NCBI GenBank assembly: GCA_902798285.1
Contig: CADBVZ010000022.1
Span: forward strand, 1-64,000
Reading direction: 5' to 3'
Length of the DNA stretch: 64,000 nucleotides
From: an uncultured Prevotella sp.
Lineage (GTDB): Bacteria > Bacteroidota > Bacteroidia > Bacteroidales > Bacteroidaceae
Positions 1-64,000 of this stretch are shown one piece after another. Numbering within the stretch: the first letter of the stretch is position 1; the number at the start of each line of letters is the position of its first letter. The notes beneath the pieces are model-generated. The model saw only the letters and a program-made list of their open reading frames with translations, searched no databases and was not told where the DNA came from. The position numbers and the translations under genes are program-made.

Positions 1-89
1 ATGGCAAGAAGCGTACGTACCAGGAGAAGATTCCGATTTCTTCGTTCGCCGTTGCCACGGCGACAGAGGGTAACCCCTCTGGAGATTAA
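1..89 (+). CDS. HU-like DNA-binding protein, C-terminal fragment (cut by window start)
   Basis: The window opens inside the last 28 codons of a + strand gene (in frame from base 3, TAA at 87-89). The visible tail ends SSFAVATATEGNPSGD and closely matches the tail of the complete HU-like protein at 61786-62337 (SSFAVATATEANASGD). Over the shared 87 nt the two differ at 17 positions, so they are paralogues. The family is the enlarged HU-related histone-like protein of Bacteroidales, which binds DNA through an IHF/HU fold. As at the other locus, a conserved hairpin and a 33-residue partner peptide follow it. The N-terminal part lies outside the window. Confidence 0.85.
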   Translation, partial: GKKRTYQEKIPISSFAVATATEGNPSGD

Positions 90-185
90 GAGGTGAGAGA
101 TGAGAGGTGAGAGAAAAGCTAGCAAAGCCACTAGAGCACCTACGGTACATTTCTCTAGCTTCTAGCTTCTCCCCTCTCCTCACTA
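90..185 (+). promoter_or_regulatory. Conserved intercistronic hairpin between HU and smalltalk genes (copy 1)
   Basis: This 96-nt spacer folds as a long imperfect hairpin. AAGCTAG (116-122) pairs with CTAGCTT (162-168), CTAGAG (131-136) pairs with CTCTAG (153-158), and ACC-tac-GGT caps it. The GA-rich 5' arm (repeats of GAGAGGT) faces a CT-rich 3' arm. It is identical at 94 of 96 positions to 62338-62433. One of the two differences lies in the apical loop and the other in the GA-rich base. A role in RNA processing or in coupling the two genes is an inference. Confidence 0.7.
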
Positions 186-213
186 AATTTTTAAACCTTT
201 AAAAATTTGTATC

Positions 214-315
214 ATGTCTAAGAAAGAAACCGCAAAGTTTATCGTGCAGTTGATTGCATCTATAGCAACCGCTATTCTCACTGCACTGGGCGCCACATCA
301 TGCGTAGGAGCATAA
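214..315 (+). CDS. Smalltalk-type small membrane peptide (33 aa), copy 1
   Basis: ATG at 214, TAA at 313-315. The peptide starts MSKKETAKF and continues as one hydrophobic segment (about residues 9-30), ending ATSCVGA. It matches the short 'smalltalk' peptides known to follow HU-like genes in Bacteroides and Prevotella; their function is unknown. The copy at 62462-62563 encodes exactly the same 33 residues although 11 of 102 nucleotides differ, all synonymous (including TAA versus TAG). That pattern is strong evidence that the peptide is translated and selected. It probably sits in or on the inner membrane. Confidence 0.85.
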   Translation: MSKKETAKFIVQLIASIATAILTALGATSCVGA

Positions 316-321
316 AGAAAG

Positions 322-349
322 AAATCCCCAGCCAAGCGGCTGGGGATTT
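322..349. terminator. Bidirectional terminator between smalltalk and phosphohexomutase
   Basis: A perfect 12-bp stem, AAATCCCCAGCC (322-333) with GGCTGGGGATTT (338-349) and loop AAGC, lies between convergent genes. T-rich DNA follows on the + side (ctgttgtttt) and A-rich DNA (agaaagaaa) precedes it, so it can serve both strands. Confidence 0.85.
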
Positions 350-358
350 GCTGTTGTT

Positions 359-2104
359 TTAGAGATTGAGGCTCTTCTTGATGGCTTCGATCTTCGACTC
401 GGCGGCTTTGATGCAGCGCTCGTAGTCGGCGGCTTCCTTGAAGCTGGGATCCTTCACCTCGGTGTAGAACTTAATCTTGGGCTCGGTGCCTGAAGGACGA
501 ACTGAAACCTTGGTGCCATCCTCGCAGAACCACTGCAGTACGTTAGAGGTGTCGGGCATGTTGAGCTTCTCAACGCTGCCATCTGCCTTCTTAGCCTCGA
601 GGGTCTTGTAGTCCTTCCACAGGCATACCTTTGAGCCTCCCAACTCCTTCGGCGGGTTAGCGCGGAAGTCGGTCATCATCTGCTTAATCTCATCGGCACC
701 GGTCTTTCCAGGACGAACCACATTGATAGTTACTTCCTTAGAGAAGCCGTACTCCTTATAGATATTCATGAGCAGATCGTAGAGGGTCATGCCGTTGTCG
801 CGTGCCCAGGCTGCAATCTCACAGATCAAGCAGATAGAGGCTGGAGAGTCCTTATCGCGTACCTTATCGAACGGCAGGAAGCCGAACGACTCCTCACCAC
901 CACCGATGTACTTCTGCTTGCCCTCAGAGATACGGATCTCATTGGCAATCCACTTGAAGCCTGTATAGCAGTCGCGATACTCTACATTGTTCTTCTTGGC
1001 GATCTCGGCGATGACCTCGGTAGTCACGATGGTCTTTACGAGGAACTCGTTGCCCTTGAGCTGGCCGAGCTTCTTCTTATTGGCGATGATGTACCATGAG
1101 AACATCATGCAGGTCTGGTTACCATTGAGGATCTCCCACTCTCCCTTGGCATTGCGGCATACGATGGCCAGACGGTCGGCATCGGGGTCGGAAGCGATGA
1201 CGAGGTCGGCATTCAGGCGGGTACCCAGCTTCATACCAAGTGTCATAGCCTCGGCATTCTCGGGGTTAGGACTTACCACTGTGGGGAAGTTACCATCGAT
1301 GACCATCTGCTCGGGCACCACGTGGATGTTCTGGAAGCCCCATGAGCGCAGAGCCTCAGGAATGATAACGCGACCTGTGCCGTGCATGGGTGAGTAAACG
1401 ATGTTGAGGTCCTTCTGGCGCAGGATGACATCCTGATCGACCATAGCCTCCTTGACTGCCTGCAGGTAGTCCCAGTCCATCTCACCGCCGATGATGTCGA
1501 TGAGTTCCTTGTTGCCCTCGAACTTCACGTCGTTGATGGTTACCTTGTTAACCTCGTCGATGATACCCTTATCGTGTGGCGCAAGCACCTGAGCACCATC
1601 GTCCCAGTAAGCCTTGTATCCATTATACTCACGAGGGTTGTGAGAAGCGGTAACATTGACACCTGCCTGACAGCCGAGCTGACGGATGGCGAACGAAATC
1701 TCTGGTGTAGGACGAAGGCTCTCGAAGAGATAAACCTTGATGCCATTGGCTGAGAAAATGTCGGCTACGGTCTCGGCGAACATACGGCCGTTGTTACGGC
1801 AGTCGTGACCTACTACCACTGAGCACTGCTTGCCAGGGAATGCCTTCAGGATATAGTTAGCAAAGCCCTGGGTAGCCATACCTACGATGTACTTATTCAT
1901 GCGGTTGGTACCTGCGCCCATAATGCCACGCAAACCACCTGTTCCAAACTCGAGGTTCTGATAGAATGCATCGATAAGAGCGCTCTTATCCTCTGCATCC
2001 AACATAGCCTGTACTTCCTTACGGGTCTCCTCATCAAAGGCGGGAGAAAGCCATTCTTTAGCCCGTGCCTCGCACTGAGCAATCAACTGTGTATTGTCTG
2101 CCAT
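359..2104 (-). CDS. Phospho-sugar mutase (phosphoglucomutase/phosphomannomutase)
   Basis: 581-aa alpha-D-phosphohexomutase interconverting hexose 1- and 6-phosphates for glycogen and envelope sugar metabolism in the cytoplasm. All four active-site loops are visible: the phosphoserine loop TASHNP, the metal loop DPDADR, the sugar-binding loop GGGEESFG, and the phosphate-binding loop RPSGTEPKIKFY near the C terminus. Length and motifs fit the longer PgcA/PGM2-like branch rather than the roughly 460-aa ManB/GlmM types. The gene stands alone, with its own -7 promoter box upstream and a bidirectional terminator downstream. Substrate preference (glucose versus mannose phosphate) cannot be read from sequence. 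Confidence 0.93.
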   Translation of the reverse strand: MADNTQLIAQCEARAKEWLSPAFDEETRKEVQAMLDAEDKSALIDAFYQNLEFGTGGLRGIMGAGTNRMNKYIVGMATQGFANYILKAFPGKQCSVVVGHDCRNNGRMFAETVADIFSANGIKVYLFESLRPTPEISFAIRQLGCQAGVNVTASHNPREYNGYKAYWDDGAQVLAPHDKGIIDEVNKVTINDVKFEGNKELIDIIGGEMDWDYLQAVKEAMVDQDVILRQKDLNIVYSPMHGTGRVIIPEALRSWGFQNIHVVPEQMVIDGNFPTVVSPNPENAEAMTLGMKLGTRLNADLVIASDPDADRLAIVCRNAKGEWEILNGNQTCMMFSWYIIANKKKLGQLKGNEFLVKTIVTTEVIAEIAKKNNVEYRDCYTGFKWIANEIRISEGKQKYIGGGEESFGFLPFDKVRDKDSPASICLICEIAAWARDNGMTLYDLLMNIYKEYGFSKEVTINVVRPGKTGADEIKQMMTDFRANPPKELGGSKVCLWKDYKTLEAKKADGSVEKLNMPDTSNVLQWFCEDGTKVSVRPSGTEPKIKFYTEVKDPSFKEAADYERCIKAAESKIEAIKKSLNL

Positions 2105-2151
2105 AATCTTACAATTTTTATTGTTTTAGATTGTTATACATTTACAATTTA

Positions 2152-2159
2152 CAAAGTTA
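2152..2159 (-). promoter_or_regulatory. Candidate -7 box for the phosphohexomutase gene
   Basis: On the - strand the sequence reads TAACTTTG, matching the Bacteroidetes -7 consensus TAnnTTTG, about 50 bp before the start codon. No convincing -33 TTTG is seen at the usual spacing. Confidence 0.5.
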
Positions 2160-2221
2160 GAAAAATCTTGGGATATATGGTATATTGGCGTTGATTATTT
2201 ATTAAACGTTAACTATTTTGT

Positions 2222-2251
2222 GGTGAGAGGTGAGAGGTGAGAGGTGAGAGG
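2222..2251. repeat. GAGAGGT heptamer tandem array
   Basis: About four direct copies of a 7-bp unit (GTGAGAG/GAGAGGT register) in the gap between the TPR gene and the phosphohexomutase. The same unit occurs at about 90-115 and 62338-62362, and in inverted orientation at 51213-51230. Confidence 0.85.
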
Positions 2252-2286
2252 AATGTTAGTGAAACCATTAGAAGGGAGGAAAATTC

Positions 2287-3492
2287 TCATTTCTTGAGAA
2301 TTTTATCCACCTCATCAAACTGCTTACCCATGTTGAGATTGAAGTAGATGCGATAGAGGGCGGGGCCCCATTTGTCCTTGGCATCAGGCACGAGGCGACG
2401 ATAGGCCTCCATATAAGGCAGAGCGCGCTGATACATGCGCTTAACCTGTTTCTTATACTTGCGATGATCGATGTTCTGGGCGATGTTGACACAAGCGAGT
2501 CCGGCATTGTAATAGGCATCGCTGGCATCGGGATTGAGGGCCAGGAGGCGCTCGCTATAGCGCAGACAATCGGCATAACGCTGCAGATTGAGCAGAACGG
2601 TGCTCTTGGCAAAGAGGAACAGTTCATTGAGTGAATCGGCCTGCAGGGCTTCGTCGACAACCTTGTCGGCCATCTTGTAATTGCCCTGCGAGGTGTAACT
2701 GTCCATGAGTCGGGGGAAGAAATAGGGCGACTTGACATCGCGGCAGAAGCCTTCCCAAAGAGCGGCTCGATAAAGGGAGTCGTTGCCCAGGCGCTGACCA
2801 GCTTCGGCGATATACTGCAGGGTGTTCTCGAGGCGGGCTGTATCGCGACGTGCCAGATCGACATAGCGCAGAGAGAGCAGCGGATCGTTCATGCGATAGC
2901 CGCAGTAAGTGGCCCAATAGGCTGCCTCGCCCATGCGGGGATCGGTATTGAGCAGGTCGTAGCCCTCGAACAGGGGCTGGCGATCGCAGTCGATATAAGA
3001 CTCGAAGAAATTGAAGGCCTTGCGGAAGTCCTGCTTGCGGATATAGTAGGCGCCACCAAAGAAGAGGTTGGGCCGATAGCCCGACAGGCGCTGGGCATTG
3101 TCCTTGCGATACTCCAGATTGACCTTGCCTTTCTTATCGGGCTGCATATCGAGCGAGTCGAGGCGCTGGCCAACGGTAAAGAGGCGCTGGGTAAGCGTGA
3201 AGAGCTGGGCAGTATCCACCTTCTGCTTGATATACATCTTCTCATTGAGCTGGGCATACTGCTTCTCGACGGCCTGCAGCCAGACGTCGTAGATGCGCTT
3301 GTTGTCGCGATGAACGGAATCCTTCAGGAGGTCGGTCATCATCTTCTCGGCCTTAGCAAAGTCCTTGCCGCGAAGCAGGATGGTACGAGCCTCGCCGATC
3401 TGCTTGCGCTGGGCATAACCCGGCACAACCAGCAACATCAGGCAAATAGCCAAGAAAGATTTCTTCAATATGTCCAGTTTAAAATATTCCAC
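2287..3492 (-). CDS. Exported tetratricopeptide-repeat protein
   Basis: 401 aa. The N terminus has a lysine-containing start, a hydrophobic core (SFLAICLMLLVVPG) and a likely signal peptidase site after YAQ, so it is exported. The mature part is helical with TPR-like units; the clearest are around ADKVVDEALQADSLNELFLFAKSTVLL and CLRYSERLLALNPDASDAYYNAGLA. TPR proteins of this kind are periplasmic or outer-membrane scaffolds; no catalytic motif is visible. A near-perfect promoter lies just upstream. The next gene upstream, 3574-4800, has the same general architecture, so the two may be related. Confidence 0.8.
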   Translation of the reverse strand: MEYFKLDILKKSFLAICLMLLVVPGYAQRKQIGEARTILLRGKDFAKAEKMMTDLLKDSVHRDNKRIYDVWLQAVEKQYAQLNEKMYIKQKVDTAQLFTLTQRLFTVGQRLDSLDMQPDKKGKVNLEYRKDNAQRLSGYRPNLFFGGAYYIRKQDFRKAFNFFESYIDCDRQPLFEGYDLLNTDPRMGEAAYWATYCGYRMNDPLLSLRYVDLARRDTARLENTLQYIAEAGQRLGNDSLYRAALWEGFCRDVKSPYFFPRLMDSYTSQGNYKMADKVVDEALQADSLNELFLFAKSTVLLNLQRYADCLRYSERLLALNPDASDAYYNAGLACVNIAQNIDHRKYKKQVKRMYQRALPYMEAYRRLVPDAKDKWGPALYRIYFNLNMGKQFDEVDKILKK

Positions 3493-3519
3493 TGCCTCCT
3501 AAAAACGAATTTACGGATG

Positions 3520-3551
3520 CAAAGGTAATGATTTCCCCTTGCACCCGCAAA
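3520..3551 (-). promoter_or_regulatory. Promoter of the 2287-3492 TPR gene
   Basis: On the - strand: TTTG (3548-3551), a 20-bp spacer, then TACCTTTG (3520-3527). This is a full match to the Bacteroidetes sigma-ABfr consensus, 28 bp before the start codon. Confidence 0.85.
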
Positions 3552-3573
3552 CTATTTGACGCAATTTAACTAA

Positions 3574-4800
3574 TTAGTGGCTCTCAGCCTCGGCCTGCTT
3601 GGTCTCGGGAGCATCCTCACCGTAGTAGTTGTAGTATGCGTTGTAACGGTTGTAACCCCACTTGGCCTGCAGCATATCGGGATCGAGCTCCTTAGCCTTG
3701 TCGTAGAAGGTGATGGCATCCTTATAGAAAGCCTTCTTCTGAGCGGGATCCTCAGTGTTCTGAGCCTGGAGGCTGAGTGAAGTACCAACGTACATGGCGA
3801 TCATGGGGTTGTCGGGCTTCACCTCGAAGGCGCGCTTCAGGAACTTGCTAGCCTCGCCAGGATTCTCCTCGAGGAGTGAGAAACCCTTATCGGCCAGGGC
3901 GATGAAGCTCTGAGGATTGCGAGCCAGTGCATCGTCGAGCAGAGCGGTCTGAGCAGCCTTATCCTTCAGGTCGCCATAGTAGTTGTACATCACGTCGAGC
4001 AGCAGCTCGTCGTCGGGCTTCTGGGTGAGCATCTGCTTGTACTCCTCGAGCACGCGCAGAGAGTCGTCCTTCGTGGTGAGTCCTTCCTTCATCATATTGA
4101 GCACATTGAGGTGGGCGGCATCCTTGAACTGAGCCTCGGCCTTGGCATCGTTGGCGCAAACGGTGAAGTACTGCTTAGCCTTGTCCTTGAGACCAGCCTT
4201 GTGGGCATAGTCGCCAGCGAAGTAAGCTACCTGACCGATGAACTCTGACTCAGCGGTACGATCGCAAGCTGCAAACAGAGGAGCGAGCTCTGAATCCATG
4301 AACAGACCCCAGTATTTCAGTGTGGCCTCGTCGTCGCGAGCCTGAGCGGCAGTCTGACCGGCGTTTACAAGCTGATTACGAAGTGTTGACCACAGGCGCT
4401 CGGCGTTCTTCTTATCGAACTTAGGAGCTACCTTTCCCTTCTCGTTGGGCTTCTTATCGTAGTTGTCGCACTCGATAGCTGCACTAATGGCATTGAAAGC
4501 CATCTCTGACATGAGGTTCTCATCGACGGGCTTCTCTTCCTTACCCATCTGCTTGTTGAGCTGATTCTCAGTCTGGATGGTGCTCTGAACCATGAAAGCA
4601 TCGTGAGCAAGGTCGACAAGCTTGTTGTAAGCCTTAGCCTTCTCAGCATCGTTAGCAAGGTTAGCAAGGCTGCTCTTCATCAGAGCATCAGCCTCGGCAT
4701 AAGTCTTTGCCTTGAGGATAGCCTTCAAAGCGTCGCTGTCACCGGCAAAAGCGGTAGCGCTGGCCACCAGCATCATTGCCATCATCATTAATTTTTTCAT
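3574..4800 (-). CDS. Exported tetratricopeptide-repeat protein
   Basis: 408 aa with a clear signal peptide (MKKLMMMAMMLVASATAFAG). The mature protein is Lys/Ala/Asp-rich and helical. TPR-type units are clearest in the C-terminal half, for example LLDDALARNPQSFIALADKGFSLL and FLKRAFEVKPDNPMIAMYVGTSL. The end (APETKQAEAESH) is polar. It probably works in the periplasm as a protein-protein scaffold; no enzyme motif is seen. It lies 73 bp after gyrA on the same strand with no clear promoter in the gap, so read-through from gyrA is possible. Confidence 0.8.
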   Translation of the reverse strand: MKKLMMMAMMLVASATAFAGDSDALKAILKAKTYAEADALMKSSLANLANDAEKAKAYNKLVDLAHDAFMVQSTIQTENQLNKQMGKEEKPVDENLMSEMAFNAISAAIECDNYDKKPNEKGKVAPKFDKKNAERLWSTLRNQLVNAGQTAAQARDDEATLKYWGLFMDSELAPLFAACDRTAESEFIGQVAYFAGDYAHKAGLKDKAKQYFTVCANDAKAEAQFKDAAHLNVLNMMKEGLTTKDDSLRVLEEYKQMLTQKPDDELLLDVMYNYYGDLKDKAAQTALLDDALARNPQSFIALADKGFSLLEENPGEASKFLKRAFEVKPDNPMIAMYVGTSLSLQAQNTEDPAQKKAFYKDAITFYDKAKELDPDMLQAKWGYNRYNAYYNYYGEDAPETKQAEAESH

Positions 4801-4873
4801 AAGCCTTTAAATTTGGTTGAAAATGTTATTATTAACTGATTTTACTTAATTGACGTTTTAAACTCACAATGGT

Positions 4874-7423
4874 TTAATTGTTCTCATTGTTATCGGGAGT
4901 CTCGATCAGGGGAGCATCGTTGATTTCCTCGTCGACAACCTCGGCTGTCTCGATATCCTCTTCCTCGGCCTGAGAGTACATCACCTTACATACAGAGGCA
5001 ATGACATCGTTCTTCTTGGCGAGGTTGATGAGACGAACGCCCTGAGTGGCGCGACCCATAACACGAACATCGGCTACCTTCAGGCGAATGAGTACGCCCG
5101 ACTTGTTGATGATCATGAGGTCGTTCTCGTCGGTAACTACCTTGATGGCTACCAGGCGGCCTGTCTTCTCGGTAATGGCGAGGGTCTTCACACCCTTGGC
5201 ACCACGAGCGGTCTTACGATAGTCCTCAACCTCAGAGCGCTTACCATAGCCGTTCTCAGAAACCACCATGATGGTCTCAGTGTTAGGATCGTTGACGCAA
5301 ACCATACCTACTACCTCATCGTCGCCACCATCGAGGCGCATACCGATCACACCGGTAGACACACGACCCATGGTGCGAACATCGTTCTCATCGAAGCGTA
5401 CGGCACGACCATTGCGGTTGGCGAGCAGCAGCTCGTTGTGGCCATTGGTGAGGCGAACGCCTACTACCTCATCGCCCTCGTTCACATTGATGGCGATAAC
5501 ACCAGCTGCGCGTACATTCTTATAAGCATCGAGGCGAGTCTTCTTGATGATACCCTGCTTGGTGGCGAATACCACATAGTGGGACTTGAGGAACTCCTCG
5601 TCGTTGAAGTTCTTGATACGCAGAACGGCATTGATTGAGTCATCGGGATCGATGTTCAGCATGTTCTGGATGGCGCGACCCTTCGAGTTCTTGTCGCCCT
5701 CAGGTATCTCATAACACTTCTGCCAGTAGCAGCGACCCTTCTGGGTGAAGAAGAGCAGCGTGTTGTGCATGGTGGCAGGATAGATATACTCTGTGAAGTC
5801 GTTATCGCGATGACGGGCAGCCTTGGCACCAACACCACCACGACCCTGCTCATGGAACTCATCGAGGTTGGTGCGCTTGATGTAACCCATGTGAGAAATG
5901 GTGATAACAACGGGATCATCGGGATAGAAGTCCTCAGCATTGAACTCATGGTCGAAGGGAATGATCTCAGTACGACGCTCGTCGCCATACTTCTCCTTCA
6001 CCTCGAGCAGATCCTGCTTCATGACTTCCTTACAACGCTCGGGATTGTCGAGAATCTCCTGTAAGTCGGCGATGAGTTTCTGCAGATCGTCGTACTCCTG
6101 ATGGAGCTGATCCACACGCAGACCTGTGAGCTGAGCCAGACGCATATCGACGATAGCCTTAGACTGAAGCTCATCGAGATTGAAGCGAGCCTCCAAGTTG
6201 CGCTGAGCATCAGTAGGAGTCTTAGAGTTACGAATAATGTGTACAACCTCGTCGATATTATTTACGGCGATGATCAAGCCCTCGAGGATGTGGGCACGCT
6301 CCTGAGCCTTGCGCAGATCGTACTTGGTACGACGGATGGTAACATCGTGGCGATGCTCAACGAAGTACTTGACACACTCCTTGAGCGTAAGCAGGCGGGG
6401 ACGACCCTTAACCAGAGCGATGTTATTGACTGAGAATGAGCTCTGTAAGGCTGTCATCTTAAAGAGCTTGTTAAGCAGTACATTGGCATTGGCATCGCGC
6501 TTTACATCGACCACGATACGCATGCCCTGACGGCCTGACTCATCGTTGACATTAGCCACACCTTCGATCTTGTGCTGGTTAGCCAGATCGGCGATGTAAG
6601 CCACGAGGTCGGCCTTATTCACACCATAAGGAATTTCTGTTACAACAATCTTGTCGTGAGTGTCGCCACTCTCGATCTCAGCCTTGGCACGCATCACGAT
6701 ACGGCCACGACCTGTCTCGTAAGCATCGCGTACGCCCTGCAGACCATAGATATAGGCACCCGTTGGGAAATCGGGACCTGGGATATACTGCATCAGGCCA
6801 TCGGTATCAATATCGGGATTGTCGATATAGGCGCAGCAGCCATCGATCACTTCGCTCAGGTTGTGGGTAGGCATATTGGTAGCCATACCTACGGCGATAC
6901 CATTACCACCATTCACCAGCAGATTGGGCACCTTGGTAGGCATAACGGTAGGCTCTTCGAGCGAGTCGTCGAAGTTGGGTGCCATATCAACGGTCTCCTT
7001 CTCGAGGTCGTCCATGATGTGCTCACCCATCTTTGAGAGGCGGCACTCTGTGTAACGCATGGCAGCTGGAGAGTCGCCATCCACAGATCCAAAGTTACCC
7101 TGACCATCAACCAGCGTATAGCGCATATTCCAGTCCTGGGCCATACGTACGAGGGCACCATATACTGAAGAGTCGCCGTGGGGGTGGTACTTACCAAGCA
7201 CCTCACCTACTACGCGGGCGCATTTCTTATAAGGCTGTGTGCTTACATTGTTAATGTTCATCATACCGTAAAGAATACGGCGATGAACGGGCTTAAAGCC
7301 GTCGCGAACATCGGGAAGGGCACGTGCCACAATGACTGACATAGAGTAGTCAATGTAGCTGGATTTCATCTCTTCCTCGATGTTAATCTTAATAATTCTG
7401 TCGTTGTCGAGTGTTTGATCCAT
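4874..7423 (-). CDS. gyrA: DNA gyrase subunit A
   Basis: 849 aa. Breaks and rejoins DNA in the gyrase A2B2 complex, introducing negative supercoils. The N-terminal breakage-reunion domain has the catalytic tyrosine in AAMRYTE and the quinolone region [20 protein letters not shown]. Ser85 corresponds to E. coli Ser83, and Gly89 occupies the place of E. coli Asp87. The C-terminal beta-propeller holds a GyrA-box-like segment ([12 protein letters not shown]), which favours GyrA over ParC, and several wrapping repeats such as [10 protein letters not shown]. The acidic tail (about 40 residues, ending DNNENN) is typical of GyrA. gyrB is not in the window. A strong promoter lies upstream, divergent from clpC. 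Confidence 0.96.
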
Positions 7424-7535
7424 TACTTAATTCTACTATTTTACTATCTTACAATTTTACAATTTAACTCGTCACATTTTTAATAATTTCGCGTTTAAGG
7501 GCATTTTTAAGCCCGCTGACGCGTTTTTAACCGTG

Positions 7536-7567
7536 CAAAGGTAGACATTTTTTTGCTACCAACCAAA
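7536..7567 (-). promoter_or_regulatory. Promoter of gyrA
   Basis: On the - strand: TTTG (7564-7567), a 20-bp spacer, then TACCTTTG (7536-7543). This is a full consensus match about 113 bp before the gyrA start, leaving a long 5' leader. Confidence 0.85.
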
Positions 7568-7631
7568 CCTTTTAAGCTATTTTAGCGGAAAGTTTTCGGT
7601 TTTTATGGCACGATGTTTGCAGAATTATTTG

Positions 7632-7639
7632 TAACTTTG
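7632..7639 (+). promoter_or_regulatory. Candidate -7 box of clpC
   Basis: TAACTTTG fits TAnnTTTG, 26 bp before the clpC ATG. A TTTG at 7616-7619 is too close (12 bp) to be a standard -33 element. A GGAAA stretch (7651-7655) upstream of the ATG may help translation. Confidence 0.55.
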
Positions 7640-7665
7640 CAAAATAGAAAGGAAAAAGAAAGTAT

Positions 7666-10194
7666 ATGACGAGTCAATTTTCGCCAAAGGTTTCAGAAAT
7701 ACTGGCTTTCTCAAGAGAAGAAGCTGCCAGACTGGCTAGCCGGAGCGTAGGCCCCGAGCACTTGCTTTTGGGTATACTCAGAAGTAAGGACGGACCCGTG
7801 ATTGACCTTTTCAAACGTCTGAACCTGAACTTAATCAACGTGAAGACGGAACTGGAACAGCGTGTAAGAGAAGATGAACTAGACACGCCCATACACACGA
7901 CCGACCTCGTACTGAACGAGAAGGCTAGCAACATACTGAAACTGGCCGTACTGGAGGCCCGTATCCAGAGAACCAACAAAGTAGACGAACAGCACCTGTT
8001 GCTCGCCATTCTGCATGATGCGGTGAACAACGGGGCCAAACAAGTACTGGAACTGAACAACATGAATTACGAAGACGCGATGGCGATGCTTTTCGCCCCG
8101 CATAATAATGGTATTACAAACGGCATCGGTCTGCCCGATGAGGAAGAGGAGGAATTCGAGGAGACTGGTAAGCAGAACGCTTCCAGCCACTCGGGTTCGA
8201 CCACAACAACTGCCCAGAAGAAAGAGAATACGAAGACGCCTGTGCTCGACACCTTCGGCACGGATCTGACTCAGGCTGCCGTAGAAGGCAAGCTGGATCC
8301 CTGCGTGGGTCGCGAGAAGGAGATACAGCGCATCATCGAGATTCTGGGTCGCAGAAAGAAGAACAATCCCATACTGATAGGAGAACCTGGTGTGGGTAAG
8401 AGTGCCATCGTGGAAGGACTGGCGCAGCTGATAGCCGAGCACCACACGAGTCCGATGCTCTTCGGCAAGAAAATCTACACCCTCGACATGACGGGCGTAG
8501 TGGCCGGAACCAAGTATCGCGGACAGTTTGAGGAGCGCCTGAAAGCCCTGATGAAGGAACTGGAGGCCAACCCCGACGTGATTGTGTTTATCGACGAGAT
8601 TCACACCATCATCGGTGCTGGAAGTACGCCGGGCAGTATGGATGCTGCCAACATCATGAAGCCTGCGCTGGCTCGTGGCACCATACAGTGCATCGGTGCT
8701 ACCACGCTCGACGAATATCGTAACTCCATAGAGAAGGATGGTGCACTGGAGCGCAGATTCCAAAAGGTGCAGGTGGAGCCTACCACCAATGAGGAGACAC
8801 TGCAGATACTCCATAACATCAAGGACCGCTACGAGCAGCATCACCACGTGACCTATACTGACGAGGCCCTGATGGCTTGTGTCAAATTGTCAGACCGCTA
8901 TGTGACAGACCGATTCATGCCCGATAAGGCTATCGATGCACTCGACGAGACAGGATCGCGCGTACATCTTGGTAATACTCAGATTCCGCCTGAGATTGCG
9001 GAGATAGAGAAAGAGATAGCCCACGTGAAGGACAAGAAGCAGTTGGCCGTAAAGAATCAGAACTTTGAACTGGCTGCTGGTTATCGTGATCGTCAGACAC
9101 AGTTGGAAGCCACGCTGAAGACGCTGAATGAGCGCTGGAGCAAGGGCGAAGGCGAAGAGCGCCAGGTGGTGGATGCTGAACAGGTGGCTGAGGTAGTATC
9201 GATGATGACAGGTGTGCCTATGCAGCGTATGGCTGAGCAGGAAGGCATCCGACTGAAGGGTATGGCTACTGAACTGAAAAACGCCGTGATAGCCCAGGAT
9301 GCTGCCATCGACAAGATGGTGAAAGCCATTCAGAGGAATCGTGTAGGATTGAAGGATCCGAATCACCCCATCGGTGTGTTTATGTTCTTAGGTCCTACGG
9401 GTGTGGGTAAAACATATCTGGCCAAGAAACTGGCAGAGTTTATGTTTGGCAGCAGCGATGCCCTGATACGTATAGACATGAGTGAATACACGGAGAGTTT
9501 CAACACCTCGAGACTGATTGGTGCGCCTCCGGGATACGTGGGTTACGAGGAAGGCGGACAGCTGACCGAAAGGGTAAGGCGCCACCCCTACTCCATCGTA
9601 CTGCTCGACGAGATTGAGAAGGCTCATGGCAACGTGTTCAACCTGTTGCTGCAGGTGCTGGACGAAGGACGACTGACAGATGGTAACGGCAGATTCGTGG
9701 ATTTCCGTAACACTGTGATCATCATGACATCGAACGCTGGTACCAAGCAATTGAAGGACTTTGGTCGTGGCGTAGGTTTCAGTGCTTCGGGCAATACAGG
9801 ATTGGCCCTGAACGAGAAGGATAAGCAGCACGCACGCGACATTGTGCAGAAGGCACTGTCGAAGCAGTTCTCGCCTGAGTTCCTGAACCGTCTGGACGAG
9901 ATCATCACCTTCGACCAGCTGGATCTGGATGCGATCAAGAAGATCATCGACATAGAACTGAAGGGACTCTACAACCGCATAGAGCAGATAGGTTATCACA
10001 TTGACCTGGCTGAAGATGCGAAGGAGTTTGTGGCTACGAAGGGTTATGATGTGCAGTTTGGCGCACGACCGCTGAAGCGAGCCATTCAGAACTACATAGA
10101 GGATGGTATCAGCGACTTGATAGTGAATGGTAATCTGGAACCTGGAGCCACGATACATATCACACTGAAAGAAAATGAGTTAGCGTTTAGCTAA
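7666..10194 (+). CDS. clpC: ATP-dependent Clp protease ATP-binding subunit ClpC
   Basis: 842-aa Hsp100 unfoldase that feeds substrates to ClpP. Order: double Clp-N repeat (about 1-145), an acidic and Ser/Thr-rich linker (about 157-190), AAA-1 with Walker A GEPGVGKS (239-246) and Walker [10 protein letters not shown], a middle segment with a UVR-like stretch ([16 protein letters not shown]) and acidic helices, AAA-2 with Walker A GPTGVGKT (576-583) and Walker [11 protein letters not shown], then the ClpB-D2-small domain. The short middle region and UVR-like element favour ClpC over ClpB. It is monocistronic, with its own promoter and a terminator overlapping its stop codon. Confidence 0.95.
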
Positions 10195-10200
10195 CTCATT
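10174..10200 (+). terminator. Terminator of clpC, overlapping its stop codon
   Basis: A perfect 11-bp stem AATGAGTTAGC (10174-10184) with GCTAACTCATT (10190-10200), loop gttta, followed by tttagttt. The clpC stop codon (10192-10194) lies in the 3' arm. Confidence 0.75.
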
Positions 10201-10230
10201 TTTAGTTTAAGACAATAATGCTAAGCGTCA

Positions 10231-10254
10231 ACACCCTCGATTATTCGAGGGTGT
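10231..10254 (-). terminator. Hairpin at the 3' end of nadE
   Basis: ACACCCTCGA (10231-10240) pairs perfectly with TCGAGGGTGT (10245-10254) around a 4-base loop. The nadE stop codon (10241-10243) sits in the loop. No long T-run follows on the - strand, so termination is likely but not certain. Confidence 0.5.
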
Positions 10255-12181
10255 CGCACTCCTTAAGCCATAAGGCGGACGAGGCATCGCTCGGCATGCG
10301 CCAGTCGCCACGAGGCGAAAGACTAACACTACCCACCTTAGGACCATCGGGCAAGCAAGAACGCTTGAACTGCTGATTGAAGAAGCGACGACAGAAAGTC
10401 TGCAACCATTTCTTCACTGTCTCCTCGTCATAATACTCTGCGCGACCCTCAACAGGAGAAGATGTGCAGAAGGCTCGCTTGGCCAAGAGGTAGATCTTCT
10501 TGGGGCTGAAGCCATAACGCAGGAAATAATAAATAAAGAAATCGTGAAGTTCGTAAGGACCTACGAGATCTTCGGTCTTTTGCTTGATTCGGCCTTGTTC
10601 ATCGGCAGGAATCAACTCGGGCGATATAGGTGTATCGATGATGTCGAGCAGCGTTTCGGTAGCCATCTCGCCAGCCACATAGCTGACCAGATAACGGATC
10701 AACGTCTTGGGCACACCAGCATTGACACCATACATCGACATGTGGTCGCCATTATAGGTGGCCCATCCGAGAGCCAGCTCCGACAGATCGCCTGTACCAA
10801 CGACGATAGCGTTCTCCTTATTGGCCACATCCATCAGGATCTGAGTACGCTCGCGCGCCTGAGAGTTCTCATAGGTAATATCATGAACCTGGGGATTCTG
10901 ACCGATATCCTCGAAATGCTGGGTAACAGCCTTGGCGATGCTGATTTCACGAATGGTGACACCCAGTGTTTCCATGAGTTTCATGGCGTTATTATAGGTG
11001 CGATCGGTGGTGCCGAAACCTGGCATCGTAATACCAATGATGCCCTTACGATCGAGGGCTAACTTATCGAATGCCTTAACTGTAACGAGCAGGGCTAATG
11101 TAGAATCGAGTCCGCCACTGATACCAATCACGGCTTTAGTGCCGTTGATATGATAGAGGCGTTTGGCGAGGCCAGCCACCTGAATGTTCAGAATCTCCTC
11201 GCAAGAAGTCTGCATGTTCTCCTCCTTCGGAATGAAAGGATGGGGATCGATATCGCGCAGGAGTTCGAATTCGCGAGGAGTAACCAGACGGGCCTGAATC
11301 TCACGGGCATGGGCTCCACGCTGAGCATTGATGAAGGTGGTGTTCTGACGACGCTCGACACGCAGCTTCTCGATATCAATCTGACAGGTCTGTATCTGAG
11401 GCTGGAAGGAGAATCGGTTACCCTCAACCAGCATCTTACCATTCTCGAAGAGCATAGCGTTGCCACCATAGACCACATCCTGGGTGGACTCACCAAAACC
11501 GCTGCTGGCATATACATAACCACTAACGGTGCGAGCACTCTGCTGAGCGAGAAGCGACTTGAGATACTGATGCTTACCTATCAGCTCATCGCTGGCGGAG
11601 AGGTTGAAAATGATATCGGCACCAGCCAAAGCCAGATTATTGCTTGGTGGAATGGGGGCCCATACATCCTCGCAGATCTCAATACCAAACTTCATACCAT
11701 CGCTCGTAACAAAGAGCAACGGCTCAGCACTTACGTGAATGGAGGTGCCGGCAAAATAGATATCGGTAGGATTCAGATCCTGAGCTGAAGCAAACCAACG
11801 TTTCTCGTAGAACTCGCCATAGTTGGGCAGATAGGTCTTGGGCACAATGCCGAGGATAGTGCCTCCCTGAATGACAACGGCACAGTTATATAGCAAGCCA
11901 TTAATTACGACTGGGACGCCGACAATGGAAATGATGTCGAGCTTACGTGTAAAATCGAGCAGCATCATGATGCCCTGCTCTGCACGATCGAGCAGAAGCT
12001 GCTCCTTGAAGAGATCCTGGCAGGTATAGCCTGTGATGCAGAGTTCAGGAAACACAATGACCTCAACAGCACGACCTTCGGCCTGAGCTATCAGACTCTC
12101 AATCTGCTGAACATTGTAGTCAACATCGGCTACCTTCACTACAGGAACGGCAGCAGCCACATTCACAAATCCGTATTTCAT
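10241..12181 (-). CDS. nadE: Glutamine-dependent NAD+ synthetase
   Basis: 646 aa. Makes NAD+ from nicotinic acid adenine dinucleotide, with ammonia from glutamine. The N-terminal nitrilase-type glutaminase domain shows a conserved glutamate (FPELCITGY) and a nucleophilic cysteine in FGIEICEDVWAP. The C-terminal synthetase domain has the PP-loop ISGGLDSTLAL and the later GTGDLSELALGW motif. The length fits the two-domain eukaryote/mycobacterium-like form. Its ATG overlaps the stop of the upstream DUF2027 gene (ATGA at 12181-12178), indicating translational coupling. nadC at 39353 is the other NAD pathway gene in the window. Confidence 0.95.
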   Translation of the reverse strand: MKYGFVNVAAAVPVVKVADVDYNVQQIESLIAQAEGRAVEVIVFPELCITGYTCQDLFKEQLLLDRAEQGIMMLLDFTRKLDIISIVGVPVVINGLLYNCAVVIQGGTILGIVPKTYLPNYGEFYEKRWFASAQDLNPTDIYFAGTSIHVSAEPLLFVTSDGMKFGIEICEDVWAPIPPSNNLALAGADIIFNLSASDELIGKHQYLKSLLAQQSARTVSGYVYASSGFGESTQDVVYGGNAMLFENGKMLVEGNRFSFQPQIQTCQIDIEKLRVERRQNTTFINAQRGAHAREIQARLVTPREFELLRDIDPHPFIPKEENMQTSCEEILNIQVAGLAKRLYHINGTKAVIGISGGLDSTLALLVTVKAFDKLALDRKGIIGITMPGFGTTDRTYNNAMKLMETLGVTIREISIAKAVTQHFEDIGQNPQVHDITYENSQARERTQILMDVANKENAIVVGTGDLSELALGWATYNGDHMSMYGVNAGVPKTLIRYLVSYVAGEMATETLLDIIDTPISPELIPADEQGRIKQKTEDLVGPYELHDFFIYYFLRYGFSPKKIYLLAKRAFCTSSPVEGRAEYYDEETVKKWLQTFCRRFFNQQFKRSCLPDGPKVGSVSLSPRGDWRMPSDASSALWLKECDTLE

Positions 12182-12882
12182 AACTTTACTTTTTGAACGT
12201 CGTTTTCGATAATCGTATAAATCAGAGCCGGTTGCTCAAAGAACATGTTCTCGCGGAAAGCATGCAACTTATAGAACTTCACAGGATCGATCCTTACCTG
12301 GGCATTAACCGTGGGCTTCAGCAGGAAATGCTTATCGCGCTTATAGGCTATGAGCTGAATACAACTATGCTCTAAGGCATTCAGATCCTCGCGACCAAAC
12401 TCCTCGATAAACTCCTTGGTGTTAGGCTCAATCTCGCCCTCGCCTCTTACTGTCCACGCAGCGCCTTCGGCAATCATATAGACATAGCGCATATAGTAGT
12501 TAGAGTCGTTAACCAGATAAGTCTCGAAGCGTGTCTGCGAAAGTTCCTTCACATCCATCGGTACAAAGGCGAGATAGGCACTCAGCTTATCGCCACCTTT
12601 GCGCTCTTCGGGCTTGGCCTTGAATGTGATAGGTTTATCGGCTGGTTCGGTTTCCACTTCCTCGCGCTCGGCATTGAGTGCTGCCTTTACGGAATTGGCC
12701 TTTGCCTCAATCACATGTTTGGTGTCGTAGTCTTCATCGCCAACAACCACCACCTCATTGATAAGCATAGGCATCTGGAAGCCGTCCTCATCCTCAACAA
12801 GCACGATATTCTTCCCTTGGAAACCGGCCACACGTCCGCCACCAATCTCACTAAGGAATCTGACTTTATCTCCTATTTTCAT
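12178..12882 (-). CDS. DUF2027-domain protein lacking a C-terminal Smr domain
   Basis: 234 aa. It begins MKIGDKVRFLSEIGGGRVAGFQG, the small beta domain typical of the Bacteroidetes DUF2027/MutS2-Smr-like family. A charged linker (about 60-100) and a second beta domain follow (from about LSAYLAFVPMD to the end). Relatives usually continue into a Smr (small MutS-related) domain; here the protein stops after KVKL and nadE begins at once. Function is unknown. It is the first gene of a two-gene operon with nadE and has a consensus promoter. Confidence 0.75.
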   Translation of the reverse strand: MKIGDKVRFLSEIGGGRVAGFQGKNIVLVEDEDGFQMPMLINEVVVVGDEDYDTKHVIEAKANSVKAALNAEREEVETEPADKPITFKAKPEERKGGDKLSAYLAFVPMDVKELSQTRFETYLVNDSNYYMRYVYMIAEGAAWTVRGEGEIEPNTKEFIEEFGREDLNALEHSCIQLIAYKRDKHFLLKPTVNAQVRIDPVKFYKLHAFRENMFFEQPALIYTIIENDVQKVKL

Positions 12883-12905
12883 CTCTTTTATTCTCTTTTT
12901 GGGGA

Positions 12906-12936
12906 CAAAGGTACGAATAAGTGAGAGAAATGCAAA
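12906..12936 (-). promoter_or_regulatory. Promoter of the DUF2027-nadE operon
   Basis: On the - strand: TTTG (12933-12936), 19-bp spacer, TACCTTTG (12906-12913), about 24 bp before the DUF2027 start. Confidence 0.85.
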
Positions 12937-12976
12937 ATAAAACGCGATTTATTTTCATTTCAGGACCATAAGAAAA

Positions 12977-13006
12977 CGGATGTGATATCCTGAAGATACA
13001 CATCCG
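12977..13006 (-). terminator. Terminator of the ATP synthase operon
   Basis: CGGATGTG (12977-12984) pairs with CACATCCG (12999-13006). On the - strand the hairpin is followed by TTTTCTTATGG. It lies 28 bp beyond the atpG stop. Confidence 0.8.
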
Positions 13007-13033
13007 CTTTCCCTTATTTGAATTAGAAATGTT

Positions 13034-14005
13034 CTAATTATTGACGGAACCTCCAACGATATCAAGCAGTTCGTTGGTAATGGCCTGCTGACGACTCTTG
13101 TTGTACTGCAGGTTCAACTGGCGCAACAACTCGTCGGCATTATCCGTAGCTGTCTGCATGGCCACCATTCGGGCTGCATGCTCTGAGGCATTCGAATCGA
13201 GCAGGGCCGTATAGAGCATCAGATGCGCCATCTTAGGCATGAGCTCAGTGAGGACCGTGTTCATGTCGGGCTCTACGATGAAGTTATCGTTGAGCGGCTT
13301 CACCTCTTCCTCTTTCCTCTCAACCTCACGCTCACCACGCTTCTTGAGATACTCCTGCGACTCCTTCGTAGCAATGACGCTCGTCAGGTCGCGATCGTGA
13401 TCTGCTTTCAGCTCCGACTCCAAATCAATGGGCAGGAAGGTCTTGCGCGTGAGAATCTGAGAGCCAGCGCTCTTGAAGTGGTGATAGATGAGTTCCACCT
13501 TGTCGATCTCACCCTCATAGAACTTCTTACCTAACTCCATCGCGATGTCGATACAATCGTGGGCATTAGGCTTATCGGCCAAGGCAGAGAATTCGCCCTG
13601 AACGTTGAGTCCTAACTTCTTCGCCTTCTCATAGACCTTTCGACCTATGGGGTAAATCTCCACATTCTCACGACCAATCTCGCGTGCATAGTCATCAACG
13701 GCATGAGTCATCAGTTTGATGGCATTACCATTGAAACCACCACAAAGCGAGGAGTTGGATGAGAACACCACGAGGGCTGCCCTTTTAACAGGGCGTGGCT
13801 GATCGAAGACAGTCTGTGCCTCAGCTTCGGCAGCGAGGAACGACTTGAGGATGTGTTCCAGCAACTCCTCGTAAGGCAGCATATTCTGAATAGCCACCTG
13901 TGCGTGATGGAGTTTACTGGAGGCCACCATCTTCATAGCCGACGTGATCTTTCGCGTGGAGTTGACTGAGGCTATGCGGCCTTTAATTTCTTTCAGGCTG
14001 GGCAT
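13034..14005 (-). CDS. atpG: F1Fo ATP synthase gamma subunit
   Basis: 323 aa, the rotating central shaft of F1. Diagnostic ends: LKEIKGRIASVNSTRKITSAMKMVA at the N terminus and EHAARMVAMQTATDNADELL...YNKSRQQAITNELLDIVGG at the C terminus. It is longer than the usual roughly 287 aa because of a charged insert around residues 195-245 (for example KKRGEREVERKEEEVK), which I regard as a Bacteroidales feature. Last gene of the atp operon, starting 6 bp after the atpA stop codon, and followed by the operon terminator. Confidence 0.95.
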   Translation of the reverse strand: MPSLKEIKGRIASVNSTRKITSAMKMVASSKLHHAQVAIQNMLPYEELLEHILKSFLAAEAEAQTVFDQPRPVKRAALVVFSSNSSLCGGFNGNAIKLMTHAVDDYAREIGRENVEIYPIGRKVYEKAKKLGLNVQGEFSALADKPNAHDCIDIAMELGKKFYEGEIDKVELIYHHFKSAGSQILTRKTFLPIDLESELKADHDRDLTSVIATKESQEYLKKRGEREVERKEEEVKPLNDNFIVEPDMNTVLTELMPKMAHLMLYTALLDSNASEHAARMVAMQTATDNADELLRQLNLQYNKSRQQAITNELLDIVGGSVNN

Positions 14006-14011
14006 AGGCTA

Positions 14012-15484
14012 TCAGAGGAACTGAGTCTGGCACTCGCGCACCTTGACAATGGGCACGTCACGCATCAGTCCATGTACACCACAATACAGAATAGCAATCT
14101 GCTCGCCTACAGGCATTGGGCTGTACTGTGGCTGGATGAGCAGCTGATTGTTCTTACGTCCACGATCCAGAGTCATCGCTGTCACAGCATCCATATCGCT
14201 CGAGAACTTTGAGAAGGCCTCAAGCTCACGATACTGCGCCTGGTCGATCTTCAGCGTACCAGCCACCTTCTTCATAGACTTAATCTGTGCCGAACCACCC
14301 ACACGAGATACTGAGATACCTACGTTGATGGCAGGACGAAAGCCCTGGTTGAAGAGGTCGCTCTCCAAGAAGATCTGACCATCAGTAATTGAGATCACAT
14401 TGGTCGGGATGTAAGCCGATACGTCGCCAGCCTGAGTCTCGATGATAGGCAGAGCGGTGAGAGAACCACCACCCTTTACGTACCCCTTCATGCACTCGGG
14501 CAGGTCGTTCATCTGCTCGGCCACCTCCTGCTGCTCGTTCATCTTGGCTGCACGCTCAAGCAGACGAGAGTGGAGATAGAACACATCACCCGGATAGGCC
14601 TCACGACCAGAAGGACGACGCAGAATCAGCGATACCTCACGATAGGCAACAGCCTGCTTAGAAAGGTCGTCGTAAACTACGAGTGCAGGCAGACCACGAT
14701 CGCGGAAGTACTCACCGATGGCAGCACCAGCAAATGGTGCATAATACTGCATAGCTGCAGGATCGGCAGCAGTAGCAGATACCACGATGGTATATGGCAT
14801 AGCACCATGCTCCTGAAGTGTAGACACAAGGGCTGCAACGGTACTGGCCTTCTGACCGATGGCAACATAGATACAATAGACAGGCTTGCCTGCCTCATAG
14901 AAACTCTTCTGGTTGATGATGGTATCAACAGCAATAGCGGTCTTACCCGTCTGACGGTCACCAATAATGAGCTCACGCTGTCCACGACCAATGGGGATCA
15001 TTGAGTCGATAGCCTTCAGACCTGTCTGCAGCGGCTCCTTTACGGGCTGACGATAGATAACACCAGGAGCTTTACGATCGAGCGGCATCTCGAATGAGTC
15101 GCTCAGGTCGATATCTCCCTTACCGTCGATAGCCTGTCCCAGCGGATTGATAACACGGCCCAGCATGTTGTCGTTGACACGGATAGAGGCGATGCGATGT
15201 GTACGCTTCACCACCATGCCCTCCTTGATGCCCGAGGTAGTACCCAAAAGCACACAACCCACGTTGTCCTCCTCGAGGTTCATCACGATGGCCATCGTGC
15301 CGTTCTCGAACTCAAGCAGCTCGTTGGCCTCGGCATTGCGCAGTCCATAGATACGGGCCACACCATCGCTGACAGTCAATACGGTACCTACCTCATCGAA
15401 CTTTTCGGCATTGGAGATACCCTTGAGCTGGTCAAGCAGGACCTGGGATACTTCGCTTGGTTTAATCTTATCTGACATATTCAT
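14012..15484 (-). CDS. atpA: F1Fo ATP synthase alpha subunit (short C terminus)
   Basis: 490 aa, the non-catalytic nucleotide-binding subunit of F1. Walker [11 protein letters not shown] and the alpha-subunit signature [11 protein letters not shown] with its conserved arginine are present. The protein ends at VRECQTQFL, where relatives (about 510-530 aa) continue for roughly 30-35 more residues of C-terminal helix. atpG starts 6 bp after the stop, so no displaced remainder lies downstream. This looks like a clean deletion rather than a frameshift. A second in-frame ATG two codons in is an alternative start. Confidence 0.93.
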
Positions 15485-15503
15485 TTTACATTTTTACATT
15501 CTT

Positions 15504-16040
15504 TCATTTTCTCAACGTGTTGAGAATAGAGTTGAGTTGAGCCTTGACGCTGGCATCCATACGATAGGTATCGTATTCAAGGATAAAGCCTCCGATGATA
15601 TCGGGATTAACCTCGGTCTCGAACTCCACTGTTCCATTAGTCTTACTCTCCACCATCTTGCGCATCTTCTGCTCTGTAGCAGCAGAAACTGCAGCAGCGG
15701 TGATGAGACGTCCACGGATGACATTCTTCTGTTGGCGGTAAAGCGTGACGTACGAATTGGCAATGAACTGCATCACACTCTCACGATCCTCCTTCAGCAC
15801 CAGCTGAACGAAAGTCTTGGTCAAATCAGAAGGCTTCTTGCCGACAGCCGCCAGCAACAAAGCTTCCTTCTTGTCCTTTGAGAGCATCGGATTGTCTATC
15901 GTAAACCGCAGCTGTGGTACCTCGACGTAGCTCTTAGTGAGCTGCTGCATCTCAGCATAGACAGCATCCTCGATTTTCGCGTCAGTAGCACTCTTCAAGA
16001 GCGCACGGGCGTATCTTACCGATATGACTCCTATATCCAT
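15504..16040 (-). CDS. atpH: F1Fo ATP synthase delta subunit
   Basis: 178 aa, part of the peripheral stalk joining b to the top of F1. N-terminal signature GVISVRYARALLKSA and C-terminal VNPDIIGGFILEYDTYRMDASVKAQLNSI match the OSCP/delta family in order and length. It lies between atpF and atpA with short gaps (11 and 19 bp), as expected inside the operon. Confidence 0.93.
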   Translation of the reverse strand: MDIGVISVRYARALLKSATDAKIEDAVYAEMQQLTKSYVEVPQLRFTIDNPMLSKDKKEALLLAAVGKKPSDLTKTFVQLVLKEDRESVMQFIANSYVTLYRQQKNVIRGRLITAAAVSAATEQKMRKMVESKTNGTVEFETEVNPDIIGGFILEYDTYRMDASVKAQLNSILNTLRK

Positions 16041-16051
16041 ACGTTACTTAC

Positions 16052-16567
16052 TTATTTGTCAGTAGAAACCTCATCCAGCATACGTTCAATCAAATCCATC
16101 TGAGCCTTGTCGTCCTTCAGATTCTGACGGAGCACCTTCTCGGCAATCTCCACACTGAGCGTTGCGACCTGCTGACGGATGTCGGCGATAGCTGCCCTCT
16201 TCTCTTGTTCGATAGCGATTTTCGCATCGCCTAAAAGACGGGCGCCCTCCTCACGAGCCTTCTGTTGTGCCTGTTCCACGATAGCATCACGCGTTTCGGC
16301 AGCTTCTTTCAGAATCTGTGCCTGACGATCACGTGCCTCCTGGAGAATGGCCTCGCCTTCCTGCTTGATATTCTCCAGTCGCTCTGAAGCCTCATGGGCT
16401 TTCAGCAGACTTTCGTCGATGTACTTTTTCCGCTCTTCAACCATATTGGTGATTGCAGGGAAACCGAACTTCGCAAGCACGAAGAAGACAACGGCAAACG
16501 CCAGAAGCATCCAGAACAGAAGTCCCAGATCAGGAGTGAGGATTGCTGGCAGTTTACTGAAATCCAT
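16052..16567 (-). CDS. atpF: F1Fo ATP synthase b subunit
   Basis: 171 aa peripheral stalk. One N-terminal membrane helix (LLFWMLLAFAVVFFVLAKFGFPAI) is followed by a long charged coiled coil with many Glu, Lys, Ala and Gln, typical of subunit b. Ends LIERMLDEVSTDK. It follows atpE by 46 bp. Confidence 0.93.
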   Translation of the reverse strand: MDFSKLPAILTPDLGLLFWMLLAFAVVFFVLAKFGFPAITNMVEERKKYIDESLLKAHEASERLENIKQEGEAILQEARDRQAQILKEAAETRDAIVEQAQQKAREEGARLLGDAKIAIEQEKRAAIADIRQQVATLSVEIAEKVLRQNLKDDKAQMDLIERMLDEVSTDK

Positions 16568-16613
16568 TCGCTGTAATTTTTAGTCTTACTTAATGTGAAT
16601 GAATCGTTGCTTA

Positions 16614-16853
16614 TTAGATCAAGAATGCACAAGCTGCGATGGCGAAGAGGGCACAACCCTCAACGAATGCAGATGTCAGAATCATGTTCGTCTGGATCTT
16701 ACCAGTAGCCTCGGGCTGACGAGCAATAGCGTCCATAGCGCTACCACCAATCTTACCAATACCCAAACCTGCACCAATTGTTGCAATACCTGCACCGATA
16801 CCGCAGCCCAGCTGAGCCAGACCTTCTGCGGCCAATAATAAAGCTGAAATCAT
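16614..16853 (-). CDS. atpE: F1Fo ATP synthase c subunit (proton type)
   Basis: 79 aa, two membrane helices joined by the polar loop ARQPEATGKI. The ion-carrying glutamate is in SAFVEGCALFAI of helix 2. The Na+ signature (Gln in helix 1 with Glu-Ser-Thr in helix 2) is absent: helix 1 reads GAGIATIGAGLGIGKIGG and the residues after the Glu are Gly-Cys. Proton coupling is therefore inferred, although the cell also has a sodium-pumping Nqr. Confidence 0.95.
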   Translation of the reverse strand: MISALLLAAEGLAQLGCGIGAGIATIGAGLGIGKIGGSAMDAIARQPEATGKIQTNMILTSAFVEGCALFAIAACAFLI

Positions 16854-16907
16854 AATTTTTTTAATTTTAAGTTATTAATAATGTTTATTCTATTTTCTTT
16901 TGAACAA

Positions 16908-17957
16908 TTACTCAGCATGATGTTCCTTATGGGCAAGCCCAATGAACACAGCACTCAGCATTGTGAAGACGTAAGCCTGAACGAAAGCAACCAGCAACTC
17001 CAACAAGTTCATGAAGAGAAGCATCAGAATACTGAATGCATTCAGACCAAGACCAAATCCGACACCCATAGACCAACCGAGGAAGATCACACAAGTGAAG
17101 CTAAGCATCACAGCATGGCCTGCCATCATGTTGGCAAAGAGACGGATCATCAGAGCAAAAGGCTTAGTAAACACACCAAATAGCTCAATAAGCGGCATCA
17201 CTGGTGCAGGATAAGCCTTCAGGAACAAAGGAACTTCTGGCCAGAATATCTCCTTCCAATACTCCTTGTTGGCAAAGATGTTGATGGCAAGCATCGTACA
17301 CAGAGCCAGGAAGAAGGTGATATTGATATTACCTGTGACATTAGCGCCACCAGGGAATACTGGTATCAGGCCGATGAGGTTACATGTCAGAATAAAGAAG
17401 AACACCGTAAGCAGATAAGGCGCATACGGCTTGTAATGCTTCTCACCAATCGACGACTTAATCAGATCGTCGTGGATCATCATTACAATCATCTCCATAG
17501 CTCCGACGAAACCTCCAGGTGCCTTGTCCTTCACGTCGTGTGTCTTATACCAGCGGGCACATGAGAGGAAGACAATGATCAGGATGGCCACCACTATCCA
17601 AATCTGGAGTACACTCTTCGTAATACTCAAGTCGATGGGGCGCACCTCACTGCCGTCGGCCATACGCTCATAGATTTTTCCATGATGCTCTTCACTGAAG
17701 AAGAAGCCATCAGGCAGACTATGAGCCGTACAGAAATGCCATTCTCCGGTATTCTCACTACGGATGATAATAGGCAATGGAATGCTCAGATGCTTACCCT
17801 GGTAAGAAGCGATGTGCCACTCATATGAGTCGGCCAGATGTTCGAGAACAATCTCCGGAATGTTGATCTTCTCGGACTCACCACCTTCTTCAGCCAAAGC
17901 AGGCATCGGCAGCAATGCTACCATCATCAGGAGGATTATCGTTTTTAATTGTTTCAT
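16908..17957 (-). CDS. atpB: F1Fo ATP synthase a subunit with N-terminal extension
   Basis: 349 aa. The C-terminal 230 residues form the usual membrane domain with the essential arginine in ALMIRLFANMMAGH and the final helices LELLVAFVQAYVFTMLSAVF. It is preceded by a signal-like segment (MKQLKTIILLMMVALLPMPALAEE) and about 90 extracytoplasmic residues, an extension common in Bacteroidetes AtpB. It lies between the AtpI-like protein and atpE. Confidence 0.94.
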   Translation of the reverse strand: MKQLKTIILLMMVALLPMPALAEEGGESEKINIPEIVLEHLADSYEWHIASYQGKHLSIPLPIIIRSENTGEWHFCTAHSLPDGFFFSEEHHGKIYERMADGSEVRPIDLSITKSVLQIWIVVAILIIVFLSCARWYKTHDVKDKAPGGFVGAMEMIVMMIHDDLIKSSIGEKHYKPYAPYLLTVFFFILTCNLIGLIPVFPGGANVTGNINITFFLALCTMLAINIFANKEYWKEIFWPEVPLFLKAYPAPVMPLIELFGVFTKPFALMIRLFANMMAGHAVMLSFTCVIFLGWSMGVGFGLGLNAFSILMLLFMNLLELLVAFVQAYVFTMLSAVFIGLAHKEHHAE

Positions 17958-17993
17958 TATCTACTATTGTATTAGCTAACTATTACGTTCTCA

Positions 17994-18389
17994 TTAAGAG
18001 CGGTTCGACACTCTGGCAAAGAAGATGGTGTGATGGGCCAATGATGCAAAATAAAACACCATAAACACCAAGAAGAAACGAAGCATAGAATTCTGACCAT
18101 CAGCCAAATAATAGACAAACATGACAGCTAATGCCAACAACAGGCGGAAGCCTGAAACTGCTGTAAAAAAAGTGGGCAAACTATCTGGTGAATGCTTAGC
18201 CACATAACGCCAGATCAGCCCAATGGCTCCACATACGACGAGCGTAAAAGCTGCACTGACTAAAACAGCTGTTAATAAGTCGAGAAACCACACACGCATC
18301 ACTAAAAGAGTGAGCAATGACAGAGCAACGGTTAAATACAACCCCTGCCTCATGTAGTTCTTACTCAACTTATCAATATTATCTATCAT
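17994..18389 (-). CDS. Four-helix membrane protein of the atp operon (AtpI-like position)
   Basis: 131 aa from the ATG at 18389 (MIDNIDKLSKNY). This start is preceded by an AAGTAAGGA-like ribosome site and avoids the overlap with atpC that an upstream ATG at 18440 would create. Four hydrophobic segments are visible (about LTVALSLLTLLVM, DLLTAVLVSAAFTLVVCGAIGLIW, LLLALAVMFVYYLA, FLVFMVFYFASLAHH). It occupies the place of AtpI/AtpZ-type assembly proteins, which help assemble the c-ring, but sequence alone does not prove homology. Confidence 0.7.
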   Translation of the reverse strand: MIDNIDKLSKNYMRQGLYLTVALSLLTLLVMRVWFLDLLTAVLVSAAFTLVVCGAIGLIWRYVAKHSPDSLPTFFTAVSGFRLLLALAVMFVYYLADGQNSMLRFFLVFMVFYFASLAHHTIFFARVSNRS

Positions 18390-18423
18390 ATTCCTTACTT
18401 CATTTCCATTTGTGTAAAAAAGC

Positions 18424-18666
18424 CTAAGCCATTTCAACACAAAGGCTTACCACATTCTTCTGAACCTCAACGAAACCTCCTTGTATCTCTAACTGAACTT
18501 TTCCTTCGGAAGTGGTATACTCCACTGTACCCTTTTGAAGCGTAGAGATAATAGGAGCATGATCATTAAGGATCTCAAACTGTCCCATTGTGCCAGGCAC
18601 GAGGACGCTCTCAACAGCGCCATCGAACTCGATCTTTTCGGGAGAAACTATTCTAAGCTGCAACAT
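18424..18666 (-). CDS. atpC: F1Fo ATP synthase epsilon subunit (short form)
   Basis: 80 aa. N-terminal beta-sandwich only: LRIVSPEKIEFDGAVESVLVPGTMGQFEILNDHAPII and GGFVEVQKNVVSLCVE. The C-terminal helical hairpin of the roughly 135-aa forms, which inhibits ATP hydrolysis in E. coli, is absent, as is usual in Bacteroidetes. It is separated from atpD by a small TTAATGT repeat. Confidence 0.92.
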   Translation of the reverse strand: MLQLRIVSPEKIEFDGAVESVLVPGTMGQFEILNDHAPIISTLQKGTVEYTTSEGKVQLEIQGGFVEVQKNVVSLCVEMA

Positions 18667-18669
18667 AAA

Positions 18670-18700
18670 CTATTTAATGTTTAATGTTTAATGTTTAATG

Positions 18701-18702
<2 letters not shown>
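18670..18702. repeat. TTAATGT heptamer array between atpD and atpC
   Basis: Four consecutive TTAATGT units fill the 34-bp gap between atpC and atpD and run into the atpD stop codon. Same 7-bp periodicity as the arrays at 2222, 39315, 42235 and 45101. Confidence 0.8.
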
Positions 18703-20233
<1,531 letters not shown>

Positions 20234-20280
20234 TTAATATTTAAAGTTACTATTCGTTTTACAGTTTTGATACATGTTTG

Positions 20281-20308
20281 CAAAGATACGGTTTTAAATC
20301 GGAACAAA
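20281..20308 (-). promoter_or_regulatory. Candidate promoter of the ATP synthase operon
   Basis: On the - strand TATCTTTG (20281-20288) fits TAnnTTTG, about 54 bp before atpD. A TTTG at 20305-20308 is only 16 bp away, shorter than the usual 19-22, so the -33 assignment is weak. Confidence 0.55.
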
Positions 20309-20356
20309 CGAACTTTTCGGGAAATAATTTCCAAATTGTTGCAATTTTGTTGTTTT

Positions 20357-21457
20357 TTACCGTTTCAGTGCTAAATTATAATTCAGATACCTGGTGTTAC
20401 CTGTAACGTCTTCAAGGACTTTCACAAACGGCGGGAAATTCACAGTTTCTTTCTCCGTCACACCCTTGGTCTCCATCATTACCAGATTATCTAATGGCTC
20501 CAAGAAGGTGTCGATCTCAAAGAACTGACCTTTCCAGATAAAGCTCTGACGTTTCTTACGGATTGTTGCACGATAGGGGTCAGCCTGCTGAAGCATCTGT
20601 TCATAAAGATTGTTGTCAATCTGACGCTCAGTTTCAATGATTTCTGTATCCGAGATACGTTTCTTTGAGCGGTGTACATTCACCACCTTACCCCCACTCC
20701 ATTCGCGACGACGAAGACGAACCTCACAACCTGGTTCTGCTACCAAATAGGTCTGGGTAATCAGACTCTCTGAACACTCAGGTATATCACCTATCAACTC
20801 TACACGGAAGATACGCTCTTCCTGTACGGGCTGCGGCAATCCTACCACTTTCGATATTTCCGTAATCACACGATTTAGCTTATTCTCGAAATCATCATGA
20901 TTGTTGATTACTCTCAGATGTGGATGTCCTGTCCAAGCTTTAATTACCTTCTTATCAAGTTCACGTGCTATGCGCAAACCTTCTTCGTTAGCTTGTTCGT
21001 AACGGGTGGCGTTTGTAGCTGTAGTATAATACTGTTCTGCGCCATCGGCAGCACTCACCAGATGAAGCACTGCATCATAGCTCTCACGAAGGGCGTTACT
21101 ATTAGTACCAGCCATGCGTGTAATCTCCTCCCACTCTTCGGGTTTGATATAGGCCGATATATCCATCGCACCTCGATCACACACTATCAATACTGGTTTT
21201 GAACACACTTCTGCCAGTTTCATGAACTGGTTTTCGAGGGCCAATTGAGTTTCAAGGATTGCACGCTCGCCTTGATAGTACAAATCGCGATTAGGCGTCA
21301 GGTAGTTCCAGCCTGCTGTACTATAAATTGTGGGTACTTCAGGCACATTAAACACCTTATAGCCGAATCCCGAAAAGTACTCGGTTATCTTGACCAGCGC
21401 AGTTGTCTTACCAGCACACGGCCCACCTGTTAGAACAATCTTTTTTATTTCAGGCAT
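20357..21457 (-). CDS. AAA_28 NTPase fused to a CYTH-like domain (Ttd14-like)
   Basis: 366 aa. The N-terminal half is a P-loop NTPase with Walker A LTGGPCAGKTTALVKI (residues about 9-24) and a Walker B-like VLIVCDRGAMD. The C-terminal half (from about 215) has alternating acidic and basic strands (RVELIGDIPE, GCEVRLRRRE, WKGQFFEIDTFLE) typical of CYTH/triphosphate-tunnel proteins. This arrangement resembles eukaryotic TRPL translocation defect protein 14 and its bacterial relatives. Substrate is unknown; nucleotide and phosphate-rich ligand binding is the safe inference. It starts 3 bp after pfkA ends, so the two are probably cotranscribed. Confidence 0.75.
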   Translation of the reverse strand: MPEIKKIVLTGGPCAGKTTALVKITEYFSGFGYKVFNVPEVPTIYSTAGWNYLTPNRDLYYQGERAILETQLALENQFMKLAEVCSKPVLIVCDRGAMDISAYIKPEEWEEITRMAGTNSNALRESYDAVLHLVSAADGAEQYYTTATNATRYEQANEEGLRIARELDKKVIKAWTGHPHLRVINNHDDFENKLNRVITEISKVVGLPQPVQEERIFRVELIGDIPECSESLITQTYLVAEPGCEVRLRRREWSGGKVVNVHRSKKRISDTEIIETERQIDNNLYEQMLQQADPYRATIRKKRQSFIWKGQFFEIDTFLEPLDNLVMMETKGVTEKETVNFPPFVKVLEDVTGNTRYLNYNLALKR

Positions 21458-21460
21458 AAC

Positions 21461-22438
21461 TTAGATGCTTAACTCATCAAGAACCTTAATAAGTCGCTTA
21501 TCAAAACGTTTGTCCGTACGGATACACTCGCTAAATGGAACATAAACCACCTCGTTATTACGAACACCAACCATGATGTTACGCTGTCCTTGCTTGATGG
21601 CCTCGATGGCGCCAACACCAGTTATAGATGCAAGGATACGATCACGAGCCGAAGGAGTACCACCACGCTGCAAATGGCCAAGAATCGACACACGTACATC
21701 GAATTCGGGGAACTCATTTTTAACACGATCTGCATAGAAGAGAGCACCACACTTAGGACTCTCTGATACGATGACGATACACGATTTCTTCGACTTACGG
21801 ATACCACGACTCATAAACTGTGTCAACTGGTCTTCGTCAGTTACTTCCTCAGGGACAATGGCAGCTTCTGCACCACAGGCGATAGCACAGTTTTGAGCCA
21901 AGAATCCTGCATCACGTCCCATTACTTCTACAAAGAAGATACGCTCGTGGGAGTTAGCCGTATCACGAATACGGTCCACACACTCCATGATGGTATTCAT
22001 CGTTGTGTCGTAGCCGATGGTATTGTCAGTACCATAGAGGTCATTGTCGATAGTACCAGGCAAACCAATACATGGGAAATCAAACTCCATACCAAAATTC
22101 CTTGCACCAGTCAGCGAACCGTTACCACCAATCACTACGAGGGCATCGATTTCCTCTTTCTGAACAGTCTCGTATGCCTTCTGCATACCCTCAGGAGTCA
22201 TAAAGTCCTTCGAGCGAGCAGTCTTCAGGATAGTTCCACCACGTGTAATAATACCACTTACATTCTCAGTGGAGAACTCCTTCACCTCATCGTGGATCAA
22301 TCCTTCGTAACCACGATAGATTCCCTTAATTTTAAAACCGTTGTAAATACCAGCACGTGTCACGGCACGTATAGCTGCATTCATACCAGGTGCATCACCT
22401 CCCGACGTCAGGATACCAATAGTCTTAATCTTCGTCAT
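21461..22438 (-). CDS. pfkA: 6-phosphofructokinase
   Basis: 325 aa. Phosphorylates fructose 6-phosphate in glycolysis. Motifs: [17 protein letters not shown] at the N terminus, the catalytic [21 protein letters not shown] loop and [12 protein letters not shown]. In E. coli PfkA the ATP/Mg loop reads GGDGS; here it is [12 protein letters not shown], with Asn in place of Asp103. It is not the GGDD of pyrophosphate-dependent enzymes. Length is normal for the short bacterial type. Packed between nhaD (21 bp) and the AAA/CYTH gene (3 bp). Confidence 0.93.
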
Positions 22439-22459
22439 AATACCTAAAATTATTTATAG

Positions 22460-23854
22460 TTATATTAAATTCAACTCCAACCATAAAACAGCCAAACCTA
22501 ATAGTCCGCCTGCCAGTATCTTTGGTGTTAGGTTCTTCAGATACCAACCCAAATGAATATGTTCCATCTTCATAAGGGCCAGACCACTAACAGAACTTAC
22601 ACTTAACAGGCAACCTCCAACAGTCGTTGTATAAGCAATGATTTTCCAATATGCACCATTAGTCAGGAAGTTTGCTGCATACTCTCCTTCTATAGCACTA
22701 TCAACAACTGGATAAAGTGACAAGTTACTAATAGCAATTGTAAAGGTATCCACTAAACCAGAGAGGATACCAGAGAAAATACCCAATACCCACACACTAT
22801 GGATATTCTCATCTATCCATGAAGCAACATCTCCAAAAACGCCCGTTTCTGTCACTACACCCATGGCCAACATAATACCCATCACAAAAAGAATCTGCTG
22901 GATGGATCCATACTGAAGGGCACGAGGGAAGAAACGCCTCTCAGACATTTGGTCAGAGGCCATGAGTTTTCTGTTAAACAATTCATTGACTACCCATAAA
23001 ATACTCAGTACACAAAGTGCACCCAAGAACGGGGACAATTTTGTTATCGTATGGAATGTCGGGATAAACCACAAGCCACCAATACCTACAATTAACATCA
23101 CCAGACGCTGCCAGTAATTCAGGTTTGTATCATCTCCACGATAAGGCATAGGAGACCATTGAATATCCAGATGCTCTGGCAATTCCCTGTTAATAAGAAT
23201 TGTAGGAACAACCCATGCTAAGATGGCGGGTAATGCCATATAAGATGAGAAGTTTGTGGCTGTAACAGCACCATCACCCCACATGATCAAACCAATAGGA
23301 TCACCTATCACAGTGAAGCAACCTCCGCAGTTTGCCGCAATCACAATTGCACTACCAATAAGCATACGCTGACGTCGATTCTGCAATATAGTATGCATGA
23401 TAACCAGCATCATTGTAGCTGTAGTCAAGTTGTCAAGATTAGCAGATAGAATAAATGTAGCCAATGTTATCGTCCACAATAGGCGCTTAGAATTGCGGGT
23501 ACGTATCCATTTAGTCACGAAATCGAAACAGCCATTATTGTGTAATATTTCCACAATACTCATTGTTGCCAACAGAAACATAACAATACTGGCAGCCCGA
23601 CCCACATAATATAGGAATACATTATTATGTATAAAGTATTTGACTTCTTCACTCGATGGCTGATTTCCATTCAAGAATTCCAAATACTCTGACGCATGAC
23701 GAGCCATCACAAAATCTGTGCCATAGCAAATATAAACCACCCATCCAACAGTACCGATGAATACTGCGATGGCAGCTTTATTAACACCCGACATGTGACC
23801 AGTAGCAATGACCACATATCCTAAAAGCAACAATATGACGATAATCAGTGTCAT
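22460..23854 (-). CDS. nhaD: Na+/H+ antiporter NhaD family
   Basis: 464 aa, about 11-13 membrane helices. Conserved NhaD/ion-transporter-superfamily features include LSANLDNLTTATMMLVIM and IVIAANCGGCFTVIGDPIGLIMWGDG, plus the late DTFTIAISNLSLYPV segment. It exchanges cytoplasmic Na+ for H+ at the inner membrane. Context supports sodium use: the Nqr pump lies 3 kb away. It follows the sensor kinase by 30 bp and precedes pfkA by 21 bp, so an operon is likely. Confidence 0.88.
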   Translation of the reverse strand: MTLIIVILLLLGYVVIATGHMSGVNKAAIAVFIGTVGWVVYICYGTDFVMARHASEYLEFLNGNQPSSEEVKYFIHNNVFLYYVGRAASIVMFLLATMSIVEILHNNGCFDFVTKWIRTRNSKRLLWTITLATFILSANLDNLTTATMMLVIMHTILQNRRQRMLIGSAIVIAANCGGCFTVIGDPIGLIMWGDGAVTATNFSSYMALPAILAWVVPTILINRELPEHLDIQWSPMPYRGDDTNLNYWQRLVMLIVGIGGLWFIPTFHTITKLSPFLGALCVLSILWVVNELFNRKLMASDQMSERRFFPRALQYGSIQQILFVMGIMLAMGVVTETGVFGDVASWIDENIHSVWVLGIFSGILSGLVDTFTIAISNLSLYPVVDSAIEGEYAANFLTNGAYWKIIAYTTTVGGCLLSVSSVSGLALMKMEHIHLGWYLKNLTPKILAGGLLGLAVLWLELNLI

Positions 23855-23884
23855 TTTCTATCTTTCCTCTAAATGCTTTATTTA

Positions 23885-25468
23885 CTATGTTAGAATCTCT
23901 GTCGGAGCCCAGAACCATATGACAGAACCCCTTCCATCCTCTGTATTATCTCTTGCTCCCATTTTCCCGCCTGTACGATCGACGATTGCCTTACATATGC
24001 TCAGTCCGAGTCCAGGTGTTTCATCTTGTAAATAAGTATTCTTATCTGACAACAAAGAGAATATATTTTCTTTCAGATTCTCTGGGAGTCCACTACCAGT
24101 ATCTTTCACCTCAACATAGATACCACCCTCTTTCACATAATAACTCAAAGTTATCTTTCCTTCTTTCGTATGCTGTTGGGCATTCTCTAAAAGATGCATG
24201 GTTACTACTCGCAATAACTTCGGATCAAGCATGGCTCGCATACCACCCACAGGTTCAATTACCTCCAATTCCACACCATCAAAAAGTTGTAGGCGTATCT
24301 CTCCAGCATACTGACTCATCTCGTAATCAATATCCGTTACCTGACGCTCAAACAACTGCTGTTTTCCTTCTATATCACTCAAAGAAAGTAATTCGTTAAT
24401 CAAATGTAGCAATTGAAGGCCATTGTTATTGATTAGGCCAAGAAGATTCTGTTGTTCATCACGCGTCATTGTTCTTTCTTCGTTCATCAGCAAATCTGAA
24501 AAACCAATAATCGCATTCAAAGGAGTACGCAGGGAATGACTGATATTACTCAAGAATATATCCTTCAACTGTTCACTCTTCTTGGCTCGTTCCTCATTCT
24601 CCTGAGCTCTAAGCATCTCTTCACGCAACAATTGTTTTGAACGACGCTGAAGGAAAAGGTTTACAATCAAAGCAACTATGATTACAGCAAACAAAAGAAA
24701 CCAAACCCAGATTGGAATCCTAAAACCATCAAAAGAAGTTTTAACATCGGCATAGGTTTCTTCAATGATACCTTCATTTTCCATCTTGTCAAGTTCCTTA
24801 TTGATAACGTCAATAAGGGTCTTGTCGTGACTAACAAAACAATATTCTCTAGGCATCAGCGTTAAATCTTCAGCCTCCAGATTCGTAATATGATTATCCT
24901 CTATTAAGTAACGTGACTGATAACGGAAACAAATTACACCATCATACTTGCCATGCGACAGGTCTACAACAGCTTTCTTCAGATCTGTAATAACATGAAT
25001 TTTCGCACCTCCCTTAGACAACGTATCAACGATTGGGCGCGAACTCATTAAGGCAATATCTCTTCCCTCAATGTCCCTCAAACCAAATTCTTGTTTTTCT
25101 CCCTTACGTGAAAGTATCTGGTAATAAAGACGGAACACCGCACGAGAATAGTTTGTAGAATCCTTACGATAAGGCGAATAGACCATCATTCCAAGATCAA
25201 CCTTTCCACTGATTACATCGCCAGCTATCTCTCCCCAACTATTTGGAGCATATGTATAAGGAATATCAAGACGTTTCATCAATTTGTTTGTGAATACTAC
25301 ATCAAAGCCTTTTGGCAAACCTACCTCATCCACATACTGAAGCGGTGGATAATCTATATCAATACCAAATATTAAAGGATTCTCCTTAGTGTATCCAAGG
25401 TTATCTGCTTTTGTCTCAGAAGTAAGGGAAACTAGCAGAAAGGCAATATATAGTAGTCTCAACTTCAT
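23885..25468 (-). CDS. Sensor histidine kinase with periplasmic solute-binding domain
   Basis: 527 aa. The start is set at 25468: MKLRLLYIAFLLVSLTSETKA is a signal peptide, and the upstream extension would overlap the promoter at 25492-25523. Order: signal peptide, SBP_bac_3-type sensor (about 30-245, beginning NPLIFGIDIDYPPLQYVDE), one membrane helix (253-273), coiled-coil linker, HisKA with phospho-acceptor His311 in SHSLRTPLNAIIGF, then HATPase with LLENAQQHT, DTGSGL and GLGLSI boxes. The sensor domain suggests a small polar ligand such as an amino acid. No response regulator is adjacent. First gene of a probable operon with nhaD, pfkA and the AAA/CYTH gene. Confidence 0.9.
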   Translation of the reverse strand: MKLRLLYIAFLLVSLTSETKADNLGYTKENPLIFGIDIDYPPLQYVDEVGLPKGFDVVFTNKLMKRLDIPYTYAPNSWGEIAGDVISGKVDLGMMVYSPYRKDSTNYSRAVFRLYYQILSRKGEKQEFGLRDIEGRDIALMSSRPIVDTLSKGGAKIHVITDLKKAVVDLSHGKYDGVICFRYQSRYLIEDNHITNLEAEDLTLMPREYCFVSHDKTLIDVINKELDKMENEGIIEETYADVKTSFDGFRIPIWVWFLLFAVIIVALIVNLFLQRRSKQLLREEMLRAQENEERAKKSEQLKDIFLSNISHSLRTPLNAIIGFSDLLMNEERTMTRDEQQNLLGLINNNGLQLLHLINELLSLSDIEGKQQLFERQVTDIDYEMSQYAGEIRLQLFDGVELEVIEPVGGMRAMLDPKLLRVVTMHLLENAQQHTKEGKITLSYYVKEGGIYVEVKDTGSGLPENLKENIFSLLSDKNTYLQDETPGLGLSICKAIVDRTGGKMGARDNTEDGRGSVIWFWAPTEILT

Positions 25469-25491
25469 TTTAGGTTGATTCCTTTTGGCGA

Positions 25492-25523
25492 CAAAGATAC
25501 AAAATAATCCTGAAACCTCCAAA
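25492..25523 (-). promoter_or_regulatory. Promoter of the kinase-nhaD-pfkA cluster
   Basis: On the - strand: TTTG (25520-25523), 20-bp spacer, TATCTTTG (25492-25499), 24 bp before the chosen kinase start at 25468. Confidence 0.85.
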
Positions 25524-25572
25524 TCTTTTTAGCAAAAATATACAACCTTTGCCTGAGGAGATGGTTTAAAAT

Positions 25573-25606
25573 AATAATCCCTACTTGAATTGAAGCAGGG
25601 ATTATT
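25573..25606 (-). terminator. Terminator of the nqr operon
   Basis: 14-bp stem AATAATCCCTACTT (25573-25586) with AAGCAGGGATTATT (25593-25606), one G-T pair, 6-nt loop. It begins 18 bp after the nqrF stop and is followed on the - strand by a T-rich stretch (tttaaacc). Confidence 0.8.
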
Positions 25607-25623
25607 ATGAATTATATTACATA

Positions 25624-26892
25624 TTAACCTCCGAAATTGTCGTACATGATCGACTCTGGATCGACGCCGAGGCGGTCCAGCATCGAGACGACAGCTGCTG
25701 ACATCGGGCCAGGACCACACATGTAGTACTCCACATCCTCTGGAGCCTCGTGATCCTTCAGGTAGGTGTTCAGCATCACCTGGTGTACGAAACCTGGAGT
25801 ATACTTCACGCCTGCAGCATCGGCAGCGGGATCTGGACGATCGAGAGCCAAGTGGAAATGGAAGTTGGGGTATTCCTTCTCCAAGCCCAGGAAGTCCTCG
25901 AGATAGAACACCTCGTTCAGGGCACGAGCACCATAGAAGTAATGCATCTCGCGATCGGTGGTGTGCAGTGTCTTTGTCATATGCATGATCTGAGCACGCA
26001 ACGGAGCCATACCGGCACCACCACCAACCCAAATCATCTCCTTCTTCGAGTCGAAGTGTGGGTGGAAGTCGCCGAAAGGACCACTCATAATTACCTTGTC
26101 GCCTGGTTTCAGCGAGAAGATATATGATGAAGCAATACCAGGGTTCACATCCATGAAGCCACTGCGATCGGGCTTGAATGGCGGAGTAGCAATACGAACG
26201 GTGAGCATGAACACATCACCCTCAGCAGGATAGTTAGCCATCGAGTAAGCACGAATCGTGGGCTCAGGGTTCTTACACTTAAGTGGGAACAGTCCGAACT
26301 TCTCCCACGAAGGCAGATACTCGTCACCAATAAGAGACTTATCGAAATCCTTATCATAGTCGATGCAGTCGAAAGCAGGAATCTTGATCTGAGCATAAGA
26401 GCCTGGCAAGAAGTCCATATGCTCACCAGCAGGCAGCTGCACCTTGAACTCCTTGATGAAGGTAGCCACGTTCTTGTTAGAGATGACAGTACACTCATAC
26501 TCCTTCACGCCAAGGATCGACTCATCGACATGAATCTTCAGATCGCCCTTCACTTTACACTGACAACCAAGTCGCCAGCCAGCCTTAATCTCCTTACGAC
26601 TAAAGTGTGGTTTTTCCGAGTCAAGTATCTCGCCACCACCTTCAAGAACCTGTACTTTACATTGTCCGCAACTGGCTTTTCCACCACAGGCGCTTGGCAA
26701 GAAAACACCATTCTCATTCAGCGTTGCCATCAGTGAGTTTCCCTGAGCTACTGAGATGGTACGGTCGCCGTTAATCACAATATTCACATTTCCTGAAGGC
26801 GAAAGATATTTCTTTGCAACCAGCAAGATAATTACGAGCAAGAGTATTACAATGAGGAATACTCCGATACTATATGCTATAAACTGTGCCAT
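25624..26892 (-). CDS. nqrF: Na+-translocating NADH:quinone reductase subunit F
   Basis: 422 aa, electron entry subunit. One N-terminal membrane helix (IGVFLIVILLLVIILLVA), a 2Fe-2S ferredoxin domain with cysteines in PSACGGKASCGQCKV and the later LGCQCKV, then an FAD/NADH reductase domain with IRAYSMANYP (FAD), WVGGGAGMAPLRAQI and YYMCGPGPMSAAV (NADH). The ferredoxin-FAD fusion identifies Nqr, not Rnf. Last gene of nqrABCDEF, followed by the terminator. Confidence 0.96.
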   Translation of the reverse strand: MAQFIAYSIGVFLIVILLLVIILLVAKKYLSPSGNVNIVINGDRTISVAQGNSLMATLNENGVFLPSACGGKASCGQCKVQVLEGGGEILDSEKPHFSRKEIKAGWRLGCQCKVKGDLKIHVDESILGVKEYECTVISNKNVATFIKEFKVQLPAGEHMDFLPGSYAQIKIPAFDCIDYDKDFDKSLIGDEYLPSWEKFGLFPLKCKNPEPTIRAYSMANYPAEGDVFMLTVRIATPPFKPDRSGFMDVNPGIASSYIFSLKPGDKVIMSGPFGDFHPHFDSKKEMIWVGGGAGMAPLRAQIMHMTKTLHTTDREMHYFYGARALNEVFYLEDFLGLEKEYPNFHFHLALDRPDPAADAAGVKYTPGFVHQVMLNTYLKDHEAPEDVEYYMCGPGPMSAAVVSMLDRLGVDPESIMYDNFGG

Positions 26893-26898
26893 ACCTTA

Positions 26899-27525
26899 TC
26901 AAATATTTAAACCAGAGAAACACATCATCGCCATGGCCATAAGACCAACGGTGATAAACACAATGCCAAGACCCTGAAGGGGTTTGGGAACGTCGCTATA
27001 CTGCATCTTCTCTCGAATGGCGCCTAATGCTACAATAGCAAGCGTCCAACCGATACCAGAGCCAAAGCCGTATACCACAGCATCCCAGATGCTGGTGATG
27101 GCCTGCGAATTAGAGGGATCCATCAGGATGCGCTGCTGCATAAACAGCGAGGCACCCATGATAGCGCAGTTTACAGCAATCAGCGGCAAGAAGATACCAA
27201 GGGCAGCATAGAGCGAAGGAGAGTACTTCTCGACCGTCATCTCTACCAACTGCACCATACCAGCAATCACGGCGATGAAAAGAATAAACGACAGATAACT
27301 GAGGTCGACACCTTCTGCGAGGCAATCGGGGCCCAGTACCTTAGTCTGCAACAGATAATTGACGGGAACAGTCACCGTGAGCACAAATGTCACAGCAAGA
27401 CCAAGTCCCAGCGAAGTCTTCACAGTCTTCGACACAGCCAAATAAGAGCACATGCCGAGGAAGAAGGCGAAGATCATATTGTCGACAAAGATCGACCTGA
27501 AAAGTAATGATATTGCGTGTTCCAT
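26899..27525 (-). CDS. nqrE: Na+-translocating NADH:quinone reductase subunit E
   Basis: 208 aa, six membrane helices. Starts [33 protein letters not shown], with the conserved cysteine of the intramembrane iron site in GMCSYL and a second cysteine in [13 protein letters not shown]. Paired with NqrD in the same fold, in inverted topology. Gaps of 3 and 6 bp to its neighbours show tight operon packing. Confidence 0.95.
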
Positions 27526-27528
27526 ATC

Positions 27529-28152
27529 TTATTTCTCTTTATAAAAGTAAGCACGATGAACCCAAATCACACATCCCACGAGAATCAGTGCCATAGCAGG
27601 CATCGTCATCATACCGTTGTTCACGTATCCGAAGTCGTAGCAAGCGTCAGGAATAACCTGGAAGCCTAAGAGTGAACCTCTTCCGAGCAACTCACGCAGG
27701 GCACCCACAATCACGAGAATCATGGCGTATCCAAGACCATTACCCACACCATCGAGGAACGATGGCCAAGGCTTGTTCTGCATAGCGAATGCCTCAAGAC
27801 GACCCATCAGAATACAGTTGGTGATAATCAGACCGACATACACGCTCAGCTGAACGCTCACGTCGTAGGCGAAAGCCTTCAGAATCTGAGAAACGATAGT
27901 TACAAGAGCAGCCACAACTACCAGTTGCACCACAATACGGATACGGTTAGGAATGGTGTTGCGGATAATTGAGATAATCACATTCGCAAAGGCGGTGATC
28001 ACCGTCACAGCAAGTCCCATCACGATGGCCGGCTTCAACTGCGAAGTCACAGCCAGCGCCGAGCAGATACCAAGTACCTGACCCAGAATAGGATGATCGA
28101 GGTTCAACGGATTGGTAAAAACCTCCTTATTTTGTTTACTGAATAATGCCAT
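27529..28152 (-). CDS. nqrD: Na+-translocating NADH:quinone reductase subunit D
   Basis: 207 aa, six membrane helices. Conserved cysteines in LGQVLGICSALAVTSQLKPA and ITNCILMGRLEAFAM coordinate, with NqrE, the membrane Fe centre. Length and motif order match NqrD. The gene lies between nqrC (3 bp) and nqrE (3 bp). Confidence 0.95.
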   Translation of the reverse strand: MALFSKQNKEVFTNPLNLDHPILGQVLGICSALAVTSQLKPAIVMGLAVTVITAFANVIISIIRNTIPNRIRIVVQLVVVAALVTIVSQILKAFAYDVSVQLSVYVGLIITNCILMGRLEAFAMQNKPWPSFLDGVGNGLGYAMILVIVGALRELLGRGSLLGFQVIPDACYDFGYVNNGMMTMPAMALILVGCVIWVHRAYFYKEK

Positions 28153-28155
28153 AGT

Positions 28156-28818
28156 TTAATCCTCCTCTGCTTTAGGTTGTTTTCCTTCCTTTTCGAAATA
28201 CTCCTTGACAGGCTGAATCAACCATTTTAATCCATCGTGAAGCATGTCGTTCACGCCATTAGAAGTGAGTGTAGCACCTGTAACGCAGTCAACCTGAGTT
28301 TCAGGGTCTTCTACCTTCTTAACAACTGACAAGGCCACATGATCCAGGTCACCCTTGAACACCTTCTTGCCGATGAACTTCTCCTGCCAGGCCTGTGAGT
28401 CCTTGATCTCAGCACCCAGACCGGCTGTCTCACTCTCATGGTTGAAATAGGCACCATAAACGGTGGGGCCATCGTTCTCGTAAACAGATACATAACCACT
28501 GATACCACCCCAAAGGCCCATACCCTTCATGGAGATCACATAGAGACCCAGTGAGTCAAGACGGCAGCGATAAATCTTCTGTCCATCAATATCACCTTCC
28601 TCCAATACAACCTCTGCATATTTGGCCTCAGCCTCAGCACCATCGAGGTCACGGATGTTAAGCGAATAGAGAATCTGTTTCTTCACATCGAGAGCCACGT
28701 TAGCATCCTGCAGGGGCTTCAAGGCCTGATAGACGAAAGCCAGCAAGAAAGCTACGATAACCACGAGTATCGCGCTATATATAATAATGTACGCGTTAGA
28801 GTTTGTATTCAGTTTCAT
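28156..28818 (-). CDS. nqrC: Na+-translocating NADH:quinone reductase subunit C
   Basis: 220 aa. One N-terminal membrane helix (AYIIIYSAILVVIVAFLLAFVYQAL) and a periplasmic FMN-binding domain. The covalent flavin site is visible as CVTGATLTSNGV, in which the second threonine of the (S/T)GAT motif carries FMN through a phosphoester bond. FMN attachment needs the ApbE transferase, which is not in this window. Confidence 0.95.
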   Translation of the reverse strand: MKLNTNSNAYIIIYSAILVVIVAFLLAFVYQALKPLQDANVALDVKKQILYSLNIRDLDGAEAEAKYAEVVLEEGDIDGQKIYRCRLDSLGLYVISMKGMGLWGGISGYVSVYENDGPTVYGAYFNHESETAGLGAEIKDSQAWQEKFIGKKVFKGDLDHVALSVVKKVEDPETQVDCVTGATLTSNGVNDMLHDGLKWLIQPVKEYFEKEGKQPKAEED

Positions 28819-28857
28819 TTGGTACCTCCTCTCTTTAAACGTTTCGAGATATTGCGC

Positions 28858-29904
28858 TTAACCGGCATTCATCACACGGATAATGATAGCCATAGCACCA
28901 ATCAGGAAGCCGTAGATATACTGACCAGTAGTGGTGCGACACGATGTAACAGGGTCGGTAGCCATAAACACAGCACCGAAAGCAAAGCCACCCATTACGA
29001 AATGGTGCCACCAAGTCATGCCCTGACCAGTCTGCTCGAACAGTACTGCGAATGCTATACCACCTACAAACACGCTGAGCATAGTGCGCCAAGAGGCGAT
29101 GCCCGACCACAATAGGATAACAGCACCGATTGCGATAGCTACGAGCGAGGTCTCACCGATAGAACCAGGAATAAATCCGAGGGCCATATCGAGGACAGAA
29201 GAATCGGGAGTAATGTTCTGTGCCAACTGACCAAGCGGTGTAGCAGCAGTAAAGCCATCAGGCAGATCGTTACCCAGTCCGAAGAAAGAGTTCTGAGCCA
29301 CCCAAACGGTATCACCAGTCATCTTCGAAGGATAAGCGAAGAACAGGAACATACGTGCTGCAATAGCAGGGTTGAAGATGTTCATACCCGTTCCACCAAA
29401 TATCTCCTTACAGAAGATCACAGAGAATGCGCAGGCCAGAGCCAGCATCCACAGCGGACACCCGATAGGAATAATCAGAGGAATGATGATACCCGAAACG
29501 AGGTAACCCTCCTGGATCTCCTCACCCTTCCACTGAGCCCAAGCAAACTCGATACCCAGACCTACGATGTAGCTAACCAAGATCTTTGGCAGAACAGCCA
29601 GGAAGCCGTAAGCAAAGATCTCGCAGAACGAAGCTGTGGCGAGAGTGCCGGCAGCTAAGTAGTTCTGGTAGCCGATGTTATACATACCAAACAGCATGGC
29701 GGGCATCAGGGCGATTACCACCATACTCATAATGCGCTTCGAGTCGATGGCATCGTGAATATTCACGCCACCAGCCTTCGCTGTGTCATTAGGCACATAG
29801 AGGAAGGTCTCAAAGCCGTCGAACACAGAGCGGAAGGCATGAAGCTTGCCACCCTCCTCAAAGTTCGGCTTAATCTTATTGAGATAATTTCTTAATGCAC
29901 TCAT
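28858..29904 (-). CDS. nqrB: Na+-translocating NADH:quinone reductase subunit B
   Basis: 348 aa, multiple membrane helices. Starts with the amphipathic MSALRNYLNKIKPNFEEGGKLHAFRSVFDGFETFLYVP typical of NqrB. The covalent FMN threonine is expected in DGFTAATPLGQLA. This is the main sodium-translocating subunit. It is somewhat shorter than the Vibrio protein (about 415 aa). It lies 5 bp after nqrA. Confidence 0.94.
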   Translation of the reverse strand: MSALRNYLNKIKPNFEEGGKLHAFRSVFDGFETFLYVPNDTAKAGGVNIHDAIDSKRIMSMVVIALMPAMLFGMYNIGYQNYLAAGTLATASFCEIFAYGFLAVLPKILVSYIVGLGIEFAWAQWKGEEIQEGYLVSGIIIPLIIPIGCPLWMLALACAFSVIFCKEIFGGTGMNIFNPAIAARMFLFFAYPSKMTGDTVWVAQNSFFGLGNDLPDGFTAATPLGQLAQNITPDSSVLDMALGFIPGSIGETSLVAIAIGAVILLWSGIASWRTMLSVFVGGIAFAVLFEQTGQGMTWWHHFVMGGFAFGAVFMATDPVTSCRTTTGQYIYGFLIGAMAIIIRVMNAG

Positions 29905-29909
29905 ATTAC

Positions 29910-31253
29910 TTAACTGTTCTCCTTACGTAAGATATTTAGTCCTTCCCTCACAATACGTTGCAACTCAAGTTTAGAAGAGTCGACGAATTCTGCCAGAGCA
30001 AAGTCCTCAGGCGCAACCTCATAGATACCCAGTGCCTCCTGACGATCGATATCGCCAGCGATGATAGCTTTAATCAGGTATTCACCATAGATGTCCATCG
30101 GCTGCACCTTGTCGTACTCTCCGCTCATAATCATGTGGCGCTCACCACCTTTTACACGAGCATCAAGTGCATATTTCTTCTTGCCACAAAGCCAAGAGAA
30201 GTAGCTGCGATTTACAGAGAACTGCTTGAAACGAGGCAGTATCCAGCCCAGCATTTCGTCAGCATCGTTGCCTTCAGGAATAACGGTAATTTCAGAAGTA
30301 TGAGCACCTAGGAAACCTTCCTTTGTGGTTGGTTTACCCGTCAGCACATTACCATTGATGATACGAACACTCTTAGCTGCATCGTAGCTATTAGAAAGTA
30401 GAGTTGAGAGTTCCTCACCTACCAACATATCTACATGTGCAGGACTCTTAATCTCGCTACCACAGAGGGCAACAGTACGCTTCAGGTCTACCTTACCTGT
30501 ATTGAAGAGTCGACCGATAAAGAGCATTACGGTAGGATCACCAATAGTCCATACCACCTCACCTTTGTTAACTGGATCAATGTGATTTACCTGTACGCCT
30601 ACATTACCTGCAGGACACTTTCCCTCGAATACAGTTACCTCTGCATCCTTCATGCTTTCCAGTTTCGAGCCAACGCCTACACCCAGATAAACATGAGTGA
30701 TTTTCGAGAGGGCTGTAATACCTGTCTGGAAATCCTGCTCCTGACCTTCCACTTCATATTCGAAGTTACAAGCCAGCGGTTTGTCGCGCAGGGCAGATAC
30801 AAAAATTGCCTTAGGCTGAACACTCGGATTGGTGGACACAGCATAAGGCAACTGGTTGATGTAACCAAAAATACCTGCTTCCAACAGCGCATTAATCACT
30901 TGCTCGCCCGTCATCTTGCTGACATCCTTTTTGCCGAAGTCTGTAAACTCCTGCTGGGCGTCGGCTTCAACTCTCACGCTGAGCACTTTCCTTCGTTCAC
31001 CACGCACCACTTCGCGAACTGTTCCGCTAACTGGTGAGGCAAACTTTACCTCGGGATACTGTTTGTTGATGAACAAAGCATCCCCAGCCTTGACATGATC
31101 GCCCTCCTTGACAACGACCTTGGGAGTCACACCCTCGAAATCGTCGGGAACAAGTGCAAACTTCCCGTTCGATTTCAGCTGGATTTTCTTCTCCTCGGCC
31201 TTGCCATCAAGGGTAATGTCTAAGCCTTTGCGTAACTTAATTACATTTGCCAT
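29910..31253 (-). CDS. nqrA: Na+-translocating NADH:quinone reductase subunit A
   Basis: 447 aa cytoplasmic subunit that contributes to quinone binding. Starts MANVIKLRKGLDITLDGKAEEK, with the lipoyl/barrel-sandwich-like segment VKEGDHVKAGDALFINKQYPEVKFASPVSGTV. It differs from RnfC, which carries extra cysteine-rich Fe-S motifs that are not seen here. First gene of the operon, with a promoter immediately upstream. Confidence 0.95.
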   Translation of the reverse strand: MANVIKLRKGLDITLDGKAEEKKIQLKSNGKFALVPDDFEGVTPKVVVKEGDHVKAGDALFINKQYPEVKFASPVSGTVREVVRGERRKVLSVRVEADAQQEFTDFGKKDVSKMTGEQVINALLEAGIFGYINQLPYAVSTNPSVQPKAIFVSALRDKPLACNFEYEVEGQEQDFQTGITALSKITHVYLGVGVGSKLESMKDAEVTVFEGKCPAGNVGVQVNHIDPVNKGEVVWTIGDPTVMLFIGRLFNTGKVDLKRTVALCGSEIKSPAHVDMLVGEELSTLLSNSYDAAKSVRIINGNVLTGKPTTKEGFLGAHTSEITVIPEGNDADEMLGWILPRFKQFSVNRSYFSWLCGKKKYALDARVKGGERHMIMSGEYDKVQPMDIYGEYLIKAIIAGDIDRQEALGIYEVAPEDFALAEFVDSSKLELQRIVREGLNILRKENS

Positions 31254-31292
31254 TTATATCAAATTTGATTGAATAGTTGCACGGATCGAGGG

Positions 31293-31326
31293 CAAAATTA
31301 CTAAAAAAAACGTAGATAAAACCAAA
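31293..31326 (-). promoter_or_regulatory. Promoter of the nqr operon
   Basis: On the - strand: TTTG (31323-31326), 22-bp spacer, TAATTTTG (31293-31300), 40 bp before nqrA. It overlaps the region of the divergent tamB promoter. Confidence 0.7.
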
Positions 31327-31364
31327 TATTGAAAAAAAAATGCCAAAATCCCGATAAATTGTCG

Positions 31365-31372
31365 TATTTTTG
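31365..31372 (+). promoter_or_regulatory. Candidate -7 box of tamB
   Basis: TATTTTTG fits TAnnTTTG and lies only 4 bp before the chosen GTG start, implying an almost leaderless transcript. Alternatively the real promoter lies further upstream. Confidence 0.4.
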
Positions 31373-31376
31373 CCTC

Positions 31377-34300
31377 GTGAAGTTAATCAAAAGGTTCATC
31401 AGTTGGACGATTTGGGGCATCATTGGTTTAAACCTGATGCTCATGGGAATCTCTCACATACCCATAGCTCAGCACCATATTGGATCCTTTGTGGCCAATA
31501 TGGTTTCTCAGAAATTGGGTACACATATCACCATTGGACGTGTGGATCCGGGATTCCTTAACCGTATTATTATTGAAGACCTATCTATCTGGGATCAGCA
31601 AAAGAAGGAAATGGTGCGTGTAGCCCGACTCTCCGCAAAGATCGATCTCACTCCACTGATAACAGATGGCAAAATCTCTATTTCCTCGGCTCAGCTCTTT
31701 GGTGCATATCTCACTTTATATCGTCAGAATGCACAAACGGCACCAAACTTCCAGTTTGCACTTGACTCGTTGGCTTCGAAAGATACCACAAGCCACACCC
31801 CACTCGATTTGCGCATAAATACCCTTATAATCCGACATACAAACTTCAGTTATAACCAACTCGATGCACCAAAAACTGAGGGTATATTCAATCCTGCTCA
31901 TCTGAATGTGAGTAATCTCAATGCGAATATTAACCTGAAAGTCCTTACCGATGACTCTCTGAATGTCAGTGTAAAACGATTCGGATGCAGCGAGCAGTCT
32001 GGCCTTACGCTTTCACGCCTTGCCTTTCATCTGGAGGCAGGTCGCCAACAAGCTTTTCTGTCTCAACTGTGTCTCGAAATGCCTAGCAGTCAAATTCAGA
32101 TTGATACGCTGAGAGCCTCCTATATGCTTGACGACAAGGGTATTAAACCAGGCTCCATATCCTTTAATGGAAATATTAGAAATACGAGCATAACTCCCTC
32201 AGATCTAAGGTGTTTCGATCCTTTACTCAAGAATTTCCAAAGGTCAATTTCGCTCACAACAACATTTAGTGGTTCAGATTCAGGTCTCAGTTTAAAAGAG
32301 TTCGTTGTCAACACAAAAGAGAAGGATATCGACATCCGAGCAAACGGATGGATTCAGGGTTATAACAAACAGCCATCTTGGCATTTGCAACTCGACAATC
32401 TCACTTTTGCAGATACCAGTCTTGACTTCCTGACCAAGGTTATTCCCCAAATACCATCAGAAATCACAAGACTGGGTAGCATTCAAATGAACGGTCTGTG
32501 TAATCGTTCTCCTCAAGGTGCAGGAGAACTGAAGACTAATATCCGTTCAGGAGTTGGCGATATCGATGTCCAGATAGACATGAATGCCAATCAGCAGTTT
32601 AGTGGACACATTAATACGGATGGAATCAACCTTCGCCAATTGCTTAACGACACAAAGTTCGGTACTGTCGCTACAAATATTGCTGTCAGCGGGCAATTGA
32701 AGAAACAACAAAAACCAGATATTGCCATCGACGGCATCGTCAAACAGTTCGACTACAACGGTTATTCTTATAGTCAGATTTCGCTGAATGGAAATTATGC
32801 TAATAATACCATCACTGGTGCAATCGGCATTGACGATCCACACGTGGATGCCCAACTGCAAGGCGAATTAACCGATGGTATTTTTACTAAAAACACCAAG
32901 AAACCCGCAAGCATTAAGTTACAGGGCAGTATAAACCATCTGGCACCTGCTGCCATCCATCTTACGGATCAATGGGGAGAAGCCGTTATGAGTGGTGATA
33001 TTGATGCTAATTTCACAGCCAGCAATATCAACGATGCGCTAGGTGACCTACACATCAGCCATTTTAACTTCAGCACTACAGAGGATGCTCCTGTCTATCA
33101 CCTCGATGAACTTATCCTCACTTCTGGTTACGATGAAGGTATCCATTTCGTCACCCTGAAGAGCGACTTTGCAGAAGCCGAACTACGTGGGCAGTTCGAT
33201 TCCTCCACCCTGACACAAAGCATTACCAGTGCTATAGGATCTAAACTCCCCACTCTACCTGGCTTGCCTAAATACAATCGTCAGGCTGACAACAACTTCT
33301 CATTGCGACTTAATCTATTTAAGACCGACTGGCTCAAACGCTTTCTTGGGGTAAATTTGAGTTTGCAGCAACCCTTGTCGCTCCAGGCACGTGTCAACGA
33401 CAATACCCGCGAGCTATATCTGGATGGCGAGTTCCCAAGGTTTACGTATAATGGAGATAGTTATTCCAATGGCAATATTCGTATCATTTCACCCGCCGAC
33501 ACTATGAAATGTGATGCTAGCATCACAAAATTAATGGAGAATGGCCACAATCTCGACATGAGAGTTCTTGCTAATGCCAGCAATAATAACCTCACAACTT
33601 CACTGCGTTGGGATAATCATTTCCCTGAAAAGAAAATGAGTGGCGAGCTGAATACCATCATGCAACTCTACCAGAATCTTGGTGATGTATCCGAGGCCCA
33701 CGTTCGTGTTCTGCCCTCACACGTTATTCTGAATAACAGCACATGGAATGTAGAACCTTCCGATATTATTTACCACGAGAATTATTTGCTCGTCGACCAT
33801 TTCTCCGTGCATCATAATCAGGAACACATCATCATTGATGGTATCGCCTCAAAACACGAGAACGACTCACTGACAGTTGATCTCAACGAGGTGGAAGTAG
33901 GTTATATTCTCGATCTTGTCAATTTCCATAGTGTAGAATTCAGTGGCAAGGTTACAGGACGTGCACATGGATCATCGCTCTTCGGGAAGTTTGCTGCCAA
34001 TGCTGACATCCGCGTTGACGACTTCAAATTCGAGGAAGGACACATGGGTGTATTACATGCTCAAGCTGACTGGAACCAGGAACTGGAGCAAATCGATATT
34101 CACGCCATTGCCGACGATGGTCCCGATGCAAAGACCTATGTCAACGGACATGTATCGCCTGTGCATGAGAATATCGACCTTGCTATCGAAGCAAAAGGAA
34201 CACCTATTGCGTTTATGCACAACTTCACACGTAGTTTCCTCACCAGCATTGACGGACATGCTCAAGGACACGCCCGTGTAGCAGGTCCTTTGGACAACAT

Positions 34301-35810
34301 CAATCTTACAGGTGAAGTAATTGTCACCGAGGGAGAAGCAACAGTTACACCTCTTAATACTACGTATACGCTGCGCAATGATACTGTAGTCATGATTCCC
34401 GACGATATCCAGCTGCGCCATATGGCACTCTACGATCGCGACGGTCATGAGGCATTCCTCTCTGGAGGCATCCATCATGAACATCTCACTAGTCTTTCAT
34501 TCGATCTCTTCGTTGAAACCGAAAACCTTCTAGGCTACGACTTTGGCGACTTTGGCGATAATTCATTCTATGGCACCGTTTATGCCGCAGGCAATGTTGA
34601 CATCCACGGACATGAGAACGATGTCATCATTAATTGCAATGTGACTCCTCAACCCGGTTCCGTCTTCGTGTATAATGCGGCCAGTCCTGATGCCATATCG
34701 AAACAGGAGTTTATTGAATGGGATTCTGATCATGAGATCATGACAAGTACTGTTACTGCGAATCAAGCCAAAGTGGCAAGTCCCACAAGAATATCCGATA
34801 CAGATATCTACATTAACTTCATTATTAATGCGACACCCGATGCTGCTGTTCGTCTGCTGATGGACGAGAAATCAAAGGATTATATCACCCTTTATGGCGA
34901 TGGAGCCATTCGAGCCTCTTTCCATAACAAGGGGGCTTTCAATATGTTCGGAACCTATACAGTCGATCACGGCACCTACGGCATTACTATCCAAAACATC
35001 ATTAAGAAGAACTTTACCTTCAATCGCGGAGGTACGATTGTCTTTGGAGGCGATCCGTATGATGCAGCACTCAACCTTCAGGCAGTCTATACCGTTAACG
35101 GCGTCAGCCTCTCCGACCTTAATATCGGTAACTCGTTTACCAACAACACCATCCGCGTCAACTGTCTGATGAACATTGGTGGACAGCCTAATGCCCCACA
35201 GGTTGATTTCGACCTCGAGATGCCTACCGTGAATGCTGAAGAACAACAGATGGTTCGCTCCGTCATCAACGGCCAGCAGGAGATGAACCAGCAGGTAGTC
35301 TATCTGCTTGGTATCGGACGATTCTATAATCAGGGTGCAAATAATAGCACCAGTGGCGAACGTCCCGATCAGACTTCACTTGCCATGCAGAGTTTCCTCT
35401 CTGGTACACTCTCCACACAAATCAACACCCTGCTGAGTCAGTTTATCAAGAACGACAATTGGAACTTCGGTGCTAATATCTCTACAGGTAACGAAGGATG
35501 GCATAATGCAGAATACGAGGGTATTATCAACGGACGCATGCTGAACAACCGATTGCTATTCAACGGACAGTTCGGTTATCGCGATAACGCCACACAGACT
35601 AATCCATCTTTCATCGGTGACTTCGATGTACAATACTTGCTCTACCCCAACGGCAATCTTGCTTTGAAGGTATATAACCAGACCAACGACCGATACTTCA
35701 CAAAATCGAGTCTGAATACCCAGGGCATTGGTCTGATTATGAAGAAAGACTTCAATGGACTCAGCGACCTTTTCTCTTCAAAAAAGCGCAAACGCAAAGA
35801 TAAGAAATAG
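31377..35810 (+). CDS. TamB/AsmA-like envelope biogenesis protein
   Basis: 1477 aa from the GTG at 31377 (VKLIKRFISWTIWG). An alternative TTG at 31329 would add 16 polar residues. One N-terminal membrane helix anchors a very long beta-strand-rich, repetitive body of the AsmA/TamB type, ending in a DUF490 C-terminal domain (GTYGITIQNIIKKNFTFNRGGTIVFGGDPYDAALNLQAVY to GIGLIMKKDF). Such proteins bridge the inner and outer membranes and move phospholipids or help outer-membrane protein assembly. No BamA/TamA homologue is adjacent. Ends in a lysine/arginine-rich tail. Confidence 0.88.
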   Translation: MKLIKRFISWTIWGIIGLNLMLMGISHIPIAQHHIGSFVANMVSQKLGTHITIGRVDPGFLNRIIIEDLSIWDQQKKEMVRVARLSAKIDLTPLITDGKISISSAQLFGAYLTLYRQNAQTAPNFQFALDSLASKDTTSHTPLDLRINTLIIRHTNFSYNQLDAPKTEGIFNPAHLNVSNLNANINLKVLTDDSLNVSVKRFGCSEQSGLTLSRLAFHLEAGRQQAFLSQLCLEMPSSQIQIDTLRASYMLDDKGIKPGSISFNGNIRNTSITPSDLRCFDPLLKNFQRSISLTTTFSGSDSGLSLKEFVVNTKEKDIDIRANGWIQGYNKQPSWHLQLDNLTFADTSLDFLTKVIPQIPSEITRLGSIQMNGLCNRSPQGAGELKTNIRSGVGDIDVQIDMNANQQFSGHINTDGINLRQLLNDTKFGTVATNIAVSGQLKKQQKPDIAIDGIVKQFDYNGYSYSQISLNGNYANNTITGAIGIDDPHVDAQLQGELTDGIFTKNTKKPASIKLQGSINHLAPAAIHLTDQWGEAVMSGDIDANFTASNINDALGDLHISHFNFSTTEDAPVYHLDELILTSGYDEGIHFVTLKSDFAEAELRGQFDSSTLTQSITSAIGSKLPTLPGLPKYNRQADNNFSLRLNLFKTDWLKRFLGVNLSLQQPLSLQARVNDNTRELYLDGEFPRFTYNGDSYSNGNIRIISPADTMKCDASITKLMENGHNLDMRVLANASNNNLTTSLRWDNHFPEKKMSGELNTIMQLYQNLGDVSEAHVRVLPSHVILNNSTWNVEPSDIIYHENYLLVDHFSVHHNQEHIIIDGIASKHENDSLTVDLNEVEVGYILDLVNFHSVEFSGKVTGRAHGSSLFGKFAANADIRVDDFKFEEGHMGVLHAQADWNQELEQIDIHAIADDGPDAKTYVNGHVSPVHENIDLAIEAKGTPIAFMHNFTRSFLTSIDGHAQGHARVAGPLDNINLTGEVIVTEGEATVTPLNTTYTLRNDTVVMIPDDIQLRHMALYDRDGHEAFLSGGIHHEHLTSLSFDLFVETENLLGYDFGDFGDNSFYGTVYAAGNVDIHGHENDVIINCNVTPQPGSVFVYNAASPDAISKQEFIEWDSDHEIMTSTVTANQAKVASPTRISDTDIYINFIINATPDAAVRLLMDEKSKDYITLYGDGAIRASFHNKGAFNMFGTYTVDHGTYGITIQNIIKKNFTFNRGGTIVFGGDPYDAALNLQAVYTVNGVSLSDLNIGNSFTNNTIRVNCLMNIGGQPNAPQVDFDLEMPTVNAEEQQMVRSVINGQQEMNQQVVYLLGIGRFYNQGANNSTSGERPDQTSLAMQSFLSGTLSTQINTLLSQFIKNDNWNFGANISTGNEGWHNAEYEGIINGRMLNNRLLFNGQFGYRDNATQTNPSFIGDFDVQYLLYPNGNLALKVYNQTNDRYFTKSSLNTQGIGLIMKKDFNGLSDLFSSKKRKRKDKK

Positions 35811-35895
35811 GCACGAATTTCACGAATTTCACGAATTATTATATTCTTAATTGGAAAAATTAAAAGTTCGTGTTAATTCGCGTAATTCGCGCCTA
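35808..35895. terminator. Bidirectional hairpin built from CACGAATTT repeats
   Basis: Three CACGAATTT 9-mers (35812-35837) face a run of AATTCGCG-type units (35872-35892). The two arms (35808-35838 and 35864-35895) can pair over about 30 bp with G-T wobbles, between convergent tamB and the EamA gene. A terminator is the simplest reading. Confidence 0.6.
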
Positions 35896-35900
35896 AAAAC

Positions 35901-36818
35901 TTATTTACTTCCTATATACAAGAATACCATTCCCAGTAATACAAGTGCCAGATCTACAGCTTTGGCTTTCAGGTTGCGCTCATGGAAGAACCATGCACCA
36001 AACAGGAAACTCACAATCACGCTGCCCCTACGAATCATCGACACGATACTAATCATTGCTGCTGGCAGACTCAGTGAATAGAAATACATAAAGTCGGCTG
36101 TCGACAGGAACACACTCACACCGAGAATCGACCACGACCAATGGAATGGTGTCGTCTGCTCATGCTTAGGCCACCAGAGCAGCCACAACATCACACCCAT
36201 CATGCCACACTGATAAATGTTATACCATGATTGTACCATCATACGGTCCAACCCTACGCCACCATTCTCTACTGGTGCCATCAGGTATTTGTCATACAAT
36301 CCGCTGATGGCTCCCAACATGGCAGCACCAACTATCATGTATATCCAGTGGTCATGCTTAAAGTCAATACCTTCCTTCTTGCCACTACGACTCAACATCA
36401 GGAATGAAACGACAGCCAGCATCACACCTATCCATTGCCAAACGTTCAACCGTTCACCAAAGAACAGCAATGCACCTACCAGCACCATCACAGGACGTGT
36501 GGCGTTGATAGGACCCACAATCGTCAGAGGCAGATGCTTCATACCGAAGTAACCCAGAATCCAACTTGATAATACAATCAGCGCCTTCAGCAGAATATAT
36601 TTATGCATCTCCCAACCACCGCTGGCTGTATGGAAGATGGTATCATCAAGCACCGTCGTCGTACCGCTCAGTACGATAAACGGCAGAAATATCAAACTCG
36701 AAAAGAGTGTATTCAGAAACAATACCGGTATGACTGCGTTATCCTTCAGTGCATGTTTCTTAAATGAGTCGTAACAGCCCAGCATCGCTGCCGACATAAA
36801 AGCCAATATCAGCCACAT
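35901..36818 (-). CDS. EamA/DMT-family transporter
   Basis: 305 aa, about ten membrane helices in two EamA repeats (repeat 1 ends about VSFLMLSRSGKK; repeat 2 from HWIYMIVGAAMLGAISGLYDKYL). The end of each repeat carries the typical short helices (GVMLAVVSFLMLS; ALVLLGMVFLYIG). Substrate unknown; family members export metabolites or amino acids. It starts 2 bp after truA. Confidence 0.85.
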   Translation of the reverse strand: MWLILAFMSAAMLGCYDSFKKHALKDNAVIPVLFLNTLFSSLIFLPFIVLSGTTTVLDDTIFHTASGGWEMHKYILLKALIVLSSWILGYFGMKHLPLTIVGPINATRPVMVLVGALLFFGERLNVWQWIGVMLAVVSFLMLSRSGKKEGIDFKHDHWIYMIVGAAMLGAISGLYDKYLMAPVENGGVGLDRMMVQSWYNIYQCGMMGVMLWLLWWPKHEQTTPFHWSWSILGVSVFLSTADFMYFYSLSLPAAMISIVSMIRRGSVIVSFLFGAWFFHERNLKAKAVDLALVLLGMVFLYIGSK

Positions 36819-36820
36819 AA

Positions 36821-37549
36821 TTAATATCTCACATCTTCTAAGAACAGCGCATTACCAGGCATACTCTCGCCTGCCTCTGTGCGCCTTTTTCCTTCTATCA
36901 CCTTACGGAACTCTTCTATCGACAGCTTTCCGCGTCCTACGTCGATTAGCGTTCCAACAACAGCTCTCACCATGTTCCTCAAGAATCGGTTGGCTGTAAT
37001 CCTGAAATACCATGCCGTTTCCGACGTCTGCACCCATCGTGCTTCCGTCACATGACAAATGGTTGTCTTTACATCCGTATGCGACTTGCAAAATGCTCCG
37101 AAGTCCTCGTATGTAGTTAGTATCTTTCCTGCCTCGTTCATCAGTGCAAAGTCCAACGGATAATGAATCTCACATGAATAAGCCCTTCTGAAGGGATCTT
37201 TCTTTATATGTATATAATAATGGTACGTGCGCGAGGTAGCCGAGAAGCGCGCATGCATATCATCACTCACCTGCTTCACCTCCTGCACAGCGATATCAAA
37301 GGGAAGCAGTCGATTCAGTTTATAACATAGTTGCTGACAATCGATTGCTTCCTCGAAATCAAAGTGGGCTACCATCACCCGAGCATGAACACCAGCATCA
37401 GTACGACCAGCCCCCGTCACGTTGACTTCACGCCTTAACAGCGTAGAGAGCGCCCATTCCAGGCGCTCTTGTACTGAATCACCGTTAGGCTGTATCTGCC
37501 AACCGTGATAGCGGGTTCCGTCGTAACTGAATGTGATGAAATATCTCAT
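36821..37549 (-). CDS. truA: tRNA pseudouridine synthase A
   Basis: 242 aa. Isomerises uridines 38-40 of the tRNA anticodon stem. Catalytic aspartate in [21 protein letters not shown]; conserved [13 protein letters not shown] and [18 protein letters not shown] motifs follow in the right order. Length is typical. It lies 17 bp downstream of the dipeptidase gene and 2 bp before the EamA gene. Confidence 0.95.
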
Positions 37550-37566
37550 ATCCCTGACCAGCGAAC

Positions 37567-39306
37567 TTACTTCTTTTCCTTAGCAGGAACCTTGTATTTG
37601 TCGCCTGTCTGTTTCAGCAGTTCCTTAGCATAGTACTCGGGGTATCCGGGACGCTTCACGCGTGCACCATGTCCATACTTACTACGCTCAAAGTTGCCAT
37701 TGGCATCCGTTGGCTTCACAACCATATCATTATACTTCACGATCAGGAAGAAAGCCAATTGCTGCCAGCGACTGATCATCTCGTCGCCCTTCTTGCAGCT
37801 GTAGTCAGTCAGGAACTTGATGCGCTCCTCTGCAGAAGGAAGAGCCAATGCCTTTGCCTCAATCTCGGGCTGAAGTTTGTCGTACGATGCGTCGAGCGAA
37901 TCGCGAACCTCCTTCAGCGTTGGGAACATCTGCGAGTAACGGGGATAAACCATATTGCTTACCCAGTTGCATACCCAGAATGCATTATCCATCGAGAATG
38001 TCACATCATCGGCACCCTCACCCGAGAAGCACTTCGGTCTGCGTGTGATGCAAGAGTACATCGGCGTGTAAGCCACCATGTTGCCATCATCATTACCAAA
38101 CCAGAAGCAAGCACCTACCTCGCGAGGCAGCGAACTACGCATCTGCGAGATAAAGCTCCACGCCGTCTGCTGGGTAGAGATAGGACGCTCATTGAACACC
38201 TCGATATCGTCTACCTTATAAGAAAGAGGTGACGGACGATAAGGCATCTGGAAGATACCACCACCGATGTTCGTATCGAGTGCAAAGGGAGTTCCCTCAT
38301 AATGATCACGCATAGCATCGCGCAGATCCTGCAGCGTCACCTTCTTATTGGGGATGATCCACAAGGGCATCTCTTTGGTGTTCTTCTCAATACCTGCAGC
38401 ATAGGGCACATACTCTGAGAAATCATTGCTGAAACGATTGAAGAAGCTCCATACACGAGCCTCACAATAGCGACGACCAGAGAAGTCGGGCTCTGCATAG
38501 GCTGCGTTATAACTGAAGTCGGCATCCTTACCCTCAAACCAACCCATGTTGCGGGCATAGCTTACCACATTGTCACTATATACCACAAGATTGGGAACGG
38601 GTTTCTTGCCGTTTACGGCGTACTTCTTACCAAACAGATCCTTCATCTTCACCTGCACATAACGTCCATCGAGGAACTTGGTAATTCTGCTCTGATTAGC
38701 ATGCGCAGCAACAGCATCGTCAGGAATACGTACAGCCACCCAAACGGTGCGTCCGGCTTCCTTCGTACGGTCAGGACCACAACCCATCATCTCCAGCATC
38801 CAAGCCTCGTCCTTATCGGCTACCGAGAAGGTCTCACCCTCAGAATAGTAGCCATACTGCTCTACGAGCGAGGTCATGATCTGCAGAGCCTCACGGGCTG
38901 TCTTCGAACGCTGCAGGGCAATATAAATCAGCGAGCCATAGTCGATGACACCTGTTGAGTCGGCCATTTCCTCACGACCACCAAAAGTCGTCTCACCGAT
39001 AGTTACCTGCCACTCGTTAGAGTTGCCAATCACATTATAGGTCTCAGCAGCTTCTGCTATCTCACCTAAGTATTTATTGGTGTCCCACTCAAATACCTTG
39101 CGCATATCACCCGGCTGATGCTTGGCAGCAGGATAATGATATAGCGGCATAAAAGCACCATATGAATCGGCATTATAAGTCACAAATACAGAGCCATCGG
39201 CACTGGCTTTCTTACCTACAATAAAATTGGTACATGCTAGACTCCATTGAATATTGAATATTGAACATTGAAGAGCAATGGCCAATATCAAAAACAATCT
39301 TTTCAT
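37567..39306 (-). CDS. Exported C69-family dipeptidase
   Basis: 579 aa from the ATG at 39306 ([14 protein letters not shown]). An in-frame codon further upstream at 39330 adds residues ahead of a normal signal peptide and is less likely. After signal cleavage the cysteine in [10 protein letters not shown] becomes the N-terminal nucleophile of the Ntn-hydrolase fold, as in PepD/C69 dipeptidases. Other family features: [52 protein letters not shown]. Part of the signal peptide (QCSIFNIQW) is encoded by heptamer repeats (39247-39274), which is unusual. Confidence 0.9.
39247..39274. repeat. ATTGAAT/ATTGAAC heptamer array inside a signal peptide
   Basis: Four consecutive 7-bp units (attgaat attgaat attgaac attgaag) lie within the coding sequence of the dipeptidase signal peptide and encode the hydrophobic QCSIFNIQ stretch on the - strand. 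Confidence 0.75.
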
Positions 39307-39314
39307 AATTTCTA

Positions 39315-39353
39315 ATATTTCAATTTTCAATTTTCAATTATCAATTATCAATT
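39315..39353. repeat. CAATTTT/CAATTAT heptamer array
   Basis: About five units (caatttt caatttt caattat caattat caattt) fill the gap between nadC and the dipeptidase gene. Same periodicity as the other arrays of the window. Confidence 0.8.
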
Positions 39354-40204
39354 TACTCACATGCTTTGAAACTCATGTCTAATCCCTTTACAGAGTGCGT
39401 CAGAGCGCCTACACTGACGAAGTCAACACCCTGCTCGGCATAGTCGCGGATGGTGTCAAAGGTGATGCCACCACTCGATTCCGTCTCGTAACGGCCTGCG
39501 ATGATATCCACAGCCTTCTTCGTGTCGGGCACACTGAAGTTATCCAGCATGATACGATCCACACCACCGTGATCCAATACCTGCTGCAACTCGTCAAACG
39601 AGCGCACCTCAATCTCAATTTTCAGGTCGAGACCCTTTTCCTTGAGATACTGATGGCAGCGATCGATGGCATTGGTGATACCACCAGCAAAGTCCACATG
39701 GTTATCCTTCAGCAGAATCATGTCGAAGAGTCCGATACGATGGTTACAACCACCACCTATCTTCACAGCCTGCTTCTCGAGCATACGCATACCTGGAGTC
39801 GTCTTACGGGTATCCAGCACACGGGTCTTCGTGCCCTTCAGGCGCTGCACGTACTTATCAGTCATCGTGGCAATACCACTCATGCGCTGCATGATGTTCA
39901 GCATCAGGCGCTCAGTCTGAAGCAGCGAGCGGATCTTACCTGAAACAATCATGGCGATGTCGCCCTTCTTCACACGGGTACCATCCTGCATCAGCACCTC
40001 CACCTGCATGGTGGGATCGAAACGGTGGAAAACCTCCTTGGCTATCTCCACACCAGCCAGAATACCGTCTTCCTTGATGAGCAGATGACTCTTGCCCATC
40101 GCGTCGTCAGGAATACAGCACAAGGTGGTATGATCGCCATCGCCGATATCCTCGGCAAACGACAGGTCAATCAGTCTGTCAACCAATTCTTCTACACTTA
40201 ACAT
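39353..40204 (-). CDS. nadC: Nicotinate-nucleotide pyrophosphorylase (quinolinate phosphoribosyltransferase)
   Basis: 283 aa. Converts quinolinate and PRPP to nicotinate mononucleotide in de novo NAD synthesis. Motifs: EDIGDGDHTT near the N terminus, TRKTTPGMRMLEKQAVKIGGGCNHRIGLFDMILLKDNH, and the EIEVRSFDELQQVL / DRIMLDNFS barrel strands. Length is typical. nadA and nadB are not nearby. 11 bp downstream of the outer-membrane protein gene. Confidence 0.96.
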   Translation of the reverse strand: MLSVEELVDRLIDLSFAEDIGDGDHTTLCCIPDDAMGKSHLLIKEDGILAGVEIAKEVFHRFDPTMQVEVLMQDGTRVKKGDIAMIVSGKIRSLLQTERLMLNIMQRMSGIATMTDKYVQRLKGTKTRVLDTRKTTPGMRMLEKQAVKIGGGCNHRIGLFDMILLKDNHVDFAGGITNAIDRCHQYLKEKGLDLKIEIEVRSFDELQQVLDHGGVDRIMLDNFSVPDTKKAVDIIAGRYETESSGGITFDTIRDYAEQGVDFVSVGALTHSVKGLDMSFKACE

Positions 40205-40215
40205 AAGCCAACCCT

Positions 40216-40719
40216 TTAGAAGTAGATACCGAAACCAATACGAAGGCCGAGTCCTGAATAGTCCTTGTCCTTGAAGCTGTGAGCATAATATACCTCAGAC
40301 TCTACGGTTACATGGCGTCCCAGGAAGAAAGCATAACCTGCCTGAATCTCCGGCTGGAAATCATCGTAGCCACCTGTAGCATGTACATACTGAGCCAGTG
40401 CACCAACGTAGATACCGACACTGTCGAAATAATAACGCGCACCAGCACCCAACTGGGTGGTAGTAAGGTCGAAATTATTGTAAGCGTTATAGTTCAGACG
40501 ACCCAATGCCATCCAGTTGTCGAGGAAGAAATAACCCACCTGAGCATTAACGCCCAAATTCCAGTCAGTGCTCTTGCTATATGAGAGCGTAGCACTCGAG
40601 GCTGAGGCTCCCACATAGAACTTACCCTGCTCGAACGGAGTCTGAGAGTCGTTAAGATACTGTGCGTTTGCGCTTACTGCCATCATCAGGCCGATGGCTG
40701 CCATCATCAGTTTTTTCAT
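40216..40719 (-). CDS. Small outer-membrane beta-barrel protein
   Basis: 167 aa with signal peptide MKKLMMAAIGLMMAVSANAQ. The mature part is a series of alternating amphipathic strands (KFYVGASASSATLSYS, NLGVNAQVGYFFLD, QLGAGARYYFDSVGIYVGALAQYV, EIQAGYAFFLGRHVTVESEVYYAHSF) and ends with an aromatic LGLRIGFGIYF, the C-terminal phenylalanine typical of Bam-assembled barrels. An eight-stranded porin-like barrel is inferred; its function is unknown. Confidence 0.82.
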   Translation of the reverse strand: MKKLMMAAIGLMMAVSANAQYLNDSQTPFEQGKFYVGASASSATLSYSKSTDWNLGVNAQVGYFFLDNWMALGRLNYNAYNNFDLTTTQLGAGARYYFDSVGIYVGALAQYVHATGGYDDFQPEIQAGYAFFLGRHVTVESEVYYAHSFKDKDYSGLGLRIGFGIYF

Positions 40720-40734
40720 AATTATTCTGTTATT

Positions 40735-42186
40735 TTAATTTTGTTTCTTATACCAAAGGCCGAACCAGATGCAGGCAATCACAAGGCATGCGATACCCAT
40801 CGGATAAGCCACCTCGGCAGGCAGTCCGAATGCCTGCTTCGATATAAAGAGATATGTGGTACATACGGTTGTCATAAACAAGGCCGGAATCAGTGAGATC
40901 CAGAAGCACTTCTTCTGACGTACCAGATAAACGGTCACAGCCCAAAGCGTGAACACGCTAAGTGTCTGGTTGCTCCAGCCGAAGTACTGCCAGATGGTAT
41001 TGAAGCCATCAGGATTCTCAATCTGCCATACCAGCATAGCGATTGATGCGGCAAACATGGGCACACATATCAACAGGCGCTTCGGAATGGGGCGCTGATC
41101 CAGTTTCAGCCATTCAGCCACAATCAGACGGCCCGAACGGAAGGCTGTATCACCCGAGGTAATCGGCGCAGCCACCACACCCAGCATGGCCAGCACAGCA
41201 CCAACGATACCCAGCCAGTCGTTGCACACGAGGTTTACGACTGCAGGTGCCGATGTATGGAATCCGGCCGTTGCATTCTCAATCAGTGTATAGCCTGGAG
41301 CAGGCTCGCCATAGAAGAACCAGGCAGCTACCGTGGCCCAGATAAGAGCAACCACACCCTCAGTAATCATGGCTCCATAGAATACCGGACGACCCATCTT
41401 CTCATTGCCCACGCAGCGCGACATCAGCGGACTCTGTGTGCCGTGGAAACCAGAGATGGCACCACAGGCAATCGTAATGAAGAGAGCCGGGAAGATATTG
41501 TCCTTCCACGTCTCAGGCTCCGTAGCAGCGCCCATATTATAGAAGTTCGTCCAGATCTCTGGAACCGTAGGCCAATGCAGGAACAACCACACCATCAGTG
41601 CGCCTGCCATAAACAGCAGCGAGAAGGCGAACAACGGATATATCTTACCGATAATCTTGTCGATAGGCAGCATCGTAGCGATGATATAGTAACAGAAGAT
41701 GATAGCCACCCACATCATCGTCTCTCCGCCCAGCTCATGCAGAATCACAGCCGGAGAATACACGAACACCGTACCCACCATAATCAGCAACAATACGGTG
41801 AATACCAGCATCACGCTCTTCGTGGCATTGCCCAGATACTGACCAATCATCTCTGGCAGTCCTGCACCGTCATGGCGCATCGAAAGCATGCCCGAGAAAT
41901 AGTCGTGCATGGCGCCGGCAAAGATACAGCCGAACACAATCCACAGATAAGCCACCGGACCGAACTTCGCACCCATAATGGCACCGAAGATAGGTCCTGT
42001 ACCGGCAATGTTCAGGAACTGAATCATGAAGATTTTCCACGAAGGGAGAACAATGTAATCGAGACCATCGGCCTTAGCAACGGCTGGTGTCACACGATCA
42101 TCTGGACCAAACACACGCTCTACGAAACGTCCATAGAACAAATAGCCCACAACAAGAGCTACAAGACTCAACAGAAATGAAATCAT
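40735..42186 (-). CDS. cstA: Carbon starvation protein A family transporter
   Basis: 483 aa with about 13 hydrophobic helices. Typical CstA features: FLNIAGTGPIFGAIMGAKFGPVAYLWIVFGCIFAGAMHDYFSGMLS and SGFHGTQSPLMSRCV, and a late SGDTAFRSGRL. CstA relatives import peptides or pyruvate; this shorter form lacks the extended C terminus of E. coli CstA (701 aa). A TACCTTTG box lies 34 bp upstream. Confidence 0.9.
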   Translation of the reverse strand: MISFLLSLVALVVGYLFYGRFVERVFGPDDRVTPAVAKADGLDYIVLPSWKIFMIQFLNIAGTGPIFGAIMGAKFGPVAYLWIVFGCIFAGAMHDYFSGMLSMRHDGAGLPEMIGQYLGNATKSVMLVFTVLLLIMVGTVFVYSPAVILHELGGETMMWVAIIFCYYIIATMLPIDKIIGKIYPLFAFSLLFMAGALMVWLFLHWPTVPEIWTNFYNMGAATEPETWKDNIFPALFITIACGAISGFHGTQSPLMSRCVGNEKMGRPVFYGAMITEGVVALIWATVAAWFFYGEPAPGYTLIENATAGFHTSAPAVVNLVCNDWLGIVGAVLAMLGVVAAPITSGDTAFRSGRLIVAEWLKLDQRPIPKRLLICVPMFAASIAMLVWQIENPDGFNTIWQYFGWSNQTLSVFTLWAVTVYLVRQKKCFWISLIPALFMTTVCTTYLFISKQAFGLPAEVAYPMGIACLVIACIWFGLWYKKQN

Positions 42187-42220
42187 AGTCTATTTATGCT
42201 ATTATTTTAAAATCTTTCGG

Positions 42221-42228
42221 CAAAGGTA
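42221..42228 (-). promoter_or_regulatory. Candidate -7 box of cstA
   Basis: TACCTTTG on the - strand, 34 bp before the cstA start. No TTTG at the standard distance. Confidence 0.5.
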
Positions 42229-42234
42229 CTAAAT

Positions 42235-42265
42235 AATTCATAATTCATCGTTCATAATTCATATT
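42235..42265. repeat. AATTCAT heptamer array
   Basis: Units aattcat aattcat cgttcat aattcat in the gap between divergent cstA and the GH10-like gene. Confidence 0.75.
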
Positions 42266-42272
42266 ATTTTAG

Positions 42273-42280
42273 TAATTTTG
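42273..42280 (+). promoter_or_regulatory. Candidate -7 box of the GH10-like gene
   Basis: TAATTTTG fits TAnnTTTG, 28 bp before the TTG start at 42309. Confidence 0.5.
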
Positions 42281-42308
42281 CAGCAAAATTTTCTAAAATA
42301 GCAACATT

Positions 42309-43760
42309 TTGAAGACAATTATAAGAATTTTCATCTTATTATGGCTCTCTCTGAACGTTTCGGCACAGACGCCGAAGCATGAAGTCAGAGCCGTGTGGCT
42401 CACCACTATCGGCGGCATCGACTGGCCCAGTTCTCACTCTTCCTGGCAACAGCGTCAGGAGCTTACCGCCATTCTCGACCAGCTCCGTCAGGCCAACATC
42501 AATACCGTCATGTTTCAGGCCCGAGTCAGGGCTTCTACCGTTTTCCCCTGTGCCGATGAGCCTTGGGATGTTTGTATCACAGGCACTCCCGGACAGTCGC
42601 CCGGCTACGATCCCCTGCAGTTCTGCATCGACGAGTGCCACAAGCGCGGCATGCAGTGCCATGCCTGGATTGTCACCATCCCCGTTGGCAAGTGGAACAC
42701 CAATGGCTGTAAGCAGATTCGCCAGCGCTTTCCCAACCTCATCCGTAAGATTGGCGACGAGGGCTATATGAATCCCGAGATGCCGCAGACGGGCGACTAC
42801 TTGGCGCGCTTCTGTGCCGAGGTAACGCGCCGCTACGATGTGGATGGCATCCACCTCGACTATATCCGCTACCCCGAGACTTGGAAGCTGAAGGTGAGTC
42901 GCGATCAGGGCCGACAGTATATCACCGATATCGTCCGCAAGATCAATCGGGCCGTGAAATCCGTCAAGCCTTGGGTGATGCTCTCTTGCTCGCCCATCGG
43001 CAAGTTCGACGATCTGAGCCGTTATCGCAGTTCGGGTTGGAATGCCTACACCACCGTGTGTCAGGATGCCCAGGGATGGCTGCGCAGCGGACTCATGGAT
43101 GCCCTCTTCCCCATGATGTATTTCCAGGGCAACAACTTCTATCCTTTTGCGGTCGATTGGAAGCAGCATAGCTATGGACGCATCGTGGCCCCAGGCCTTG
43201 CTGTCTACATGCTCCATCCGCGCGAGAAGAACTGGCCCCTCGAGGTGGTCACCCGCGAGATGAGCGTGCTGCGCGACCTCGGTCTTGGTTGCACTTTCTT
43301 CCGCTCTAAGTTCCTCACTGACAATACGAAAGGCATCTATACCTTCACGCAAGACTTTAACCTCTACCCTGCCCTCATTCCGCCTATGACGTGGGTAGGT
43401 CGTCAGGCGCCGCTGGCAGTCAGTGCCATCAATGTGCGCCGAGGTATCAACCACGATTTCCTGTCGTGGAATAAGGCCCGCGATCTCTCAGGTGGCGACT
43501 ACCTATTATATAATATATATGCCTCCGAGCAGTATCCCGTCGATGTCACCGATGCCCGTAACCTTGTGGTTACCCGTTGTCAGCAGCTGTCAGTCAGCAT
43601 CCCCCACAAGGGGCGCAGTCTGAATTACGCTGTCACTGCCACCGATCGCTATGGCAACGAGAGCACACCTACTGGCAGCATCGGCACCAACGGCAAGATG
43701 CCTAAGAACATCGATTTCCGCCAGCTCATCATGGGTAATTCGCTAAAAAAGTACAAATAG
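42309..43760 (+). CDS. Exported glycoside hydrolase-like protein (GHL10/DUF187)
   Basis: 483 aa. The start is TTG at 42309, because the next codons already form the signal peptide (KTIIRIFILLWLSLNVSAQ) and no ATG precedes it. The body is the GHL10 TIM-barrel: HEVRAVWLTTIGGIDWP, the conserved YDVDGIHLDYIRYP near the expected catalytic acids, and LMDALFPMMYFQGNNFYPF. A C-terminal fibronectin-like domain (from about SAINVRRGINHDFLSWNKA) follows. Relatives act on bacterial glycans. It sits upstream of the hexuronate genes uxuA and uxuB on the same strand, but has its own promoter and a long gap to uxuA. Confidence 0.82.
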   Translation: MKTIIRIFILLWLSLNVSAQTPKHEVRAVWLTTIGGIDWPSSHSSWQQRQELTAILDQLRQANINTVMFQARVRASTVFPCADEPWDVCITGTPGQSPGYDPLQFCIDECHKRGMQCHAWIVTIPVGKWNTNGCKQIRQRFPNLIRKIGDEGYMNPEMPQTGDYLARFCAEVTRRYDVDGIHLDYIRYPETWKLKVSRDQGRQYITDIVRKINRAVKSVKPWVMLSCSPIGKFDDLSRYRSSGWNAYTTVCQDAQGWLRSGLMDALFPMMYFQGNNFYPFAVDWKQHSYGRIVAPGLAVYMLHPREKNWPLEVVTREMSVLRDLGLGCTFFRSKFLTDNTKGIYTFTQDFNLYPALIPPMTWVGRQAPLAVSAINVRRGINHDFLSWNKARDLSGGDYLLYNIYASEQYPVDVTDARNLVVTRCQQLSVSIPHKGRSLNYAVTATDRYGNESTPTGSIGTNGKMPKNIDFRQLIMGNSLKKYK

Positions 43761-43806
43761 ACAAACATTTGAGCTGAAAAAGTAACCACGTTTGCGATAA
43801 ATTTCC

Positions 43807-43814
43807 TACTTTTG
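43807..43814 (+). promoter_or_regulatory. Candidate -7 box of uxuA-uxuB
   Basis: TACTTTTG fits TAnnTTTG, 35 bp before the uxuA ATG. The nearby TTTG (43791-43794) is too close to be a regular -33 element. Confidence 0.5.
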
Positions 43815-43849
43815 CAGCATTCTTAATAACAAGTCAAATTAGTAGTAAT

Positions 43850-45103
43850 ATGGAAAGAACATGGAGATGGTTTGGCAAGAAGGACAAGATCACTCTTGCA
43901 CAACTGAGACAGATCGGTGTCGAGGGCATCGTTACCGCCCTTCACGATGTGCCTCTGGGGGAAGTTTGGACACGTGAGAAGATTCGCGACCTGCGCGAAT
44001 ACATCGAGAGCTACGGCATGCGCTGGAGCGTCGTTGAGTCGCTCCCCGTCGTAGAGACAATCAAATATGGCGGTCCCGATCGCGACCACCAGATCGAGGT
44101 TTATAAGGAGTCGCTGCGCAATCTGGCTGCCGAGGGCATCCACTGCATCTGCTACAACTTCATGCCTGTGCTCGACTGGGCTCGTACCGACCTTTTCCAC
44201 GACAACCCCAACGGTGCCACCAACCTCTATTTCAACTATGCCGAATTTGCTTATTTCGACATCTATATCCTGAAGCGCCCGGGCGCTCGCGAGGAGTGGG
44301 AGAAGTTCCAGTTCCCCGAGGGTTGGGGCAAGGGCCGCAGCGTCATCGCCGAGTGCGACGAGCTGGCTAAGACCATGACTCCCGAGAAGGATCACAAGCT
44401 GGTTGAGAACATCGTCATCAAGACGCAGGGCTTCGTATCAGGTAACTTCAGCGAGAACGACGAGGCTCCTGTACAGAAGTTCCGCGAGTTCCTCGATCTC
44501 TACAAGGGCATCGACAAGGCTAAGCTGCGTGCCAACATGAAGTACTTCCTCGAGGCCATTATGCCCGTTTGCGAGGAGTGCGACATGAACATGTGCGTGC
44601 ACCCCGACGATCCCCCCATCGAGATCCTGGGTCTGCCACGCATCGTACGTACCGAGGAGGATATCCAGTGGTTCCTCGATGCAGTGCCCAACAAGCATAA
44701 CGGACTCACCTTCTGCGCTGGTTCGCTCTCAGCAGGTGCTTATAACAATGTGGTTGAGCTGGCCAAGAAGTTTGCCTCTCGCACCCACTTCGTTCACCTG
44801 CGCTCATGCCACATCTTCCCCAATGGCGACTTCACCGAGGCCTCTCACCTGGGCGGTCGTGCCGACCTGATTGAGCTCTGCCGCATCTTCGAGAAGGAAA
44901 ATCCCGCTCTTCCGATGCGCGTAGACCATGGTATGACCTTCACCGACGAGCCTGGTGGCATCATGGACGAGTCGTCTCATGGCCACAATGCCGGCTATAC
45001 CCTTCTGGGCCGTATGTTCGCACTGGGTCAGGTACAGGGCATCCTCGCCACAGTTGATAGAGAGTTAGGCATCGAATACAAACAACCCGGATTCTTTGAT
45101 TGA
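43850..45103 (+). CDS. uxuA: Mannonate dehydratase
   Basis: 417 aa. Dehydrates D-mannonate to 2-keto-3-deoxygluconate in glucuronate catabolism. Motifs: MERTWRWFGKKDKITLAQLRQIGVEGIVTALHDVP at the N terminus, MNMCVHPDDPPIEILGLPRIV, LTFCAGSLSAGAYNN and FVHLRSCHIFPNGDF, with His/Asp/Cys residues of the metal site. Somewhat longer than E. coli UxuA (394). Forms an operon with uxuB, 33 bp downstream across a small heptamer array. Confidence 0.95.
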   Translation: MERTWRWFGKKDKITLAQLRQIGVEGIVTALHDVPLGEVWTREKIRDLREYIESYGMRWSVVESLPVVETIKYGGPDRDHQIEVYKESLRNLAAEGIHCICYNFMPVLDWARTDLFHDNPNGATNLYFNYAEFAYFDIYILKRPGAREEWEKFQFPEGWGKGRSVIAECDELAKTMTPEKDHKLVENIVIKTQGFVSGNFSENDEAPVQKFREFLDLYKGIDKAKLRANMKYFLEAIMPVCEECDMNMCVHPDDPPIEILGLPRIVRTEEDIQWFLDAVPNKHNGLTFCAGSLSAGAYNNVVELAKKFASRTHFVHLRSCHIFPNGDFTEASHLGGRADLIELCRIFEKENPALPMRVDHGMTFTDEPGGIMDESSHGHNAGYTLLGRMFALGQVQGILATVDRELGIEYKQPGFFD

Positions 45104-45136
45104 AAATTGAAGATTGAAGATTGAAAATTGAAGATT
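45101..45136. repeat. ATTGAAA/GATTGAA heptamer array between uxuA and uxuB
   Basis: Five units (gattgaa aattgaa gattgaa gattgaa aattgaa) fill the whole intercistronic gap. Confidence 0.8.
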
Positions 45137-46723
45137 ATGAAGCTTAATGACATATTTTCCGGCAACTATAATGCCGCGGAGTGGAAAGCCAAGGGCTACC
45201 AACTCCCTAAGTTTGACATCAAGGCCGTCCGCGAGAAGACAGCCAAGGAGCCCACATGGGTACACTTCGGTGGTGGAAACATCTTCCGCGCCTTCCCCGC
45301 CGCCATCCTCAACGACGCCCTGAACACAGGTAAGTACGATCGCGGTGTCATCGTAGCCGAGACATTCGACTTCGAGGTCATCGACAAGGCCTACGCCCCT
45401 TACAACAACCTCTCGCTCTGCGTGAACCTCTGCTCAGACGGTTCTATCGAGAAGAAGGTCATCGCCAGCGTTACCGAGGCCCTCAAGGCCGATCCTCAGT
45501 TCCCCGACTGGAACCGTCTGGTGGAAATCTTCAAGAACCCCTCATTGCAGATGATCTCATTCACCATCACCGAGAAGGGTTACACCTACAACGAGGCCGA
45601 CCTGGCTCGCGGACTGAAGCCCCTCTTCGCCATGGGTAAGGTATGCGCCCTGCTGCTCGAGCGCTGGCAGGCCGGTCAACTGCCCCTCACCGTTCAGAGC
45701 ATGGACAACTGCTCGCACAATGGCGACAAGGTGAAGGCTGGTGTATTCGCCTATGCCGAGCGCTGGGTGAAGGACGGACTCGTTCCCGCCGCCTTCCTCG
45801 ACTACCTGAAGGATGAAAAGAAAATCACCTTCCCCTGGTCGATGATCGACAAGATCACCCCACGCCCACACGAGAAGGTCAAGGAGATGCTGGCTGCCGA
45901 TGGTTTCGACGACAACAACTACATCGAGACCGAGAAGCACACCTTCACCGCTCCGTTCGTGAATGCCGAAGAGGTGCAGTATCTCGTCATCGAGGACAAC
46001 TATACCAACGGTCGTCCCCCACTCGATCTCGGTGGCGCTCTCTACACCACGCGCGAGACTGTGGATAAGGTGGAGACCATGAAGGTAACCACCTGTCTGA
46101 ACCCGCTCCACACCGCCATGTCGATCTATGGCTGCATGCTGGGCTACACGCTCATCTCTGCCGAGATGGCCGATGAGGACCTGCGTCCGTTCGTTCAGAA
46201 GCTGGGATATATCGAGGCCATGCCTGTAGTCGTTGATCCAGGCGTGCTCAATCCCTACGAGTTCATCGGCGCCGTTATCAATCGCCGTCTGCCCAATCCG
46301 TTCATGCCCGATGCCCCACAGCGTATCGCCATGGATACCAGCCAGAAACTGCCCATCCGTTTCGGTGAGACACTGAAGAAGTACATCGCCCGCGGACTCG
46401 ATAAGAGCAATCTGATTCTGATTCCCCTCACCCTGGCAGGTTACGCCCGCTACCTGAAGGGCATCAAGGACGATGGCACAACGTTCGATTGTTCACCCGA
46501 TCCCATGCTCGAGGAACTGCAGGCCATCGTTGCACCGCTGCAGATTGGCAAGCCCGATCAGGACTGGAGTTGCCTGAAGACCCTCTACAGCCGCAAGGAC
46601 GTGTTTGGTCTCGACCTCTACGAGGCAGGGCTTGGCGCTCAGATCGAGGGCTACGTCAAAGAGCTCTTCGCCGGCCCCGGTGCCGTTCGTCAGACGCTCC
46701 ATAAGTACGTCTCAGCCCGTTAA
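45137..46723 (+). CDS. uxuB: Fructuronate reductase (mannitol dehydrogenase family)
   Basis: 528 aa from the ATG at 45137 (MKLNDIFSGNYNAAEWKAKGYQLPKFD); a TTG three codons earlier is less likely. Reduces D-fructuronate to D-mannonate with NADH. Motifs: WVHFGGGNIFRAFPAAIL, SFTITEKGYTY, TVQSMDNCSHNGDKVK, and the catalytic-lysine region of the long-chain polyol dehydrogenases. Pairing with uxuA supports the fructuronate (not mannitol or tagaturonate) assignment. Confidence 0.9.
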   Translation: MKLNDIFSGNYNAAEWKAKGYQLPKFDIKAVREKTAKEPTWVHFGGGNIFRAFPAAILNDALNTGKYDRGVIVAETFDFEVIDKAYAPYNNLSLCVNLCSDGSIEKKVIASVTEALKADPQFPDWNRLVEIFKNPSLQMISFTITEKGYTYNEADLARGLKPLFAMGKVCALLLERWQAGQLPLTVQSMDNCSHNGDKVKAGVFAYAERWVKDGLVPAAFLDYLKDEKKITFPWSMIDKITPRPHEKVKEMLAADGFDDNNYIETEKHTFTAPFVNAEEVQYLVIEDNYTNGRPPLDLGGALYTTRETVDKVETMKVTTCLNPLHTAMSIYGCMLGYTLISAEMADEDLRPFVQKLGYIEAMPVVVDPGVLNPYEFIGAVINRRLPNPFMPDAPQRIAMDTSQKLPIRFGETLKKYIARGLDKSNLILIPLTLAGYARYLKGIKDDGTTFDCSPDPMLEELQAIVAPLQIGKPDQDWSCLKTLYSRKDVFGLDLYEAGLGAQIEGYVKELFAGPGAVRQTLHKYVSAR

Positions 46724-46731
46724 CATACTCC

Positions 46732-46757
46732 AAGCCTCGACACTCCCGTCGGGGCTT
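46732..46757 (+). terminator. Terminator of uxuA-uxuB
   Basis: AAGCCTCGAC (46732-46741) pairs with GTCGGGGCTT (46748-46757), followed by ttaaactttt. One mismatch-type pair. It lies 8 bp after the uxuB stop. Confidence 0.85.
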
Positions 46758-46774
46758 TTAAACTTTTCTACGAT

Positions 46775-47266
46775 ATGAAGAAACTCAGTTCTATTTTGGT
46801 TGTAGCGTGTGCGCTCGCCGTATTGATCAGCAGCTGCGCCACGCCCGAAGAGCGCGCCGCCCGAGCCGCCGAGCAAGCCCGTAAGGTGACTGCTGCACTT
46901 AATCAGCGAAACTATAAAGTCAGTGTCAACCGCATGATCCCCCTCCGAGGCAACTCCAAGACCGTATCCTATGGTTACGGCGTAGAAGTGCGCAACGACT
47001 CCCTGCTGTCCTATCTGCCCTACTTCGGTCATGCCTATAACGTGCCCTATGGTGGAGGCAAGGGTCTCAACTTCTCAGCTCCCATCGAGTCTTATCGCGA
47101 GTCGCAGCCCAAGGACGACCGCCGTCATATCGAGATCTCGCTCACCAACGATGAAGACACCTATCAATACATCATTGACATCTTCACCAACGGCAGCGCC
47201 AACATCGACGTAATCCCCCGCGAGCGCGACCGCATCACCTACTACGGCGAACTGGACTTCAAGTAA
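46775..47266 (+). CDS. DUF4251-type lipoprotein
   Basis: 163 aa. Signal peptide with lipobox LISSC (Cys21-22 region), so a lipid-anchored envelope protein. A short Ala/Arg-rich helix (EERAARAAEQARKVTAALNQ) precedes a beta-rich domain with the DUF4251 pattern: YKVSVNRMIPLRG, SYLPYFGHAYNVPYGGGKGLNFSAPI, YQYIIDIFTNGSANIDVI. Function unknown; such proteins are common in Bacteroidales. No close functional partner; it follows the uxuB terminator and is convergent with the M15 peptidase gene. Confidence 0.8.
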   Translation: MKKLSSILVVACALAVLISSCATPEERAARAAEQARKVTAALNQRNYKVSVNRMIPLRGNSKTVSYGYGVEVRNDSLLSYLPYFGHAYNVPYGGGKGLNFSAPIESYRESQPKDDRRHIEISLTNDEDTYQYIIDIFTNGSANIDVIPRERDRITYYGELDFK

Positions 47267-47293
47267 ATCTGGATCAGGGGCCCAACCCTCCGC

Positions 47294-47848
47294 CTAAGTC
47301 TGTAAAAAACTAATCTTGCGTCGATTCTCTCTCGGCCTTACTGCGAAGTGAATCCAATATCGCCCCTGCTTATTTCGTTCGATGAATAGTTCATCGAAAT
47401 CCCGCTTCGTGCCATCAGCAATATCCAGCAGGATATTCGCATAGCGAAGTGCTTGCTCTACGCCAACACAGCGGATATCCACGGCGCAACCCGTTAAATG
47501 GTTTGAATTCGGCGATCCTCCCACCAATTTATTCACCTCCGGCGATCGATACCCTGAGGTAATGATAATGGGCGCCTCATGTCTGACAGGGGACAGGTTC
47601 CTGTCAGATACACTCTGCGCTTCCGGGCTGACAGGAACCTGTCCCCCGTCAGACCCCACCTCTTCATATAGCACATTATTGCTGTAGCGGAGATCTTCCA
47701 GCCAGTCCTCGCAAATCCTGCGAAGATTCTCTATCGCCACGTGGCTGGGGATGTTCCCATCGGCCGTCTTGTGGCTTGTCTTACATACCTCCCCGAGCGA
47801 AAAGTGCTCGGAGAGGTGCATTGATTTGTTCATGCTTACATTACTCAT
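47294..47848 (-). CDS. M15-type peptidase with in-frame palindromic insert
   Basis: 184 aa of the peptidase M15_3 (D-Ala-D-Ala carboxypeptidase-like) family. Zinc ligands are visible: His in SPNSNHLTGCAVDIRC, the Asp of AVDI, and His in YWIHFAV. The conserved IIITSGYRSPEVNKLVGG precedes them. Residues about 65-89 come from a 74-bp palindromic element (47581-47654), inserted between NNVLYEE and EAPIIITSGYRS, where relatives have a short loop. No signal peptide, so the protein is cytoplasmic or released by lysis. Such enzymes usually accompany phage-like or VirE/HU modules in Bacteroidales. Confidence 0.85.
   Translation of the reverse strand: MSNVSMNKSMHLSEHFSLGEVCKTSHKTADGNIPSHVAIENLRRICEDWLEDLRYSNNVLYEEVGSDGGQVPVSPEAQSVSDRNLSPVRHEAPIIITSGYRSPEVNKLVGGSPNSNHLTGCAVDIRCVGVEQALRYANILLDIADGTKRDFDELFIERNKQGRYWIHFAVRPRENRRKISFLQT
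47581..47654. repeat. 74-bp nested palindromic element, copy 1 (inside M15 peptidase)
   Basis: Outer arms 47581-47607 and 47628-47654 are reverse complements with one mismatch. Each arm is itself a hairpin (CTGACAGG ... CCTGTCAG, with inner GACAGG-TT-CCTGTC). On the - strand it encodes SDGGQVPV ... SDRNLSPVR. Same length and arms as copy 2 at 49712-49785. Confidence 0.95.
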
Positions 47849-47875
47849 ACTCTAAATTCTAAATTAATAAAAAGT

Positions 47876-47907
47876 CACTGTGTCCTAGCGTCCTAGTGTC
47901 TCAGCGT
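47876..47907. repeat. TCNNNGNG octamer array, copy 1
   Basis: Four 8-bp units (tcactgtg tcctagcg tcctagtg tctcagcg) just after the end of the VirE/DUF3987 gene. The same array occurs at 61380-61411 (tcactgcg tcactgcg tcctagtg tctcagcg) and, inverted, at 61190-61222. Confidence 0.85.
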
Positions 47908-50402
47908 TATAGCATCACCTTTCCGGTCTTCATATACCTTGCCTTGGTGGTTCCATTTTCGCAGTATTCGCCCGATTTCTCGATTAACCGATCTTTCAGC
48001 AAACGGCATACCCTTTTTCTAGCTGCTCCGATATTTTTCAATGTAAAACATTTCACTACATCATCTACCGTGAATTCTTCAGGCAATCGTTCGAAGGCTT
48101 CGAAGGTCTTCTGCTGACGGTGTACATTCACACTGGCATCGCGATTCTTGTTGTCGAAGTAGGCTTCGGCCATAGCTCCGAAGAAGTAACGCTGACAAGC
48201 AAATTGCATATTCACAATCAGTTCTGCCATTTTCCAGTCGGTCTCGTCCGTCTCGAATGCTCCGCAAAAGAAGTTGCCCTCCTGGTGCATCTTGTCCCAA
48301 TGGCGCATCACGATAAACGGTGCCGAGAAATTCAGACCGTGGTAGGCACATCGCTTCAGCAGCATCTCGTCGGCCCTGGAGTCGTTCTCCTTGGCATCCT
48401 CCATGCGCCGAGCCGTCCAGTCGTAGAGCTCGTCTACAATCTTCTGCACACTGAGTTCACCCTTCATCTTGTTCAGCTTCTCGGCCCATTCCTTCAGCCG
48501 TTTGTCACTTTCGAAATCCACGGTACTCTCACGAGAGAGCATCTGGAAATCAGTCTCCGGCAGCGGGATACAAGTCAGTCGGGTGGCTAGTCCGGAACCG
48601 AAGTTCTGCTCGTTCACTTTCTTCTTCAGCGCCAGGGGCGTACCAGTATAGGCATAATTCCATGTCACGTTGAAGTCTTGAAAGATAGAGTCTACATTCG
48701 AATAAGCCTGTCCGTCTTCCTCATTGTGGAAGGCTTTGAGCTCCATGCTCATCTTGTCAATCCAAGAACCACCCTTCTGAACAGCCAAGGTATTATCCAA
48801 CTCGGTGTCAAAAGTGAGCATATGCAGCTGCATGTCCTCGCCATCCACATTCTCCACGGCATTCACCATGTCTTGGATAAACTGGGCGTTCGATGTTCTC
48901 GAGGGGTGTACCCTCACTATCACCTTAGGCTTCGGAGGCTTTTCTTTGTTGGCCCCCTTGGTCTTCAACAACTCTCGATAGGCATTGATGGCCTTCTTGC
49001 CTACCTTGTCGGCCTCGATGATAGGCGCAGCCAACAGTTTGTAAAGCCGTGTGGCAAAGCTTTTTCCACATGCAGGATCACCCACCACAATAGCCGAGCC
49101 GTTTAGCCTCCGCTTCTCTTCTGGCCGATGGTAGAACCGATACCAGCACCGAGTCATCAGCGTCATCATCAAGCATCCGGCCACAATCAGAGCCGCCGGA
49201 AACTGATTCTTCTTCAATCCTTTGCACACATCCTTCAGAATGGGATAATCATCAAATAGTTCCTCAATCCGCTCACCCCAATCTTCCAATCTCTGGTCCA
49301 TGTCTTGGGCTTGCGAACTATTGTCTTGAACTCCTTGTCTCCCTGTCTCCTTGTCTCCTTTAAGAACTTCTTGGTAAGTTCTTCCTGTGGCAGCCTTCAC
49401 CGCCTCCTGCATGGCCTTACTGGGTAGCGAGCTTGCATACTTTTTCTCCTTCTCCGCGATGCACCCCGCTGCTGACTCCACGGTCTGCTCCACGTTCTCG
49501 TCGCGCTCATCGATGATCTCCTGCACCCACGGCTGGGCTTCGACGACCTGCCGTACCAGGGCTTTATCACCGTCGAGCATAAGCATGAGGTCTGTGGCGA
49601 GTTTAAGGGATTCAGCATGTCGGTTGGAGTCCTCCTTGCATGGCAATTGAGTGCCATAGCGAGCATTAATAATAGACTGAAGATTATAACCTCGCCACGT
49701 CGGTTCTGGGGGTCTGACAGGGGACAGGTTCCTGTCAGCCAGTTGCGCTTCTTTGTCTCTGACAGGAACCTGTCCCCTGTCAGACGATGCGCCCTTCTTC
49801 GTAGCCTGTGAATGACCGTTGCGATATAGAGATTCATATCTCTCAGCGTATTCTTTGTTCTCATACGTAAATAATTCCTTGTCTAAATAAAGTATGTCCG
49901 ATTCTTTACAAATGTAACTCAGCCTTGAAGAATCCTTTCCGCTCTCATCTACCTCAATATCAAGCACTTGCGCCATGGCATGCTGATTATCGATGAGGTT
50001 CCCCCAATCGATCCTGGCCTTAAACACCAGCTTGATACCCTTGCCCGATGGCGTGATGTAGATAAAATAGATACCCAGATCCTTAAAGTCAAGACCCTTG
50101 CTGATCCATCCTTGATACAAGGCGTGAGGATCGTCAATGTGGTCCACATCTATGACCACCAAGCCTGTGAGCCTTGTGGCCGATTGCTTGCGCCATGCGC
50201 CTTCCTTACCCGCCTTCGAGGTGGTGACGTCGAAGGTAGAAGGGAAGATCCACCCAGGCAGCTTTCGCTTATACGAAGCCTCGCCCGTCTCTCGATACTT
50301 GTCAATACTCTCGTTCCATTGTGTTGCCCTGACGAGCGCAAAGAATTGCGCTTCGTCAACGGGCATGGTCGGATTACTAAAATTACTCTGATAACAAAAC
50401 AT
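47907..50402 (-). CDS. VirE N-terminal / DUF3987 primase-helicase-like protein with in-frame palindromic insert
   Basis: 831 aa. N-terminal VirE_N/BT4734-like domain (about 1-185; RLTGLVVIDVDHIDD and FIYITPSGKGIKLVFKA resemble primase-type catalytic strands). A linker follows, with residues about 206-230 encoded by the palindromic element at 49712-49785. Then a DUF3987 P-loop ATPase with Walker A IVVGDPACGKSFATRL (about residue 440) and Walker B-like LHMLTFDTELD; the C-terminal helical domain ends TGKVML. A role in replication or mobilisation of an element is inferred. A second low-complexity patch, GDKETGRQGVQD, comes from tccttgtc-type repeats at about 49330-49360. Confidence 0.85.
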   Translation of the reverse strand: MFCYQSNFSNPTMPVDEAQFFALVRATQWNESIDKYRETGEASYKRKLPGWIFPSTFDVTTSKAGKEGAWRKQSATRLTGLVVIDVDHIDDPHALYQGWISKGLDFKDLGIYFIYITPSGKGIKLVFKARIDWGNLIDNQHAMAQVLDIEVDESGKDSSRLSYICKESDILYLDKELFTYENKEYAERYESLYRNGHSQATKKGASSDRGQVPVRDKEAQLADRNLSPVRPPEPTWRGYNLQSIINARYGTQLPCKEDSNRHAESLKLATDLMLMLDGDKALVRQVVEAQPWVQEIIDERDENVEQTVESAAGCIAEKEKKYASSLPSKAMQEAVKAATGRTYQEVLKGDKETGRQGVQDNSSQAQDMDQRLEDWGERIEELFDDYPILKDVCKGLKKNQFPAALIVAGCLMMTLMTRCWYRFYHRPEEKRRLNGSAIVVGDPACGKSFATRLYKLLAAPIIEADKVGKKAINAYRELLKTKGANKEKPPKPKVIVRVHPSRTSNAQFIQDMVNAVENVDGEDMQLHMLTFDTELDNTLAVQKGGSWIDKMSMELKAFHNEEDGQAYSNVDSIFQDFNVTWNYAYTGTPLALKKKVNEQNFGSGLATRLTCIPLPETDFQMLSRESTVDFESDKRLKEWAEKLNKMKGELSVQKIVDELYDWTARRMEDAKENDSRADEMLLKRCAYHGLNFSAPFIVMRHWDKMHQEGNFFCGAFETDETDWKMAELIVNMQFACQRYFFGAMAEAYFDNKNRDASVNVHRQQKTFEAFERLPEEFTVDDVVKCFTLKNIGAARKRVCRLLKDRLIEKSGEYCENGTTKARYMKTGKVML
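49712..49785. repeat. 74-bp nested palindromic element, copy 2 (inside VirE/DUF3987 gene)
   Basis: Arms 49712-49738 and 49759-49785 are reverse complements, and each arm folds on itself as in copy 1. The spacer also shares tgcgctt with copy 1. On the - strand it encodes SDRGQVPV ... ADRNLSPVR. No stop codon arises in the used frame. Confidence 0.95.
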
Positions 50403-50420
50403 AATAGGTTTACTCTTTAA

Positions 50421-50747
50421 TTAAACGAAGTCTATGATTTCTCTTTCTATCAGCGCATCCTTCGCCTCTTTCACTTCCCGGTCCAGCACTCCCATCATGC
50501 GGGCTGTGCCTATCTCCTTCGGAATACTCTCGTAAACCTTGATTCTTTGCGGCGACTCTTTCACCCAACCATGCTCCAGATAGCGGACAATCCGGTCCTT
50601 CAGTCGGATGCGAGGCTTACAATTGTAGGCCTTGAAGGTGATACGACCTGTGATTTCATCACGATAAAGTGCGCCCTGCACATGCTTGCCCTCAGCGAGG
50701 CTGTTCAGCAGTTCCTCTGCGAACTCAATATACTTCTTAATATTCAT
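50421..50747 (-). CDS. Hypothetical protein (108 aa)
   Basis: MNIKKYIEFAEELLNSLAEGKHVQGALYRDE: a short helix-rich start, a basic centre (CKPRIRLKDRIVRYLEHGWV) and an acidic C terminus (DREVKEAKDALIEREIIDFV). I do not recognise the family. It sits 18 bp upstream of the VirE/DUF3987 gene on the same strand, so it is probably part of that module and may bind nucleic acid or be an accessory factor. Confidence 0.6.
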   Translation of the reverse strand: MNIKKYIEFAEELLNSLAEGKHVQGALYRDEITGRITFKAYNCKPRIRLKDRIVRYLEHGWVKESPQRIKVYESIPKEIGTARMMGVLDREVKEAKDALIEREIIDFV

Positions 50748-50877
50748 TCAAATTAGATTTAGTGAAACAATATGGAAAAGCGGAGGTTTAGTTTGAGCTC
50801 AATTATATCCGGATACTTTTCCCCTCGCTCACTTGGTTAAAAAGGTCTGTGTGTTAACAAAAGGTTTGGGTCGGTTT

Positions 50878-51168
50878 TTAGATCAGGCTTTCTTCGATGG
50901 CATCCATGAGGTCGCCAAACGGCATCAGTTCCTCATAATGGTCATACTCTTCCGCCCTAGTCCACCAGTCTATCATACTGTCAAGCGATTCCTCGCCATC
51001 CATATCCATCTCCTTCAGCACCAGCTTGTAGATAGCCATCAGCTTAGAGATAGCATAGTTCATTGCTACGACTCCGACGATCGACGGATGGGCTGTCAGC
51101 AAAACATCTCTCATTCCACGATAAATTCTCTCACCTTCCTTCGGTGCAATCAAAAATTTCTTTTTCAT
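50878..51168 (-). CDS. Hypothetical protein (96 aa)
   Basis: MKKKFLIAPKEGERIYRGMRDVLLTAHPSIVGVVAMNYAISKL: a basic start, one moderately hydrophobic central segment, then a strongly acidic C-terminal half (EMDMDGEESLDSMIDWWTRAEEYDHYEELM). Family not recognised. Same strand as the VirE module, with a 130-bp gap to the 108-aa gene. The gap of about 100 bp on its other side carries an inverted GAGAGGT array. Confidence 0.55.
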   Translation of the reverse strand: MKKKFLIAPKEGERIYRGMRDVLLTAHPSIVGVVAMNYAISKLMAIYKLVLKEMDMDGEESLDSMIDWWTRAEEYDHYEELMPFGDLMDAIEESLI

Positions 51169-51212
51169 AATTGATAATTTTATAGTTTAAAAATCTGGGC
51201 TTGCTAGGTTTT

Positions 51213-51230
51213 CTCTCACCTCTCACCTCA
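51213..51230. repeat. GAGAGGT heptamer array (inverted orientation)
   Basis: ctctcacctctcacctca, the reverse complement of the unit found at 2222-2251 and next to both HU genes, between two short accessory genes. Confidence 0.8.
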
Positions 51231-51268
51231 TTCCCGAGCAAAGCTCGCCTACCCGTAGCCTTTCACCC

Positions 51269-51679
51269 CTAACCTCTAATAAGATCCTTAATAAATCTCC
51301 TTCCCTCTTCCGTCCAGACCAGACTGGCTTTCAGTTTCTGTTTACCATCGCAGGTGAATCTAACACTGTAGCGGTGGGTGGCCAGTCCCAAACCTCGGTA
51401 CTTCTTGGTCAGTTGGTAGGCACCGTCTTTCTTGAATATCACATCCCAGTCTTTCAAGAATGAGTTCAGGTCACTACCACTCATGCCGTAGGTCTTGGCT
51501 ATTTCTGTCGCGGTGTAGCAGAACTGGGTTCCTCGGTTCAGTTCTTCCAGCTCTTCGGTGATAATTCCACCGGCTTCGTTCAGAACATCCTCTTCACTCT
51601 TTTTCTGAAATCTCAGAATCTTCAGCATTTCTTTGCTCAGATTCTCTTTTGTTGCAATCGATAAAAGTCTTGCTCTCAC
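51269..51679 (-). CDS. KilAC (ANT) domain antirepressor-like protein
   Basis: 136 aa. The C-terminal two-thirds resembles the phage antirepressor KilAC/ANT domain: YTATEIAKTYGMSGSDLNSFLKDWDVIFKKDGAYQLTKKY ... LVWTEEGRRFI. The N-terminal 50 residues (lysine/glutamate-rich helix) are unlike the usual Rha/BRO domains. In phages such proteins counter repressors. Here it lies upstream of the VirE module on the same strand and may regulate it. A 7-bp inverted repeat (51699-51718) lies just upstream of its start. Confidence 0.7.
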   Translation of the reverse strand: MRARLLSIATKENLSKEMLKILRFQKKSEEDVLNEAGGIITEELEELNRGTQFCYTATEIAKTYGMSGSDLNSFLKDWDVIFKKDGAYQLTKKYRGLGLATHRYSVRFTCDGKQKLKASLVWTEEGRRFIKDLIRG

Positions 51680-51698
51680 TTTTTCTTTTTTGTTTAAC

Positions 51699-51718
51699 GT
51701 CGTTTCCTTTTAAACGAC
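51699..51718. promoter_or_regulatory. Inverted repeat upstream of the KilAC gene
   Basis: GTCGTTT (51699-51705) and AAACGAC (51712-51718) around a 6-bp centre, 20 bp before the KilAC start. Could be an operator or a leader hairpin. The rest of the 391-bp gap (51680-52070) is T-rich, with a TACCTTTG box on the - strand at 51824-51831. Confidence 0.4.
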
Positions 51719-52003
51719 CTTTTAAATTATTACTAATTACTTATTTAATTACTTATATATTTTTCTTTTGTTACTTTTCTTTTAAACCGTTTTCTTTTCA
51801 TCGTTTTGTTGTTTTTGACGATGCAAAGGTACAGCAATTATCAACGCCTTTCCGATTTCTGCAATTTCCAAAATACATTTTTCTGCGAAGATTGCAAAAA
51901 CGCCCACTCTCGATCCCCCGATTGTTAACAACCCTTTCACGAATCCTCATTTCTGCAATATTCAGCACCCCCGTTTTGGCCCGAAGTTGCAAAAAAGCGA
52001 AAA

Positions 52004-52029
52004 GGAACCCCTGCCTAGGCAGAGATTCC
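52004..52029 (-). terminator. Terminator of the 52071-53459 gene
   Basis: GGAACCCCTGCC (52004-52015) pairs with GGCAGAGATTCC (52018-52029), 10 of 12 positions. On the - strand it is followed by TTTTCGCTTTTTT. It lies about 40 bp after the stop codon. Confidence 0.85.
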
Positions 52030-52070
52030 TTCCGTATATCGGTTTGGTTAGTATCTGTAGTTTCTGATTT

Positions 52071-53459
52071 CTAGTTTTCCAAAGCCCTTTTCAGGGTAGC
52101 GAGTCGTTCTTTCACTCCCTCATTCTGATAATTCACAAAGTCATTGATGTCGGGTGTGTTCTTGTGTTCTTCATGCAGATAGGCTGCATATCCCTCCTGG
52201 CTTGCTTCTCGCCCTAATACCTTATTAATAATAGAAAATGTCAGCCAGTAGTAATCCTTTAGTTTCTCATACTCATCCGTGGTAAAGCCCGTTTTCTTGA
52301 TGGTCGTCTCATCCAGTTCTCCAAATCTGCTTCCAAGTAGTTTTCCCGTCAGTCTTGTCAAGGTCGATGCCTGCTCAATATCCTCCTTAAATGCCTCGTT
52401 CACGAAGTTCATCAGTTGTACGCCATTGCGCTTCTCAGCATCAGTCAATCCCAGATCCATCATCGCCATGCCGAAGGCAGCATACTGATAGCCATGTCTG
52501 AAGTCTACGTAGGTCGAGATGGTGGGTACCAGCGTCGTCACCAGTTCTTGGGCGGCTCGGCATGTAAATAAGTCCTTATAGGCCCCCGTGGCCGATTGCC
52601 TTAAGTCGTACAGCTCTATTCTCTGCCTCAGTAGTTTCAGGCATACCACGAACTTCATGTGACTCTTCAGTTGCGCTTGCGATAGCTTGTCGCGTTGCGA
52701 TAGCAGGTAGGCCAGCGGCTCCTTTTCATTCTTGATCTGCTCGTTTAAGATGGCCACTTCGCCCAGTCGGTCGGCATCCGTATACTCCATCTCAAACTCC
52801 TCCAGAAATGTCTGTAGCGATTGTTTCGTGTCGCCGTTCTCCCGTAGGTAGCGTTCCAACCGCTTGAGGAACCGCAACTTTTCGCTCGGCCAGTGCTCCT
52901 CCGTGTACGCCCTTATCATTCCGAACCATCGCTGTAGTCGCAACTGAATGTTCTCCACCATGAGCTTCAGGTCGTCGATGATGCTACGCAGCTTCTTCCA
53001 GATGGTGTTGAGCGCCATCTCGATGATGTCGTACATCTTGTAGGCATAGTCCAGCGAGTCGAAGTTGGTGGGCAGTGCCTTCCCTGGCGTTATCATCTCC
53101 ACCCACTCATACTTCCTTCTCACGTTCAAAATCTCGTCCTCCTCAATCTTGGGATACTTCTGATAGTCTCGGTTCCTGTAGATCGACACTTCGCCCATCT
53201 TGTCCTTCCAGATTTGCAGGAGTGCCTTCGTCTCCGATGCCAACGCATTCAAGTCCCCCGGAATCGGATTCAGGAGTGTGCGCTTCATTCGGGCTTCCAC
53301 CACATCCAACTCGTATGCCGCCGTACAAGTAGCGCCATACATCATCATCTGTTTCCCAATTCTCTCGTGTTCGGAATACGATACTTCCTTCACACATCTG
53401 TTCCCCACCTCCAGCGCATGCAGGATTAAAGGGAGAATCTTAATCTCTTTGTTTGCCAT
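52071..53459 (-). CDS. Large all-helical hypothetical protein
   Basis: 462 aa. Not recognised with confidence. Starts MANKEIKILPLILHALEVGNRCVKEVSYSEHERIG. The whole protein is predicted helical, with many Lys, Glu and Leu, possible coiled coils (SIIDDLKLMVENIQLRLQRWFG; LRFLKRLERYLREN) and no signal peptide, membrane segment or enzyme motif. Proteins of this shape recur beside VirE/HU modules in Prevotella-like genomes. It has its own near-consensus promoter (53554-53585) and a clear terminator, so it is an independent unit. Confidence 0.6.
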   Translation of the reverse strand: MANKEIKILPLILHALEVGNRCVKEVSYSEHERIGKQMMMYGATCTAAYELDVVEARMKRTLLNPIPGDLNALASETKALLQIWKDKMGEVSIYRNRDYQKYPKIEEDEILNVRRKYEWVEMITPGKALPTNFDSLDYAYKMYDIIEMALNTIWKKLRSIIDDLKLMVENIQLRLQRWFGMIRAYTEEHWPSEKLRFLKRLERYLRENGDTKQSLQTFLEEFEMEYTDADRLGEVAILNEQIKNEKEPLAYLLSQRDKLSQAQLKSHMKFVVCLKLLRQRIELYDLRQSATGAYKDLFTCRAAQELVTTLVPTISTYVDFRHGYQYAAFGMAMMDLGLTDAEKRNGVQLMNFVNEAFKEDIEQASTLTRLTGKLLGSRFGELDETTIKKTGFTTDEYEKLKDYYWLTFSIINKVLGREASQEGYAAYLHEEHKNTPDINDFVNYQNEGVKERLATLKRALEN

Positions 53460-53553
53460 AAAGTAAAATTAAGTAGATAATATAATAATATTAAAAAGCT
53501 TTTAGTTCTATTTCTCAATATCAAAACGGCAAACAGATTGTTTTTCACGGCGT

Positions 53554-53585
53554 CAAAAATACAACAAATCTTCGATCCCACCAAG
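53554..53585 (-). promoter_or_regulatory. Promoter candidate of the 462-aa gene
   Basis: On the - strand: CTTG (53582-53585, one off TTTG), 20-bp spacer, TATTTTTG (53554-53561), about 95 bp before the start codon. Confidence 0.55.
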
Positions 53586-53665
53586 CATTTCCAAAGATTT
53601 ATTTTCTTCTGATACAAATATTGTTAAAGTTACACCAAAGTCTTCCGCAATCCAAATAAAAGCAG

Positions 53666-53673
53666 TATCTTTG
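53666..53673 (+). promoter_or_regulatory. -7 box of a probable small RNA gene
   Basis: TATCTTTG fits TAnnTTTG at the head of the structured region ending in the terminator at 53843-53873. No TTTG at the -33 distance, so it may need an activator or be weak. Confidence 0.5.
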
Positions 53674-53678
53674 CACCT

Positions 53679-53873
53679 CTGAAAAGCGCAGTGATGCGCA
53701 CACCTTCATTTTATAGGTTATGATGTTAATAATAAAAATGGCGAAAACATTGCTCGATTGAATACCCTCCGCAGTGATGCACCGGTATTGTTATCACAAA
53801 GAGCGAAACTATATTTTTAGTTATTCACAGATTGTTAGCTATCGGGCCCTCAGCGATGAGCGCCCGTTTTTTT
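53679..53873 (+). ncRNA. Probable structured small RNA (about 195 nt), unassigned
   Basis: No protein-coding frame is supported in the 415-bp gap 53460-53874. The stretch has a -7 box at its start and ends in a strong intrinsic terminator. Three hairpins are clear: GCGCA-GTGA-TGCGC (53686-53699), AATACC(ctcc)GCA-GTGA-TGC(acc)GGTATT (53761-53789) and CGGGC-c-CTCA-GCGA-TGAG-c-GCCCG (53843-53866). All three carry GNRA-type tetraloops. The length is in the range of 6S RNA, but the termini do not form a convincing closing stem. It is not tmRNA, SRP RNA or RNase P RNA by visible features. The family is unknown to me. Confidence 0.6.
53843..53873 (+). terminator. Terminator of the 53.7-kb small RNA
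   Basis: 10-bp interrupted GC-rich stem with GCGA loop followed directly by seven T residues (53867-53873). Confidence 0.85.
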
Positions 53874-53874
53874 A

Positions 53875-54093
53875 TTAATCATAAGGATCTTCTCGCTGAT
53901 AGCGTGGTTCGCCCATGACACCAATAAAACATAAAAAGAGATAGAGTAATAACATATTCAGCAAAAAGCTGATGATTATCCCAGGCCATGTAGGATTGTT
54001 CTTACCACCATTGCTAATCGCAACGATGAACAGAAAAACCATTCCTGCGACGAAGATAATCAGGAACCATTCAGTAAACCCTATTCCAAACAT
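53875..54093 (-). CDS. Small membrane protein (72 aa)
   Basis: Start chosen at 54093 (MFGIGFTEWFLIIFVAGMVFLFIVA); the longer frame back to 54210 overlaps the helicase gene and has an unlikely composition. Two hydrophobic helices (about 9-27 and 41-62) are joined by a polar SNGGKNNPTWPG loop, with a polar end EPRYQREDPYD. Family not recognised. It lies 28 bp downstream of the UvrD-like helicase on the same strand, and since that helicase also has a membrane helix, a joint role at the membrane is possible but unproven. Confidence 0.6.
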   Translation of the reverse strand: MFGIGFTEWFLIIFVAGMVFLFIVAISNGGKNNPTWPGIIISFLLNMLLLYLFLCFIGVMGEPRYQREDPYD

Positions 54094-54121
54094 ATTCGTA
54101 CTCTTTTTATATCCTAAATAA

Positions 54122-56647
54122 CTATGCCTCCAGTTTACCAAGACGCATAATGATTGAAGTCTGACTTCTTCCCATCTTTCGTGAGATATATTTGATATCC
54201 TTACCCTCATGATGAAGAGTCAGGAGGAATCGATCTTCAGCTTTCGTCCAAGTCTTGTTGGCATTAGGATGAAGGGTATAGTTATTCTCTGTCACTTTTT
54301 CTGGATTGAGGAATTCATCAACGAAAACAGAAGGGAAACGCTTATCATACATCACTATCGTCTTGACTTTTGCCCTTGTAATCGCCACATAAAATAGTCT
54401 ACGTTCTTCTCCAAATGGAAATTTGTCGCTCTTAGTTAAAACCACATCCAGAACGGGATCATCACTTATCTGTGAGGGGAAACCATACACATCTTTATTA
54501 CATTGGAGTATTATCACATAATCAGCTTCCAAACCTTTTGACTTATGAACAGTCAGGAACTCTATCTTCCTATTATTGATAATATAGAAGAACTTTTCAT
54601 TCTCCTTTACACTCTGATACATGAATGAAAGATAGTAATCATCAAAAGAGTATCTTCCTAGGAGGAAAATGGACTTGTCTTCTGGAATTTCAGCAATTAA
54701 CTGGCCAATAACACTGCAATAATCATTTCTATCGTAGCTGCAGAAAGCCAACTCAGTCTTTGTCTGTGCTTTAAAGGGATGGATGTTCTTAGTTATCTGT
54801 GCCTTATTTCTCTGAATAAACTTTGAAGATAATCCCACTAGTGGCTCACCAAACCTATATGTTGTTTCTATTTTGTTTATTTCTGTAGGACCAAAAAAAT
54901 CCGGGAAGCTATTAAATAACGCCATATCACTTCCAGAAAAGCGATAAATAGATTGCCAATCATCACCTACGCAATAGAGTTTGGCTGGAGGATTGCCCTC
55001 CCTCAGTGCCAAAAGAAACTTATATCTATCAACACTGATATCTTGGAACTCATCTACGATAATATACTCATATTGCATCGGATGATGTGTACTACAAAGT
55101 TCTGTCGCTTGAAGGATAGCATCAGTAAAATCTATCTGACCTCTTTTCTTTAACTCGTCTATATAGAGAGTATATACTGGCAGAAAAATATTATTGATAA
55201 TGAATAAGCTACGTTTATCTTCTATCCTATTAAGGATTGTATTCAGAGATTTACAACTTGACTTTAGCAAAGTGATAAAAGTGACAACCAACCGAATAAA
55301 AGCTTTCTCCTTTTTACTTCCTTCGGGAATAATCATATCGTAAAGTTCTTCGGCATCTATTTCATGATATGGTATCCTATTCTCATCAAACATTCTTTTT
55401 AGACTCTCCTTTATATCTGTATAGTAGAAATCTGCGCTTGTGGTAGTGAGCAGTTTGGTAACAAATTTATCATGCACAGCCTTCTTCCACGTTATACCAT
55501 CGCCATACAACTTATTAGCTTCTTCGTAAGAGATGCCCTTCTCCTTAGCAAACCATACAGGGACCAACCCGTGTTCATCAACACCGAAGTGTTCAAGATA
55601 AACCCTCTTGTATATACCATGATCATCATAATAGATCGAAAAGTCGGGCTTATACTGCGAATGAGTTTCATCTGAAACTTTATGTTCATATGGTTCCTCA
55701 TAGCGGAACTTAATACCCAAAGAAGACAAAGCAAAACATAACTTTTGTTCTTGCTGACTCCTTACATAGATGGAATTCCCATCCATATCAGGGAACATTG
55801 CCTTTATTGTTGTTGCTTTCTGAGCAAGAAGTTCTTGCCTACGTTCATTTTTCTTTCTCTCCCACTCAGTTTCGTCTATTTGGTAATCCACAAAGTATTC
55901 AAGGACACTCTCACGGAAATTCGAATCATTCAGGAGTTTTCGGTAAATGTTCACAAAAATAGAATCAGTATTCTCACATATCGATGGCTTTTGTCCTGTA
56001 ACATTTCCAATAAGATCAAGCGCCAATTTATGAAAAGTATATCCCCGAAGCTGTGGTATACCCATTCTATCCGTTAGTTCTGCTGCAGCCTTATTCGTGT
56101 AGCTTATAAGCAATATCTTCTCTGGGTTAACCTTTAGTTTCTCTGTCAGATATTTAACCTTTCCTACAATCGAGGATGTTTTACCACTACCAGCACTGCT
56201 AACTACAAGGCAGTTGTTTTCTTCTGAAACAATAGACCGTCTCTGCTGTCCATCAAGTGGGTAAGTTAGGCATGTGTCAAAGAATACCTTGTTGTTTTCG
56301 AGTCTATCTTTTATGACATTGTCGTTATGTCGTTTTACCAGATTATGTATTGATTCATAATCAGTTATCAACTTCTCTAGTTTGTCAGAAGGTGTTATCT
56401 GGAATAATTCCAGTCTTCGTTTCAACGAACATGCTTCATTGAAAGCGTTAGTAAAACGTTCTACGAACGCCGTTTCATCGGTTCCTGAGACAAAGCATTC
56501 TTGATATATCCCATTTAGGGCGGTCTCTATGTCATCAATATCATCGTCAAAGTCTACCGACACTTTCTTGAGTCGGTTTCTCATTGAAAAGAAGATAACA
56601 CATCCAACAACAAGTAGGACAGAGGCGATAATAATACAGATCATCAT
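54122..56647 (-). CDS. Composite UvrD-like helicase: membrane anchor, nuclease-like insert, Myb/SANT-like C terminus
   Basis: 841 aa SF1 helicase. Q-motif LDGQQRRSI (131-138), Walker A VVSSAGSGKTSSI (148-160), DEFQD (532-536), LTVHKSKGLEADYVIIL, and RRLFYVAITRAK. Three extras: an N-terminal membrane helix (ICIIIASVLLVVGCVIFF, 3-20); between helicase motifs, a PD-(D/E)XK-like segment with Glu300 (SQQEQKLC), Asp335 (YKPDF) and Glu352 (YLEHFG); and a C-terminal Myb/SANT or helix-turn-helix-like segment from about 790 (TWTKAEDRFLLTLHHEGKDIKYISRKMGRSQTSI). The insert resembles that of helicase IV-like proteins. The gene follows the LysM/TonB-C gene by 22 bp. Confidence 0.85.
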   Translation of the reverse strand: MMICIIIASVLLVVGCVIFFSMRNRLKKVSVDFDDDIDDIETALNGIYQECFVSGTDETAFVERFTNAFNEACSLKRRLELFQITPSDKLEKLITDYESIHNLVKRHNDNVIKDRLENNKVFFDTCLTYPLDGQQRRSIVSEENNCLVVSSAGSGKTSSIVGKVKYLTEKLKVNPEKILLISYTNKAAAELTDRMGIPQLRGYTFHKLALDLIGNVTGQKPSICENTDSIFVNIYRKLLNDSNFRESVLEYFVDYQIDETEWERKKNERRQELLAQKATTIKAMFPDMDGNSIYVRSQQEQKLCFALSSLGIKFRYEEPYEHKVSDETHSQYKPDFSIYYDDHGIYKRVYLEHFGVDEHGLVPVWFAKEKGISYEEANKLYGDGITWKKAVHDKFVTKLLTTTSADFYYTDIKESLKRMFDENRIPYHEIDAEELYDMIIPEGSKKEKAFIRLVVTFITLLKSSCKSLNTILNRIEDKRSLFIINNIFLPVYTLYIDELKKRGQIDFTDAILQATELCSTHHPMQYEYIIVDEFQDISVDRYKFLLALREGNPPAKLYCVGDDWQSIYRFSGSDMALFNSFPDFFGPTEINKIETTYRFGEPLVGLSSKFIQRNKAQITKNIHPFKAQTKTELAFCSYDRNDYCSVIGQLIAEIPEDKSIFLLGRYSFDDYYLSFMYQSVKENEKFFYIINNRKIEFLTVHKSKGLEADYVIILQCNKDVYGFPSQISDDPVLDVVLTKSDKFPFGEERRLFYVAITRAKVKTIVMYDKRFPSVFVDEFLNPEKVTENNYTLHPNANKTWTKAEDRFLLTLHHEGKDIKYISRKMGRSQTSIIMRLGKLEA

Positions 56648-56669
56648 TAGTCAAATGCATTAATATCGC

Positions 56670-58046
56670 TTATTGCAACCTAAATGTAACAGGTACTGTA
56701 TACTTTACTCTCACAAGTATACCATTTTGTTTGCCAGGAATCCATTTAGGCATAGAGCCAACAACACGGACAGCCTCTTTATCCAAAGAAGGATCGACGC
56801 TCTTTATTACTTTTATATCAGATATTGAACCATCAGGCTCAACAACGTAAGAACATAATACCCTACCTTGAACGCCATTTTCTTCTGCGACAACAGGATA
56901 TTGCACATTTCTAGAAATATACTCAAACAAGGCAGACGGACCACCGGGGAACTGTGGCATCTCTTCAACAACATCATATATCTTATTTAGATCAACGTCC
57001 TTGATGCCTTCTCCGTTTGAAAAACGAGGCGCTTCTTCAATCTTTGATGATTCAGAAATGTCTTCCCCAATTTTATCACTTGAAGAATTCCTTGGTTGAT
57101 TAACTTTCAAAATTTGGCCTGGCGTTAGCCGAACGTTCTTTCCAATACGATTGAGTTTACATATTTCTTCTACTGTTGTATTACACTTTCGTGCGATAGA
57201 AGGAAGCGTATCGTCTTTTTTCACTTTATATAGGTGTAAACCCTCATTCTTCCGATAATTACTTGAATCATCATTCTTATTATCTCCTTTATTAGAAGAT
57301 ATCATATTCTCATATTTCGCCCAATCTATTTGCTCCAATGGCAGTTCGGCAATCGTTATACCATATGTGTATGCTCCTTTGTTTGTATAAGTAACCTTAT
57401 AAGTTTTTGTCGGCTCTTTCAATTTGTTTCCATAAGTCAACTTGAAGGAAAGGTTACCTAACCTTTCGCATTTCAATAAATTATCAAAATCGTTCTTGTG
57501 ATCTTTTTCAAGTTGTTCAAGAAATAATGCTCCAGGCTCACTATAGCCATAAAAATCTTGGGGGAGGATTCTAAGTTGTTTCTTTACATAATTCTGGGCC
57601 TTGGCGTTCTCTTTGCTGAAATTATATTTATTATTTTTATAATCCTTAATATAGACATAGCGTAATAACTCAAATTCCACATTCTCAAAATTGTTTTCCT
57701 CCACCCTAACAATGGCATACGATTTATTATACACATTATCTCCTACAACTGTGTACTGGGGATGATTAACATATTTTCTGTAACTTATTCTATGGGGATA
57801 CGAATCATCGTGAAATGTATATTCTTCATTATATATCCATTCCCATCCACTTTTATCATCAACAATAATGGTGTTTCCTTTTTTATAGACCTTTTCTGGC
57901 TGTTCCTTGTCATTATACGACTTCTTCAAGGAAATCGAATCTATATATTTCATTTTTCTGTCAATAGGAGCCTGACGAGATATCATATCTTGTCCGTAAC
58001 CTCTGACAAGAAGCATCAAGAAGAATAGCAAAAATAGTTTCCTCAT
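56670..58046 (-). CDS. Exported protein with LysM and TonB C-terminal domains
   Basis: 458 aa from the ATG at 58046 (MRKLFLLFFLMLLVRGYGQ, a signal peptide); an upstream ATG at 58085 overlaps the lipoprotein gene. The N-terminal half (about 30-255) is unrecognised. A LysM domain follows (LHLYKVKKDDTLPSIARKCNTTVEEICKLNRIGKNVRLTPGQILKV), then a TonB C-terminal domain (FPGGPSALFEYISRNVQYPVVAEENGVQGRVLCSYVVEPDGSISDIKVIKSVDPSLDKEAVRVVGSMPKWIPGKQNG). The combination suggests peptidoglycan binding with an energy-transducing or scaffold role in the periplasm. It lacks the N-terminal helix of a true TonB. Confidence 0.8.
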   Translation of the reverse strand: MRKLFLLFFLMLLVRGYGQDMISRQAPIDRKMKYIDSISLKKSYNDKEQPEKVYKKGNTIIVDDKSGWEWIYNEEYTFHDDSYPHRISYRKYVNHPQYTVVGDNVYNKSYAIVRVEENNFENVEFELLRYVYIKDYKNNKYNFSKENAKAQNYVKKQLRILPQDFYGYSEPGALFLEQLEKDHKNDFDNLLKCERLGNLSFKLTYGNKLKEPTKTYKVTYTNKGAYTYGITIAELPLEQIDWAKYENMISSNKGDNKNDDSSNYRKNEGLHLYKVKKDDTLPSIARKCNTTVEEICKLNRIGKNVRLTPGQILKVNQPRNSSSDKIGEDISESSKIEEAPRFSNGEGIKDVDLNKIYDVVEEMPQFPGGPSALFEYISRNVQYPVVAEENGVQGRVLCSYVVEPDGSISDIKVIKSVDPSLDKEAVRVVGSMPKWIPGKQNGILVRVKYTVPVTFRLQ

Positions 58047-58071
58047 ATTTCTCGAAAAAAACTTATTTGAT

Positions 58072-58677
58072 TTACAACTCATCACTTACTTCTGACTCAG
58101 ATTCTTCATCATAATATGTTAATGAGATTCCCTGAAGTATTTTCTTGCTAATACTTTCATATCTATAACATGCCACAGTAACTACACGGCGAGGGAAAGA
58201 CTTTGTATAGCCAGAAGACAACTTATATGTTGTGGTGTCTTGTGGTTCTCTTTCCATCATATTATATTTAGCAGAAACCGCTTTCAATATATTATCATAG
58301 TTTTCTATAGCAGCGGCTTTATCCTCACTATAATTCATAAAATTAATCCCATAGAACTTACCATTTGACATATAAACATCCAACATCTCCCATTGCATAT
58401 TACCAAAAGTATAAAATCTGCCATGCTTGTTATAAAAATGCAATAAAGCATTCGAACTAGTCACATCGTTAAAAACAAGATCGTGAGCTTTAAAATTCTT
58501 GATAACCTCTTCTTTACTAGCACCAAAGGGCGTATCAAAGAATACACCTTGTATTTTATCATTAAAGATGGTGTCTCTGGTTTCTTGCTTTTCACCATTC
58601 ACATAAGTAGTCTTTTTATTGGAATTACAGGAAACCATACAAAGCGTAACCAGAATCAATAATATGTACTTCTCCAT
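58072..58677 (-). CDS. Lipoprotein of unknown function
   Basis: 201 aa. Signal peptide with a lipobox ending at Cys17 (LCMVSC). The mature part begins polar (NSNKKTTYVNGEKQET) and then forms a mixed fold (IQGVFFDTPFGASKEEVIKNF; WEMLDVYMSNGKFYGINFMNYSED). Family not recognised. First gene of a probable run with the LysM/TonB-C gene (25-bp gap to its chosen start) and the helicase. Preceded by a full consensus promoter. Confidence 0.7.
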   Translation of the reverse strand: MEKYILLILVTLCMVSCNSNKKTTYVNGEKQETRDTIFNDKIQGVFFDTPFGASKEEVIKNFKAHDLVFNDVTSSNALLHFYNKHGRFYTFGNMQWEMLDVYMSNGKFYGINFMNYSEDKAAAIENYDNILKAVSAKYNMMEREPQDTTTYKLSSGYTKSFPRRVVTVACYRYESISKKILQGISLTYYDEESESEVSDEL

Positions 58678-58709
58678 TTCAAGATTGTTTTAAGTTCTTA
58701 ATCTGATTG

Positions 58710-58741
58710 CAAAGATATATAAAAGATATTAGAGTTCCAAA
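58710..58741 (-). promoter_or_regulatory. Promoter of the lipoprotein-LysM/TonB-helicase run
   Basis: On the - strand: TTTG (58738-58741), 20-bp spacer, TATCTTTG (58710-58717), 33 bp before the lipoprotein start. Confidence 0.85.
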
Positions 58742-58758
58742 TTATTCGCCTAAAATCT

Positions 58759-58890
58759 TTATTTTTCGACAGTGGCATCTGTAAAATCAGGCATATTCTT
58801 GTATTCCTCAAATAATTCTATTGGAATAGCGTAGACATTACATCTTTTTAAACTATTGTTCTCGTCGATCACAATCCAAACTTTTTCCAC
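58759..58890 (-). pseudogene. 3'-end fragment duplicate of the 59955-61127 gene (direct repeat copy A)
   Basis: From a possible GTG at 58890 to a stop at 58759-58761 the frame encodes about 43 aa. It matches the C terminus of the 59955-61127 protein (VWIVIDENNSLKRCNVYAIPIELFEEYKNMPD) but ends FTDATVEK instead of YT. A stop codon lies just upstream in frame, so the rest of the gene is missing. Bases 58785-58887 match 59963-60065 at 100 of 103 positions. Read as a truncated copy; translation as a tiny peptide is possible but unsupported. Confidence 0.75.
58785..58887. repeat. 103-bp direct repeat, copy A
   Basis: Identical to 59963-60065 except at three positions (gtagac/gtaaac, gtcgat/gtctat, ccaaac/ccatac). 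The two copies have the same orientation and bound a segment with the nuclease and small RNA genes. Confidence 0.95.
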
Positions 58891-58961
58891 ATTTTTTCAC
58901 TTTCCGGGTTGTAATTTGTGAAAAACATGCCGACAAGTAACAATATCTGCGAGAAATGTTG

Positions 58962-58969
58962 TACCTTTG
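58962..58969 (+). promoter_or_regulatory. -7 box of the CdiA-CT-like nuclease gene
   Basis: TACCTTTG, 24 bp before the ATG at 58994. No TTTG at the standard -33 position. Confidence 0.5.
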
Positions 58970-58993
58970 CACTTTGGTTATCAACCATGACTT

Positions 58994-59608
58994 ATGATAG
59001 AAGAAATAGAAACTGAAACCGAAATACTTGAAGAGGGGCTGGGCTTGATAGTGGCTGAGCCCCAGGTTAGGGATATTTTATCTGAGTTGGAAGAACTGCA
59101 CATGCGTCGCGGTTCTCATTTCATCTGGCAATTGAAGGTAATTGCAAGCCATCCTTCTTTCTCTCCTGTAGAAAACGAAACCAACATTTTCAGCACTGGT
59201 GGCGAAAGCGGTGAAGACTATGAGAATCTGCTCAATGCAGCTCGCAAAGCCGTAGAACATGGATATCGCGTTTTCATTCTTCCTAACCCACAGGGCATCA
59301 GAACGGCTGATTTCATCTTCGAGCGTAAAGGCGTGTATAAGTTGTTTGACCTGAAGACCATATCAGGGAAAAACTCCGTTGGTAACAGATTGAGAGAATC
59401 GATAGGACAAACGAATCGCGTATTGATTAACATGACCGTTGACTATAATCCCCGCCAACTCGCTATTAGCATCAGACAATATTTCGAGAAGAACAGCGAG
59501 GCTTTAGAAGTAATGATTATCAAAGGCGGGAAAATGATTTCCGTTATTCGTGAGGATGTGATGGGTGCCTCATTTATTAAGTACTTCATGATGAAGTATA
59601 CAAAATAA
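58994..59608 (+). CDS. Solo CdiA C-terminal-type nuclease domain protein
   Basis: 204 aa. The C-terminal half resembles the CdiA-CT tRNA-nuclease domain family (PD-(D/E)XK-like): an upstream glutamate-rich helix (GGESGEDYENLLNAARKAVEHGYRVFILPN), then RTADFIFERKGVYKLFDLKTISG with Asp and the D-x-K catalytic pair, then a helix-strand end (VLINMTVDYNPRQLAISIRQYF; EVMIIKGGKMISVI). The acidic N terminus (MIEEIETETEILEEGLG) has no export signal, no pretoxin motif and no large delivery protein. It is therefore a stand-alone gene, either a toxin-derived element nuclease or a phage-type enzyme. No classical immunity gene follows; the next unit is a convergent small RNA. Confidence 0.7.
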   Translation: MIEEIETETEILEEGLGLIVAEPQVRDILSELEELHMRRGSHFIWQLKVIASHPSFSPVENETNIFSTGGESGEDYENLLNAARKAVEHGYRVFILPNPQGIRTADFIFERKGVYKLFDLKTISGKNSVGNRLRESIGQTNRVLINMTVDYNPRQLAISIRQYFEKNSEALEVMIIKGGKMISVIREDVMGASFIKYFMMKYTK

Positions 59609-59735
59609 AAAAGCCACCCGCGCTCGGCCTGCAAGGACGCTTGCCTAAGCAAGAAGGTGACTTTAAATGGGCAGTATCGATAAAGCCTTACCCCACGCGG
59701 GATTCTACCCGGATAGTCAAAAGTGAACTTCTGAC
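59606..59735 (-). ncRNA. Small RNA gene convergent to the nuclease gene (about 130 nt)
   Basis: A full consensus promoter (59740-59771), several hairpins and a terminator delimit the gene on the - strand. The 5' hairpin GTCAGAAG-ttca-CTTTTGAC spans 59735-59716, the second CGGG-tagaat-CCCG spans 59711-59698, and CTTGC-ttag-GCAAG spans 59653-59640. The 3' stem AGTCACC (59662-59656) with GGTGGCT (59618-59612) is followed by a T-run (TTTTTTATTTT). The frame across it also crosses the promoter and looks non-coding. Its 3' end touches the stop codon of the nuclease gene. Family unknown. Function, including an antitoxin-like role, is inference. Confidence 0.75.
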
Positions 59736-59739
59736 GGTG

Positions 59740-59771
59740 CAAAGATAATAAGAAATTCAATACCTTCCAAA
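59740..59771 (-). promoter_or_regulatory. Promoter of the 59.7-kb small RNA
   Basis: On the - strand: TTTG (59768-59771), 20-bp spacer, TATCTTTG (59740-59747). Full consensus match. Confidence 0.85.
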
Positions 59772-59954
59772 CTTTTCGCCAATTATTTGCAGTTATTTAA
59801 TTTTTAACGTCATATTAATGCTGATGAATCTTGGCAATCTGAGCCTGCTTCTGCTCCCGCGAGCAAGGATGCAAATGCGATCGGGCCTTCAGTGCCATTT
59901 AGCATTTCATGCCTTTGATAAATTAAGAGGATTAGGAGTCAGTTATTTTATCCA

Positions 59955-61127
59955 TTAAGTATAATCAGGCATATTCTTGTATTCCTCAAATAATTCTATT
60001 GGAATAGCGTAAACATTACATCTTTTTAAACTATTGTTCTCGTCTATCACAATCCATACTTTTTCATGCCGCGCTCTCGAGTCTTGAGGTTCATGTGCAA
60101 GTGAATCTGCGGTATAGATCTGTTTATCGACATCACAATCATTATAATTCAGTAAATTAATAAAACGCAAGTCAGGGAAAAACTTCGATATATAGACGGC
60201 AATATTGTAAGTGATACAGAGCGTAAAACACTGATTATAGAATATGAGATTGGGGTATTTAGTCCTAAAAACGCAATGTTGCTCGAAGGTTAAGGCTTTG
60301 AGTTGCATATTACTCCTATCCAAATAATAATGCTGGCCTACTTCTAATTTGTTTTCAGGAAACAATTTTCTTGATTTCTTTCCATAAAAAAGATGCATCA
60401 TCCGCTCGTAATTAGTTCCATCATAGCATATCACTATGATACCATATGGATCATCTATTCGATAATGTTCATACTCCATATAGTCAAAACCATTAAATCT
60501 TAAAGCCAAATACAAACAACGTTCTTTATCACCACTAATCTTATACGGATATTTAATCTTATCTTGTATTTTACATTTTCTATTAATATGCAAATTAATT
60601 ATTTTCTGTATACTTAAAAGATTAACATCACCAATTTCTGATAATTTATTTAGTATATATTTTTCCGAAAAAGAACACATCTTATTGACGAGTTCATCAC
60701 AACTATAATTAGAGAGCATCCTTTTTTGATTGCTTATTGAGTGAAAAACCTCGACCGCTATGGGTTGCAATTGCAGTCCATTCCATTTTTGTGGCAGCAA
60801 ATGAGCTATTTGTATTTCATAAAAACGCATAAATGGCACCTGATGGAAACTAAACTGATAGTCTGGCACTTTGAAATATGCTATCCGTTCTTCCTTATCA
60901 TAATAGATATCAACCCCATCAATGGGATGATATAAAAGCCATAAGAATAAAATAGCAACATGCCCCTTGATATAACGATAAGTTGTTACCTCTTTGCCTA
61001 TAGGCTTTTTAATTGCAGCATTAAGTAGATTCAATGAAGCCACTAGGGTCATTACATCCTCCCGATTTTTTGGAGGGAATCTATATTCAACCACATCGGC
61101 TGCTAATAAAATATCATGTAGTTCCAT
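59955..61127 (-). CDS. Hypothetical protein (390 aa)
   Basis: Not recognised. MELHDILLAADVVEYRFPPKNREDVMTLV starts an aromatic-rich, AT-rich-encoded protein without signal peptide or convincing membrane helix. Notable features are repeated Tyr/Phe/His clusters (AHLLPQKWNGLQLQPIAVEVF; YYLDRSNMQLKAL) and a C-terminal region (VWIVIDENNSLKRCNVYAIPIELFEEYKNMPDYT) that is duplicated at 58759-58890. The base composition and unusual codon use compared with the core genes suggest acquired DNA. It has its own consensus promoter. It has no recognised partner apart from the flanking direct repeat. Confidence 0.65.
   Translation of the reverse strand: MELHDILLAADVVEYRFPPKNREDVMTLVASLNLLNAAIKKPIGKEVTTYRYIKGHVAILFLWLLYHPIDGVDIYYDKEERIAYFKVPDYQFSFHQVPFMRFYEIQIAHLLPQKWNGLQLQPIAVEVFHSISNQKRMLSNYSCDELVNKMCSFSEKYILNKLSEIGDVNLLSIQKIINLHINRKCKIQDKIKYPYKISGDKERCLYLALRFNGFDYMEYEHYRIDDPYGIIVICYDGTNYERMMHLFYGKKSRKLFPENKLEVGQHYYLDRSNMQLKALTFEQHCVFRTKYPNLIFYNQCFTLCITYNIAVYISKFFPDLRFINLLNYNDCDVDKQIYTADSLAHEPQDSRARHEKVWIVIDENNSLKRCNVYAIPIELFEEYKNMPDYT
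59963..60065. repeat. 103-bp direct repeat, copy B
   Basis: Lies inside the 3' end of the 59955-61127 gene. Partner of 58785-58887 (100/103 identical, same orientation). Confidence 0.95.
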
Positions 61128-61135
61128 ATTAAATG

Positions 61136-61167
61136 CAAAGATAAAGCAAATCAGTTAAAATAACAAA
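61136..61167 (-). promoter_or_regulatory. Promoter of the 390-aa gene
   Basis: On the - strand: TTTG (61164-61167), 20-bp spacer, TATCTTTG (61136-61143). Full match, 9 bp before the start codon, so the transcript is almost leaderless or the start is slightly downstream. Confidence 0.8.
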
Positions 61168-61189
61168 ACAATTTATATATTTGCTGTTT

Positions 61190-61222
61190 AACGCTAGGAC
61201 GCAGTGACGCTAGGACGCAGTG
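61190..61222. repeat. CGCTAGGA/CGCAGTGA octamer array (inverted copy)
   Basis: cgctagga cgcagtga cgctagga cgcagtga: four 8-bp units whose reverse complement matches the arrays at 61380-61411 and 47876-47907. Confidence 0.85.
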
Positions 61223-61379
61223 ACTTTTTGTTTTTTACCGTGGAGAAAAGTGACGGATGGATGAATGGATAGTTATTAATCATTGGACTAATAATTTATA
61301 TATTATATATATATTATAATATATATATAATATATAAATTTAATATAAGGTATTTTGTCGCAGTGTAGAAATGCAGAAG

Positions 61380-61411
61380 TCACTGCGTCACTGCGTCCTA
61401 GTGTCTCAGCG
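61380..61411. repeat. TCNNNGNG octamer array, copy 2
   Basis: tcactgcg tcactgcg tcctagtg tctcagcg in the long gap upstream of the HU gene. The gap 61128-61539 otherwise holds only the two octamer arrays and a TATATA-rich stretch (about 61296-61345); no gene is seen. Confidence 0.85.
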
Positions 61412-61539
61412 TGGTCGGAGAAAACCTCGGTTTTAAAAATTTTAAAAAGGGATTTTAGGCGGATTAGACCTCCCCTAACCCCTCCTGAACTAAGACGGAA
61501 AATATTTTTCATATATTCTAAAAAATTATTGCGAAAATA

Positions 61540-61571
61540 TTTGGTAGTTTCAGAAAAATGTTGTACCTTTG
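61540..61571 (+). promoter_or_regulatory. Promoter of the HU-smalltalk operon
   Basis: TTTG (61540-61543), 20-bp spacer, TACCTTTG (61564-61571). Full consensus match, 214 bp upstream of the HU start codon. Confidence 0.9.
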
Positions 61572-61785
61572 TACTCGCAAACAAGAAGTTAGCGAGTACG
61601 AGTGAAGGCTGCGTCTCAGCATAGCTTAAGCAAGCTTAGCTCTGCATTCTTGGACTAGCCAAGCGACCATAGGTCGAGCGCGACTTGCACTTCCCTTGCA
61701 TCGTAATTGAGAAATTGGTACCGACTTAATTACATTGAAAGTAATTTAAATTATTGTTTAATCCTTAAATCAAATTTTTAGAACT
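61571..61785 (+). promoter_or_regulatory. Long structured 5' leader of the HU gene
   Basis: The leader begins with a perfect hairpin GTACTCGC (61571-61578) / GCGAGTAC (61592-61599). Further self-complementary stretches follow (AGCTTAAGCAAGCTTAGCT; TTGGACTAGCCAA), then AT-rich DNA to the ATG. It is not a tRNA and matches no riboswitch I know. The long leader suggests post-transcriptional control. Confidence 0.55.
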
Positions 61786-62337
61786 ATGGCAAGTGAAGTA
61801 ATTGCATTTTCTGTGAATCTGCGTAGAAACCAGAACAAGTACAATGCCGCATACGGCAAGTACTACCCCGAGGCCGACACGAAGGAGCCTCTGAACCTGA
61901 AGGGTTTTGCCCGTCACCTGAGTGAGCACGGCAAACTCGTAGACTACCCGATGGCAGTACTGGTGCTGCAGAACATCGTAGGATGTCTGAAGGAAATGGC
62001 CATTCAGGGCCAACCCGTGAAGCTGGACGGCTTCGGAACGTTCACCCCAGTTATCGAGAGCGATGGCACCAAGGTGGTGGACTCGGTAGAAGGAAGTCTC
62101 AACGTAGGTCTCGACAACCTGATTGCAGGTGTGCATCTGCGTTTTACCCCAGAAAACACGAAGGGTGATGCTCTGACCAGCCGAGCCTTGAAAAAGGAAT
62201 GCACCTTCAAGAGCGCCTACGTGGTCAGCTCGAAAGAGAAGACCGTTAACGGCAAGAAGGTAAAGTATCAGGAGAAGATCCCCATCAGCTCGTTCGCTGT
62301 AGCGACAGCGACAGAGGCTAACGCCTCTGGAGATTAA
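61786..62337 (+). CDS. HU-like DNA-binding protein
   Basis: 183 aa. Enlarged Bacteroidales HU-related histone-like protein (TIGR01201 type), with an IHF/HU-type DNA-binding fold. Visible features: GFARHLSEHGKLVDYPMAVLVLQNIVGCLKEMAIQGQPVKLDGFGTFTPVIES (helical pair and the start of the beta arm), GDALTSRALKKECTF, and the tail SSFAVATATEANASGD shared with the copy at the left edge. It is longer than classical HU (about 90 aa). It has its own strong promoter and a long leader, and is followed by the conserved hairpin and smalltalk peptide. Such proteins usually accompany polysaccharide or mobile modules in this order. Confidence 0.92.
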   Translation: MASEVIAFSVNLRRNQNKYNAAYGKYYPEADTKEPLNLKGFARHLSEHGKLVDYPMAVLVLQNIVGCLKEMAIQGQPVKLDGFGTFTPVIESDGTKVVDSVEGSLNVGLDNLIAGVHLRFTPENTKGDALTSRALKKECTFKSAYVVSSKEKTVNGKKVKYQEKIPISSFAVATATEANASGD

Positions 62338-62433
62338 GAGGTGAGAGGTGAGAGGTGAGAGAAAAGCTAGCAAAGCCACTAGAGCACCTTCGGTACATTT
62401 CTCTAGCTTCTAGCTTCTCCCCTCTCCTCACTA
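62338..62433 (+). promoter_or_regulatory. Conserved intercistronic hairpin between HU and smalltalk genes (copy 2)
   Basis: Same structure as 90-185: AAGCTAG (62364-62370) with CTAGCTT (62410-62416), CTAGAG (62379-62384) with CTCTAG (62401-62406), apical ACC-ttc-GGT. 94 of 96 positions match copy 1. Confidence 0.75.
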
Positions 62434-62461
62434 ATTTTTTGTTGAACTAAAAATTTGTATC

Positions 62462-62563
62462 ATGTCTAAGAAAGAAACCGCAAAGTTTATCGTGCAGTTG
62501 ATTGCATCGATCGCTACGGCGATTCTCACTGCACTGGGCGCCACAAGTTGCGTCGGAGCGTAG
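62462..62563 (+). CDS. Smalltalk-type small membrane peptide (33 aa), copy 2
   Basis: ATG at 62462, TAG at 62561-62563. Encodes the same 33 residues as 214-315, with 11 nucleotide differences, all synonymous. The hydrophobic segment (about 9-30) suggests membrane insertion. Cotranscription with the HU gene is likely because no promoter is visible in the 124-bp spacer. Confidence 0.85.
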   Translation: MSKKETAKFIVQLIASIATAILTALGATSCVGA

Positions 62564-62608
62564 CGGCCTGAGGGGCCGCAAATGACAGGGGGTATTTTTA
62601 TGCCCCCT
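62563..62608 (+). terminator. Double hairpin after smalltalk copy 2
   Basis: GCGGCC (62563-62568) with GGCCGC (62574-62579), then AGGGGG (62587-62592) with CCCCCT (62603-62608). No strong T-run follows, so termination is probable rather than certain. The rest of the gap to gdhA is AT-rich and shows only the gdhA promoter. Confidence 0.6.
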
Positions 62609-62791
62609 ATTATAATATATACATTATTAATATATATGCAAAAGTTATGAATAAGAATGCATAAACGAAAAGGAGGAAAGGGGCGATTTGTGCCCGAACA
62701 CACGAAAAAGACTAAGAATTGACCTTTTGGCTTGATTTAAATCAATTAAGTGACAAAAAGAAAGATTTTGCGTGAAAAAATTGATAAATTG

Positions 62792-62822
62792 TTTGTTATT
62801 TCAGATTTTTGCTGTAATTTTG
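62792..62822 (+). promoter_or_regulatory. Promoter of gdhA
   Basis: TTTG (62792-62795), 19-bp spacer, TAATTTTG (62815-62822), leaving a leader of about 100 nt before the ATG at 62926. Confidence 0.8.
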
Positions 62823-62925
62823 CAGTCGAAAAGTTAAAAGCATAGACAAATTGAATGTCAAAGCAAGCAATATCGATCAAATTGAATATTTAATCATTAT
62901 AACACTTTAAAAACAGTATTAGATT

Positions 62926-64000
62926 ATGAATGCAGCACAAGTTGTTGAGGAATTGAAACAGAGATTCCCGAATGAGCCGGAGTACATCCAGGCAGTGTCT
63001 CAGGTACTTCCTACGATTGAGGAAGAGTACAACAAGCACCCCGAGTTTGAGAAGGCAAATCTGATTGAGCGCCTTTGCATCCCCGATCGCGTTTGTGAGT
63101 TCCGTATCACATGGACCGACGACAAGGGTAACGTACAGACTAACATGGGTTATCGTATTCAGCACAATAACGCCATTGGCCCGTACAAAGGTGGTCTTCG
63201 CTATCACAAGAGTGTGAACCTGGGTATCCTGAAGTTCCTGGCTTTCGAGCAGACTTTCAAGAACTCTCTGACAACCCTGCCTATGGGTGGTGCTAAGGGT
63301 GGATCTGACTTCTCACCCCGTGGCAAGAGCGACGCTGAGGTAATGCGTTTCTGCCAGGCATTCATGAACGAGCTTTATCGCGTAATCGGTCCTGATGAGG
63401 ACGTTCCCGCTGGTGATATCGGTGTAGGTGGACGTGAGGTAGGTTACCTGTTCGGACAGTACAAGAAGCTGACTCATCAGTTCCAGGGCGTGCTGACCGG
63501 TAAGGGTCTGAGCTTCGGTGGTTCACTGATTCGTCCTGAGGCTACTGGTTACGGTTGCGTATACTTCCTGACTTCTATGCTGGCTACTCGCGGCATCGAG
63601 CTGAAGGGTAAGAAGGTGCTGATCTCTGGTTCTGGTAACGTGGCTCAGTATGCTACAGAGAAGTGCATCCAGCTTGGTGCAATCCCCTTGACGCTCTCTG
63701 ACTCAGACGGTTACATCTACGATCCCGATGGTATCGACGAGGCTAAGCTCGCTTATGTGAAGGAGCTGAAGAACGTAGAGCGCGGACGTATCAAGGAGTA
63801 TGCTGAGGAGTATCCCAACGCTGTTTACCACGCTGGTGAGCGCCCCTGGCACGAGAAGGCCGACATCGCCCTGCCTTGCGCTACTCAGAACGAGATCAAC
63901 GGCGAGCAGGCTCAGGCTCTGATCGACAATGGTGTAATCGCTGTAGCTGAGGGTGCTAACATGCCTTCACTGCCCGAGGCCATCAAGATCTTCCAGGATG
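62926..64000 (+). CDS. gdhA: NADP-type glutamate dehydrogenase (truncated by window end)
   Basis: 358 codons visible (family length about 445). Aminates 2-oxoglutarate, the main ammonia assimilation step in many Prevotella. Substrate motifs: GPYKGGLRYHKSVNLGILKFLAFEQTFKNSLTTLPMGGAKGGSDF, PAGDIGVGGREVGYLFGQYKK and RPEATGYGCVYF. The dinucleotide-binding ISGSGNVAQYATEKCIQLGA follows. Motif content is typical of the hexameric family-I enzyme. Confidence 0.95.
   Translation, partial: MNAAQVVEELKQRFPNEPEYIQAVSQVLPTIEEEYNKHPEFEKANLIERLCIPDRVCEFRITWTDDKGNVQTNMGYRIQHNNAIGPYKGGLRYHKSVNLGILKFLAFEQTFKNSLTTLPMGGAKGGSDFSPRGKSDAEVMRFCQAFMNELYRVIGPDEDVPAGDIGVGGREVGYLFGQYKKLTHQFQGVLTGKGLSFGGSLIRPEATGYGCVYFLTSMLATRGIELKGKKVLISGSGNVAQYATEKCIQLGAIPLTLSDSDGYIYDPDGIDEAKLAYVKELKNVERGRIKEYAEEYPNAVYHAGERPWHEKADIALPCATQNEINGEQAQALIDNGVIAVAEGANMPSLPEAIKIFQD

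Follow-up and report, generated by a model that had tools for sequence, protein, structure and literature searches.

The two palindromes studied here, found inside two genes of a 64,000-nucleotide stretch of DNA from an uncultured Prevotella sp. (the window, below), are likely to be non-autonomous REPIN-like elements, probably spread by a TIRYT-like transposase of the Y1/HUH type encoded on contig C2 of the same genome. They belong to a dispersed family of inverted hairpin pairs, members of which stand on both sides of the transposase gene and keep the frame of the genes that contain them. On the whole, short and apparently mobile palindromes are seen to lengthen protein linkers with the frame intact, even in tilS, and a testable junction rule is offered, namely core plus 2 bases with a mirrored dinucleotide.

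The first-pass annotation had claimed two nested palindromes, each arm itself a hairpin, inserted in frame and in a common phase in two unrelated proteins. Both are present, with 27-nt arms and 20-nt spacers, inside long ORFs of the minus strand, and the features are as follows.

47294..47848, minus strand: M15-family peptidase gene, 184 aa, interrupted by the element in the linker ahead of PIIITSGYRS
47581..47654, no strand: REPIN-like palindrome pair, 74 bp, in the M15 peptidase gene; core 47583-47652, outer dinucleotides GT..AC
47583..47607, plus strand: left arm of the M15 pair, hairpin CTGACA-GGGGACAGGTTCC-TGTCAG
47628..47652, minus strand: right arm of the M15 pair, 1 mismatch to the search pattern
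47907..50402, minus strand: BT4734-like/DUF3987-related gene, 831 aa, with the element in a variable linker, residues ~206-230
49712..49785, no strand: second REPIN-like palindrome pair; core 49714-49783, outer dinucleotides GT..AC
49714..49738, plus strand: left arm of the second pair, 0 mismatches to the search pattern
49759..49783, minus strand: right arm of the second pair, 0 mismatches to the search pattern

The M15 arms (47581-47607 and 47628-47654) are 96% complementary over 27 nt and the DUF3987 arms (49712-49738 and 49759-49785) 100% over 27 nt, each pair being 20 nt apart. The arm centre GGGGACAGGTTCCTGTC, with at most 3 mismatches allowed, has 4 matches in the window, where 100 shuffles average 0.12 (maximum 1), so that a chance origin is untenable. 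In Pfam the 184-aa ORF is a Peptidase_M15_3 (E 3.5e-14) and the 831-aa ORF a BT4734-like_N (E 7e-9); the DUF3987 model has no match to the latter protein at E 0.001, while it does match relatives. The encoded peptides are SDGGQVPVSPEAQSVSDRNLSPVR in the M15 ORF and SDRGQVPVRDKEAQLADRNLSPVR in the DUF3987-related ORF, both giving S-D-x-G-Q-V-P-V ... D-R-N-L-S-P-V-R, and the M15 insertion point is, as had been proposed, the linker preceding PIIITSGYRS. Compared in gene sense, the spacers of the two copies give a near tie (58/74 identical directly, 60/74 when reverse complemented); set against the copy in a DegT-family gene, the M15 copy fits better directly (60 vs 53) and the DUF3987 copy better reversed (65 vs 56). 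Judged from these alignments, the spacer orientation in gene sense seems opposite between the two copies.

A search for the arm through the draft genome of the window (84% complete, 80 contigs), of the kind that the first-pass annotation had suggested, gave 31 matches with at most 3 mismatches, 15 forward and 16 reverse, while the reversed control pattern gave 0 in the same draft. The same search in other Prevotella genomes matched 4 of 150 genomes of the genus, two of them with a single match. A second species, the related genome G031, has 45 arm matches, some of them around its own Y1 transposase gene, and all lie inside the fetched stretches except one with 3 mismatches (C160:41909). The matches are mostly inverted pairs, of which the fetched stretches contain 14 in the window genome and 17 in G031; 11 single arms, and divergent pairs on C8 and C39 visible only at up to 6 mismatches, stand outside this count of 31 pairs. 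The tag GGGGACAGG, which sits in the loop of each hairpin of the doublet, is present in 57 of the 62 paired arms (24/28 in the window genome, 33/34 in G031), and both arms of the pair that follows the transposase gene immediately downstream carry AGGGACAGG. In a check for phage carriage the arm pattern had 0 exact matches in viral_contigs, and among the papers listed by our literature searches none dealt with this doublet family in Prevotella.

The transposase gene is the sole Y1_Tnp match of the window genome (E 5e-7); REP_Tyr_transpos gives 63 bits against the same protein, under its cut-off of 80 bits. One palindrome pair lies on each side of it.

L010:5695-5767: pair upstream of the transposase gene
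L010:5888-6637 (contig C2): Y1 transposase gene, 249 aa from the first ATG
L010:6654-6726: pair downstream of the transposase gene

The closest homologue found, 70% identical, is that of G031, which is likewise flanked by pairs. Overall, transposase matches, fragments counted, occur in 49 of the 150 genomes, and its other named relatives come from dairy cattle, deer or sheep, or belong to Xylanibacter species, so that the organism of the window is probably a Prevotella relative of the rumen type. In Xylanibacter ruminicola D31d the transposase is 59% identical and has a tagged hairpin next to its gene. Among 30 transposase loci fetched from these 49 genomes, 14 have the motif GGGG[AT]C[AT]GG (0.37/kb; 12/28 when the window genome and G031 are excluded) and 16 are without it inside the stretch fetched. 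The control loci show it in 2/29 cases for TilS, 2/15 for GH67 and 3/15 for DegT (0.04-0.08/kb). It is further present at 5/10 named Prevotella-type transposase loci and at 16/70 more distant ones, where 63 motifs stand against 9.4 expected. Over the 150 genomes, GGGGACAGG outnumbers its reversed control by a larger margin in transposase-positive genomes (p 7e-8, kinship uncorrected), and 13 of the 17 motif-rich genomes have a transposase match while 4 have none.

Within the window genome, 9 of the 14 pairs lie in genes, all in frame, and 5 lie outside. The M15 gene of the window and that on C31 share one common insertion, while the M15 gene on C44 has a separate insertion in the same linker; the other hosts are the DUF3987-related gene of the window, a second DUF3987-family gene present in two copies (C12, C35), tilS, a GH67 gene and a DegT-family gene. 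In addition, an S9 peptidase gene carries a single arm in frame, which was used in the phase count only. In G031, 8 of 17 pairs lie, with the frame kept, in genes that Pfam or homologues support: two DUF3987-related genes, PAP2, GH2/malectin, glycosyltransferase, epimerase and ABC transporter genes, and a sodium symporter gene with the pair near the C-terminus. Pairs in ORFs without such support were scored as outside genes (L130:4755, core 68; L131:3990, core 73; L304:1561, core 73), as was the pair L128 (core 72), which provides the TGA ending a helicase-like ORF of 659 aa, with a thrS-like gene following closely. Carriage by accessory genes only is not borne out. One of the hosts, tilS, is essential in many bacteria. 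Nor is the phase always the same: among 16 independent in-gene cases the DRGQVPV frame is read in 13 and the LTGDR frame in 3 (binomial p 0.02), the GH67 copy being read in a frame other than that of the window copies, while the third frame of the element contains a TGA.

The in-gene cores of the two genomes are 70, 73 or 88 bp long, and all 17 of 17 are 1 mod 3, compared with 8 of 14 for the non-gene pairs (cores 68-73 bp; Fisher p 0.004, paralogues included); with L128 scored inside, the in-gene tally becomes 17/18. Since 74 is not divisible by three and the frame is kept, the net insertion at the window sites cannot be exactly 74 bp; insertion of exactly 74 or exactly 70 bp is in fact ruled out by the frame with all in-gene cores 1 mod 3, and the bases beyond the core must therefore add 2 mod 3. 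What lies there in the window genome is an outer dinucleotide of six types (GT, GC, TC, CC, TT, AG), complementary across the two ends in 11 of 12 independent pairs (permutation p 5e-5); positions 3 and 4 outside the core are complementary in 4/12 and 0/12. One identical 70-bp core occurs in an M15 gene (C22) with GT..AC outside and in a DUF3987-family gene (C35) with AG..CT, so the dinucleotide differs at both ends simultaneously. Most simply, one dinucleotide would be target sequence and the other a complement copied from it. Among the 17 pairs of G031, complementarity is seen at position 1 in 13 and at position 2 in 5, the latter near chance, so that the junction rule may hold only in part. 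Precise empty sites were sought at the protein level in relatives of TilS, GH67, DegT and DUF3987, where the linkers are too variable for exact lengths; with no precise empty site found at the DNA level, the net length and the junction are what we infer.

The complementary flanks bear on the strongest rival explanation, according to which the doublets are passive repeats, either immobile now or spread via copying errors or gene conversion between hairpins, with the transposase a bystander. Template switching at hairpins can also yield complementary flanks, no movement was observed, the motif is missing from some transposase loci, and some genomes rich in it have no transposase match. However, the identical 70-bp core stands in two genes that are unrelated, as are its flanks there, pairs flank both the sole Y1_Tnp match of the window genome and the related gene of a second species, and the motif excess tracks the transposase over 150 genomes. 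We regard passive repeats as rather unlikely, and infer that the repeats are mobile.

It is of interest to ask what the host proteins are like at these sites. At the M15, DUF3987 (two sites), tilS, GH67 and DegT insertion sites the linkers vary in length and sequence among species. By sequence match to solved structures, the TilS insert follows the portion aligning to the N-terminal domain, and the M15 insert precedes the aligned portion of the catalytic domain. Among 144 distinct corresponding linkers of other species, 8 contain a pair of a different sort whose tag is related, namely four M15 linkers of G031, one M15 linker of G088, DUF3987 site 2 of G119 and G090, and TilS of G119. In 10 of the 144 a stem of 8 bp or more is matched in no more than 1 of 100 shuffles (some are paralogues, and the multiple tests are uncorrected): six in M15, one in DUF3987 site 1 and three in DUF3987 site 2. 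For GH67 and DegT, the linkers elsewhere show no tagged pair and no stem, one DegT gene having a single unpaired tag. Recurrence is clear at M15 and DUF3987 site 2, and slight elsewhere.

The window genome also has shorter M15 alleles, all in frame; relative to the window allele three of them lack 60 bp and one lacks 69 bp. All of them retain GTCTGACGG, the first bases of the element, and a tree places them among element-bearing copies with low to moderate support (0.50-0.95), a position that suits in-frame deletion on repeated occasions. On these two grounds we did not adopt them as empty sites, and their simplest reading is in-frame deletion after one insertion.

The same linkers allow a second rival to be weighed, that the inserted peptides are useful and the elements were recruited as linkers or regulatory hairpins. 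The preference for one phase (13/16) and the different tagged pairs in 8 of 144 corresponding linkers of other species would agree with it; against it, short linkers are common among the homologues, the window genome itself has shorter alleles, and the pattern is accounted for if a hydrophilic insert is simply tolerated, which leaves recruitment improbable. As to an ancient motif or domain shared by two neighbouring genes and kept for its peptide, the common phase and peptide of the window copies would suit it, but we reject it as having next to no chance of being right, because there are intergenic copies and copies in unrelated genes well beyond the two neighbours (tilS, GH67, DegT-family, S9), the GH67 copy is read in the other frame, the compared homologues of other species lack the peptide at the site, and the spacer orientation seems to differ between the window copies. 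The first-pass annotation had itself named a palindrome-free homologue encoding the peptide, or confinement to the two neighbouring genes, as grounds for giving up the idea of inserted repeats, and neither was found.

Under the transposase-based explanation that we prefer, the element is an inverted pair of hairpin repeats with the tag GGGGACAGG in each loop, and the transposase would recognise the hairpins in single-stranded DNA and move the doublet. Insertion would leave the core plus 2 bases, with the outer dinucleotide recurring as its reverse complement at the opposite end. Selection would then shape the pattern: copies may persist where they are harmless, either outside genes or in flexible protein linkers, and within genes in one of the two stop-free frames with a net length that is a multiple of three. 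Some copies would shrink afterwards through in-frame deletion. A bolder extension is that transposases of the TIRYT type insert doublets with a 2-bp inverted, not direct, target duplication (net core + 2), that cores of 1 mod 3 therefore cross ORFs unbroken, and that linkers in rumen Prevotella relatives keep gaining peptides, above all those of the M15/DUF3987 pair. We put this forward as speculative and on balance doubtful, the more so because position 2 in G031 is at chance and tagged pairs are present in only 8 of 144 linkers.

Finally, we compare the family with known systems, the cited papers being drawn on in part. The first-pass annotation had thought of a Bacteroidales counterpart of the Rickettsia palindromic elements. 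This stands as to an in-frame dispersed repeat in variable linkers of unrelated genes of a Prevotella relative, and is otherwise analogy only, the nearest relatives being transposase-linked REP/TIR doublets. The Rickettsia elements, as cited in PMC3733652 and compared by description only, are likewise palindromic repeats in frame in unrelated genes; unlike them, the present repeats flank a transposase gene. Closer are the TIRYT elements or TIRtrons, whose terminal inverted repeats carry a GGGGWSAS tag (Di Nocera et al. 2013, PMC3733652). As in the portions of that paper compared, a Y1/HUH tyrosine transposase gene has inverted repeats on both sides, the tag GGGGACAG fits GGGGWSAS, and the repeats are dispersed as dimers (14 + 17 pairs). 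The difference is that intragenic copies are described there for GTAG and CGTC repeats, whereas 9 of 14 pairs are in genes here; neither the host clade nor the outer-dinucleotide signature is described for TIRtrons/TIRYT in those portions. REP doublets in genes, encoding 20-30 residues, were reported for GTAG and CGTC repeats in 2013, and two Xanthomonas recB genes have different REPs at about the same site (PMC3733652).

With the REPIN/RAYT system (Bertels and Rainey 2011, PMC3116915) the family shares the inverted hairpin doublet with spacer and the RAYT-like gene. The GT[AG]G at the hairpin foot of the GTAG type is absent here, the bases 5' of the stem varying (GT, GC, TC, CC, TT, AG); and, as far as the parts of that paper compared go, REPs occur in hundreds and are primarily extragenic, whereas 14 pairs were fetched here and they are often in genes. 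As for the transposase, judging from its motifs (NHFH and YIHQNP) and length (~250 aa), that of the window genome has no clear place in any one published subclass. In the classification of TnpA-Y1 by Quentin et al. (2018, PMC6006769; portions compared), subclass 2.1 (Bertels group 1) has NHVH or NH[YF]H, YIELNP or Y[IV]HLNP, and a C-terminal helix-turn-helix tail. NHFH fits NH[YF]H and the length is nearer to 2.1, while YIHQNP deviates; the C-terminal tail is present without a Pfam helix-turn-helix match, and the G031 transposase gives only weak ones (E 0.08-0.18). For subclass 2.6 (Bertels group 5) YIHQNP fits YIH[QN]NP, but NHFH stands instead of NH[LIV]H, and that subclass has a WQ motif and a median of 179 aa. 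REP-like sequences are reported as none near 2.1 genes and atypical near 2.6 genes, whereas clear hairpin doublets flank the gene here; Quentin et al. tentatively equate subclass 2.1 with TIRYTs, though no REP-like sequences were found there (same portions of PMC6006769). A TIRYT-like transposase is now seen with a clear dispersed hairpin-doublet family, one survey having reported none for the subclass that resembles it most. The present case, whose junction signature was not met in the portions of the literature compared, is thus a family of doublets tagged with GGGGWSAS, found together with its transposase in a Prevotella relative and often lying in genes. Intragenic REP doublets were already known, and relative to the portions compared what is new is the type of transposase and the clade, and perhaps the junction.

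The gene of the M15 peptidase and the DUF3987-related gene, both of which carry a palindrome pair in the window, form a multi-copy gene pair whose members are often neighbours (47294-50402 in the window; also the fetched loci L014, L016 and L116-L119). In the window genome, M15 gives 22 match rows, with some genes split over two rows, and DUF3987 gives 6. When up to 6 mismatches were allowed, and only then, more divergent palindrome pairs were detected next to two M15 copies:

L018:2494-2553, divergent palindrome pair of 60 bp, directly past the 3' end of one M15 copy
L019:2534-2593, divergent palindrome pair of 60 bp, directly past the 3' end of another M15 copy

Some palindrome pairs start on or next to a stop codon. 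Two of them in the window genome (L010:2979-3055 and L010:7869-7945) come 3' of rsgA-like and mnmA-like genes, and in the related genome G031 the TGA of a helicase-like ORF is provided by the element itself (L128:1977-2048). In other species the protein linkers that correspond to those carrying the element (L284, L288, L095, L152) hold further short in-frame sequences of repetitive appearance, for example TPSPKGEGE-like and ELVEG-like peptides.

As for GGGGACAGG, the tag motif of the arm loops, it occurs 211 times in G032, another genome of the genus, versus 17 in the control, and despite this count the transposase matches there are weak ones only. Motifs of the GGGGACAGG type also lie close to related transposase genes of other phyla, at 16 of 70 distant loci (for example L212, L216, L236 and L261), where they frequently have an A-rich stretch on one side and a T-rich one on the other.
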